Source: an uncultured Opitutia bacterium
Lineage (GTDB): Bacteria; Verrucomicrobiota; Verrucomicrobiia; Opitutales; Opitutaceae
Assembly: GCA_903825285.1 (NCBI GenBank)
Contig: CAIJZY010000020.1
Location: forward strand, 1-38,355
Direction: 5' to 3'
Length of the DNA stretch: 38,355 nucleotides
Part shown: one piece after another, positions 1-38,355 of the stretch
How the letters are laid out: each line of letters begins with the position of its first letter
Numbering within the stretch: the first letter of the stretch is position 1
Made by a program: the position numbers and the translations under genes
The notes under the pieces: generated by a model
Seen by the model: only the letters and a program-made list of their open reading frames with translations
Databases searched by the model: none
What the model was told of the DNA's origin: nothing

Positions 1-219
1 CTCCCGCAGCGGGCCCTTCCAGATGAGTTCCACGTCCGTGCCGTGCGCCTTCAGCTCCGCTTGCGCCTTAAGCGCGCCCGCATGGATCATTTTCCAATAC
101 TCATGCGTCGTGCCCATCGGGATGACGGCGATGGTGTACTTTTGCTCATCGGCGCGCAGCTGCGGCAGCGCGGCACAGAGGCTCAGTGCGAAAAGAGCGA
201 AGCGGGGAGAAAATCGCAT
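1..219 (-). CDS. Periplasmic substrate-binding protein, sugar ABC type (N-terminal part, cut by window edge)
   Basis: The reading frame starts at an ATG (219-217) and is open to the window edge, giving 73 residues. It begins with a signal peptide: an Arg-containing n-region, a hydrophobic FALFALSLCAA core and cleavage near LRA-DEQ. The mature part starts with YTIAVIPMGTTHEYWKMIHAGA. That is the characteristic first strand and helix of periplasmic-binding-protein-like sugar-binding proteins (RbsB-like, Peripla_BP_4), in which a TxxEFW/EYW segment lines the ligand pocket. The expected role is to capture a sugar or sugar-like ligand for an ABC importer. The rest of the gene lies outside the window, so the ligand cannot be judged. 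It is divergent from the SGNH hydrolase gene. Confidence 0.75.
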   Translation of the reverse strand, partial: MRFSPRFALFALSLCAALPQLRADEQKYTIAVIPMGTTHEYWKMIHAGALKAQAELKAHGTDVELIWKGPLRE

Positions 220-370
220 GAAATGAGCTAGGCTGGACCTGTGATATCCGCCAATCCCAATCCAGATCGCGGAGACACGGTGGAGCGGAATTTGGGAACG
301 CGATCCCTCACCACGCTTTCTCCGAGTTTCGGCTGCTCGGCGCTTCCGCGATATCCTCCGCAGATCGAAT

Positions 371-397
371 TTCGTGTCATTCGTGTGTTTCGTGGTT
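371..397. repeat. Three imperfect 9-bp tandem units (TTCGTGTNN) before an SGNH hydrolase gene
   Basis: Three consecutive 9-mers (TTCGTGTCA, TTCGTGTGT, TTCGTGGTT) lie 14 bp upstream of the ATG at 412. They are in the 192-bp gap between two divergent genes. No function can be read from them. They could be part of a dispersed repeat or a regulator-binding array. Confidence 0.5.
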
Positions 398-411
398 TAT
401 CTCCTCGCCCG

Positions 412-1059
412 ATGAAAATCGCGCCGCACAGCAAACTCGTCTTCATCGGCGACTCGATCACGGACTGCGAGCGGGCCCGACCCGTCGGCGAGGGCCTCTT
501 CGGCGCCGTGGGCAAGGGCTACGTCGCCCTCGTGGACAGCCTGCTCGGCGCCATCCACCCGGGCCACGCCATCCGCGTCGTGAACATGGGCACCTCGGGC
601 CACACCGTGGTGGACCTCAGGGCGCGCTGGCAGACCGATGCGCTCGACCTGCGGCCCGACTGGCTCGCGGTCATGATCGGCGTGAACGACGTCTGGCGGC
701 AGTTCGACCTGCCGCGCCAGACCGAGCTCCACGTCCTGCCCGACGTCTATGCCCGGACGCTGGAGGAACTCGTCGCCCCGACCCGCCCGAAGGTGAAGGG
801 CCTGGTGGTCATGTCGCCGTTCTACATCGAGCCCAACCGCGCCGACGCGATGCGCAGCCGGATGGACGAGTATGGCGCGATCGCGAAAGGCATCGCGGCG
901 AAGCACGATGCGCTGTTCGTCGACGTCCAGGCCGCCTTCGACCGCGTGCTGCCGCACATGCACGCCAACGCGATCGCCTGGGACCGGGTTCACCCCAATC
1001 ACATCGGCCACGCCGTGATCGCCCGCGCCTTCCTCAATGCCGTCGGCGTGCCGCTGTGA
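412..1059 (+). CDS. SGNH/GDSL-family hydrolase
   Basis: This 215-residue protein has the four SGNH blocks. Block I is FIGDSIT with nucleophile Ser15. Block II is NMGTSGH around Gly60. Block III is GVND with Asn92. Block V is DRVHPNHIGH with Asp191 and His194. These residues form the catalytic triad and oxyanion hole of esterases or lipases such as TesA and of carbohydrate acetylesterases. There is no signal peptide, so a cytoplasmic esterase or deacetylase is likely; the substrate is unknown. The frame stays open back to 241, but the ATG at 412 is preferred because the SGNH fold begins immediately after it and the upstream part is low-complexity with no family similarity. It is followed after 6 bp by tlyA and may be cotranscribed with it. 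Confidence 0.85.
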   Translation: MKIAPHSKLVFIGDSITDCERARPVGEGLFGAVGKGYVALVDSLLGAIHPGHAIRVVNMGTSGHTVVDLRARWQTDALDLRPDWLAVMIGVNDVWRQFDLPRQTELHVLPDVYARTLEELVAPTRPKVKGLVVMSPFYIEPNRADAMRSRMDEYGAIAKGIAAKHDALFVDVQAAFDRVLPHMHANAIAWDRVHPNHIGHAVIARAFLNAVGVPL

Positions 1060-1065
1060 GCGCCC

Positions 1066-1833
1066 ATGGCCGCCGCCAAACTCCGCCTCGATGAGCTGCT
1101 GGTCGCCCGCGGGCTCGCCGCGAGCCGCGCGCAGGCCAAGGCCCTGATCATGGCCGGCCGCGTGCTGCACGGCACGGAGCGGCTGGACAAGCCCGGCAAG
1201 GATTTCCCCGCCGACCTCGAGCTGACGGTGGAGCAGCCGCCGCGGTTCGTGAGCCGTGGCGGGGAAAAGCTCGCCGCCGCCCTCGCGCAGTTCGGGCTCG
1301 ACCCCACCGGCGCCCACGTGCTCGACGTCGGGGCATCCACCGGCGGTTTCACCGACTGCGTGCTGCAGGCCGGGGCGGCGGACGTGGTCTGCGTGGATGT
1401 CGGCCGCGCCCAGCTGCACGCCAAGCTCCGCGCCGACCCGCGCGTGACCAACCTCGAGAAGGTCAACGCGCGCCATCTCCGCCCGGGCGACCTGCCCCGG
1501 GCCGAGTTTGACCTCGTGGTGATGGACCTCTCGTTCATCTCGCTGAAATCAGTCCTGCCCGCCGTGTGGCCCTGCCTCCGCGTTGGCGGCACGCTCGTCG
1601 CGCTCGTGAAGCCCCAGTTCGAGGCCGGCAAGGCGGAGGTGGACAAGGGCCGCGGCGTCATCCGCGACCCCGCCGTGCAGGACGCCACGCTGGCCGCCGT
1701 GCGCGACTTCGCGCTCAAGGAACTCCCCGGCGCCCGGCTCGTCGGCACGATGGACTCCCCCATCACCGGCGCGGATGGGAACCGGGAGTTGCTGCTCGCG
1801 CTGAAACACGCGGCCGTAGCGAGTATCGGGTAG
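1066..1833 (+). CDS. tlyA: TlyA-family rRNA (cytidine-2'-O)-methyltransferase
   Basis: This 255-residue protein has an N-terminal S4 RNA-binding domain (about residues 6-65: [25 protein letters not shown]). A FtsJ/RrmJ-type methyltransferase domain follows. Motif I is [17 protein letters not shown] near residues 85-100, and the catalytic region is [11 protein letters not shown]. Family members 2'-O-methylate 16S and 23S rRNA. The [13 protein letters not shown] linker is diagnostic. The gene order tlyA-nadK is common in bacteria. The last codons and the TAG stop (1831-1833) come from an intergenic inverted-repeat element starting at 1816. The native C-terminus may therefore have been altered by its insertion. 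Confidence 0.93.
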
Positions 1834-1987
1834 CGCGTAGCGAGCATATAGCTATTCAATACCCCACGCCTACCTCGCACGTGTGATCCTGCTGCTTTCC
1901 GTATGAGTGCGCTCATCGGGCAGAAGAACGCCGGAGTTGAACAGCTCGTTTCATCCCAATGCTCGCAACGCGCTACCCGCTACTCGC
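1816..1987. repeat. Heptad-arm inverted-repeat element without a gene, tlyA/nadK gap
   Basis: The left arm (1816-1847) reads as four 7-mers of type GTAGCGN (N = A, G, C, A) ending in GCAT. The second 7-mer is GTATCGG. The right arm (1959-1987) is its reverse complement with two differences over 29 bp. The 111-bp interior encodes no convincing protein. It holds a small palindrome (ATAGCTAT, 1848-1855) and a short hairpin near 1903-1916. The element fills most of the gap between tlyA and nadK and supplies the tlyA stop codon. It has the same arms as the elements at 10171-10319 and 14548-14973, so I read it as a non-autonomous copy. Confidence 0.8.
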
Positions 1988-2058
1988 GCCGGCCTCGTGC
2001 CCGACAAAGCGCAAAAAGATTCGCGCGACCCAGTTCCGGACTGTAGGGTGAAGGTTCA

Positions 2059-2910
2059 ATGAAGCCCATCCGCTCGCTCGCGTTTGTCGTCAACCAGGAG
2101 AAGGCCGGCGCCGTGGACCTGGCGCGCACCCTGATCGCGGTGGCGAGGCAGGCGGGCGTGAAGCAGCGGATGACCACCCGTTTCCCGCTGGCGCGCGGCG
2201 TGCTGCGCGGAGTTGATGCGTGCTGCGTGATCGGCGGCGACGGCACGCTGCTCGGCGTGGCCCGCGAGGCCGTGCGCGAGGGGATCCCGATCATCGGCGT
2301 GAACCGCGGGAGCCTGGGCTTCCTCACCACCTTCTCGGCCGACGAGGCCCGGGCGCACTTCGGCGACCTGCTGCAGGGCGCCTACAAGGTCGCGCAGCGC
2401 GCGCTGCTGGATTGCTCGACCGGCACCGGCGCGCACGACCTGGCGCTCAATGACGTGCTGATCAAGGACGAGGTGAACTCCCGCCTCGTGCGCCTGGAGG
2501 TGGTCGCCGACGGCGAGCTGGTCACCGACTACCATTGCGACGGCCTGATCTTCTCCACGCCGACGGGCTCGACCGCCTACAACCTCTCGGCCGGCGGCCC
2601 GCTCGTGCACCCGGGTGCGGAGGTGATCGCGATGACGCCGATCTGTCCGCATACGCTGAGCAACCGCTCGATCATCTTCCGCGAAAACGTCCGGCTGCGC
2701 GTCTTCAACCGCACCGACAGTTCGCGCCTGCTCGTCGCGCTCGACGGCCAGCGCAACCTGAAGGTCGGCATCGGCTCCCCGGTTGAGATCTCCATCTCCC
2801 GGCACAAGCTCCTCCTCGCCCAGCGTCCCGACTACTCGCACTTCGCCGTGGTGCGCACGAAGCTGAAGTGGAACGGCGCCGCGGCCGAGGCGCCCAAGGC
2901 CGGGGCCTGA
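2059..2910 (+). CDS. nadK: NAD kinase
   Basis: This 283-residue cytosolic enzyme phosphorylates NAD to NADP using ATP or polyphosphate. The GGDGT nucleotide-binding motif is at residues 59-63 and the GVNRGSLGF segment at 80-88. A conserved HCDG lies near 159-162, followed by the TPTGSTAYNLSAGG motif (167-180). All are hallmarks of the family, and the length is usual. The ATG at 2059 is preferred because the Rossmann-like strand LAFVVNQ starts just after it. The gene follows tlyA across a 225-bp gap that is largely an inverted-repeat element, so read-through from tlyA is uncertain. The Ala-rich C-terminal tail is not conserved in the family. Confidence 0.95.
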   Translation: MKPIRSLAFVVNQEKAGAVDLARTLIAVARQAGVKQRMTTRFPLARGVLRGVDACCVIGGDGTLLGVAREAVREGIPIIGVNRGSLGFLTTFSADEARAHFGDLLQGAYKVAQRALLDCSTGTGAHDLALNDVLIKDEVNSRLVRLEVVADGELVTDYHCDGLIFSTPTGSTAYNLSAGGPLVHPGAEVIAMTPICPHTLSNRSIIFRENVRLRVFNRTDSSRLLVALDGQRNLKVGIGSPVEISISRHKLLLAQRPDYSHFAVVRTKLKWNGAAAEAPKAGA

Positions 2911-2924
2911 TCCGCGCGGGCAGC

Positions 2925-2952
2925 AAAAAGCCCCGGCGTTGCCGCCGGGGCT
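2925..2952 (-). terminator. Rho-independent terminator of the small EF-hand gene
   Basis: A perfect 9-bp stem AGCCCCGGC/GCCGGGGCT (2929-2937 with 2944-2952) has a 6-nt loop. Read on the minus strand it ends in TTTTT (2929-2925). It lies just downstream of the minus-strand gene ending at 2975. On the plus strand the hairpin lacks a T run, so termination of nadK there would be weaker. Confidence 0.85.
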
Positions 2953-2974
2953 GCCTCTGTCCACGGATCGGGGC

Positions 2975-3265
2975 TTAGCGCCCTTCCTGCTCCTGCGCGG
3001 CCTCCTGCTCGGCGCGCTCGCGCTTCCGCGCCTCGCGCTCGGCCCGGGCCTTTTCCTTGTCGGCCTTGCGCACGGCCTTCTCGGCGTCGTCCAGCTTGCC
3101 GTCGTGGTTGGCGTCATACTTCTTCAGCACTTCCGCCTCGCGGCGGGCCTTCCGCGTCTCCGCGTCGGGCTTCTCATCAGACGCCCGCATGGTCGGAAGG
3201 ACCACGGCGCTCACGACCAGCACCAGGCTGGGAATCACGATCCGTTTTAGGTTCGGGGTTTTCAT
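2975..3265 (-). CDS. Small exported EF-hand protein
   Basis: The product has 96 residues. An N-terminal hydrophobic segment (about 9-24: IVIPSLVLVVSAVVL) acts as a signal peptide or membrane anchor. One canonical 12-residue EF-hand calcium-binding loop runs from D51 to E62 (DANHDGKLDDAE). The rest is a highly charged Arg/Glu/Lys-rich helix, probably coiled coil. The EF-hand predicts calcium binding in the periplasm. No enzymatic role can be inferred. It has its own terminator and is probably monocistronic. Similar short EF-hand proteins are frequent in planctomycetes and verrucomicrobia, usually without assigned function. Confidence 0.75.
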   Translation of the reverse strand: MKTPNLKRIVIPSLVLVVSAVVLPTMRASDEKPDAETRKARREAEVLKKYDANHDGKLDDAEKAVRKADKEKARAEREARKRERAEQEAAQEQEGR

Positions 3266-3310
3266 GCGGCGCGGAAACTGCCAGCCGCGAAACCAAAATC
3301 CAGTCCCGAC

Positions 3311-4096
3311 TCAGACACTTTCAATCAATCTCGCCCGGATGCCATCGAGTCGCTTGTAGCGGGCCATTTCGGGCGACATGGTCGCCAGTGCCTGGCGCAA
3401 ACCCGCCGCGGCGGCCGGATCCCGCGCGACCACGTCAAGCCGGTGCAGCGCGATGCGGATGCCGAACAGCACGCCGCGCGTGCGCGGCAGCGCGAGCAGC
3501 GCCTGGTGCTCGATGCGCAGCCAAAGGCGGTCGAGCGCCACCGGCAGCGCGGGCGCGGCCAGCTGGCGGGCGGGATGGAGATTGAGCTCGGCGGTGGCCG
3601 CGATGCCCCAGTTGTCGCGGTGGAAGGCCACGCCCGGCTTGAGCCGGGTGAGAAACTGCTGGATCGGCGAGGCGAGCGCCGCATTCAGGCCCGGGACCAC
3701 GCCGTGGATGAAATCGAGCGTGTGGCCGAGCTTCTCCTCGAGCGCCCAGCCGGTGGGAAAGCACAGCGCGCCGCCGCGCAGGCGAAACAGCCCGGTCTCG
3801 TCCGGTGAGAGCAGCAACATGTCCGGCTCACACCGGCGGCCCAGCTCGTCCACCGTCGCGAAGGCCGGCAGCCCCCACTCCCGCGCGGCCAGCTCGCCCA
3901 CCTCGGCGAGCAGCGGCTCGCCCTCGGGCCGGAGCGCGGCGTAGCGCCCGGGCTCGGCCGCCAGCCATTTCGCCCGCTCGGCCCGGATGCGTCCCGTGGA
4001 ATCCTGCGGGCCGAAGAAGTCGCGCGGCTCGCCGCGCCGCAATGTCAGGTGCAGCCGGTACGGGCCCGCGGGAAACAATCCTTCCGGCAGGATCAC
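3311..4096 (-). CDS. Haem-dependent oxidative N-demethylase-like protein (DUF3445/HDOD)
   Basis: The product has 261 residues and starts at a GTG (4096-4094). This GTG overlaps the TGA of the upstream M16 peptidase gene in a GTGA junction, so translation is probably coupled. The central segment has GVAFHRDNWGI, and a later segment reads LWLRIEHQALLALPRTRGVLFGIR. These match the pattern of the HDOD/DUF3445 family (R-x-NW, then LRxExQxLxRLPxTxxxLFxIR). Its characterised members are haem-containing proteins of oxidative amine demethylation. The substrate here is unknown. No signal peptide is visible. A wrong frame through the peptidase gene would give a much longer artificial protein. Confidence 0.75.
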   Translation of the reverse strand: MILPEGLFPAGPYRLHLTLRRGEPRDFFGPQDSTGRIRAERAKWLAAEPGRYAALRPEGEPLLAEVGELAAREWGLPAFATVDELGRRCEPDMLLLSPDETGLFRLRGGALCFPTGWALEEKLGHTLDFIHGVVPGLNAALASPIQQFLTRLKPGVAFHRDNWGIAATAELNLHPARQLAAPALPVALDRLWLRIEHQALLALPRTRGVLFGIRIALHRLDVVARDPAAAAGLRQALATMSPEMARYKRLDGIRARLIESV

Positions 4097-6654
4097 GGCG
4101 TGACGACCAGCTGCGTGCGCAGTTCGCGCCGGAAGTGCGCCTGCGCGAACCGGGCGAGATCGGCGATGGTGACGGCGTCGATGCGGGCGTCGTAGTTCTT
4201 CCAGTCGTTCGCCGGGCGGCCCTGGAGGACGAGCAGGGCGGCCTGCATCGCGCGGGACGAGGTCGTCTGCATGCCCTGCCGGCGGGCGGCCTTGAGGCGG
4301 GCCTGGCAGCGGGCGAGTTCCACGGCCTCGACGCCGCCGGACTGCACGCGGGCGATCTCGGCGTCGATCTCGGCCAGCACCTCGGCCTCGCGGCCCGGCT
4401 GCGTGCCGGCGAAGAAGGAGAACATGCCCGAGTCGAGTCCGACCACCCGGCTGGAGCGCACGAAATACGCCAGGCCCTTCTCCTCGCGCACGCGCTCGAA
4501 CAGGCGCGACGCCATGCCGCTGAAGAGCTCGTCGGCCACCTCGCTGACGTGGAAGTCGTCCGCGTTCACCCGCGGACCGGGAAACGCCTGCATCACCACG
4601 GCCTGCTCGCGGGGCTGCCGCTCCACGAAATCGCCAACCTCGGCAGGCCCGGTGAATCGCGCCTTCGATTCCAGCGCGCTCCCGCGCGGCAGGCGGCGGA
4701 GGAAGGCCTGCAGCTTCGGCACCAGGGTGCGGGCGTCGTAGTCGCCGGCCACCGCCAGGACGACGTTGGGCCCGACGCAGAGGCGGGCATGCAGCGCGGC
4801 CAGGTCGGCGGGGGTCAGGGCCTTCACCCCGGCCACATTGCCCTGCGCGTCGAGCGCGAGCGGGTGCGAGCCGTAGAATTTCTCCCGCAGCCGCTTCCGG
4901 GCGAGCGTGACCACGTCGTCGTCGTCCTGCTGCAGCGCGGCCACCTGGCTGTCGCGCTCCTGCGTGCAGGTGGACGGGCGGAACGCAGGCGCGCACACGG
5001 CGTCCTCCAGCACGGCGAGCGCGCGGTCCGCGTCGGGCGTGAGCACCTCCGCCGCGATGCCCAGCGAGTTGTTGCCCGCAAAGCAGTAGAAGGAGCCGCC
5101 GACCTCCTCGATGAACTGCGCCACCTGCGCGGAGGTGCGCCGGCGCGTGTCCTTCGTGAGCAGCGTCGCCAGCAGCGCGGTGGACCCGCGCCGGTCGGCC
5201 GGCTCGAACAGCGGGCCGCCCTGCATGACCAGGCGCAGGTGCAGGTTGGGCAGGCGGCGGTCGGGCTGCAGCAGCAGGCGCGCGCCGTTGGGCAGGGTGA
5301 CGAGCTCGAAGTCGGGCACCGCGACGGACAAGGCGGCGTCGGACGGGGCGGCGGGGGCGGCGGCCGTGGGATTCAGCGACACGGACGTGAGGCGAGACGG
5401 CACGAGGTAGTCCTGCAGCACGCGGCGCAGCTCGCCCGGGGTGACCGTCCGCAGCCGGTCGAAGTACGCCCGGCTGAAGTCGAGGTCGCCGACGACGACC
5501 TCGGCGGCGCCGAGGCGGGACGCCTGGCCGCTCATGGTCTTGCGGGTGTTGATCTCGCTGACGACCAGCTGGCGCAGGGCCTTCCGGAGTTGGGCGACGG
5601 TGAAGCCGCGCGAGGCGCAGCGGGCCAGGGACCGCAGGATCGCGGCGGCGGCGGGCTCGCGCTTGGCGGCATCGCTCGTGAAGGAGATGCAGAAGAGGCC
5701 GGTCGAGCCGGGATTCCAGCTGGCGGCGTCGATGGTGTGGACCAGGCCGGTCCGCTCCCGGATATCCCGCCAGAGCACCGAGCTGTCGCCGCTGCCCAGC
5801 ACCATGGACAGCAGGTCGAGCACGGGCGCGTCGTGATGCGTGAGGCCGGGGATTGGCCAGGCCAGTGAGGCGCGGGTGACCTCGACGTCCTCGAAGCGGT
5901 GCTCGGCGCGCGGCGCGAGTTGCAGCGGCTCCACTGGCACCAGCACCGGGGCCAGGCGGGCGCGCGGCGCGCCGCCGAAATGGGTGGTGATCGCGGCGCG
6001 CGTGACCGCGAGATCAATGTCGCCCACGATCACCACGACCAGGTTGTTCGGCACATACCGCGCCTGGTAGTAGGCCACCAGGTCCTCGCGCGTGACGGCG
6101 GAGAACACATCGCGGTGGCCGATGATCGGCTGGCGGTAGGGATGCTCGCGGAAGGCGGCGGAGAACAGCGCATCCCAGAGCCGGTGGTCCGGGTCGTCCT
6201 TCGTCATCGCGATCTCGCGCAGGATGACGTCCTTTTCCTTCGTGACCTCGTCGGCCGGCAGCGTCGAATGCAGCACGGCGTCGGCCAGCAGGTCGATCGC
6301 GACGGCGGTGTGCTCGCTCGGCAGGTCGATGTAGTAGACCGTGCGGTCGAAGGTGGTGTAGGCGTTGATGTAGCCGCCATGGGCCTGCACCGTCGCGGAG
6401 ATCTCGCGGCCGGCGCGGCGCGTGGTGCCCTTGAAGAGCATGTGCTCCAGGAAATGCGAGAGGCCCGCCCCGAGGAGCTGGTCCTCGTGGATGCTGCCGG
6501 TCTTGACCCAGACCTGCACGGAGGCGAGCGCCGCGGAGCGGTCGGGTTTCAGGACCACCGTCAGGCCGTTGGGCAGAACGAAGCGTTCCACCGGTTCACG
6601 CCAAAACGAGTCGAGGAGGCGGAGGTCAACCGCCGCGGAAGATGAAGGAGCCAT
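4093..6654 (-). CDS. Two-half M16 (insulinase/pitrilysin-like) zinc peptidase
   Basis: This 853-residue protein contains two tandem M16 halves. The N-terminal half has the inverted zinc motif HFLEH (His67, Glu70, His71). The third ligand, Glu147, sits in ILREIAM at the expected distance, so this half should be active. The second half starts near FELVTLPNGARLLL (about residue 450) and has no HxxEH, as in the inactive C-terminal halves of pitrilysin and insulysin. M16 enzymes degrade oligopeptides in a closed chamber. There is no clear signal peptide, so the location is uncertain. The start is an ATG at 6654. The gene overlaps the following HDOD-like gene by 4 nt. Confidence 0.93.
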   Translation of the reverse strand: MAPSSSAAVDLRLLDSFWREPVERFVLPNGLTVVLKPDRSAALASVQVWVKTGSIHEDQLLGAGLSHFLEHMLFKGTTRRAGREISATVQAHGGYINAYTTFDRTVYYIDLPSEHTAVAIDLLADAVLHSTLPADEVTKEKDVILREIAMTKDDPDHRLWDALFSAAFREHPYRQPIIGHRDVFSAVTREDLVAYYQARYVPNNLVVVIVGDIDLAVTRAAITTHFGGAPRARLAPVLVPVEPLQLAPRAEHRFEDVEVTRASLAWPIPGLTHHDAPVLDLLSMVLGSGDSSVLWRDIRERTGLVHTIDAASWNPGSTGLFCISFTSDAAKREPAAAAILRSLARCASRGFTVAQLRKALRQLVVSEINTRKTMSGQASRLGAAEVVVGDLDFSRAYFDRLRTVTPGELRRVLQDYLVPSRLTSVSLNPTAAAPAAPSDAALSVAVPDFELVTLPNGARLLLQPDRRLPNLHLRLVMQGGPLFEPADRRGSTALLATLLTKDTRRRTSAQVAQFIEEVGGSFYCFAGNNSLGIAAEVLTPDADRALAVLEDAVCAPAFRPSTCTQERDSQVAALQQDDDDVVTLARKRLREKFYGSHPLALDAQGNVAGVKALTPADLAALHARLCVGPNVVLAVAGDYDARTLVPKLQAFLRRLPRGSALESKARFTGPAEVGDFVERQPREQAVVMQAFPGPRVNADDFHVSEVADELFSGMASRLFERVREEKGLAYFVRSSRVVGLDSGMFSFFAGTQPGREAEVLAEIDAEIARVQSGGVEAVELARCQARLKAARRQGMQTTSSRAMQAALLVLQGRPANDWKNYDARIDAVTIADLARFAQAHFRRELRTQLVVTP

Positions 6655-6671
6655 GGAAGGACGGATCCGGC

Positions 6672-7109
6672 TCAGGCGGAGCCGACGGTCTCGGGGTTGG
6701 AGGGACCTCGGCGGATGTTGGCGGGGAGGAAAGGCTTCACGAAGGCGTCGTCGAACGAGTACAGGTCGGAGAAATCCTCGCGGCGGTCGTTGTCCGTCTT
6801 GCTGAACACGTTGTACTCAATGAGATTGAACACGATATCGCCGAAATCGGAGCAGCGCGTGACGCCCCAGGAATTCAGCACCGTCTTGGCGAGCGGCCCG
6901 AACTGGTCGAGGGCATAGACGCGGAGGCCTTCAAGTAGCTCCGGTCCAGAGACATGACGCGAGCGTCCGGCACGGGCGGCGTCCTTCTTTTTCAGCTCCT
7001 TGACGGCATGATCCAAGCCCAGGCGGATAAAATCGTACGCCTTGCGGTCAAAGCGGGAATCCTCCTTGCAGATCAAACCGACAACATCAGCGAAATCCGG
7101 GTCTTCCAT
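6672..7109 (-). CDS. Minf_1886-family protein of unknown function
   Basis: This acidic cytosolic protein has 145 residues. It carries the family signature: a DPDFADVV N-terminus, YDFIRLGLDHAV, RHVSGPELLEGLRVYALDQFGPLA, and a VLNSWGV..DFGDIVFNLIEYNV segment. The family is named after a Methylacidiphilum gene and is conserved mainly in Verrucomicrobiota and related phyla; its function is unknown. The ATG at 7109 is chosen because the conserved region begins at the first residue; an open frame continues to 7310 but would overlap the fur start. It lies 17 bp upstream of the M16 gene on the same strand and may be the first gene of that operon. It is divergent from the Fur-like gene. Confidence 0.85.
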   Translation of the reverse strand: MEDPDFADVVGLICKEDSRFDRKAYDFIRLGLDHAVKELKKKDAARAGRSRHVSGPELLEGLRVYALDQFGPLAKTVLNSWGVTRCSDFGDIVFNLIEYNVFSKTDNDRREDFSDLYSFDDAFVKPFLPANIRRGPSNPETVGSA

Positions 7110-7252
7110 GTTCGTGGCGGAGGGACTTAGCACACGCGCTGCGGCCGCGCAACCTGCAACCCGCGCAGGATTGCGCTTGAGGCCTACCTGTACCAAAGCA
7201 TAGGGTAAATTCCCTCGCCAGTGCCACGGTCTCGTTACAATTTCACCGGCAA

Positions 7253-7792
7253 ATGATCGCCTCAACTCAGACAAACCATCCGTTGGTTGGCGCCAAATCC
7301 GGGCTGGCAACTCAGTCGCCCATCACGGTCGCGTGCACGCAATTGAAGCGCGCCGGCCTGCGCATCACCCAACCCCGCATCGCGATTCTCACGGCCCTGA
7401 TCAAGCGGGCCCAACCTACCAGCATCGAGCAGATCCACGGCGACCTCGCCCCTGGTTCCTGTGACCTCGTCACTGTTTATCGCTGTTTAGCTGCATTTGA
7501 GGAGATCGGTCTGGTCCGTCGCTCGTTCTATCACAACGGCACCAGCCTCTACACGATCAACCTGGGCGAGTCGAAGAGCTACCATTTCATCTGCAAGGAA
7601 TCGAACCGCGTGGAGGAGATCGACGACGAGACGACCACCGAGATTCGCCGCTGCGTGCAGCAGATCGAGACCACGCTCAAGGCGCGCGGCTACACGGACG
7701 TGACCCACATGGTGGAATTCTTCGGTCGCGCGCCGCAGGCGGCACGCACCAGCACGCCGAGCCAGGTCACCCCACCCGTTCGCGCCAGCTGA
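7253..7792 (+). CDS. Fur-family transcriptional regulator with degenerate metal motif
   Basis: The product has 179 residues. The winged-helix part (about 25-95) carries LKRAGLRITQPRIAILTAL and SCDLVTVYRCLAAFEEIGLV, the Fur DNA-recognition helix. The C-terminal dimerisation domain contains YHFICKESNRVEEID. This aligns with the HHHLxCxxCGxVEEID segment of classical Fur. Here the HHH cluster is reduced to one His, and the CxxC structural-zinc pair is CxxS. The C-terminal CxxC is also absent. Metal sensing may therefore differ from that of Fur, Zur or PerR. It is convergent with a superoxide dismutase gene and divergent from the Minf_1886 gene, which suggests but does not prove a role in oxidative or metal stress. 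Confidence 0.88.
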   Translation: MIASTQTNHPLVGAKSGLATQSPITVACTQLKRAGLRITQPRIAILTALIKRAQPTSIEQIHGDLAPGSCDLVTVYRCLAAFEEIGLVRRSFYHNGTSLYTINLGESKSYHFICKESNRVEEIDDETTTEIRRCVQQIETTLKARGYTDVTHMVEFFGRAPQAARTSTPSQVTPPVRAS

Positions 7793-7813
7793 TTGCGCTA
7801 ACTTTCCCTCATG

Positions 7814-7848
7814 AAAAATCCGCGGACTTTGTCGGTCCGCGGATTTTT
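7814..7848. terminator. Bidirectional terminator between the fur-like gene and sod
   Basis: A perfect 14-bp stem (7814-7827 with 7835-7848) has a 7-nt loop, an A tract on its left and a T tract on its right. It can terminate both converging transcripts. Confidence 0.93.
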
Positions 7849-7875
7849 AGTTTTCAGCCGAAACGCTCCCAGTGC

Positions 7876-8646
7876 CTAGGCCTTCGTCGCGGCGGCGTAG
7901 TTAGCCTCAGCTTGGGCCCAGTTCACCACGTTCCAGAAGGCTGAGATATAATCCGCCCGCCGGTTCTGGTAATGCAGATAGTAAGCATGTTCCCAGACAT
8001 CGAGGCCGAGGACGGGCACGGCGCTGTCGCTAAGCGGCGAATCCTGATTGCCAGTGGAGTGAATGACGAGGGAACCGCCCTTGACGCTGAGCCAGGCCCA
8101 GCCGCTGCCGAAGCGCTTGAGCGCGGCATCGGAGAACTGCCTGGAGAAGGCGTCGACGGAACCAAAGGTGGTGCCGATGGCGGCGGCCAGGGCGCCGCTG
8201 GGAGCGCCTCCGCCCTTGGGGCCGATGACCTGCCAGAAAAGGGAATGATTTGCATGTCCGCCCACATTGTTGCGCAAGGTGGTGCGGATCTTCTCCGGCA
8301 TGGTGCCGAGATTCTTCAGGATCTCCGCGGCGGAAAGCTTCTGCAGGTCGGGATGATCGGCCAGGGCCTTGTTGGCGTTGGTGATGTAGGCCTGGTGATG
8401 CTTGGTGTAGTGAATCTCCATCGTCCGCGCGTCGATGTGCGGCTCCAGCGCGTCAAAGGCGTAGCCGAGCTTCGGCAGGGCGAAGGGCTGGCCGAGGGAT
8501 TCCGGTGTGGCCGCGACCGGCGCGGCATCGGCGGCGAGGGCCTTGGTGGAAATCATGCCCAGTCCCAGCAAAGCGGCCCCGGCGCCCATGGTCTTGAGCG
8601 CCTCACGCCGCGAAACTCCCCTGTCCGATCGGTTCGAAGGGTTCAT
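7876..8646 (-). CDS. Tat-exported Mn/Fe superoxide dismutase
   Basis: The product has 256 residues. An N-terminal twin-arginine signal (VSRREALK, then a hydrophobic segment ending near KALAAD) indicates folded export by Tat. The mature part is a complete Fe/Mn SOD. The metal ligands are His79 (EIHYTKHH), His134 ([10 protein letters not shown]), Asp216 and His220 ([12 protein letters not shown]). Gln201 in NQDSPL is typical of Mn-type or cambialistic enzymes. It converts superoxide to peroxide and oxygen, here outside the cytoplasm. The ATG at 8646 is chosen over a GTG at 8655 because it starts a normal Tat n-region. It lies 37 bp after gatB on the same strand and shares a terminator region with the fur-like gene. 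Confidence 0.93.
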
Positions 8647-8683
8647 GACCGCCACCGTAGCGTCGCCCGGCGGCAGCGCAACT

Positions 8684-10156
8684 TCACCGGCCAGTTTGCT
8701 GCCCGGCCAGCAGGCGGCGCAGCGTCGCGTCGACCTGCTTCGGGTCCGCGCGGCCCTTGGCGGCCTTCATCACGGGGCCCTTGAAGGCGTTGATCGCGCT
8801 GTCCTTGCCGGCGAGGAACTCGGCCAGGGCCTTGGCGTTGGCGGCGATCGCGTCGCGGCACCACTGCTCCAGCTCCCCGGCGTCGGTCCGGCCGGCCAGG
8901 CCCTCGCGGGCCGCGATCGCCTGCGGCTTCTCGTGCGTCGAGAACATGCCGGCTGACACGGTGGCGACGGCGTTGCTCAGGATCTGGCCCGAGTCGACCA
9001 GCTGGATGAGCTCGGCCGCGTGCGCGGGCGTGATGACCACGCCCAGGGCGGCCGCCGTGAGGCGCTTCTCGCCGCACTCGCGCAGGAAATAATTCACGAT
9101 CCAGTTGGCGACCGCCTGGGCCTTCTCGCGGCCCGTGAGCTGCACCGTCGCCTCGAAATAATCCGCCAGCTCCCGGTCCCACACCAGCACGGAGGTCAGC
9201 GTGTAGGGCAGCTGGTAGCGGTCCGCGAACCGGCGCTGCTTGTCGAAGGGCAGCTCGGGACACTCGCCGCGCAGGCGGGCCTTCCAGGTCTCGTCCACCT
9301 TGACCGGCATCAGGTCGGGATCGGGGAAGTAGCGGTAGTCATGGGCCATTTCCTTCGACCGGAGCGACTGCGAGGTTCCCGTCTGGCCGTCGTAGTCGCG
9401 CGTCTCCTGCACGAGGGTGCCCCCGCGCTCGAGCACGGCGAGCTGGCGCTTGATCTCGTGCGCGATGCCGTCGCGCACAAAGGAGATGGAGTTGAGGTTC
9501 TTCAGCTCGACCTTGGTGCCGAGCTTCGTCTCGCCGACGGGGCGGATGGAGATGTTGGCGTCGCAGCGCAGCTGGCCCTTCTCCATGTCGCAGTCCGAGA
9601 TGCCGCCGTAGACCATCGTCGCGCGCAGCGAGGTGAGATAGGCGAAGGCCTCCTCGGCGGAGTGCAGCGCGGGCTCGGAGACGATCTCCATCAACGGCGT
9701 GCCGGCGCGGTTGTAGTCCACGAGCGAGTCCGCGGCGAAGTGGTTCAGCTTGCCGACATCCTCCTCGAGGTGGATGCGGGTGAGCGGGATCCGCTGGTGC
9801 TCGCCCATCACGTTGCGCGCGGGGCCGGGCAGCTCGATCTCGACGCTGCCGCCGGCGCAGATCGGCTGGTCGTACTGCGAGATCTGGTAGTTCTTCGGCG
9901 AGTCGGGATAAAAGTAGTTTTTCCGGTCCCACTTGCACACCGGCGCGATCTCGCAGCCGAGGAGGAGCCCGGCCTTGATGACGGCGTCGAGCGCGGCCTT
10001 GTTCATGACGGGCAGCGTGCCCGGCAGCGCCAGCACGACGGGATCGGTCAGGGTGTTGGGCGGCTGGCCGTAGCCGGCCGCCACCCGGGAGAAAACCTTG
10101 GTGCGCGTCCGGATCTGGACGTGGACCTCAAGGCCGATGACCGCTTCGTAGTTCAT
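8684..10156 (-). CDS. gatB: Asp-tRNA(Asn)/Glu-tRNA(Gln) amidotransferase subunit B
   Basis: The product has 490 residues and begins [15 protein letters not shown], the standard GatB start. It contains the kinase-like cradle motifs ([22 protein letters not shown], a [16 protein letters not shown] segment, [15 protein letters not shown]) and a C-terminal GatB/Yqey tail domain that grips the tRNA D-loop. The GatCAB complex converts misacylated Glu-tRNAGln and Asp-tRNAAsn to the correct forms. The ATG at 10156 is chosen. The frame is open upstream to 10228, but that extension is only translated inverted-repeat sequence (LPATRYPLL). Subunit genes gatC and gatA precede it, but gatA and gatB are separated by a repeat element. 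Confidence 0.96.
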
Positions 10157-10170
10157 GATTCCGGGGGAAA

Positions 10171-10319
10171 GTAGCGGGTAGCGGGTAGCGGGTAGCGAGT
10201 AGAAAAGCCCGCGCTGGCAGGGACGCATGCGCCGGATGCTGCCAGGCCGACAACGGGATCGCCGAGGCTTTGCATATTCTGGTTCGGATGCTCGCTCCGC
10301 GCTACCCGCTACTCGCTAC
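10171..10319. repeat. Heptad-arm inverted-repeat element without a gene, gatA/gatB gap
   Basis: The left arm (10171-10202) is GTAGCGG three times, GTAGCGA once, then GTAG. The right arm (10288-10319), read on the minus strand, is four 7-mers of the same family ending in GCAT (N = A, G, C, A). This is the same as both arms of the 1816-1987 element except for one base. The 85-bp interior holds a further imperfect palindrome (CTGGCAG..CTGCCAG, about 10213-10245) and no gene. The element starts 1 bp after the gatA stop and ends 14 bp before the gatB ATG, so it replaces the whole gap inside an operon. Confidence 0.82.
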
Positions 10320-10320
10320 C

Positions 10321-11787
10321 TCAATCCAGCGCCGGCCGGCGCAGGACCCAGTCGTGGCCCCGCTCGTAGGCCTGGGCGATGGCGAGGAGGTTGGCTTCCT
10401 GGAACGGCTGACCGATCAGCTGCAAGCCGATCGGCAGGCCGCCAGGGGTGAAACCGCAGGGCACGCTCACGGCGGGCAGGCCGGCGAGGTTCACACCGAT
10501 GGTGTAAATGTCGCAGAGGTAGAGCGCGAGCGGGTCGGACTTCTCCCCGAGCTTGAAGGCAGGCACGGGCGACGTCGGCGTCAGGAGCGCGTCCACCTCG
10601 CGGTAGGCGTTGAGGAAATCCTGGCGGATCAGCGTCCGCACCTTCTGCGCCCGGAGGTAGTACGCGTCGTAGTAGCCGCTGGAGAGCACGTAGGTGCCGA
10701 GGATGATGCGGCGCTTGACCTCCGCGCCGAAGCCCTCGGCCCGGGACTTGAAATACAGGTCCACGGCGTCCGTGGCGAATTTCGAACGGTGGCCGTAGCG
10801 CACGCCGTCGAACCGGGCGAGGTTCGACGAGGCCTCGGCCGTCGCGATGATGTAGTACGTGTCGAGGCAGTAGGGCGTGTGGGGCAGCGAGACGGGTTTG
10901 ATCTCGCAGCCCTGGGCGCGATAGTAGGCGATCGCCTGCTCCACCGCGGCGCCAACGGCGGGATCGAGGCCCTCGCCGAAATACTCCTTCGGGATGCCGA
11001 GGCGCCATGGGCCGGTGCGCCGCTTCAGCTCGGCGCGGTAGTCGGGGACCTCGGCGTGGAAGGACGTGGAGTCGAGCGGGTCGTGTCCGGCGATGGCGCC
11101 GAGGACGGTCGCGGCATCCTCCACCGTGCGCGCGAACGGGCCGATCTGATCGAGCGAGGAGGCGAAGGCGATCAGGCCGTAGCGCGAGACGAGTCCGTAG
11201 GTCGGCTTGAGTCCGACCACGCCGCAGAGCGCCGCGGGCTGGCGGATCGAGCCGCCGGTGTCCGAGCCGAGCGTCGCGCAGGCCTCGCCCGCCGCGAGCG
11301 CCGCCGCGCTGCCGCCCGAGGAGCCGCCGGGCACGCGGGCCAGGTCCCAGGGATTGGCCGTCGGGCCGAAGGCGGAGTTCTCCGTCGAGGAGCCCATGGC
11401 AAACTCGTCACAGTTCAGCCGGCCCCACAGCACCGCCCCGGCCTCCTTGAGCCGGGCCGTCACGGTCGCATCATAGGGCGAGACAAAGTTCGCGAGCATC
11501 CGGCTCGACGCCGTCAGCGGCTGGCCCGCGGCGGCGATCACGTCCTTGAGGCCGACCGGGATGCCGTCGAGCGGCCCCCGCGCCTGGCCCGCGGCCCGGC
11601 GGGCGTCCGAGGCGGCGGCCGCGGCCAGCGCCCCAGACTCGTCGCGGGAATTGAAGGCATGGACGCGGCCCTCGACCGCCTGCGTGCGGGCGATGACGGC
11701 CTGCGCGAGCTCCACGGCGGAAATCGCCTTCGCCTCGAGGAGGGCGCCGAGCTCGGCGATCGACTTCAGGCTGATGGGGTCGGCCAT
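10321..11787 (-). CDS. gatA: Asp-tRNA(Asn)/Glu-tRNA(Gln) amidotransferase subunit A
   Basis: The product has 488 residues and is the glutaminase/amidase subunit of GatCAB. The amidase-signature triad is visible: Lys81 in VGLKDVI, cis-Ser156 in [12 protein letters not shown] and nucleophile Ser180 in [12 protein letters not shown]. Ser-Ser-Lys spacing equals that of characterised GatA (offset of two from the S. aureus numbering). It releases ammonia from glutamine and channels it to GatB. The ATG at 11787 lies 7 bp after the gatC stop. Its TGA (10323-10321) abuts an inverted-repeat element that separates it from gatB. Confidence 0.97.
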
Positions 11788-11794
11788 GTCCGCG

Positions 11795-12085
11795 TCACTC
11801 CACGACCTTGGGCACGACGACCATGTGATCCCGCTGGGCGGGGGCGTTGCGCAGGGCGGCCTCGGCCGTCAGGCCCGGCCGGGGCGTGTCCTCGGCCCAG
11901 ACATTCACGAGGGGAAAGGCGTGCGCGGTGGGCTCCACGCCGGTGACGTCCACCTTGCCGAGCTGCTCGATGTGATGGAGCACGTCGCCCAGCTGCTGGG
12001 CGTAGCGCGCCTTCTCCTCCGGGGAGAGGGCGAGCCGGGCCAGGTGGGCCACGTGGTCGATGTTGAGCTGCGGGGCGGAGGCCAT
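11795..12085 (-). CDS. gatC: Asp-tRNA(Asn)/Glu-tRNA(Gln) amidotransferase subunit C
   Basis: This 96-residue small subunit wraps around GatA and holds the GatA-GatB interface. The sequence has [17 protein letters not shown] at the N-terminus and a [19 protein letters not shown] tail. Both are diagnostic, in particular the R-x-D-x-V..P.V end. The ATG at 12085 is chosen because the conserved helix begins 8 residues later; a longer frame to 12151 overlaps pheT. Only 1 bp separates it from the pheT stop, so translation coupling with pheT is likely. Confidence 0.95.
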
Positions 12086-12086
12086 G

Positions 12087-14543
12087 CTATTTCCGGATCT
12101 GCCAGCTGGTCGAGCGCGTGACCTCGTCCTGGATTTTCTGCAGGACGGCATTCACCTCGTCGTCGACGAGGGTTCGCTCCGGCGAGCGGAACACGAGCGA
12201 GAAGGCCAGGCTCTTCCTGCCCTCGGGGAGGCCGGTCCCCTGATAGACGTCGAACACCTCCACCGCCTCGAGGGTGAAGGCCGTGCCGACGGCGGCGCGC
12301 GCGGTCTGGGCGAGCGTCCGGCGCACGTCCTCGGCCCGCACGCCGGCGTCGACGACCAGGGCGAGGTCGCGCAGCGCGGCCGGCAGCAGGCTGAAGTCGG
12401 CGTAGCGGCGCCGCGACTCGGCGGATGCGAGTTTCTCCGGCAGGATGGAGACGATGCCGGCGTAGACCTTGCCCTCGACGCCGAGCGCCTTGACCATGGC
12501 GAGGTTGAGCAGGCCGAACCGCACGGCCCAGCCCTGCGCCATCTCGCCGGCGGCGGCGGAGTGCCCCTCCTGCCAGCCGTAATAGGGTCCCTCGATCGGC
12601 ACGAGGGGCTGGCGCGCGAGGTCGACCCCGGCCGCGGCCGCCAACGCGGACGCGTGCTGCTTGGCGGTGTAGAAATCAGCCGGTGCGCACGGCAGCCAGG
12701 TCCGCGCGCCGAGCGGCTCGGCGATGACGAAGCCGACGGCGGCGCACTCGTAGTTCTGGCCGTTGCGCTCGATGAACACGCGGCCCGTCTCGCAGAGCCG
12801 CGAGGCCGGGACGCCGCGGGACTGGTTCAGCCGCAGCGTCTCCAGCAGGCCCATGATCAGCGTGGGGCGAAGGTGGGACTGGTCGTCGACAAACGGGTTG
12901 GCCAGCGCGAGCTCGACGGCCGCGGTCTGGGAGACCCACGTGCTGATCTCCTTCGCGGAGCGCAGCGTGTAGTTCACGCACTCGTGGAAATCGTGGCCGA
13001 CCAGGTAGTCCGTCACGCGGCGGTTGAAGCGCACGACCGGGTCGTCGTCGCCGAGCAGCCCGGGCGAGTTCACCTGGGCGGGCGGGATCTTGTCCGTGCC
13101 ATGCAGCCGCAGCACCTCCTCCACGAGGTCGATCGGCCGGTCGAGGTCGTCGCGCCAGCTCGGGATGCCCACCGTCCAGGCCGGGCCGCGGGCGGGCGTC
13201 GGCTCCTCGCGGGTGACGTTGAGCTCGAGCGCCTCGAACGCGGCGCGCATCTCGGGCGCGGGAATGTCGAAGCCCAGCTTCTCGCAGATGTAGTCGTGCG
13301 TGACGACGATCTCGCGCTGCCATGGCACGTCGCTGCCGACGCGGTAGGCGGGGCCGACGGCCTGGCCGCCGGCGGTCTCGATGATGAGATCAATGGCCCG
13401 GTAGGCGGCTTCCAGAGCCCCGTGCGGGTCCACGCCGCGCTCGTAGCGGTGGCAGGAGTCCGACGTCAGGCCCAGCCGGCGGGAGGTCCAGCGGATCGAC
13501 TGGCGCTTGAAGATGGCGCACTCGAGCACGAGGTCGGTGGTGTCCGGGCTGACGCCGGAGTTCTCCCCGCCCATGATGCCCGCGATGACGACCGGCTGGT
13601 GGGCGTCGGCGATGACCAGCATCCGGCTGGAGAGCGTCCGCTCCTTGCCGTCGAGGGTGACGAGCTTCTCCCCGTCGGTGGCGCGGCGGACGACGATCTG
13701 GTTGCCGCCGAGCTTGCGCGCGTCGAACGCGTGCAGCGGCTGGCCGGTCTCGAGCATCACGTAGTTGCCGACGTCGACCACGTTGTTGATCGGGCGCAGG
13801 CCGACGGCGGTGAGCCGCTGCTGCATCCACGCGGGGCTCGGGCCGATCTTCACGCCCTGGATGACATGCGCGGTGTAGAGCGGGCAGTCCTCGGCCGAGA
13901 GGACCGAGACGCCGCGCAGCAGCTCGGGTTGGCCGGGGCCGTCGAGCTCCCCGCGGAAGCGCTCCTGCGGGTAGGTCAGCGGCAGGCGGAACCAGGCGGC
14001 GAGCTCGCGCGCGATGCCGAGGTGCGAGAGGCAGTCGGGGCGGTTGGGGGTGATCTCGATGTCGAACACCACGTCGCCGGGCGGCAGCACCGCGTTGATG
14101 GGCGTGCCGAGTGCGGGCCGGTCGGTGAGGATGAGCAGGCCGCTGGCGTCCTCGGCGACGCCGAGTTCCTTGGCCGAGCACATCATGCCGTCGGAGGCCT
14201 GGCCGCGGATCTTGGACTGCTTGATCACGAAGTCGCCCGGGAGCACGGCGCCGACCAGCGCGACGGGCACGCGGTCGCCGACCTGGTAGTTCTGGGCGCC
14301 GCAGACGATCGTCTTCACGCCGCCGGCCGGGCCGACGTCCACCTGGCAGACCGAGAGCTTGTCGGCGTTGGGGTGCTTGTCGCGCACGAGGACCTCGCCG
14401 ACGACGACGGAGCTGAGCGGCGGGGCGCCGGTGCGGAGCACCTGCTCGACCTCGAAGCCGAGGAAGGTGATGGCGCGGCTCAGCTCGTCGACCGAGGCGT
14501 CGAGCGGGACGTAGTCTTTCAGCCAGTTAAGGGAAATTTTCAC
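12087..14543 (-). CDS. pheT: Phenylalanyl-tRNA synthetase beta subunit
   Basis: The product has 818 residues. Domains in order are an N-terminal B1 segment (KISLNWLKDYV), a tRNA-binding EMAP-like domain (VVGEVLVRDKHPNADKLSVCQVDVG), the B3/B4 editing domain (PNRPDCLSHLGIARELA, then INNVVDVGNYVMLETGQPLHAFDA), B5, the catalytic-like core (ERGVDP..) and a C-terminal ferredoxin-fold anticodon-binding domain. The start is a GTG at 14543 (VKISLNW), matching the family N-terminus. Its ribosome-binding region is occupied by the arm of an inverted-repeat element that ends only 4 bp upstream, and no Shine-Dalgarno sequence is present. The frame also runs open through that arm to 14633, which would give a false N-terminal extension. 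The gatC gene follows after 1 bp. Confidence 0.96.
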   Translation of the reverse strand: MKISLNWLKDYVPLDASVDELSRAITFLGFEVEQVLRTGAPPLSSVVVGEVLVRDKHPNADKLSVCQVDVGPAGGVKTIVCGAQNYQVGDRVPVALVGAVLPGDFVIKQSKIRGQASDGMMCSAKELGVAEDASGLLILTDRPALGTPINAVLPPGDVVFDIEITPNRPDCLSHLGIARELAAWFRLPLTYPQERFRGELDGPGQPELLRGVSVLSAEDCPLYTAHVIQGVKIGPSPAWMQQRLTAVGLRPINNVVDVGNYVMLETGQPLHAFDARKLGGNQIVVRRATDGEKLVTLDGKERTLSSRMLVIADAHQPVVIAGIMGGENSGVSPDTTDLVLECAIFKRQSIRWTSRRLGLTSDSCHRYERGVDPHGALEAAYRAIDLIIETAGGQAVGPAYRVGSDVPWQREIVVTHDYICEKLGFDIPAPEMRAAFEALELNVTREEPTPARGPAWTVGIPSWRDDLDRPIDLVEEVLRLHGTDKIPPAQVNSPGLLGDDDPVVRFNRRVTDYLVGHDFHECVNYTLRSAKEISTWVSQTAAVELALANPFVDDQSHLRPTLIMGLLETLRLNQSRGVPASRLCETGRVFIERNGQNYECAAVGFVIAEPLGARTWLPCAPADFYTAKQHASALAAAAGVDLARQPLVPIEGPYYGWQEGHSAAAGEMAQGWAVRFGLLNLAMVKALGVEGKVYAGIVSILPEKLASAESRRRYADFSLLPAALRDLALVVDAGVRAEDVRRTLAQTARAAVGTAFTLEAVEVFDVYQGTGLPEGRKSLAFSLVFRSPERTLVDDEVNAVLQKIQDEVTRSTSWQIRK

Positions 14544-14547
14544 AGGA

Positions 14548-14973
14548 GTAGCGGGTAGCGAGTAGCGGGTGGCGCGTAGGACCTCAGTTGCGTTCGAGGC
14601 CGTTGATGTAGCCCTGAAGGAGGCGGGAGACATCCTCGAGTTCCGATTGCAGCGGAGCCGTGGGGACGTAGCCCAGATCCTGCGCCAGGATCAGCTGGTA
14701 GAGACATTCGTCGGCCGGGCCTTGGGCAATGTTGTAGAAGCGGATCTTGTCAGGCTTCGTGCGCTTCCGGAATCCCTCGACGAAATTAGCGGGGATGCTG
14801 GCGCCGGCGCGACGCAGCTGGGAGGTGAGCGCGAACAGCTCATGCTTCGGGAATCTTTCGGTGACCCGATAAACCGCGAGCGTGAAGGCGTGGGCTCGTT
14901 GCCACACGATCACGTCGCGGAAGGATTGTGATTTGTTGATCATGCTCACTACTCGCTACGCGCTACACGCTAC
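14548..14973 (-). mobile_element. IVS-like element: four-helix-bundle gene between heptad-repeat inverted arms
   Basis: The left arm (14548-14579) is a run of GTAGCGN 7-mers (N = G, A, G, then GTGGCGC) ending in GTAG. The right arm (14942-14973), read on the minus strand, is GTAGCGT, GTAGCGC, GTAGCGA, GTAGTGA, then GCAT. The arms can pair over about 29 bp, with most mismatches at the variable seventh base. The enclosed gene begins with an ATG that shares its first two bases with the GCAT end of the right arm and stops 4 bp from the left arm. The unit lies between the pheS stop and the pheT start and fills that gap. I infer a mobile element related to 23S rRNA intervening sequences; how it moves is unknown. 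Confidence 0.78.
14584..14943 (-). CDS. Four-helix-bundle protein of the S23/IVP (23S rRNA intervening-sequence) family
   Basis: The product has 119 residues. The start INKSQSFRDVIVWQRAHAFTLAVY and the central LTSQLRRAGASIPANFVEGFRKRT segment match the TIGR02436-type four-helix-bundle family. The end (ECLYQLILAQDLGYV..LLQGYI) also matches. Members are encoded by intervening sequences in 23S rRNA genes of Leptospira and Coxiella. They also resemble the Avd accessory protein of diversity-generating retroelements, a positively charged pentameric barrel. The molecular function is not settled; nucleic-acid binding is likely. The ATG at 14943 is preferred over an in-frame GTG at 14949. No reverse transcriptase or 23S rRNA is nearby. 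It is same-strand between pheS and pheT, so it is probably transcribed with them. Confidence 0.9.
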   Translation of the reverse strand: MINKSQSFRDVIVWQRAHAFTLAVYRVTERFPKHELFALTSQLRRAGASIPANFVEGFRKRTKPDKIRFYNIAQGPADECLYQLILAQDLGYVPTAPLQSELEDVSRLLQGYINGLERN

Positions 14974-14984
14974 TCGGCAATGCC

Positions 14985-16028
14985 TCACGCGAACTGTTGC
15001 AGGAAACGCAGGTCGTTCTGGTAGAAGTAGCGGATGTCATCGATGCCGTAGAGGAGCATCGCGAGCCGCTCGAGGCCCATGCCGAAGGCGTAGCCGCTCC
15101 AGATCTCGGGATCGTAGCCGACGCCGGCGAACACCTGGGGATCGACCATGCCGCAGCCGCCGATCTCGATCCATTCCTTCTTCACCTTGGGCAGGTGCCG
15201 CGCGCTGAGGTCCACCTCGAAGCTCGGCTCGGTGTAGCCGAAGTAGTGCGGGCGGAAGCGGGTCTTGGTGTCCGGCCCGAGGAGCGACGCGAAGATGTAG
15301 TCGAGGAGGGCCTTGAGGTCGCGGACCGTGACGTTCTTGTCCACGTAGAGGCACTCCAGCTGGTGGAAGTTCGCCGAGTGGGTGGCGTCGGTCGTGTCGC
15401 GGCGGTAGGTGCGGCCCGGGGAGACGATCCGGATCGGCGGCGCGCCCTTGAGCATGGTGCGGATCTGCACCGAGGACGTGTGCGTGCGCAGCAGGTATTT
15501 TTCGCCGGGGGTCTTCCTCGAGACGTTGCCGAAATGCGCGGTGTCGGGGAAATAGAACGTGTCCTGGGTGTCGCGCGCCGGGTGGTCGGCCGGCGTGTTG
15601 AGGGCGTCGAAGCAATAGTACTCCGTCTCGACCTCGGGACCGTCGGCCACGGTGAAGCCGACCTTGCGGAGGATGCGGCACATCTCCTCGCGGACGAGGG
15701 TGAGCGGGTGGTAGGTGCCGGGGCCGCCGCCGGGGGCGGGCAGCGTGGGGTCGACGGCGGGCCCGAGCTGGGCCTGCAGCTCGCCGGCCTCGATCCGGCG
15801 GAGGGCGGCGTCGAGCAGGTCCTGGATGCGGGCCTTGGTCTCGTTGATGAGCTTGCCCATGGCGGGCCGCTGCTCCTTCGGCACGGTGCCCATCTGCTTC
15901 ATCAGGGCGGTGAGTTCGCCGTTGGGGCCGACGAGCCGGGCCTTGGCCGCCTCGAACTCCGGGCGGTTGGGCAGCGCGGCGAGGTCGGTCTGGGCCTTGG
16001 CAACGAGCGCGGTGAGGGTGGCTTGCAT
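14985..16028 (-). CDS. pheS: Phenylalanyl-tRNA synthetase alpha subunit
   Basis: This 347-residue catalytic subunit has an N-terminal coiled-coil that contacts tRNA (about 1-90). A class II aminoacyl-tRNA synthetase core follows, with FNALNTPADHPAR-like segments (DALNTPADHPARDTQDTFYF), LLRTHTSSVQIR (motif 2 region), GRTYRRD, HQLECLYVDKNVT and the motif 3 GMGLERLAMLLYGIDDIR. With PheT it forms an alpha2-beta2 enzyme that charges tRNA-Phe. The start is an ATG at 16028, downstream of a terminator that isolates it from rplT, so pheS likely has its own promoter within about 40 bp. The pheT gene is 442 bp downstream because of the inserted element. Confidence 0.97.
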   Translation of the reverse strand: MQATLTALVAKAQTDLAALPNRPEFEAAKARLVGPNGELTALMKQMGTVPKEQRPAMGKLINETKARIQDLLDAALRRIEAGELQAQLGPAVDPTLPAPGGGPGTYHPLTLVREEMCRILRKVGFTVADGPEVETEYYCFDALNTPADHPARDTQDTFYFPDTAHFGNVSRKTPGEKYLLRTHTSSVQIRTMLKGAPPIRIVSPGRTYRRDTTDATHSANFHQLECLYVDKNVTVRDLKALLDYIFASLLGPDTKTRFRPHYFGYTEPSFEVDLSARHLPKVKKEWIEIGGCGMVDPQVFAGVGYDPEIWSGYAFGMGLERLAMLLYGIDDIRYFYQNDLRFLQQFA

Positions 16029-16067
16029 GGCGGATGGCGGAAGCTAACCAGAGCGAAGGGGGCGAGG

Positions 16068-16111
16068 CGAAGAAAAACAAAGAGGACGGAACCTCGGGTG
16101 AGGCCCGTCCT
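16068..16111 (-). terminator. Terminator downstream of rplT, upstream of pheS
   Basis: A hairpin pairs AGGACGG (16083-16089) with CCGTCCT (16105-16111) and CCTC (16092-16095) with GAGG (16100-16103). On the minus strand it is followed by a T-rich stretch (TTTGTTTTTCTT). It lies 53 bp after the rplT stop. An attenuator for pheST cannot be excluded, since it also sits in the pheS leader. Confidence 0.75.
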
Positions 16112-16163
16112 CCAGGGAGACAGACAGGGAGGCGAGCCTGGCCCGGCTCGCGTTTGTCAGAGT

Positions 16164-16541
16164 TTAGGCCTTGCTGGCGGCCTTGGTCTTCAACGCGTCC
16201 TGGGCTTGTTTGACCAGGGAGTTGAAGGCCACCTCGTCGCGGATGGCGAGGTCCGACAGGACCTTTCGGTCGAGGACGATATTGGCGGCCTTGAGGCCCT
16301 CGATGAAGCGGCTGTAGCTGATGCCGGCGTTGCGGCAGGCGGCGTTCAGGCGCACGATCCAGAGGCCGCGGAAATCGCCCTTCTTCTTGCGCCGGGCGGC
16401 GTAGGCGTATTGCCAGGCATGCTGGACAGCTTCTTTCGCGTAGCGGAAGAGCTTGGATTTGTTGCCGAAGTAGCCCTTGGCGTACTTCAGGACTTTCTTG
16501 CGACGCTTGCGCGACGCGGGGGAGTTGGTTGCACGAGCCAT
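16164..16541 (-). CDS. rplT: 50S ribosomal protein L20 (bL20)
   Basis: The product has 125 residues. The Arg/Lys-rich N-terminal extension (MARATNSPASRKRRKKVLKYAKGYFG) and the globular segment (FRGLWIVRLNAACRNAGISYSRFIEGLKAANI..) are typical of L20, a primary 23S rRNA binder essential for early 50S assembly. It lies downstream of rpmI as usual, but infC, which normally starts this operon, is not present upstream. An AAAGGA about 14 nt before the ATG is one of the few Shine-Dalgarno-like sequences in the window. A hairpin lies in the 90-bp rpmI-rplT spacer. Confidence 0.97.
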   Translation of the reverse strand: MARATNSPASRKRRKKVLKYAKGYFGNKSKLFRYAKEAVQHAWQYAYAARRKKKGDFRGLWIVRLNAACRNAGISYSRFIEGLKAANIVLDRKVLSDLAIRDEVAFNSLVKQAQDALKTKAASKA

Positions 16542-16567
16542 GTTGGTTGGATTCCTTTGGAGGTTAG

Positions 16568-16606
16568 TCGCCGGCGGGTCGGCTTAGGGATTCACCCGCC
16601 TGGCGA
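16568..16606 (-). promoter_or_regulatory. Hairpin in the rpmI-rplT spacer
   Basis: TCGCC plus GGCGGGT (16568-16579) pairs with ACCCGCC plus GGCGA (16594-16606), leaving one bulged base and a 14-nt loop. There is no T run, so it is not a standard terminator. It could control rplT translation; L20 is known to autoregulate its operon through mRNA structure in other bacteria, but here that is only a possibility. Confidence 0.4.
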
Positions 16607-16631
16607 AGTTATTGGATTAAGCGCTGATGGA

Positions 16632-16826
16632 TCAGAGACCGTGAGGCAGACAGCGCAGGAGCGGAGGCGTGTGGGTCTGGGACAGAACCTTGGCCTTGCC
16701 CAAGCGGCGTTTCTGCTTCGAGGACTTGGTGCTGGCAAGGTGCCGGGTACCCGGCGAACGGTGCAGCAACTTGCCCCTGGCGGTCAGCTTGAAGCGCTTG
16801 GCAACTGACTTTTTCGTCTTTTGCAT
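16632..16826 (-). CDS. rpmI: 50S ribosomal protein L35 (bL35)
   Basis: The product has 64 residues. The sequence MQKTKKSVAKRFKLTARGKLLHR and the LASTKSSKQKRRLGK segment are diagnostic of L35, a small basic protein of the 50S subunit. It forms an operon with rplT, 90 bp downstream. The upstream neighbour on the same strand is gamma-glutamyltransferase instead of infC, so this ribosomal operon is shortened. No Shine-Dalgarno sequence is evident before the ATG at 16826. Confidence 0.96.
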   Translation of the reverse strand: MQKTKKSVAKRFKLTARGKLLHRSPGTRHLASTKSSKQKRRLGKAKVLSQTHTPPLLRCLPHGL

Positions 16827-16922
16827 GGAGGAAGCGTTCGAAAACAGAGAACCCAGCCCCTCCTGTAAAGTGCAAACTTGCTCCGGGGCACCGGTTCCTG
16901 TCGCCCAACCCGGGCGGACGCC

Positions 16923-18638
16923 TCAATAACCGGCCGCGGCATTGGTCCGCCGGGGGTCGGCATAACCCGTCAAGGTGCCGTCGGCGTTGATCTCCACGGC
17001 GCTGATCCCGGTGAACTTCATCCCCTGCCCCGCCGGCTCGGACAGGAGCACCTTCCAGCCAAGCCGGCGCAGGCCATCGGCTTGGGTGGCGGGAAAGGAC
17101 TGCTCGGCCTCGAAGGTGTCCACGTCCCCCGGTCGCCATGGCACCATGAAATGGAAGCGGCTGTCGCCGATCGCCTCCGCCAGGGGCCGGTGCAGCACGA
17201 GGCGGTCGAGCAGCACCTGCAGCATGGAGGTCGGGATGCGGGCCGCGCCGGGAATCCCCAGCGCGAGCACCGGCCGGCCCCCGCGCAGGACGATGGTCGG
17301 TGAAATCGTGCTGCGCGGCCGCCGTCCGGGGGCGAGGTAGTTCGGATGCGCCGCGTCCACATACTCGAAATTGCTCATGGAGTTGTTCAACACGACGCCC
17401 GTGCCCGGTGGGACCACGCCGGCGCCAAAATGCACGCTGAGTGACTGCGTCGCGCAGACGATGTTGCCCTGGCCATCCACGACGATGAAGTGTGTGGTGG
17501 AGGCGACGGCCCATTCGCCGGCCGGGGCGGAGGCGGCCGCGGCGGCCTCCGGCTTGAGCGGGACCGCGGCCTTGGCGCGCAGGGCCTGGATCGCGTCGGG
17601 CGCCACGAGCTTCTCGAAGGCAAATCGCGACCCGGGAGAGTCGCCGATCACGCGATAGCCCTCGGGCTCGACCAGTCGCCAGACGCGGCCCAGTTCATCC
17701 AAGTTGGCGGCCGTGCGCAGGGGTCCGCCGGAAAAGGGCTCGCCCTCGAGCGCCTTGAGCGCCGGCAGGAACATGGCCGCGCCATTTGCCGGCGGCGGCG
17801 CACTGGCGATACGATACCCCATGAAATCGATCGCCACCGGCTCGGTCAGGCGCGCCTCATAGCCGGCGAGATCCTGGGCCGTGATCACGCCCCCGCCGCG
17901 GTGGATCGCCGCCACCAACCGCTCGGCGACGGGGCCCCGGTAAAAGCCATCGCGCCCGTGCTGCGCCAGCAGCGTCAGGGTCCCGGCCAGGTCGGGATTC
18001 GGCAGCACGGAGCCCACCGCGGGGATTTTCCCACCGGGGAGGTAGAGCCGCGCAATCTCCGTGTCGCCCCGGTGCAGCTTGCGGGACTGCTCCTCGAAAT
18101 AGTCCCGGGACTTGGGCAGCACGTCGAATCCGGTGCGGGCAAGGTCGATGGCCGGACGGACATCGTCCGCCCAGGGCCGCCCGCCCCACTGCTGATGCGC
18201 CAGCCAGAGGCCCGCGGCGAGTCCCGGGACGCAGACGGCGCCGTAGCCATAAGTGCGGTCCTCGGCCGGGCGATGCAGATAGGTTGAAACTTCGAGGGAT
18301 CCGGCGGCATCCATCGCGTCGATCACCTGGACGCGGCCGGTGCGGGCTTCATAATAGAGCAGCATGAGCTTGCCGCCCAAGCCCGAGGCGTAGGGCTCGG
18401 CGACACCCAGCGCGAGGGAGGTGGCGACCGCGGCGTCGATGGCGTTGCCGCCGGACTGCAGCACCGCGAGTCCTGCGGCGGCAGCCTGGCGATGTCCCGC
18501 CACGACCATCCCATGCGATCGCGTGAGCGGCACAACGGTCACCGGCAGCGGCTGGGCCGCGCCCAGGACCAAGGCGGGAAGGATGCCGGTCAGGCCCAGG
18601 AGGACGCGGCGGACGGTCGGCAGGTGAAGGAGGGCCAT
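16923..18638 (-). CDS. ggt: Gamma-glutamyltransferase (exported)
   Basis: The product has 571 residues. A signal peptide is followed by a complete Ntn-hydrolase fold. Motifs include MVVAGHRQAAAAGLAVLQSGGNAIDAAVA, the AEPYASGLGGKLML loop and the processing site STTHFIVVDGQGN. There Thr381 should be the nucleophile released by autoproteolysis into large and small subunits. The downstream NNSMSNFEY and the PGRRPRSTISPTIV segment bind the gamma-glutamyl group. It cleaves glutathione and gamma-glutamyl peptides in the periplasm. The ATG at 18638 gives a normal signal peptide. It is probably monocistronic, 96 bp upstream of rpmI on the same strand. Confidence 0.93.
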   Translation of the reverse strand: MALLHLPTVRRVLLGLTGILPALVLGAAQPLPVTVVPLTRSHGMVVAGHRQAAAAGLAVLQSGGNAIDAAVATSLALGVAEPYASGLGGKLMLLYYEARTGRVQVIDAMDAAGSLEVSTYLHRPAEDRTYGYGAVCVPGLAAGLWLAHQQWGGRPWADDVRPAIDLARTGFDVLPKSRDYFEEQSRKLHRGDTEIARLYLPGGKIPAVGSVLPNPDLAGTLTLLAQHGRDGFYRGPVAERLVAAIHRGGGVITAQDLAGYEARLTEPVAIDFMGYRIASAPPPANGAAMFLPALKALEGEPFSGGPLRTAANLDELGRVWRLVEPEGYRVIGDSPGSRFAFEKLVAPDAIQALRAKAAVPLKPEAAAAASAPAGEWAVASTTHFIVVDGQGNIVCATQSLSVHFGAGVVPPGTGVVLNNSMSNFEYVDAAHPNYLAPGRRPRSTISPTIVLRGGRPVLALGIPGAARIPTSMLQVLLDRLVLHRPLAEAIGDSRFHFMVPWRPGDVDTFEAEQSFPATQADGLRRLGWKVLLSEPAGQGMKFTGISAVEINADGTLTGYADPRRTNAAAGY

Positions 18639-18770
18639 GTGGGGTCAAGCGGCTGGGCGCGGCCGAAAAAAATCAATCCCAGAATTTCGCCACGGCGGCG
18701 AATGAAGTCATTCGTGCCATGAATTCCGTTGAATCAGGATTCTTCTGCTGCCTCCGCTCGGAAATCACAG

Positions 18771-18799
18771 TTGACATCACCTGTGGCTTCATGAGTTTT
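18771..18799 (+). promoter_or_regulatory. Possible promoter of the tRNA-Lys/Thr/Gln cluster
   Basis: A perfect -35 hexamer TTGACA is at 18771-18776, 39 bp before the first tRNA. At a 17-bp spacing the -10 region reads AGTTTT, which is a poor match. The position fits a short tRNA leader, but the call is weak. Confidence 0.35.
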
Positions 18800-18814
18800 T
18801 TGCCCTTCGGTTTT

Positions 18815-18889
<75 letters not shown>

Positions 18890-18939
18890 CCTCTCGTTAT
18901 TTTCCAGTCCCTTTCTTCGCAAATGCGCGATCCTTTCGC

Positions 18940-19014
18940 GCCGGCGTAGCTCAATGGTAGAGCACCTGTTTTGTAAACAGGCGGTTGCGGGTTCGAATCC
19001 CATCGCCGGCTCCA
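18940..19014 (+). tRNA. tRNA-Thr (TGT anticodon)
   Basis: The acceptor stem GCCGGCG (18940-18946) pairs with CGCCGGC (19004-19010). The anticodon stem CCTGT/ACAGG encloses TTTGTAA (anticodon TGT). The T loop is GTTCGAATC. The discriminator T is followed by an encoded CCA (19012-19014). Confidence 0.95.
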
Positions 19015-19062
19015 TTCCTGTTGGGTGCAGTCTCGCCGGCGGTTTCGCGTGCTTCGATTTTC

Positions 19063-19136
19063 TGCCCGATGGTGTAATGGTAGCACAAACGACTCTGACT
19101 CGTTTTGTCTAGGTTCGAGTCCTAGTCGGGCAGCCA
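19063..19136 (+). tRNA. tRNA-Gln (CTG anticodon)
   Basis: The acceptor stem TGCCCGA (19063-19069) pairs with TCGGGCA (19126-19132). The anticodon loop is CTCTGAC (anticodon CTG), and the T arm contains GGTTCGAGTCC. The discriminator G is followed by an encoded CCA (19134-19136). The window also encodes GatCAB, which can make Gln-tRNAGln in organisms lacking GlnRS. Confidence 0.93.
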
Positions 19137-19474
19137 ACTTTGATTTTTCGCAACGCGCCCGCGTTTCCCTGACAAAGGAAGTTGACAGGAAAGTTTCGTT
19201 AACCCCTAGTTCACGTTCTCCCAGTTTATTCTCCCCCAAATTGTAAGCTCAGCGACATGCTGATACTCCCAGCCAACACTCCGGAAATGACGGAAAATGA
19301 CAGTCTCCCCAGAGAGACGGCGCGGGATTTGCTCCTCAGGGGCAAGGTGGAAACAAAATGAGATTTTGGCCGGCCATGCCGATCCATCCGGCAGCCTGAC
19401 CTGCACCGCGCTTTCTCCGCTCACATACCTACGCAATCCGTCCTAACACCGATCCCTCAAAACCTCTTCCTCCT
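19137..19474 (+). other. Non-coding gap upstream of the ExbB/TonB operon
   Basis: These 338 bp hold no convincing gene. A -35-like TTGACA is at 19182-19187, but no good -10 follows at 16-18 bp. A 76-codon minus-strand frame (19206-19436) has no recognisable features. I see no riboswitch consensus. The promoter of the downstream seven-gene operon should lie here. Confidence 0.5.
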
Positions 19475-20143
19475 ATGATCCATCAAAGCCTCCCCCTCGC
19501 GTTCCTGCTCGGCGATGCCACGCTCATGGAACTCTTCATGAAAGGCCGTCAAATCATGTGGCCGATCCTGCTGCTCTCGTTCGTCGGCCTGACGGTCGTC
19601 GTCGAGCGCCTGCTGTTCATCATCCGCGAGAACGGCACCCGCGAGCCCGAGGTCGTCGAGAAGATGCTCGAGCACGTCGAGCGCCGCGACATCGAGGGCG
19701 CCGTCGAGATCGGCAAGAAGAGCAAGGATTTCGTCGCCCGCATCCTCGTGTACAGCCTCACGAACAAGGAGTACTCGCTGACCAACGCCTTCATCCGCGC
19801 CTCCGGCCAGGAGCTCGCCCGCTATCAGCAGGGTATCGCCACCCTCGACACCGTCATCACGGCGGCCCCGATGCTCGGCCTCCTCGGCACCGTCACCGGC
19901 ATGATGCGCACCTTCGGCAGCATGACGGGTGACATCGCGACCGCCTCCGGCCAGATCACGGGTGGTGTCGCCGAGGCGCTGATCGCCACGGCCTGCGGTC
20001 TCTTCATCGCCATCACGGCGCTGCTGCCCTTCAACTATCTGAACGCCCGCATCGAGGAGGCCAAGCACGAGGTCGCCGATGCCTCCAACGCGCTCGAGCT
20101 GATCATCAAGAAGTCCGAGACGAACGCCCCGTTCAGCCGCTGA
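19475..20143 (+). CDS. exbB: ExbB/TolQ/MotA-family proton channel protein
   Basis: The product has 222 residues. One membrane span is near the N-terminus (about 28-45: MWPILLLSFVGLTVVVERLLFII). A cytoplasmic segment follows, then two C-terminal spans (about 128-148, ITAAPMLGLLGTVTGMMRTF, and about 170-190, IATACGLFIAITALLPF). The PMLGLLGTVTGM and GGVAEALIATACG signatures define the family. In the inner membrane it forms the pentameric channel that couples proton motive force to TonB through ExbD. It opens an operon exbB-exbD-exbD-tonB-TPR-coiled coil-coiled coil with a single terminator at the end. The ATG at 19475 is the first in frame; the true start could be a later Met such as that at 19526. 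Confidence 0.92.
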   Translation: MIHQSLPLAFLLGDATLMELFMKGRQIMWPILLLSFVGLTVVVERLLFIIRENGTREPEVVEKMLEHVERRDIEGAVEIGKKSKDFVARILVYSLTNKEYSLTNAFIRASGQELARYQQGIATLDTVITAAPMLGLLGTVTGMMRTFGSMTGDIATASGQITGGVAEALIATACGLFIAITALLPFNYLNARIEEAKHEVADASNALELIIKKSETNAPFSR

Positions 20144-20194
20144 TTTTCACCACTGGAAATCACTCGGTAACGTCCCCCCTCGACCCTTCTCACC

Positions 20195-20629
20195 ATGGCA
20201 GGTTCATCCGGTGCCAGCAAAGGCGGCAAAAAGAAGGCGCGCATTGAGATCATCCCCCTCATTGACGTCATCTTCTTCCTGCTCGCGACCTTCGTCCTGT
20301 TCACGCTCTCGCTGAACAAGTCGAACGGCCTGCCGGGCGTGAAGGTGCCCGATTCGGAAACCGGCGAGCCCCGCGACCCGTCTGACACCGTAACCATCAG
20401 CGTGACCCAGGAGGGAACCCTCGCTTGGGACAAGGATCCGGTCGCGCTGGATGAGTTCATCAGCCGGCTGCGGGCTTACCACACTTCCAATCCGGATGGC
20501 CGCATCCTGATCAACGGCGACGAAAACGCGACCTTCTCGGCCGTCTTCGGCTACGCCATCGACGAAATCCGCAAGTCCGGCGTCTCCAAGGTGTTCATCG
20601 AGACCCACGTGCGTCCGGCAGGGAAGTAA
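20195..20629 (+). CDS. exbD: ExbD/TolR-family protein, first copy
   Basis: The product has 144 residues. A short cytoplasmic basic stretch (GGKKKARIEII) leads into one transmembrane helix (IPLIDVIFFLLATFVLF) with the essential proton-carrying Asp24. A periplasmic domain of about 100 residues follows. Residues about 12-42 are identical to those of the second ExbD, 42 bp downstream, while the periplasmic domains differ strongly. It should plug the ExbB pore and transmit force. It starts 51 bp after exbB. Confidence 0.92.
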   Translation: MAGSSGASKGGKKKARIEIIPLIDVIFFLLATFVLFTLSLNKSNGLPGVKVPDSETGEPRDPSDTVTISVTQEGTLAWDKDPVALDEFISRLRAYHTSNPDGRILINGDENATFSAVFGYAIDEIRKSGVSKVFIETHVRPAGK

Positions 20630-20670
20630 TCCCCCGGCCCCACCCTTCCACCCCCGTCCACTCTCCCACC

Positions 20671-21105
20671 ATGGCTGGTCCCAGTCCCAAAGGCGATGAT
20701 GGCAAGAAAAAGGCGCGCATTGAGATCATTCCTCTCATCGACGTCATTTTCTTCCTGCTCGCGACCTTCGTCTTGTTCACGCTGTCGCTGAACAAACTCG
20801 CCTCCGTGCCGGTGAATCTGCCGATTCCGGTCCCGCCGACGAACCCCACGCCGCCTGATCCCGACATGGTGACGCTGCAGATTTCCGACCAGGGCACCTG
20901 CTACTGGAACAAGGACCTGATCCAGCTCAGCGAGATCGCCCCCCGCCTCGCCAATCTCAAGACCCGCGTGCCCAATCCGCGCGTCCTCATCGCCGGCGAC
21001 GACCGGGCCAAGTTCGGCATCACGGTCCAGGCCCTCGACGAGGTGCGCAAGGCCGGCATCACCCAAGTCTCGGTCGAGACCCGCGTCCGCGCCACCGGCC
21101 GGTAA
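20671..21105 (+). CDS. exbD: ExbD/TolR-family protein, second copy
   Basis: The product has 144 residues, the same length as the preceding paralogue. The identical membrane helix carries Asp24 (IEIIPLIDVIFFLLATF). The periplasmic domain (PVNLPIPVPPTNPTPPDPDMV..) is divergent but ends in the same kind of segment (ALDEVRKAGITQVSVETRVRATGR). DNA of the two membrane-helix regions is also closely similar, which points to tandem duplication. Two ExbD paralogues could form a heterodimer in one ExbB channel, or serve two partners. Spacing to tonB is 21 bp. Confidence 0.92.
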   Translation: MAGPSPKGDDGKKKARIEIIPLIDVIFFLLATFVLFTLSLNKLASVPVNLPIPVPPTNPTPPDPDMVTLQISDQGTCYWNKDLIQLSEIAPRLANLKTRVPNPRVLIAGDDRAKFGITVQALDEVRKAGITQVSVETRVRATGR

Positions 21106-21126
21106 AACCACGAGCGCCCCACCATC

Positions 21127-21780
21127 ATGCGTCGCGATTTAATCATCGGTCTCGTTGTCTCCCTCATCCTCCACGGCGGTGCCGCCTGGCTGAGCGAGGC
21201 CTTCGGGCACCCCACCCACAAAGCTCGCCAGAAGGAGGAGGAGACGGTCGTCAAGATCGAGATGCCCCCGATCGAGCAGGACGAGCCGGAGAAGGTCATC
21301 GCGGACGAGCAGCCCGACACCCCGCTCGAATTCGCCCCGCCGATGCAGACGGACGTGCCGCAGGTCGTCCAGATCGACTCCTTTGTCCAGCCCCTGCAGC
21401 CGCCGCCGCCCGAGGGCCTGAAGCCCAATGCCGGCGCCATCGTGATCCCCAAGGGCTCCGGTGGTGGCCTCGGCAAGAACATCGAGGTCTTCGACATCTC
21501 CAAGCTGGATCAGGTCCCGGTCGCCAAGTTTCAGGCGCGCCCGCAGTATCCCTTTGAAATGCGCCGCTCCGGCGTCGCCGGCGAGGTCGTGGTCGACTTC
21601 ATCGTCGATACCAATGGCGATGTGCGCAACGCGTATGCCGCCCGCTCGACCCAGCGCGAGTTTGAGTCCGCCGCCGTCCAGGCCGTGAGCAAATGGAAGT
21701 TCCGCCCGGGCAAGAAGTCGGGCCGCGCGGTCAACACCCACATGCAGGTGCCGATCGTCTTCACCTTGAACGAGGAATAA
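21127..21780 (+). CDS. tonB: TonB-family energy transducer
   Basis: The product has 217 residues. One N-terminal span (LIIGLVVSLILHGGAAWL) contains the SxxxH motif (Ser12, His16) that contacts ExbB/ExbD. An acidic and proline-containing linker follows (KIEMPPIEQDEPE..LQPPPPEGLKP). The C-terminal TonB domain has YPFEMRRSGVAGEVVVDFIVDTNGDV and ends FESAAVQAVSKWKFRPGKK..VPIVFTL. It carries inner-membrane energy to outer-membrane receptors. The linker is short compared with classical TonB. The gene ends 6 bp before the TPR gene. No receptor gene is in the window, so the cargo is unknown. Confidence 0.92.
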   Translation: MRRDLIIGLVVSLILHGGAAWLSEAFGHPTHKARQKEEETVVKIEMPPIEQDEPEKVIADEQPDTPLEFAPPMQTDVPQVVQIDSFVQPLQPPPPEGLKPNAGAIVIPKGSGGGLGKNIEVFDISKLDQVPVAKFQARPQYPFEMRRSGVAGEVVVDFIVDTNGDVRNAYAARSTQREFESAAVQAVSKWKFRPGKKSGRAVNTHMQVPIVFTLNEE

Positions 21781-21786
21781 TTCACC

Positions 21787-23190
21787 GTGTCCGCCTTTCT
21801 TACCAAAGCCTGCTCCCTGCAGGGTCGCGTCGCCCTCCTCCTCGCCCTCGCTTGCGCCGCCCCCGTGGCCGCTCATGCGGCCGGCGCGCCGGCCGAGCTG
21901 TCGGAACACATTTCCGACGAGCTCAACAAGCTGAAGCCGCTGACGGACGCCAAGAATTGGGACGCCGCCCTGTCGCTGCTCACCAACCTCGCGGCGACCG
22001 TCTCGCCCTCGTCCTACGACTACGCGATCATCTCCGACATCAAGGGCAAGGTCTACCTCTCGAAGGGCGAATACGCGAACGCCATCCAGCCGATGGAAGC
22101 GGCGGTCCGCCTCGGCGACGCCTACGGCTACTTCGAGGAGCGCGACATCGCCGAGAAGGTCTACTACCTCGTCCAGATTTATTACCAGGAGGCGACGGGC
22201 ACCAAGTCCGTGGCCCTGCAGCAGCAGTATTTCAACAAGGCCTCGGCCAGCATCAAGCGCTGGATCAACAGCCCCACCGGCCGCACCTCCCCTGACGCGC
22301 AGCGCCAGGAGGCCGCCCTGCTCTACGCCTCGATCCTCTACAACCAGGCGGTCATCAACCCCGACAAGGTCGACAATTCCGCGCTCAAGCTGGCCCAGAC
22401 CGAGATCGAGAACGGCCTCCTCTCCAGCGCCCATCCCAAGGAGACCTTCTACGTCCTGCAGCTCGCCACCTACCAGCAGGAGGGCAACTACATCCGCGCC
22501 GCCGAAGTCCTCGAACTGCTCGTCAAGCAGTACCCCGGCAAGAAGGACTACTGGGCGCAGCTGATCGCCACCTACCTCAACCTGGCCCTGGACAAGGACG
22601 AGGTGAAGGCCCGCGAGTTCAACATCCGCGCCATCAACGCCACCGAGCGCTCGCAGACAATCGGGTTCAACAAGACCCAGAAGGACAATTTCAACCTCGT
22701 CGGCATCTACATCAACCTGGGCCAGTACGGCAAGGCCACGGAGCTGCTCTACAGCGGCCTGAAGAACGGCTCCATCGAGTCCACCCAGAAGAACTGGGAA
22801 TACCTGGCCTATTCCTACCAGCAGGTCGACAAGCCCTACCAGGCGGTGGATGTGCTGAAGGAGGCCTCCGCGCTCTTCCCGCGGACCGGCCAGCTCGACT
22901 TCCAGATCTCCCAGATCTACTACTCGCTCGACAAGACCGAGGAGGCCTACGCCAGCCTGATCTCCGCCGTGGCCAAGGGCCACCTCGAGAAGCCCGGCTC
23001 GGTTTTCAATTTCCTCGCCTACATTGCGTTTGAGCTTCGCCGCTACGACGAGGCGCTGGCCGCGGTTGACAAGGCCATCGCCTATTCTGATTCGTCGCAC
23101 GACACCCAGCTGCCCCGCCTCAAGCAGGCCATCGAGGACGCCATCAAGGAACGCAATCAGTACAAGAACGCCGGCAGCCGCACCCAATAA
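21787..23190 (+). CDS. Exported tetratricopeptide-repeat protein of the TonB operon
   Basis: The product has 467 residues, starting at a GTG (21787) 6 bp after tonB. A signal peptide (RVALLLALACAAPVAAHAA) is followed by alpha-helical repeats rich in Ala, Tyr and Leu. Examples are KGEYANAIQPMEAAVRLGDAYGYFEE and LELLVKQYPGKKDYWAQLIATYLNLA. Others are YGKATELLYSGLKNG, KPYQAVDVLKEASALFP and RRYDEALAAVDKAI. TPR arrays are protein-protein scaffolds. Its place in an exbB-exbD-exbD-tonB operon suggests a periplasmic partner of the TonB machine, though it could be an outer-membrane-associated adaptor. No catalytic motif is seen. Confidence 0.85.
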   Translation: MSAFLTKACSLQGRVALLLALACAAPVAAHAAGAPAELSEHISDELNKLKPLTDAKNWDAALSLLTNLAATVSPSSYDYAIISDIKGKVYLSKGEYANAIQPMEAAVRLGDAYGYFEERDIAEKVYYLVQIYYQEATGTKSVALQQQYFNKASASIKRWINSPTGRTSPDAQRQEAALLYASILYNQAVINPDKVDNSALKLAQTEIENGLLSSAHPKETFYVLQLATYQQEGNYIRAAEVLELLVKQYPGKKDYWAQLIATYLNLALDKDEVKAREFNIRAINATERSQTIGFNKTQKDNFNLVGIYINLGQYGKATELLYSGLKNGSIESTQKNWEYLAYSYQQVDKPYQAVDVLKEASALFPRTGQLDFQISQIYYSLDKTEEAYASLISAVAKGHLEKPGSVFNFLAYIAFELRRYDEALAAVDKAIAYSDSSHDTQLPRLKQAIEDAIKERNQYKNAGSRTQ

Positions 23191-23214
23191 TCCCCTCATT
23201 GTCCATTTAACATC

Positions 23215-23769
23215 ATGAAGAAAACCTTCATCTACATCCTGGCCCCGATCGTGGGGTTGATCATCTTCGGGGCCGTCTACTGGAACTTCAGTTCTGGCTA
23301 CGAGGCCAAGGAGGCCGCCAAGGCGCTCAAGCTCAAGCAGGAGAAGGACGCCAAGCTCCTCGCCCAGGCCAAGGCCAACGAGCAGGCCATCAAGGACGCC
23401 AATGCCGGCGTGCTCCGCCGCAAGGCCGAGCGCGAAGCCAAGGAGGCCAAGGACAAGAAGGACCACGAGGCCCGCCAGGCCGCGATGGACGCCAAGGACA
23501 AGGCCGGCATCGACGCCAACAAGTTCGCCAAGCAGGTCACCCGCCTCGAGAGCGACATCAAGACCGAGAAGGAGTCCATCGCGAAGCTGCAGGATGAGCG
23601 CAAGCGCCTGATCGACGAGCACGCCTTCCTCCGCATCTACGTCAAGCAGGCCGAGGACAATGTCCAGAGCCTCAAGGATGTGCTCGACAAGATCGCCGCG
23701 GCCGACGCCGCCCGCGCCGCCGCCGAGGCCGCCGCCGCCAAGAAGAACAAGGACCGGGACAACTCTTAA
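23215..23769 (+). CDS. Membrane-anchored coiled-coil protein of the TonB operon
   Basis: The product has 184 residues. A single N-terminal transmembrane segment (about 6-23: IYILAPIVGLIIFGAVYW) with MKK in front predicts an inner-membrane anchor with the rest in the periplasm. The rest is a long, highly charged Ala/Lys/Glu helix with heptad-like pattern (about 30-165), then a KKNKDRDNS tail. It has no recognised domain. It is followed by a second protein of the same design. The pair may form a coiled-coil strut linked to the TPR and TonB proteins; that is inference from operon position. Confidence 0.75.
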   Translation: MKKTFIYILAPIVGLIIFGAVYWNFSSGYEAKEAAKALKLKQEKDAKLLAQAKANEQAIKDANAGVLRRKAEREAKEAKDKKDHEARQAAMDAKDKAGIDANKFAKQVTRLESDIKTEKESIAKLQDERKRLIDEHAFLRIYVKQAEDNVQSLKDVLDKIAAADAARAAAEAAAAKKNKDRDNS

Positions 23770-23792
23770 CTCATCACAGCCTTACCTTTCCC

Positions 23793-24329
23793 ATGAAAAA
23801 GTGGATGTACGTCATTTCCGTCGGCGCAATGCTGGCCATTTTCCTCGTCATGTACTTCTCGGAGGCGAACAAGGTGGAGGAACGCGAGCGCGTCACCGCC
23901 GCCAAGATCGCCGAGCAGCAGCGCCAGGAGGCCGCCCGCAAGGCCGCCATCGAGGCCACCGCCCGGGCCGACGCCGAGAAGCGCACGGCTGAGCGCGCCG
24001 CCGAGGAGGCCAAGAAGGAGGCCGAGAAGCTCGCCAAGTGGGACGAGGAAGGCCGCCGCATCCAGGAGGCCACCGACAAGTACAATGCCGAGGCCGATGC
24101 CAGCTCCAAGAAGGCCGCCGAGCTCGAAGTGCAACTCAGCGCCCTCCGCGCCGCCAAGGAGAAGCTCAACCGCGAGACCTTCGAGCTCGCGAAGCAGGTC
24201 GAGCTCGGCAAGGTCAACCGCCGCACCGCCGAGCTGGAAATCCAGCGCACGGTGCAGATGGTCTCCCGCCGCGCCGCGGAAAGCTCCCTGACCCGCATGC
24301 CGCCGCCGGCCCCGGTCCCCTCTTCCTGA
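23793..24329 (+). CDS. Second membrane-anchored coiled-coil protein of the TonB operon
   Basis: The product has 178 residues. The layout matches the preceding gene: MKK, one transmembrane segment (about 6-22: YVISVGAMLAIFLVMYF), then about 130 residues of charged Ala/Glu/Lys/Arg helix. It ends in a Pro-rich tail (RMPPPAPVPSS). It has no domain recognisable by eye. The gene lies 23 bp after its neighbour and is the last of the operon; a terminator follows. The two proteins may be distant duplicates or pair as a heteromeric coiled coil. Confidence 0.72.
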   Translation: MKKWMYVISVGAMLAIFLVMYFSEANKVEERERVTAAKIAEQQRQEAARKAAIEATARADAEKRTAERAAEEAKKEAEKLAKWDEEGRRIQEATDKYNAEADASSKKAAELEVQLSALRAAKEKLNRETFELAKQVELGKVNRRTAELEIQRTVQMVSRRAAESSLTRMPPPAPVPSS

Positions 24330-24351
24330 GCAGGACGAGCCCCGATTTATC

Positions 24352-24384
24352 AGGCCCGCGGTCGTGAGACCCGGGCCTTTTTTA
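24352..24384 (+). terminator. Terminator of the exbB-tonB operon
   Basis: An 11-bp stem with one bulged base (24352-24363 with 24368-24378) and a GTGA loop is followed by a T run (24378-24383). It lies 22 bp after the last coiled-coil gene. Confidence 0.88.
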
Positions 24385-24467
24385 TTGCCGCGATATTTTG
24401 TTTGCAGTGCCCGCGCGCTGGGCCTTTCCTCCGCCTTCCTCCTGCCGCAGTCGGCCGGAAAAGTGAT

Positions 24468-24544
<77 letters not shown>

Positions 24545-24549
24545 TTCTT

Positions 24550-24586
24550 AAAGAGCCGCTTACGAACGTAAGCGGCTCTTTCGTTT
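24550..24586 (+). terminator. Terminator of tRNA-Pro
   Basis: A perfect 14-bp stem AAAGAGCCGCTTAC/GTAAGCGGCTCTTT (24550-24563 with 24568-24581) with a 4-nt loop is followed by CGTTTT. Its left A run may also work on the minus strand. Confidence 0.9.
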
Positions 24587-24827
24587 TCCGGCGGCAAAAG
24601 GCCTTCCTGCCGACCATGCATTGCGGGCGTGATTCCTGGGTCAGGCTGCCCTCCAGAGCCCAGGGGCCACCCGAATCGTCGGCCACGACAAACCTTGCCA
24701 ACGCCCTCTGGGAGGGCCATCAGGACTGCGTTCCCGAAGCACCCCGTTTCTTTCATGTCGCCCTTCCGCGGATGAAACCATCCTCCGCCCCCTGTGTCGG
24801 AATAGTCATCCTTTCAGGTTACACTCC

Positions 24828-25364
24828 ATGAAATCCACGCTCGCCCCCCTCGTCGCCGCCACGATCGGCCTGCTCGTCACCGGTTGCACCACGATCGATC
24901 CCTCGATCGCCATCAACGCCCGCATCCAGGAAAAATCCGAAACCTATGCGCGGATGACCCCCGTCGCCCAGAAGGCCGTGCAATCCGGCACCATCGAGCG
25001 CGGCTTCACCGGCGACATGGTCTACATGGCCCTCGGCAAACCCGCCAAGGTGACGGTCAAGGACTCGAAGTTCGGCAAGCTCGAGATGTGGACCTACGTG
25101 GTCCTGACCCCGCAGCATCCGACCGCCCAGGACACGACCAACAATCCAGACTCCCCCGGCTATACGCCGGAGACCGTCGCCACGAACACGCCGGTGCACG
25201 GCGGAGAGCAGGCGGCCACTTCACCCAATGGCTTTGGCTTTGGCGCCATTCATGGCAGCTCCATGGGGCCGCTCAACGTTCCCGACATGAAGCAGGACAA
25301 GGTCTACGTGTTCCTCGCAAATGACCGGGTCGCCGAGATCAAGTACGACAGCAGCGGCACCTGA
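24828..25364 (+). CDS. Outer-membrane lipoprotein with a BamE/SmpA-like segment
   Basis: The product has 178 residues. A lipoprotein signal peptide ends in LVTGC, with the lipidated Cys20 followed by Thr-Thr, which favours the outer membrane. The middle part (ERGFTGDMVYMALGKPAKVT..KFGKLEMWTYVV) resembles the G-M-T-xx-V-xx-xLG-P pattern of small BamE/SmpA-type lipoproteins. The match is loose. A Gly/Ser/Pro-rich stretch (about 100-150) follows, then VYVFLANDRVAEIKYDS. It is monocistronic, with a terminator after it at 25396. The function is unknown. Confidence 0.7.
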   Translation: MKSTLAPLVAATIGLLVTGCTTIDPSIAINARIQEKSETYARMTPVAQKAVQSGTIERGFTGDMVYMALGKPAKVTVKDSKFGKLEMWTYVVLTPQHPTAQDTTNNPDSPGYTPETVATNTPVHGGEQAATSPNGFGFGAIHGSSMGPLNVPDMKQDKVYVFLANDRVAEIKYDSSGT

Positions 25365-25395
25365 GTTTCCAGATCCTGTCGGAATTCCCTTCCAG

Positions 25396-25425
25396 CCCCG
25401 TGCCACCCGGCGCGGGGTTTGTTTT
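25396..25425 (+). terminator. Terminator downstream of the lipoprotein gene
   Basis: A 7-bp stem CCCCGTG/CGCGGGG (25396-25402 with 25411-25417, one G-T pair) with an 8-nt loop is followed by TTTGTTTT. It is 31 bp after the lipoprotein stop. Confidence 0.75.
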
Positions 25426-25454
25426 GTCCACCCGGCGGGCTTCGCCGGGAAGCG

Positions 25455-25520
25455 AAGGTGGGAGCGAGCTTGCTCGCGACCGAGCGACGCAGATGTCGCG
25501 AGCAAGCTCGCTCCCACCTT
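25455..25520. repeat. REPIN-like perfect inverted repeat with Pseudomonas-type REP core
   Basis: A 25-bp arm (25455-25479) is repeated perfectly in inverse orientation (25496-25520) around a 16-bp spacer. Each arm contains GTGGGAGCGAG and an inner palindrome GCGAGC-TT-GCTCGC, so each can fold by itself. This is the structure of REP sequences, and the pair matches a REPIN. The core closely resembles REP sequences known from Pseudomonas. The 356-bp gap around it (25365-25720) has no gene. It also holds a small 7-bp hairpin (25431-25449) and an inverted CCCACATC/GATGTGGG pair (25524-25531, 25568-25575). No RAYT transposase gene is in the window. Confidence 0.88.
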
Positions 25521-25720
25521 CTTCCCACATCCCTCTCACCCTTGGGCGCAGCCCCTGGACTGGCCCCGATGTGGGCATTTTGAGGTACTGAACGCGTCAT
25601 TTTATTGTGACGATATTTCTTCTTCCGGAGTCATTGGTGCCGCGGGGGTAACGGCAGCACCCAGCGAGGTTTGGGGAGCCTCCGCTTTGACCTTGGCCGC
25701 CCGGCGGGCAAGATGGAGCC

Positions 25721-26317
25721 ATGAACACCACGCGCGACACCGTCATTCTGCTGCGGCTGCGTGAACTGGGCCAGCTGTTCAATTCGATGGACCCCTCGCC
25801 CTTCGTCGAGCGGGACCTGGATGCTGACGCCGAGGAATTCATCGTGAGCTGGGCACGCGAACTGCCCGCCGGGGAGGACCTGGAACTCGTCATCCATCTC
25901 ACCCAGCCTCCGAGCGACGACTCGATGCACGGCGTGCAGGAGTCGGTGCGGCGCTATTTTGCCTCCCGCGCCGCCATCAAGCGGCTCGAATTCGGCCAGC
26001 TGATGCGTCGTGGGCGGCTCAGCCTGGCGGTGGGCCTGCTCTTCCTCGCCACCTGCCTCACCTTGAGCGGACTGGTGACACGGGCCGGGGTCGGCAGCGT
26101 GGGCGCCTTCTTTGAGGAGGGCCTGAGCATCGCCGGCTGGGTGGCGATGTGGCGCCCGCTCGAGATCTATCTCTACGAATGGTGGCCGCTGCTGGAGGAA
26201 CAGCGCCGGCTCGACCGGCTGGCCCGGATCCATGTCCGGATCGTGCTGGCCGCCCCGGCACCCGCCCCTTCCAGGCCGGTTCCCACACCGGATCACGTCA
26301 TCGGCCACGCGGCCTGA
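25721..26317 (+). CDS. Membrane protein of unknown function
   Basis: This 198-residue protein matches no family I can name. A hydrophilic N-terminal domain of about 95 residues contains LRELGQLFNSMDPSPFVERDLDADAEEFIVSWAREL. It then has one clear transmembrane segment (about 102-121: LSLAVGLLFLATCLTLSGLV). A second hydrophobic region rich in Trp follows (IAGWVAMWRPLEIYLYEWWPLLEEQRRLDRL). The C-terminus is Ala/Pro-rich. The ordered, acidic N-terminal domain suggests a real conserved family. It stands alone, between a REPIN and a convergent metallo-hydrolase gene. Confidence 0.75.
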   Translation: MNTTRDTVILLRLRELGQLFNSMDPSPFVERDLDADAEEFIVSWARELPAGEDLELVIHLTQPPSDDSMHGVQESVRRYFASRAAIKRLEFGQLMRRGRLSLAVGLLFLATCLTLSGLVTRAGVGSVGAFFEEGLSIAGWVAMWRPLEIYLYEWWPLLEEQRRLDRLARIHVRIVLAAPAPAPSRPVPTPDHVIGHAA

Positions 26318-26341
26318 GCCCGGCGGACCGGACGCGCGTTC

Positions 26342-27187
26342 CTAGACGACAAAGGGATTGTACCGAAGCTCGTTGGCCGCGGTCGTCAACGGCCCGTGGC
26401 CAGGCGCGATCACCGTCTGCGGCGGCACGGCCTCGAGCACGCGGCGCAGGTTGGTCACAAGCTGAAGCTGCGAGAAATCGCCCCGTCCCACCGAGCCGGC
26501 GAACACGAGGTCGCCGGAGATCAGCAGCGAGGCACTGGACGGCACGGAGGGCATGGTGACCAGGTAGCAGTTGTGGGCCAGGGCGTGCCCGGGCGTGTTG
26601 AACACCGCGACCTCGAACGGCCCGAAGCGCAGCTTCTGCCCTTCGGCGATGGGCTGTCCGCAGGGGGAATGCGCGCCCTCCGGATAGTAGGCGCGGGGGA
26701 CGCCGAATCGGGCCACCACCTCGCAGAGTCCGCCGGTGTGCTCGCCCTCCACATGCGTCACGAACACGGCCTCGAGCTTCTTGATGCCCGCCGGCCACAC
26801 GGCCGTGAGCGTCGCGAGGTCGGGCCCGGTGTCGAAGAGGATGCCGTGGTCGGTGCCGCAGTCGGCCACGACGTACGCGTTGGCGCAGCCGATGCCGTGG
26901 GGCATGCGCAGGGCGTGCACGCAGAACGGCAGCGCGGGCGTCTTGGGCAGCGGATACTGCCCGCAGCCTAGGGCGCACAGTCCGACCTCGTTCAACCGCA
27001 GCTCGCCCGCCAGCCGCCGCAGCTCGGCCGAGGACAGGTCTGGCCGGTAGTCGATCGCGTCGAGGATCTTCTCGGGCGACACCCCGCAGCGCTGTCCCAG
27101 TTCCGCCTCGCACAGCCCCGCCTGGCGCATGGCTTTTTCCAGCACATCGCCGAGCTCGTCTTCCAGGGGTACGGACAGGTTCACCAT
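26342..27187 (-). CDS. Metallo-beta-lactamase-fold protein with N-terminal HTH-like domain
   Basis: The product has 281 residues. Residues about 5-70 look like a compact helix-turn-helix domain (EAELGQRCGVSPEKILDAIDYRPDLSSAELRRLAGEL). Residues 85-281 form an MBL fold. The metal-binding HxHxDH motif is replaced by H145-x-E147-x-E149-H150. The later ligands are intact: His201 (PGHALAH), Asp226 (SGDLVF) and His264 (PGHGP). A metal site may persist with carboxylates, or activity may be changed. No substrate can be named. The HTH part could bind DNA or only help protein contacts. It is divergent from pyrE, with 79 bp between the two starts. Confidence 0.8.
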   Translation of the reverse strand: MVNLSVPLEDELGDVLEKAMRQAGLCEAELGQRCGVSPEKILDAIDYRPDLSSAELRRLAGELRLNEVGLCALGCGQYPLPKTPALPFCVHALRMPHGIGCANAYVVADCGTDHGILFDTGPDLATLTAVWPAGIKKLEAVFVTHVEGEHTGGLCEVVARFGVPRAYYPEGAHSPCGQPIAEGQKLRFGPFEVAVFNTPGHALAHNCYLVTMPSVPSSASLLISGDLVFAGSVGRGDFSQLQLVTNLRRVLEAVPPQTVIAPGHGPLTTAANELRYNPFVV

Positions 27188-27266
27188 GGCGCCGGGACGC
27201 TATGAAGGGATGGGCCGGGGTGCAAAATGTTTTTGTTTTTTATCCCGCATCTCCCAGCGTCGGCGC

Positions 27267-27836
27267 ATGGCCAACGACCAAACGGAAATCCTCTCGATCT
27301 TCACCCGCACGCGCGCGCTGCTCGAGGGCCACTTCGTGCTGCGCTCGGGCCTCCACAGCGGCCACTATTTCCAGTGCGCGCAGGTTTGCCAGCGCATGGA
27401 CGCCGTGGAGCGCCTCGCCGAGCTGCTCGTGGCCAAGCTCAGGGACCATTCCTTCCAGACCGTGCTGGCCCCCGCCATGGGCGGCCTGGTCATCGGCCAG
27501 GAAGTGGCCCGTCAGGCCAAGGTCCGGTACGTCTTCGCCGAGAAGGAAAACAACGTCCTCGTGCTGCGGCGCGGCTTCACCTTCGCGCCGGGCGAGAAGG
27601 TCCTCATCGTCGAGGACGTCGTGACCCGCGGCGGCCGCGTGATCGAGTGCCTCAACCTCGTGCGCCAGGCCGGGGCCGGGCCGGTGGCCGTCGCCATGCT
27701 CGTGGACCGCAGCGCCGGCCAGGCGCGCTTCGACGTGCCCGCCGTCTCCCTCCTCGAGCTGAGCTTCCCCACCTACGCGGCCGACGCCGTGCCGGACTGG
27801 CTCGCGAAGATCCCGGTGCAGAAGCCGGGGAGCTGA
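27267..27836 (+). CDS. pyrE: Orotate phosphoribosyltransferase
   Basis: This 189-residue enzyme joins orotate to PRPP in pyrimidine synthesis. The type I phosphoribosyltransferase PRPP motif VLIVEDVVTRGGR is at residues 112-124. An N-terminal LRSGLHSGHYFQC hood segment is at 25-37 and an AMGGLVIGQEVA segment near 70-82. The ATG at 27267 is chosen because the family N-terminus (ILSIFTRTRALLEGHF) begins 7 residues later; the upstream open frame overlaps the divergent gene. The gene for its substrate-forming enzyme, prs, is nearby at 29478-30428 on the other strand. An inverted-repeat pair follows the stop. Confidence 0.94.
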   Translation: MANDQTEILSIFTRTRALLEGHFVLRSGLHSGHYFQCAQVCQRMDAVERLAELLVAKLRDHSFQTVLAPAMGGLVIGQEVARQAKVRYVFAEKENNVLVLRRGFTFAPGEKVLIVEDVVTRGGRVIECLNLVRQAGAGPVAVAMLVDRSAGQARFDVPAVSLLELSFPTYAADAVPDWLAKIPVQKPGS

Positions 27837-27845
27837 TTCGAAGCT

Positions 27846-27933
27846 CGGAGTTCGCAGATCGCAGTTCGGGAAACTCGCCGTAACACAGCCAGACCCGTCC
27901 GTCAGGATCGCGAACTGCGATCTCCGAACTGCG
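27846..27933. repeat. Inverted pair built of a second 7-bp unit, pyrE/htrA gap
   Basis: The left arm (27846-27868) and the reverse complement of the right arm (27911-27933) agree at 21 of 23 bp. Read outward-in, the right arm and its flank divide into 7-mers of type NTCGSAG (ATCGCAG, CACGCAG, TTCGGAG, ATCGCAG). The interior is 42 bp and has no gene. The overall plan (imperfect 7-bp units in inverted arms) matches the GTAGCGN elements although the unit differs. It lies between convergent genes and may act as their terminator. Confidence 0.75.
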
Positions 27934-27956
27934 TGCTGCGATCCGTCCGGCCCGGT

Positions 27957-29372
27957 TTACTCGCCCTTGATCTCAATGCGGGCCACGCGCAGCGCGCCGC
28001 GGTAGTAGACGTAGAGCAGGTGGCGGCCGGGAGAAAGCGCCGCCTTGGCGGACGCCAGATCGCTCACGTACTCCCGGTCGATCTGCACGATCAGGAGCTC
28101 CGGGACCAGGGTGTCCGCGTACGGCGAGTCCTCGGCCACATTCTTGACCAGCAGGCCGTCGAACCGGGCCGGGATGCGCAGTCGCGCGCGGAGCTCGCTG
28201 GTGAGCGGCGTGACATCCACGCCGGACAGGAGCTCATCCGGTTTCTCGTCGAGCTTCTCCAGTGTGACCTCGACCGTGACCGGCTTGCCGTCGCGCGAGA
28301 GGGCGAGCTTCACCTTCGCCCCCGGCGGCATCTCCGCGATCATGATGCGGAACTCCTCCCAGGAACTGACCGGCCGGTCATTGAAGCTCAGCACCACGTC
28401 GCCTCGCTGGATGCCCGCCTTGCCGGCCGGGGAGTTCGGCGTGACGTCGGTGATCATGGCGCCACGGGTGCCCTTCGTGAGGTGGAGGGATTCCGCATCC
28501 TCCGCCGACACGGTCTGGGCGGACACGCCGAGATAGCCGCGCGACACGGTGCCGGTGGCGATCAGGCTCTGCAGCACCGTCGAGGCCAGGTTGATCGGGA
28601 TGGCGAACCCGAGGCCGATGCTGCCGCGGGAAGTGGAGATGATGGCGCTGTTGATGCCCACGAGCCGGCCCTTGGCGTCCACCAGCGCGCCACCCGAGTT
28701 GCCCATGTTGATGGCCGCATCCGTCTGGATGAAACTCTCGTAGCCGCCCTCCAGGAGCCCCAACTGGCTGCGTCCCTTGGCCGAAACAATGCCCATGGTG
28801 ACCGTTTGGCCAACGCCGAGGGGATTGCCCACGGCAAACACCACGTCGCCCACGCGCAGCTTGTCGCTGTCCGCCAGCGTCACGGTCGGGAGGTTGCCCG
28901 CCTCGATCTTGATCACCGCGATGTCCGTCTTGGGATCCGTGCCGATGACCTTGGCCAGGAACTCGCGGTCGTCGCTCAGGCCGACCTTCAGCTCGTCCGC
29001 GCCCTCGACCACGTGATTATTCGTGAGGATGTAACCGTCGGGGGAGATGATGACGCCCGAGCCGAGCCCCTCCTCCTTGTGCTCACGCTCCTGGTCGGGG
29101 ATGTTGCCAAAAAACTGGCGCATGAGGGGATTGGCGACGACACGCTCGCGGACGATTTTCTTGGAATAGACGGAGACAACCGCCTTCTGGACCGGCTCGA
29201 CGATGTCCGCGTAGCTCGTGACGAGGGCGGACTTGCCCTCCGAGACCGGGCTCGGGTCCACCCGCAGCGCCGGCTTCTTGGCGGCGGCGGCGTCCTTGGC
29301 CCAGGCCGCGGCCGGGAAAAACGAGAGGGTGGCAAGGCAGGCGAGCAGACCGGGGAGAAGCTTGGATTTCAT
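27957..29372 (-). CDS. Periplasmic HtrA/DegP-type serine protease
   Basis: The product has 471 residues. A signal peptide (LLACLATLSFFPAAAWA) is followed by the trypsin-like domain with catalytic His120 (LTNNHVV), Asp150 (PKTDIAVIK) and Ser226 (INMGNSGGAL). Two PDZ domains follow, the first with GYLGVSAQTVS..PAGKAGIQRGDVVLSFN (about 305-390). The second begins near LSGVDVTPLTSELRARLRIP. This is the DegP/DegQ layout: protein quality control in the envelope. The ATG at 29372 is chosen because the signal peptide begins there; an in-frame upstream extension is not needed. It is convergent with pyrE and downstream of prs on the same strand, 105 bp away. Confidence 0.93.
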   Translation of the reverse strand: MKSKLLPGLLACLATLSFFPAAAWAKDAAAAKKPALRVDPSPVSEGKSALVTSYADIVEPVQKAVVSVYSKKIVRERVVANPLMRQFFGNIPDQEREHKEEGLGSGVIISPDGYILTNNHVVEGADELKVGLSDDREFLAKVIGTDPKTDIAVIKIEAGNLPTVTLADSDKLRVGDVVFAVGNPLGVGQTVTMGIVSAKGRSQLGLLEGGYESFIQTDAAINMGNSGGALVDAKGRLVGINSAIISTSRGSIGLGFAIPINLASTVLQSLIATGTVSRGYLGVSAQTVSAEDAESLHLTKGTRGAMITDVTPNSPAGKAGIQRGDVVLSFNDRPVSSWEEFRIMIAEMPPGAKVKLALSRDGKPVTVEVTLEKLDEKPDELLSGVDVTPLTSELRARLRIPARFDGLLVKNVAEDSPYADTLVPELLIVQIDREYVSDLASAKAALSPGRHLLYVYYRGALRVARIEIKGE

Positions 29373-29477
29373 GGGGAAAACAGAGGGACCGAACGCTAGC
29401 GCCAATTGTTCCGCGCGCAACCCCCGGAAGGGCGGGAAATTCCCGCCGCCGCCCTGCCCCGCCCCGCCGCCGCCGGA

Positions 29478-30428
29478 CTAGAAGCCCTTGATCCGGAAAA
29501 GGCCGGTGACGCTCTCGTTGCCGTTGATGCGGACGATCGCCTGGCCGAGGAGCTTGGCGATGCTCAGGACCGTGATGGGCAGGCCGTGCGTCTCGACCGG
29601 CGTGGAATTGGTGGTGATGAGCTCGTCGATCAGCCCGGAGCGCAGGCGCTCGAGGGCGACATCGTTGAGGATGCAATGGCTGACCGCGGCGGTGATGCGC
29701 GCGGCGCCATGGTCGCGGAGGATCTTGGCGGCCGCCGTCAGGGTGCCGGCGGTCTCGGTGATGTCGTCCACCAGCAGCACGTCGCAGCCGGCCACCTCGC
29801 CGACGACGTTCATCGCCTCGACGGTCGTGGCGCTCTTGCGCTTCTTGGCGACCAGCGCGAGGGCGGCGCCCATCGTGTCGGCGTAGGCCGAGGCCATCTT
29901 CATGCCACCCACGTCGGGCGAGCACACCACGAGCTGGCGCTCGCGCTTCTGGTGGCTGAGGTACTCGAAGAACACCGGCGAGGCGAACAGGTGGTCGACC
30001 GGGATGTCGAAGAAGCCCTGGATCTGCTGGCTGTGCAGGTCCATGGTCAGGATGCGCGTCGCACCCGCGGCGACGAGGAGGTTGGCCACGAGCTTCGCGG
30101 TGATCGGCACGCGGGGCTGGTCCTTGCGGTCCTGGCGCGCGTAGCCGTAGAACGGCAGCACGGCCGTGATGCGCTGGGCCGACGCGCGCCGCGCGGCGTC
30201 GATCATGATCAACAGCTCCATCAGGTGATGGTTCGTCGGCGGGCAGGTCGACTGGATGATGTAGACATCCTGGCCGCGGATGTTCTCGTTGATCTTCACG
30301 AACGACTCGCCGTCAGGGAAACTGGTGACGGTCGCCTCGCCCAGCGGCATGCCGATGGAGGCGCAGATTTCTTCCGCCAGGGCGCGGTTCGAGTTGCCGG
30401 AGAAGATTTTCAGCCGCGTTTCGCTCAT
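29478..30428 (-). CDS. prs: Ribose-phosphate pyrophosphokinase
   Basis: This 316-residue enzyme makes PRPP from ribose 5-phosphate and ATP. Class I features are visible: KIFSGNSNRALAEEI and FPDGESFVKINENIRG at the N-terminus, the PFYGYARQDRK flexible loop, DLHSQQIQGFFDIPVDHL, the KRKSATTVEAM catalytic flexible loop, and the PRPP-binding VDDITETAGTL. It supplies purine, pyrimidine (pyrE), histidine and NAD synthesis. The ATG at 30428 is 43 bp from the lpxD stop, so the two may be cotranscribed. Confidence 0.97.
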   Translation of the reverse strand: MSETRLKIFSGNSNRALAEEICASIGMPLGEATVTSFPDGESFVKINENIRGQDVYIIQSTCPPTNHHLMELLIMIDAARRASAQRITAVLPFYGYARQDRKDQPRVPITAKLVANLLVAAGATRILTMDLHSQQIQGFFDIPVDHLFASPVFFEYLSHQKRERQLVVCSPDVGGMKMASAYADTMGAALALVAKKRKSATTVEAMNVVGEVAGCDVLLVDDITETAGTLTAAAKILRDHGAARITAAVSHCILNDVALERLRSGLIDELITTNSTPVETHGLPITVLSIAKLLGQAIVRINGNESVTGLFRIKGF

Positions 30429-30471
30429 GCGCGCGACGCTGGGGGCGAACCGTCTCCGGCGGAAGTCTTTT

Positions 30472-31509
<1,038 letters not shown>

Positions 31510-31590
31510 GGCGACAGCGTGGGATTTTTGCGGGCCGGTGCAACGTCTCAAAACGGGGACCCGGCGGGGTCCAGCCCAGGTGCCGGGCAC

Positions 31591-31622
31591 AAAAAACCCC
31601 GGTCCTGGACGGGACCGGGGTT
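31591..31622 (-). terminator. Terminator between skp and lpxD
   Basis: A perfect 11-bp stem AACCCCGGTCC/GGACCGGGGTT (31595-31605 with 31612-31622) is followed on the minus strand by a T run (31596-31591). It lies 18 bp after the skp stop and separates it from lpxD. Confidence 0.9.
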
Positions 31623-31639
31623 GAAAGGGTCAGGTGGGA

Positions 31640-32332
31640 TTACGGCTTCTTGACGCCGGGCAGCGTGATCTTCGGCGAGTCCGAGCTGGAGTCGGCCGCG
31701 GGAGCCGAGGCGGCGGGGGCGGACGGAGCCGGGGCCGCGGGCGCCGTAACGGCGGCGGGACGGTCCTTGTTGATCTCCTTCAGCACCTCGTCGGTGATGT
31801 CGTAGCTGGCATCAGCGTAGATGATGTTGGAGACGCCGATCAGGGTCGGGCCCGACTTGTCGAGCAGCAGCGTCGCGCCATGGCGCTTGGCCACTTCCAC
31901 CGCGATCTTGCTGATCTCCTCGATCATGAGGTCGCGGAAATTCTTGATGCGCTGCTGGAGCGAGTTGCGGGTGTTCTGCTGGAAGCTCTGCACCTCGTTC
32001 TGCTTGCGGCGGATGTCATCCATGATGCGCTGGGCATCGGCCGTGGCCTTGGCCTTCGCCTCGGCGGTGACCGCCGGGTTGTTGGCCTGCTCAGCGAGCT
32101 CCTTGTACTTCTCAACCATGGAATTTCCTTCCTTGTTGAGGCGGTCGAGCTCCTCCTGGGCCTTCTGCTCGTCACCCTTGAGCTTGTTGTTCTGCTCCTC
32201 GGTCTTGTAATGGCTGTCGTAGAGCTTGGCCATGTCGACGACGAGAAGCTTCGGCTCCGGCTGGGCGGAGGCGAGCAGGGCCGCCGCACCAAAGGCCGAC
32301 AGGGCGATCAGGGACTGAATGGTTTTTTTCAT
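31640..32332 (-). CDS. OmpH/Skp-family periplasmic chaperone
   Basis: The product has 230 residues. A signal peptide (SLIALSAFGAAALLASAQP) precedes LLVVDMAKLYDSHYKTEEQN, the typical Skp start, and a long helical tentacle region (about 45-150). The TLLLDKSGPTLIGVSNIIYADASYDITDEVLKEIN end is diagnostic of the family. It holds unfolded outer-membrane proteins for BamA. An unusual Ala/Pro/Ser-rich tail of about 40 residues (PAAPAPSAPAASAPAADSSSD) extends beyond the normal end. It lies 40 bp downstream of bamA as in many Gram-negative genomes, and is followed by a terminator. Confidence 0.92.
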   Translation of the reverse strand: MKKTIQSLIALSAFGAAALLASAQPEPKLLVVDMAKLYDSHYKTEEQNNKLKGDEQKAQEELDRLNKEGNSMVEKYKELAEQANNPAVTAEAKAKATADAQRIMDDIRRKQNEVQSFQQNTRNSLQQRIKNFRDLMIEEISKIAVEVAKRHGATLLLDKSGPTLIGVSNIIYADASYDITDEVLKEINKDRPAAVTAPAAPAPSAPAASAPAADSSSDSPKITLPGVKKP

Positions 32333-32372
32333 GGATGGGTAAAGGGCTGGGAAAGGGACAAGCTAAGCGGAT

Positions 32373-34745
32373 TCAATAGCGCGTGCCAAAGGAAAAATTG
32401 AATTGGTCGCCCTTCTTGCTGTCGTGGTCGCCCGTCAACGGGATGCCGAAGTCGAGGCTGAGCGGGGAACCCGCCACGAACAGCCGGATGCCGATGCCGA
32501 TGTTGTCGCAGAAGTTGACCGGGCTGAAGCTGTAGGCGCCGGAATTCACGTAGCCGGCATCGTAGAAGACGGCGAAGCGGATCGGGCTCACGATGTCCAC
32601 CGAGTACTCCGCACTGAAGAACCCGTAGGTCTTGCCGCCGATCGGCTCGCCGAGGGCGTCGCGGGGGCTGACCATGTGGTACTCAAAGCCGCGCAGGTCG
32701 GTCGGGCCGCCGAGATAGTACTTGTTGTAGTAGGCCACGTCCTTGCTGCTGCCGTAATTCTGGATGACGCCGCCGCGGGCGATCAGGCTCAGCACCTGGG
32801 TCTGCGCCTCGAAGACGGGGAAGAACTGCGAGGTCTTCAGCTCCAGGCGGTAAAACTGGTCGTTGCCGCCGAGCGGCCCGCCCGCCACCTCGGTGATCAT
32901 GTTCACGTAGTTGCCCGCGGTGGTGTTGATGATCTTGTCGCGGGTGTCGCGGAGCACCGAGAAGCCGATCTTCGAGACCGAGTTCTTGCCCTCCAGCGAG
33001 CTGATGATCGACGAGGCCGACGTGGACACGTTGCTGATGGTGATGACCTGGTAGGTGTACGACAGGCGGCCCTCCACCAATTCGAAGAGGCGCTTGCGCG
33101 CGTAGATCTCGGCGCCGGCCACCACTTCCGAGTAGTAGGTGCTGGTGTAGTCCGAGGACTGGCGGAACAGGTTGAAACCCATGGCCAGCTGGCGCTGGAA
33201 GACCCACGGCTCCTCGAAGGAGAGGATCAGGTCGCTCGAGACCGAGCCCACCTGGATGCGGAGCTTGAACTTCTGGCCGTCGCCCTGGAACAGCGAGCGG
33301 CGGTTGAAGATGTCGAAATTGGACTGGGAGACCTCGGCGAACACCGTCGCCCGCTCCAGCGTGCTGAAGCCCGCGCCGAAGGTCAGGTTGCCCGTGCGGC
33401 CTTCCTTGACCGCGATGCGCATGTTCCGGCGGCCGGGAATGTTGGTCTCCTGCGGCTGGATGCTCACGTCCTCGAAGAACCGCGTGTTCTCCAGCTTCAG
33501 CTTGCTGATCTTCATCGAGATCGTGCTGAAGACGTCGCCCGGGCCGAGCGTGAGCTCGCGCAGGATCACCGTGGCCTTGGTCTTGGTGTTGCCCTGGATG
33601 ACGATGGACTCGACGTTGTACTTGCCGCTCTCGTTGACCTCATAGACGAGGTCGATGTTGCCGGTGGTGATGTTCGACTTGCGGGTCAGGCGGACGGTCG
33701 TCTCGAGATAGCCGTCGCGGCCATAGAACTCCTCGATGCGCTCCTTGTCCTTTTCGATCTTGGACGGGACGAAGACCATGCCGCTCTTCTGCCGCAGCAC
33801 GCGCCGGAGCAGGGCCTCGGGGTGGAGCTTGCTGCCCGTGATCGAGATGTCGCCGATCCGGTAGCGCCGGCCCTCGCTCACCGCGATCGTGATCACGAGG
33901 TGGGTCGGGTTGGGATAGGAGAACGTGACCTTGTTCTGCGGAATTTCGACGTCGAGGTAGCCCTGCTCGCGGTAGTAGTCGCGGACCTTCTCCAGGTCGT
34001 CGTCAAACTGGTCGTCCTTGAAGCGGCCCGTGTCCGTCAGCCACGAGAACCAGTTCCACTTCTTCGTCTCCATCTCGCCTGCGAGGGCCTTGCTCTTGAT
34101 GTGGGCGTTGCCGGCGAACTTGATCGCGGCGATCTTCACCTTGGCGCCCTCCTTGATCTTGAAAACGACGGTGCCGAAGCTCGTGGCCCGGTCGCGCTGG
34201 ATCGTGTAGTTGACCGAGACCTGGTTGTAGCCGGTCTTCTGGTAATACTCGCGGATCTTCTCGGCGTCCTCCTTCACCTGGCGCTCGTCGAGCGCGGTGT
34301 TGGGCTTGGTCTTGACCTCTTTCTCCAGGCGGCGGGCCTTGACCTGTTTGTTGCCCTCGTACCGGACGGCGAGGACGCGGAACTTGGGGGTGACCTCCAC
34401 CACAAGGTTGAACACGGTGTCGCTCGCGGCCTCCTGCTTGACCTCGATGAACTCGAACAGGCCCGTCTTGTAGAGGGCGCGGATGTCGCGGTCCACCATG
34501 CTGCCGTCATAGTCCCCGCCCTCGCGCAGCTGCATGTTCGCCCGGACCACCTGCTCGTTCACGATGGCCGTGCCGATGAATTTGACCGTGATGGTGCCCA
34601 CCTTGTACGCGACGGGGGGCGCCTGGCCGGCGCCGGGGGCCGCATCCTGGGCTCGAACCAATCCCACACCCGCGACCAGGAGGAAAATGAATGCAAAAAG
34701 GGGGCCTGTGACCCGTTGCAACGGGTTACTGTGTAAAGTTTTCAA
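32373..34745 (-). CDS. bamA: Outer-membrane protein assembly factor BamA
   Basis: The product has up to 790 residues. It has a signal peptide (LFAFIFLLVAGVGLVRAQ), then five POTRA domains (about 45-420; e.g. VRYEGNKQVKARRLEKEV, IKFAGNAHIKSKAL, ISITGSKLHPEALLRRVLRQKSGM). A 16-strand beta-barrel follows, with the conserved YYLGGPTDLRGFEY (RGF/Y) loop and a C-terminal aromatic signal ending FSFGTRY. It inserts beta-barrel proteins into the outer membrane. No ATG precedes the signal peptide. The candidates are TTG at 34745, overlapping dnaB, or TTG at 34721; both give a plausible signal peptide. No Shine-Dalgarno sequence is visible. Confidence 0.95.
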   Translation of the reverse strand: MKTLHSNPLQRVTGPLFAFIFLLVAGVGLVRAQDAAPGAGQAPPVAYKVGTITVKFIGTAIVNEQVVRANMQLREGGDYDGSMVDRDIRALYKTGLFEFIEVKQEAASDTVFNLVVEVTPKFRVLAVRYEGNKQVKARRLEKEVKTKPNTALDERQVKEDAEKIREYYQKTGYNQVSVNYTIQRDRATSFGTVVFKIKEGAKVKIAAIKFAGNAHIKSKALAGEMETKKWNWFSWLTDTGRFKDDQFDDDLEKVRDYYREQGYLDVEIPQNKVTFSYPNPTHLVITIAVSEGRRYRIGDISITGSKLHPEALLRRVLRQKSGMVFVPSKIEKDKERIEEFYGRDGYLETTVRLTRKSNITTGNIDLVYEVNESGKYNVESIVIQGNTKTKATVILRELTLGPGDVFSTISMKISKLKLENTRFFEDVSIQPQETNIPGRRNMRIAVKEGRTGNLTFGAGFSTLERATVFAEVSQSNFDIFNRRSLFQGDGQKFKLRIQVGSVSSDLILSFEEPWVFQRQLAMGFNLFRQSSDYTSTYYSEVVAGAEIYARKRLFELVEGRLSYTYQVITISNVSTSASSIISSLEGKNSVSKIGFSVLRDTRDKIINTTAGNYVNMITEVAGGPLGGNDQFYRLELKTSQFFPVFEAQTQVLSLIARGGVIQNYGSSKDVAYYNKYYLGGPTDLRGFEYHMVSPRDALGEPIGGKTYGFFSAEYSVDIVSPIRFAVFYDAGYVNSGAYSFSPVNFCDNIGIGIRLFVAGSPLSLDFGIPLTGDHDSKKGDQFNFSFGTRY

Positions 34746-36114
34746 AGCGGGTGATATCTCGGAGGAAAGTAAGCTTTAGTTCTCCTACCGGGCCGTTTCG
34801 TTGCTTGGCAACGATTAACTCAGCCGAGTCGGTGGCAACTTGGAACTTCTCGTCAGCATCTTTGGGTCGGGCTAGCATCAAAACAACGTCTGCATCCTGC
34901 TCGATCGAACCGGATTCCCGCAAGTCCGAGAGCCGGGGCGGGCGGTTGTCCTTTTCGGACGAGCGGTTAAGTTGGCTTAATACAAGCACCGGGACATTGA
35001 GTTCCTTCGCAAGCGCTTTTAATCCGCGCGAAGCCTCCGCCACTTGCTGCTCCCGTGGCACCCGGGGGTCCGTCGGACTCAGTAGTTGCAGATAATCAAC
35101 GATAATGAAGCCCAGCTTGTGGCGGGAGTGGACCCGGCGGGCCTTGGCTCTCAGTTCCATGATCGAGAGATGGCTGGAGTCGTCGATGAAGAGCGGGGCC
35201 TTGGAAAACTCGTCGGCCGCCTTGATGAGCTCGGACTGCTCGGTGCCGTTTTTCGACAGCAGGCCGTCGCGCAGGAGCTTCATGTTCACCCGCGCCCGGG
35301 CGCACAGCATGCGGAGCGCGAGCTGGGGGGCGCTCATTTCGAGCGAGAAAATCAGGGTCGTGGTCGGTTCCCCGCGATGCGGGAGCGCCGCGGCGTCCGC
35401 GATGTTCAGCGCGAACGAGGTCTTGCCCATCGAGGGCCGCGCCGCGAGCACGATCATTTCCGCGCGCTGGAAGCCGAAGGTCAGGGTGTCGAGGTCGCGG
35501 AAGCCGGACGCCACGCCCGTCAGCTCGCCCTTCTTCATCATCATCTTCGTGATGACGTTCATCGCCTCGTGCGTCGGGTCCTTCATCGGCTTGGCCGCGT
35601 CCGAGACCCGGTCCTGCGTCACCCGGAAAATATTCTGCTCCACCTTGTCGATGAACTCCTCGAGCCCGCCCTGGTAGCCGTAGCATTCCTCCACGGCCCC
35701 GGTGGCGACCTTGATCAGCTCGCGGAGGAGGTAGAGCTCGCGGACCTTCTCGATGAAGTACTGCGCCTGGGCGGTCGTCGGGATGCGCCCGCTGATCTGG
35801 GTCAGGTAGGCAAACCCGCCGATGCTCTCGAGCTGCCGCGACGTCTTCAGCTCCTCGGCCAGGACGGCCACGTCCACCGGCGGGTTCTTCTGGTAGAGCT
35901 CGCAGAGCTTCTCGTAGATGACCCGGTTGGCCGGCGCATAGAAGGCGGCGCTGGGCAGCTTGGCCTCGAGGCAGCGCGCGATGGAATCCGAGCCGTCCAG
36001 CAGGCAGCACGACAGCAGGTATTCCTCGGCCTCGATGCTGTGGGGCGGCGTGCGGCCCACGGCCGCCGCGGGGGCCGCCGGTCGCGGGGTGGCAGGAGCG
36101 AATTCTTCAGCCAT
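34726..36114 (-). CDS. dnaB: Replicative DNA helicase DnaB
   Basis: The product has 462 residues. The N-terminal domain (PPHSIEAEEYLLSCCLLDGSD) binds primase. The RecA-like C-terminal ATPase has Walker A ARPSMGKTS (225-233), followed by TTLIFSLEMSAPQLALRMLC, a GFIIVDYLQLLSP Walker B, LKALAKELNVPVLVLSQLNRSSE and LRESGSIEQDADVVLML. It unwinds DNA at the replication fork. The 3' end overlaps the proposed bamA start by 20 bp in another frame. It follows rplI, as in the rpsF-ssb-rplI-dnaB cluster, after a hairpin. The ATG at 36114 is supported by the family N-terminus shortly downstream. Confidence 0.97.
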   Translation of the reverse strand: MAEEFAPATPRPAAPAAAVGRTPPHSIEAEEYLLSCCLLDGSDSIARCLEAKLPSAAFYAPANRVIYEKLCELYQKNPPVDVAVLAEELKTSRQLESIGGFAYLTQISGRIPTTAQAQYFIEKVRELYLLRELIKVATGAVEECYGYQGGLEEFIDKVEQNIFRVTQDRVSDAAKPMKDPTHEAMNVITKMMMKKGELTGVASGFRDLDTLTFGFQRAEMIVLAARPSMGKTSFALNIADAAALPHRGEPTTTLIFSLEMSAPQLALRMLCARARVNMKLLRDGLLSKNGTEQSELIKAADEFSKAPLFIDDSSHLSIMELRAKARRVHSRHKLGFIIVDYLQLLSPTDPRVPREQQVAEASRGLKALAKELNVPVLVLSQLNRSSEKDNRPPRLSDLRESGSIEQDADVVLMLARPKDADEKFQVATDSAELIVAKQRNGPVGELKLTFLRDITRFENFTQ

Positions 36115-36188
36115 GGGAAACAGGCGATTCAGGCGCGGCGAAGGCGGGGCGGCAACAACGGGTTTTCAACAAGATGTTCCCATAAACA

Positions 36189-36219
36189 CGAAGGCCGCGT
36201 CACGTCGACGCGGCCTTCG
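36189..36219 (-). terminator. Possible terminator downstream of rplI
   Basis: A perfect 13-bp stem CGAAGGCCGCGTC/GACGCGGCCTTCG (36189-36201 with 36207-36219) with a 5-nt loop is followed on the minus strand by TGTTTATG, a weak T-rich stretch. It lies 19 bp after the rplI stop. Confidence 0.6.
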
Positions 36220-36237
36220 GCGAAAGGAACCCCGGGA

Positions 36238-36723
36238 TTATTTCTTCTCCTCGGCGGCCGGCACGATCGGGTTTTCCGAGACCACGTCGAAGTTGAGCTC
36301 GACGGTGACCTCCGGGTGCAGCTTCACCTTCACGGTGTGCTGGCCGAGGGTCTTCACCGGCGTGTGCAGCTGGATGCGGCGCTTCTCGAGGGTGACGCCG
36401 GCGGCGGTGAGCTTGTCGTGGACGTCCGTCGCCGTGATGGCGCCGAACATCTTGCCGCCCTCGCCCGTCTTCACGGCGAACGCGAGCGCGACCTTCTCGA
36501 GCTTCTTGGCGAGATCCTGGGCGCCCGTCAGCTCATCCGCCTCGCGCACGGCGCGGCGCTTCTTCAGCGCCTCGACCTGCTTGCGGTTGGCGGTGGTCAG
36601 CGGCACGGCAATGCCGCGGGGCAGGAGATAATTGCGCGCGTAGCCGGCGCGGACTTTGACTTGGTCGCCTTCGCCGCCGAGGCCGTCGACGGGTTTGACG
36701 AGGAGGATTTCACTGTTGGCCAT
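36238..36723 (-). CDS. rplI: 50S ribosomal protein L9 (bL9)
   Basis: The product has 161 residues. It has the N-terminal rRNA-binding domain (ILLVKPVDGLGGEGDQVKVRAGYARNYLLPRGIA), a long connecting helix (about 42-80), and the C-terminal domain (GKMFGAITATDVHDKL.., IQLHTPVKTLGQHTVKVKLHPEVTV). It bridges two domains of the 50S surface. Upstream is ssb after an 80-bp gap; rpsR (S18), which usually lies between ssb and rplI, is missing here. The tail (NPIVPAAEEKK) is slightly longer than in E. coli. The ATG at 36723 is clear. Confidence 0.97.
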   Translation of the reverse strand: MANSEILLVKPVDGLGGEGDQVKVRAGYARNYLLPRGIAVPLTTANRKQVEALKKRRAVREADELTGAQDLAKKLEKVALAFAVKTGEGGKMFGAITATDVHDKLTAAGVTLEKRRIQLHTPVKTLGQHTVKVKLHPEVTVELNFDVVSENPIVPAAEEKK

Positions 36724-36803
36724 GGGAATTCAGGTTGGGTTGTTTAAAGGTGCGGGCGAGGTCGGATCAGCCCTCGGATTTCGAATTTCGTGCTGCGTGC
36801 TTT

Positions 36804-37280
36804 TCAAAACGGGACATCCTCGTCGAGGTTCTCCGGGGCGGCCGGCTTCGGGCTGCCGCTGCGGGGCGGCGGGGAGTGGCGCTCGGGCGTGGTCTGGTCG
36901 ACGCCGTCGGTCGGGGCGGAGGCCGCGCCGCCGCCCCCACCCGAACCGCGGGTGGAGAGGAACTGCACGTTGTCGAGGACGACCTTGATCTTGCTGCGCT
37001 TCTGGCCGCTGGTCTTGTCCTCCCACTGGTCGAGCTTCAGCCGGCCCTCCACCATGGCGAGGCTGCCCTTGGTGAGGTACTTCGAAACGAGCTCGCCCTG
37101 CTTGCCCCAGGCCTCGATGTCCACGAACGTCGTCTCGTCGCGCGTCGCGCCGGACTCGTCCTTGAACTGGCGGTTCACCGCGATGCCAAACTGGCAGATG
37201 GCCGTGCCCTTCGGGGTCACCCGCAGCTCGGGATCACGCGTCAGGTTGCCGATGAGGAAGACTTTGTTGAGGTAGGCCAT
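36804..37280 (-). CDS. ssb: Single-stranded DNA-binding protein
   Basis: The product has 158 residues. The OB fold (about 1-110) begins NKVFLIGNLTRDPELRVTPKGTAI and contains FVDIEAWGKQGELVSKYLTKGSLAMVEGRL. A Gly-rich and Pro/Ser-rich linker follows, then the acidic tail NLDEDVPF, the protein-interaction tip that recruits replication and repair proteins. It protects single-stranded DNA. It is 26 bp downstream of rpsF and cotranscribed with it. The ATG at 37280 has no Shine-Dalgarno sequence. Confidence 0.97.
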   Translation of the reverse strand: MAYLNKVFLIGNLTRDPELRVTPKGTAICQFGIAVNRQFKDESGATRDETTFVDIEAWGKQGELVSKYLTKGSLAMVEGRLKLDQWEDKTSGQKRSKIKVVLDNVQFLSTRGSGGGGGAASAPTDGVDQTTPERHSPPPRSGSPKPAAPENLDEDVPF

Positions 37281-37306
37281 GGGGGAGACGCAACCGTCCG
37301 GACCGT

Positions 37307-37603
37307 TCAGGCGGACTGGACGAACGTGCGGTAGACGCTGTGGTTGAGACGGAGCCGCTCCTTCAGGTGGGTCGGGCCGTCGGACGGGGCGGAGAAATTG
37401 ATGTGCACGTAGGTGCCGCCGGTGAACTTCTTGTCGGTCACGCGGACGAAATCCTTCTTGCCGATGTTTTCCACGGCGGTGACCTCGCCCTGCACGGCGG
37501 CGATCTCCTTTTTGACGCCGTCGATGATCTGATCGATGGAGTCGGCGTTGCCGCGGTTATCGAGGATGAAGGTCGCGCGATAGTTGCGTTTGGAGGATTT
37601 CAT
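37307..37603 (-). CDS. rpsF: 30S ribosomal protein S6 (bS6)
   Basis: The product has 98 residues. The first strand (RNYRATFILDNRG) and helix (IDQIIDGVKKEIAAVQGEVT), then KDFVRVTDKKFTGGTYVHINFSAP and the final LKERLRLNHSVYRTFV segment match S6. In other bacteria it binds S18 in the 30S platform; its rpsR partner gene is not in this cluster. The ATG overlaps the pth stop (ATGA), so translation is probably coupled. ssb follows after 26 bp. Confidence 0.92.
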   Translation of the reverse strand: MKSSKRNYRATFILDNRGNADSIDQIIDGVKKEIAAVQGEVTAVENIGKKDFVRVTDKKFTGGTYVHINFSAPSDGPTHLKERLRLNHSVYRTFVQSA

Positions 37604-38184
37604 TTTGGGTCTCTGCGATTAAGCTGGTTCATGGCGGCCTCGGCGCCGCGGGAGAGCAGCAGGTCGAGGCCAGTAAGGTAGTGATCGAGGTTCTGAGTGA
37701 CGAGAGTGTGTTGTGCGGGAGTGAATTTTCCGAGGACGAAGTCCTTGAGGTCCATCTGCGCCGGCTCCTTGGGGCCGATGCCCAGGCGATAGCGGACAAA
37801 GCCGTCGCCCAGGTGCTCGAGCAGGCTGGCCACGCCGTTGTGTCCGCCGGCGCTGCCGGTGACGGAGATCTTGACGAGGCCGAGGTCGATCGTGAGGTCG
37901 TCGTAGACCGCGATCACCGACTCCAGCGGCACCTTGTAGTACCGCGCCAGCGCGCCGACCGCGCTGCCGCTGCCGTTCATGAACGTCAGGGGCTTGGCGA
38001 AGTAGCACGTGCGGCCCGGCGCGGCATCCCAGCGGGCGACCTCCGCCTCAAACTGCGGCGACGTTTTCCACGTCAGGCCGCGCTTGCGGGCAAAGGCCTC
38101 GACTACGATCCACCCGAGGTTGTGACGGGTGGCTTCGTATTCGCGGCCCGGGTTGCCGAGCCCGGCAACGAGCGTGATGGACAT
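37600..38184 (-). CDS. pth: Peptidyl-tRNA hydrolase
   Basis: This 194-residue enzyme recycles tRNA from drop-off peptidyl-tRNA. The sequence begins LVAGLGNPGREYEATRHNLGW, with the catalytic His in RHNLG. It also has KPLTFMNGSGSAV, AVYDDLTIDLG, GGHNGVASLLEHLG and YRLGIGPK, all family motifs. It precedes rpsF by a 4-nt overlap and follows the probable rplY gene, an order common in bacteria. The start is an ATG at 38184. Confidence 0.97.
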   Translation of the reverse strand: MSITLVAGLGNPGREYEATRHNLGWIVVEAFARKRGLTWKTSPQFEAEVARWDAAPGRTCYFAKPLTFMNGSGSAVGALARYYKVPLESVIAVYDDLTIDLGLVKISVTGSAGGHNGVASLLEHLGDGFVRYRLGIGPKEPAQMDLKDFVLGKFTPAQHTLVTQNLDHYLTGLDLLLSRGAEAAMNQLNRRDPK

Positions 38185-38243
38185 GACTCAAAGAACAATC
38201 GTCACCACCCGCCGTGGTCAAGCGGCGGGCGGGACGGGAAAGC

Positions 38244-38355
38244 TTACTTCTTGGCGGGAGCCGCCGGCTTGGCGGCGGCACCGGCCGCGGGCTTCGCGCC
38301 GGCGGCGGGGGCGGCACCAGCCGCGGGCTTGGCGCCGGCGGCGGGAGCGGCGGAG
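38244..38355 (-). CDS. C-terminal tail of a probable 50S ribosomal protein L25/CTC (partial)
   Basis: Only the last 37 residues are present, ending in APAKK. The tail is almost entirely Ala, Pro, Gly and Lys, with two copies of a 12-residue unit (AAPAAGAKPAAG, a 36-bp DNA repeat). Such basic Ala/Pro/Lys tails occur at the end of L25/CTC proteins, and rplY commonly lies just before pth. The identification therefore rests on position and composition only. The gene body is outside the window. Confidence 0.5.
   Translation of the reverse strand, partial: SAAPAAGAKPAAGAAPAAGAKPAAGAAAKPAAPAKK

Follow-up and report, generated by a model that had tools for sequence, protein, structure and literature searches.

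The S23 unit between pheS and pheT

In the 38 355-nucleotide stretch of DNA analysed here (the window), the gap between pheS (14985..16028; Pfam tRNA-synt_2d) and pheT (12087 to about 14543; Pfam B3_4, B5, FDX-ACB and tRNA_bind) holds a complete S23/IVP gene (14584..14949) lying between inverted arrays of GTAGCGN heptamers. All three genes are encoded on the minus strand, and the unit therefore occupies the gap of a same-strand housekeeping operon, as stated in the original prediction, and is placed between protein genes, not within a 23S rRNA gene. The arm downstream of the gene in its own sense (3' arm, 14548..14579, minus strand; heptamers read on the plus strand) was recognized from the sequence and a repeat search, and the upstream one (5' arm, 14949..14976, minus strand; heptamers read on the minus strand) from the repeat search. 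Two inverted arm pairs were returned by this search (21 nt at 90% and 18 nt at 94%), and a survey of inverted pairs recovers the arms of the window element as pair 14547/14974. The units are imperfect, as had been predicted, with a GTGGCGC variant in one arm. Across the 3.74-Mb draft genome, GTAGCGNGTAGCG occurs 153 times when up to one mismatch is allowed, vs 48 times for the reversed pattern.

The frame of the S23 gene is listed from a GTG at 14949 to a TGA stop at 14584–14586; the likely start, by eye, is the ATG at 14943 within ...GTGAGCATG. Read in gene sense, the upstream array continues into this likely start codon (...GTAGTGAGCATG), the 5' arm ending in GAGCATG, which includes the codon, and 4 bp separate the stop codon from the downstream array; both ends thus agree with the predicted sharing of bases between the start codon and the GCAT end of one arm and with the predicted spacing at the other. 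The start of pheT was placed by eye at a GTG (14543), the list of open reading frames giving a longer frame (12087–14633), and in relatives the pheT start is located past the gap.

The S23 protein matches PF05635 (E 1.8e-32; 112.1 bits against a curated cut-off of 33.8), the sole domain matched in a Pfam scan, and TIGR02436 (115 bits against a cut-off of 24). Its AlphaFold model (pLDDT 94.6) has four helices and matches both 2RLD and 2GSC, the structure of X. campestris Xcc0516 (for 2GSC, E 3.6e-7 and TM 0.83/0.88); passages of PMC4990558 describe the X. campestris S23 protein as a homopentameric ring. More distantly, the model matches Avd of a Bordetella phage diversity-generating retroelement, DGR (4DWL; TM 0.77/0.86; Foldseek E 0.03), as well as DGR ribonucleoprotein structures. 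This predicted four-helix likeness, a weak match to the NCBIfam Avd profile (20.8 bits against a cut-off of 80) and the direction bias of S23 genes described below would all fit a retro-element in which S23 acts like Avd, with a reverse transcriptase supplied in trans. We regard such an element as highly unlikely: the RVT_1 profile (PF00078), found in 3 of 14 control genomes, has no match in the organism's own draft genome (96% complete), which sets the unit apart from the Avd systems and makes a reverse transcriptase helper improbable here.

The predicted transcript of the unit folds into a long stem, formed by the paired arms, whose loop contains the gene (−176.1 kcal/mol; z −3.95 relative to 100 shuffles), in line with the hairpin originally proposed. 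On this predicted fold the unit has inverted termini forming a stem around an S23 ORF, as do the 23S rRNA intervening sequences of Coxiella and Leptospira, which carry an S23/IVP gene and whose inverted termini can pair as a stem. In passages of PMC4990558 the Coxiella sequence is described as about 430 nt long, with an S23 ORF, inverted ends and heptamers of varying number between strains, tandem GACAGAT heptamers directly preceding the ORF. These heptamers fit the class of elements reported here, a point that the same passages do not generalize. In contrast to the rRNA insertions, the present element lies between protein genes of an operon and both of its arms are tandem-heptamer arrays.

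Inverted arms at S23 and GxxExxY genes

The draft genome (3.74 Mb, 62 contigs, 96% complete) contains five PF05635 genes, and reading of their flanks revealed inverted heptamer arrays at each, the heptamer being different every time (GTAGCGN, ATTTACG, and the CAGAGGT, GGCCAAG/TGACAAG and TAAGG types); the TAAGG-type arms are weak (score 11.6, under the cut of 14). Arms were scored by aligning, locally and in inverted orientation, the 220 bp preceding the matched stretch with the 220 bp following it, with a cut score of 14, in a family set of 75 S23 loci (the five resident ones, 30 others and 40 from lower in the same match list) that represents high-scoring matches and not a random sample. Inverted arms were detected at 67 of the 75 loci, against 0/65 windows shifted by 900 bp and 1/375 shuffles, and the best joint period of the armed loci was 7 bp in 63, 8 in three and 9 in one. 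The window locus scores 19.2, and its arms are not a product of chance since the controls so rarely reach the cut. Alignment of loci against one another proved misleading as the sole control, because loci sharing a heptamer match each other; this rule counted only 36/75 S23 and 23/29 GxxExxY loci (see below) and gave way to shifted windows combined with a fixed cut.

A cross-phyla set was made from the best 80 of 587 loci in GTDB-derived contigs, three of which had too little flank. Arms were present at 60 of the 77 loci used (1/139 windows shifted by 800 bp), with a period of 7 in 41, 8 in 15, 10 in two, 5 in one and 9 in one. By record title, the sources are Bacteroidota (many), Verrucomicrobiota, Chloroflexota, Planctomycetota, Acidobacteriota, Omnitrophica, Nitrospirae, Delta-, Alpha- and Gammaproteobacteria, Gracilibacteria and others, many being metagenome bins; this set and the family set overlap at least once (the L144 protein is 100% identical to L029). 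The suggestion that other four-helix-bundle genes are likewise framed by arms thus holds both within the family and across phyla, and the proposed search for GTAGCGN does find arms elsewhere but is too narrow, as the heptamer differs between element lineages. Among IMG/VR contigs, some of them mutually redundant, 25 of 30 S23 loci were at or above the arm cut, counted without a shifted control, and a tblastn search of phages with one S23 protein (L028) gave no match.

Arms scored under the cut at 8/75 family and 17/77 cross-phyla loci, and the only cyanobacterial and the only archaeal locus of the latter set had none, although cyanobacterial plasmid copies of S23 do carry arms. An Rfam scan of 20 of these 25 arm-less loci returned no hits, and the idea that they are hidden rRNA insertions was rejected. 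At one locus (L145) the S23 gene is 75% identical to an armed relative, with arms undetected within 220 bp; this is possibly a degraded or domesticated copy. The protein itself is under purifying selection, given a dN/dS with a median of 0.17 and a maximum of 0.35 (80 of 466 pairs, those with dS <1.5).

In two other genera, the insert of the pheS–pheT gap is a PDDEXK_3/GxxExxY gene (PF13366; 125 and 112.9 bits) in place of S23. PF13366 was found in 85 of 100 genomes of the family, and arms were present at 28 of 29 usable GxxExxY loci (of 30), vs 0/57 shifted windows and 1/145 shuffles. Their period was 9 in 15 loci, 8 in six, 10 in four and other in three (i.e. 8–10 in 25/28). Repeat period therefore follows the protein family, being mostly 7 for S23 and 8–10 for GxxExxY, and this correspondence between sequences is the strongest indirect indication that the protein, or its partner, may read the arms.

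Within the S23 family, arm similarity tracks protein identity (127 armed loci; Mantel r 0.42 vs a maximum of 0.09 in 999 permutations): arms are common to 75% of pairs at 70–95% protein identity, 29% at 60–70%, 4.5% at 50–60% and 0–1.4% lower down. Because the two arms within an element are alike, a likeness that follows from the selection of loci, and the units are mostly unrelated between half-identical proteins, both arms of an element seem to change jointly. When the units of one arm were put in random order, the match fell at 130 of 138 loci (by 5.5 points on average; individual p ≤0.05 in 45), so that the arms match in register; the test is biased toward this result, since a real pair starts out as the best alignment.

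Alternatively, the heptamers might be slippage repeats, or translation or transcription signals, found at S23 genes only incidentally. Stops in all three frames are somewhat enriched in S23 5' arms (41% vs 21% by permutation in the family set; 43% vs 36% in the wide set), yet they occur in 0/26 GxxExxY loci, and we rejected three-frame stop codons as the purpose of the 7-bp unit. Moreover, the inverted arrangement around a gene is nearly absent from shifted windows, and arms and gene arrive together where filled and empty sites can be compared (see below). This explanation is already contradicted, and we give it almost no credence.

Filled sites, empty sites and gene-less copies

PheS, used as the query for orthologous pheS–pheT gaps, was located in 29/29 genomes. 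Among the 12 genomes of the genus, the gap measures 441 bp with the element in the organism's own genome, 439 bp in G152 (S23 gene 84% identical, same heptamer) and 483 bp in G153 (S23 gene 58% identical, different heptamer), shrinks to 8, 8, 8, 10 and 13 bp in five others, and is 48, 63, 85 and 110 bp long and gene-free in the remaining four, the 85-bp gap being an inverted array by eye. With gaps that are empty, filled or differently filled, pheS–pheT has been hit repeatedly, and near relatives have it empty; the unit is thus absent from this site in five of the 12 genomes and not fixed there, and it behaves as mobile, as the original prediction had proposed. GTGA stands on both sides of the window copy (by eye), but a TGA stop followed by a GTG start would produce it in any case, and it does not establish a target duplication at this copy.

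Nearly identical filled and empty sites were available on cyanobacterial plasmids. On Trichormus plasmid C an S23 element lies between two codirectional genes, and six other plasmids match 83% of this query at 97.4–97.7% without an annotated S23 gene. The empty plasmid that was fetched (L258, 97.7% identical) reads AAAAAGTAATTAACAAATAAATATG, whereas the filled one reads AAAAAGTAAT, arm, gene, arm and then GTAATTAACAAATAAATATG, i.e. arms and gene arrived together with a 5-bp duplication, GTAAT. The element of Nostoc C052 at this same site carries a truncated gene, and Brasilonema has there a pair of arms built from the same heptamers, with no gene between them. A second site, on Nostoc plasmids (seven records), is filled in three and empty in four; two of the filled records show a duplicated TTCTA, and the other has TTCTA/TTCTG. 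In both clear cases the duplicated bases overlap the stop codon of the gene that lies upstream. Duplications were clear at these two of six sites, the others (Nostoc site B, Aulosira, nrdB–nrdA and Picosynechococcus PCC 7003 against PCC 7002) being too diverged or ambiguous. An attempt to recognize target duplications from flanks alone gave a weak signal (longest common direct repeat of 5 nt in 29% of 165 loci lacking an empty relative vs 21% of cross pairs), the outer ends of degenerate arrays not being sharp. As with transposable elements, the same unit is present or absent at one site in close relatives, both on plasmids and at pheS–pheT.

Arms without a gene are far from rare. In 438 kb of the organism's own genome (the window plus twenty 20-kb stretches that were picked before reading, some on contigs with known GTAGCG hits), 77 close inverted pairs were found vs one in a triplet-shuffled copy. 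A periodicity mark was passed by 38 of them, with a period of 7 in 22 (including the window's own S23 element), 9 in 12 (including a resident GxxExxY gene at C10 and one probably coding sequence), 8 in one and 6 or 12 in three. Gene-less pairs exist for each of the five arm types of resident S23 genes (by eye; TAAGG least sure), and three further 7-mer families in these 438 kb lack a resident gene (by eye). The window itself contains two short gene-less copies of inverted GTAGCGN pairs, at 1816..1990 (survey pair 1824/1982) and 10170..10325 (survey pair 10179/10318), with ends set by eye, and a gene-less pair of another arm family (GATCGCAGTTCG type) at 27841..27938 (survey pair 27849/27930), all three without an assigned strand. 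The gene-side inner end GAGCA is kept by GTAGCG gene-less copies at 5/5 tested loci, and GAGCAT in three of four copies displayed. Loops of most gene-less pairs are unlike one another and unlike the S23 gene, and two of three CGAACGCC pairs have a common loop (by eye). The objection that arms might bear no relation to the gene is therefore borne out in so far as many arms are gene-less, and fails in that many of these match the arm types of resident genes (by eye) and that the GTAGCG copies retain the gene-side inner end, as expected of MITE-like derivatives.

On the scale of the family, GTAGCGNGTAGYGNGTAGCG is present in 74/126 genomes with a PF05635 match vs 3/24 without (Fisher p 3e-5, kinship ignored). 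The genomes G004, G044 and G065 have GTAGCG arrays and no PF05635 match, which argues against strict dependence on a resident gene; for G004 (14 array hits) and G044 (nine), the alternatives are that the gene was lost, that it was missed, or that there is another mover.

Gene-less inverted pairs look like REPINs, which are dispersed inverted pairs of short repeats, mostly gene-less, with a few framing a gene of their own family. Together with three Y1_Tnp matches in the organism's own genome, this likeness raises the possibility that the arms are REP/REPIN-like palindromes moved by a RAYT (Y1 HUH) transposase, S23 being a passenger. Each Y1_Tnp gene, however, has its own non-periodic palindrome, and no heptamer pattern that we looked for flanks any of them. 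The arms instead follow the protein, most tested S23 genes being framed by heptamers and GxxExxY genes by repeats of period 8–10; they are tandem 7-mers, and the S23 four-helix bundle has no transposase match. HUH elements of the RAYT type are not known to produce 5-bp duplications. A RAYT origin of the arms is thus very improbable, and a RAYT helper unlikely, given that other repeats adjoin the three genes.

Other palindromes were noted in the course of this survey. The three Y1_Tnp/RAYT genes (L302, L303 and L304) have palindrome families CTAAGGGGTCAGGCCGCTAG, GTGGGAGCGAGCTTGCTCGCGAC and TGTAGGGCGGGGTCGCCGACCCCGCC, respectively, and a pair of the second family lies in the window at 25457–25518. 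Gene-less elements of a CACGAAG 9-mer in the same genome (L276 3151–3297; L279 7068–7224) seemingly have a second inverted pair nested in the loop and could fold as a branched structure. A non-periodic palindrome family, GTCATCCTGAGCGA...GAAGGATCGC (L282 15495–15631; L284 18790–18929), forms inverted pairs about 90 bp apart.

Of 107 S23 loci, 69 have both flanking frames in the orientation of the S23 gene and nine have both in the opposite one, the others being mixed or unassigned; this count covers loci with long enough flanks, takes the longest open stretch as a proxy for the gene and has no ordinary-gene control. The comparison that carries weight is that of 69 with nine, from loci whose two neighbours share a direction. 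For GxxExxY genes both neighbours are codirectional at 12/27 loci and both opposite at 4/27. Two placements deserve mention in their own right: in Picosynechococcus PCC 7003 an S23 element (L254 1995–2351) separates cas10 from cmr3 in a type III-B CRISPR operon and is missing from PCC 7002, and on a Nostoc plasmid (L307 1489–1857) an S23 gene between nrdB and nrdA runs against transcription, a rare orientation.

This excess of the transcribed direction (69/107 vs 9/107, with the same lack of an ordinary-gene control) also speaks for a different account, namely that the selected property is an RNA hairpin cut by RNase III and that mobility is rare and incidental. The pairing of the arms in predicted RNA (−176 kcal/mol; z −3.95) and their match in register point the same way, as does the excision of the Coxiella intervening sequence by RNase III in vitro, described in passages of PMC4990558. 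In 79 representative loci, however, arm mismatches show no G.U excess in the sense RNA (A.C 154 vs G.U 98; the ratio is 1.57, and 1.26 would be expected from flank composition alone), and a first run had likewise given A.C above G.U in all three sets. This comparison lends no support to sense-RNA pairing and yields no firm opposite result either, whereas target duplications and gene-less copies point to insertion as DNA. We consider selection on the hairpin unlikely.

A prediction could be derived from published repeats. Passages of PMC4692102 report that GGGAATC heptamers of Xanthomonas form many convergent inverted pairs (70 and 75 in two genomes), generally not with mobile elements. If heptamer pairs belong to S23 elements, then any genome carrying GGGAATC arrays would be expected to contain an S23 gene framed by arms of that heptamer. 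A GGGAATC triple repeat was found in one of 369 genomes from the class of Thiohalocapsa (L174, G166), and the sole PF05635 match of that genome is framed by GGGAATC arms (score 26.4). This S23 gene lies between accB and accC (by eye) and seems frameshifted, and a gene-less pair in the same genome has the inner end CGTTCAAGC in common with the S23 element. The prediction passed, in one genome and not in a survey.

A candidate minimal mobile element and its relatives

We think it probable that the unit between pheS and pheT is a minimal mobile element, consisting of one S23/IVP gene between inverted tandem-heptamer arms and inserting as DNA with duplications of about 5 bp. Arms and gene would insert together at gene boundaries inside operons, and an orientation mostly along the direction of transcription would let the operon express the S23 gene. 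The S23 pentamer might then bind the heptamer arrays at both ends, pair them and recruit a nuclease or recombinase from elsewhere, the element having no room for one; it would thus encode the arm-recognizing part and borrow the part that cuts and joins. No such enzyme for the arms was found in searches for RVT_1 and Y1_Tnp in the genome and for Pfam domains at the locus. Gene-less copies would be moved in trans, like MITEs. In the transcript the arms may fold to a hairpin with the gene in its loop, which RNase III could trim as in rRNA intervening sequences, and insertion would for that reason do little harm.

MITEs combine inverted ends, a target duplication and gene-less derivatives. S23 elements resemble these and small insertion sequences in their inverted ends, in the duplication of about 5 bp at two sites and in their gene-less derivatives, but differ in that no transposase was found (RVT_1 and Y1_Tnp searched) and in that their ends are imperfect arrays whose unit varies by lineage. 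Target-duplicated insertions and many gene-less copies likewise distinguish them from the 23S rRNA intervening sequences.

Tandem heptamers are described in passages of PMC6344855 as the most abundant periodic repeats between genes, with no clue to function, and a Beggiatoaceae heptamer, TAACTGA, is reported in PMC4679880. The intergenic heptamers of these accounts and of PMC4692102 have the same period as S23 arms, and those of Xanthomonas also occur as inverted pairs. The passages on the Xanthomonas (PMC4692102) and Beggiatoaceae (PMC4679880) heptamers name no S23 link, whereas here such repeats are tied to S23 genes, including one case of GGGAATC. Among the literature matches listed, which lie outside bioRxiv and most subscription journals, no paper links heptamer arms to S23 or GxxExxY genes. 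Older work on small repeats in cyanobacteria exists.

A broader reading, which we hold as a whole to be evenly poised between right and wrong, is that S23/IVP proteins are the core of very widespread mobile elements without a transposase, with GxxExxY elements as a sister class, and the origin of most inverted tandem heptamers; S23 would read the arms, the two arms would be rewritten or homogenized together, and gene-less copies would move in trans. The origin and role of rRNA intervening sequences are stated to be unclear in passages of PMC4990558. If the broader reading is true, these sequences would be members of the S23 class that landed in 23S rRNA, and S23 elements, with their GxxExxY sister (arms of about 9 bp), would account for the majority of inverted tandem heptamers found between genes in prokaryotes. 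A single model, a mobile element whose small pentameric protein is matched to heptamer arms of its own, makes two questions testable, that of the intergenic heptamers and that of the origin and role of rRNA intervening sequences. The natural pairing of protein with repeat (S23 with a period of 7 or 8, GxxExxY with about 9) could allow the underlying DNA or RNA recognition to be decoded, and the S23 element may explain the 7-letter repeats scattered through bacterial genomes.
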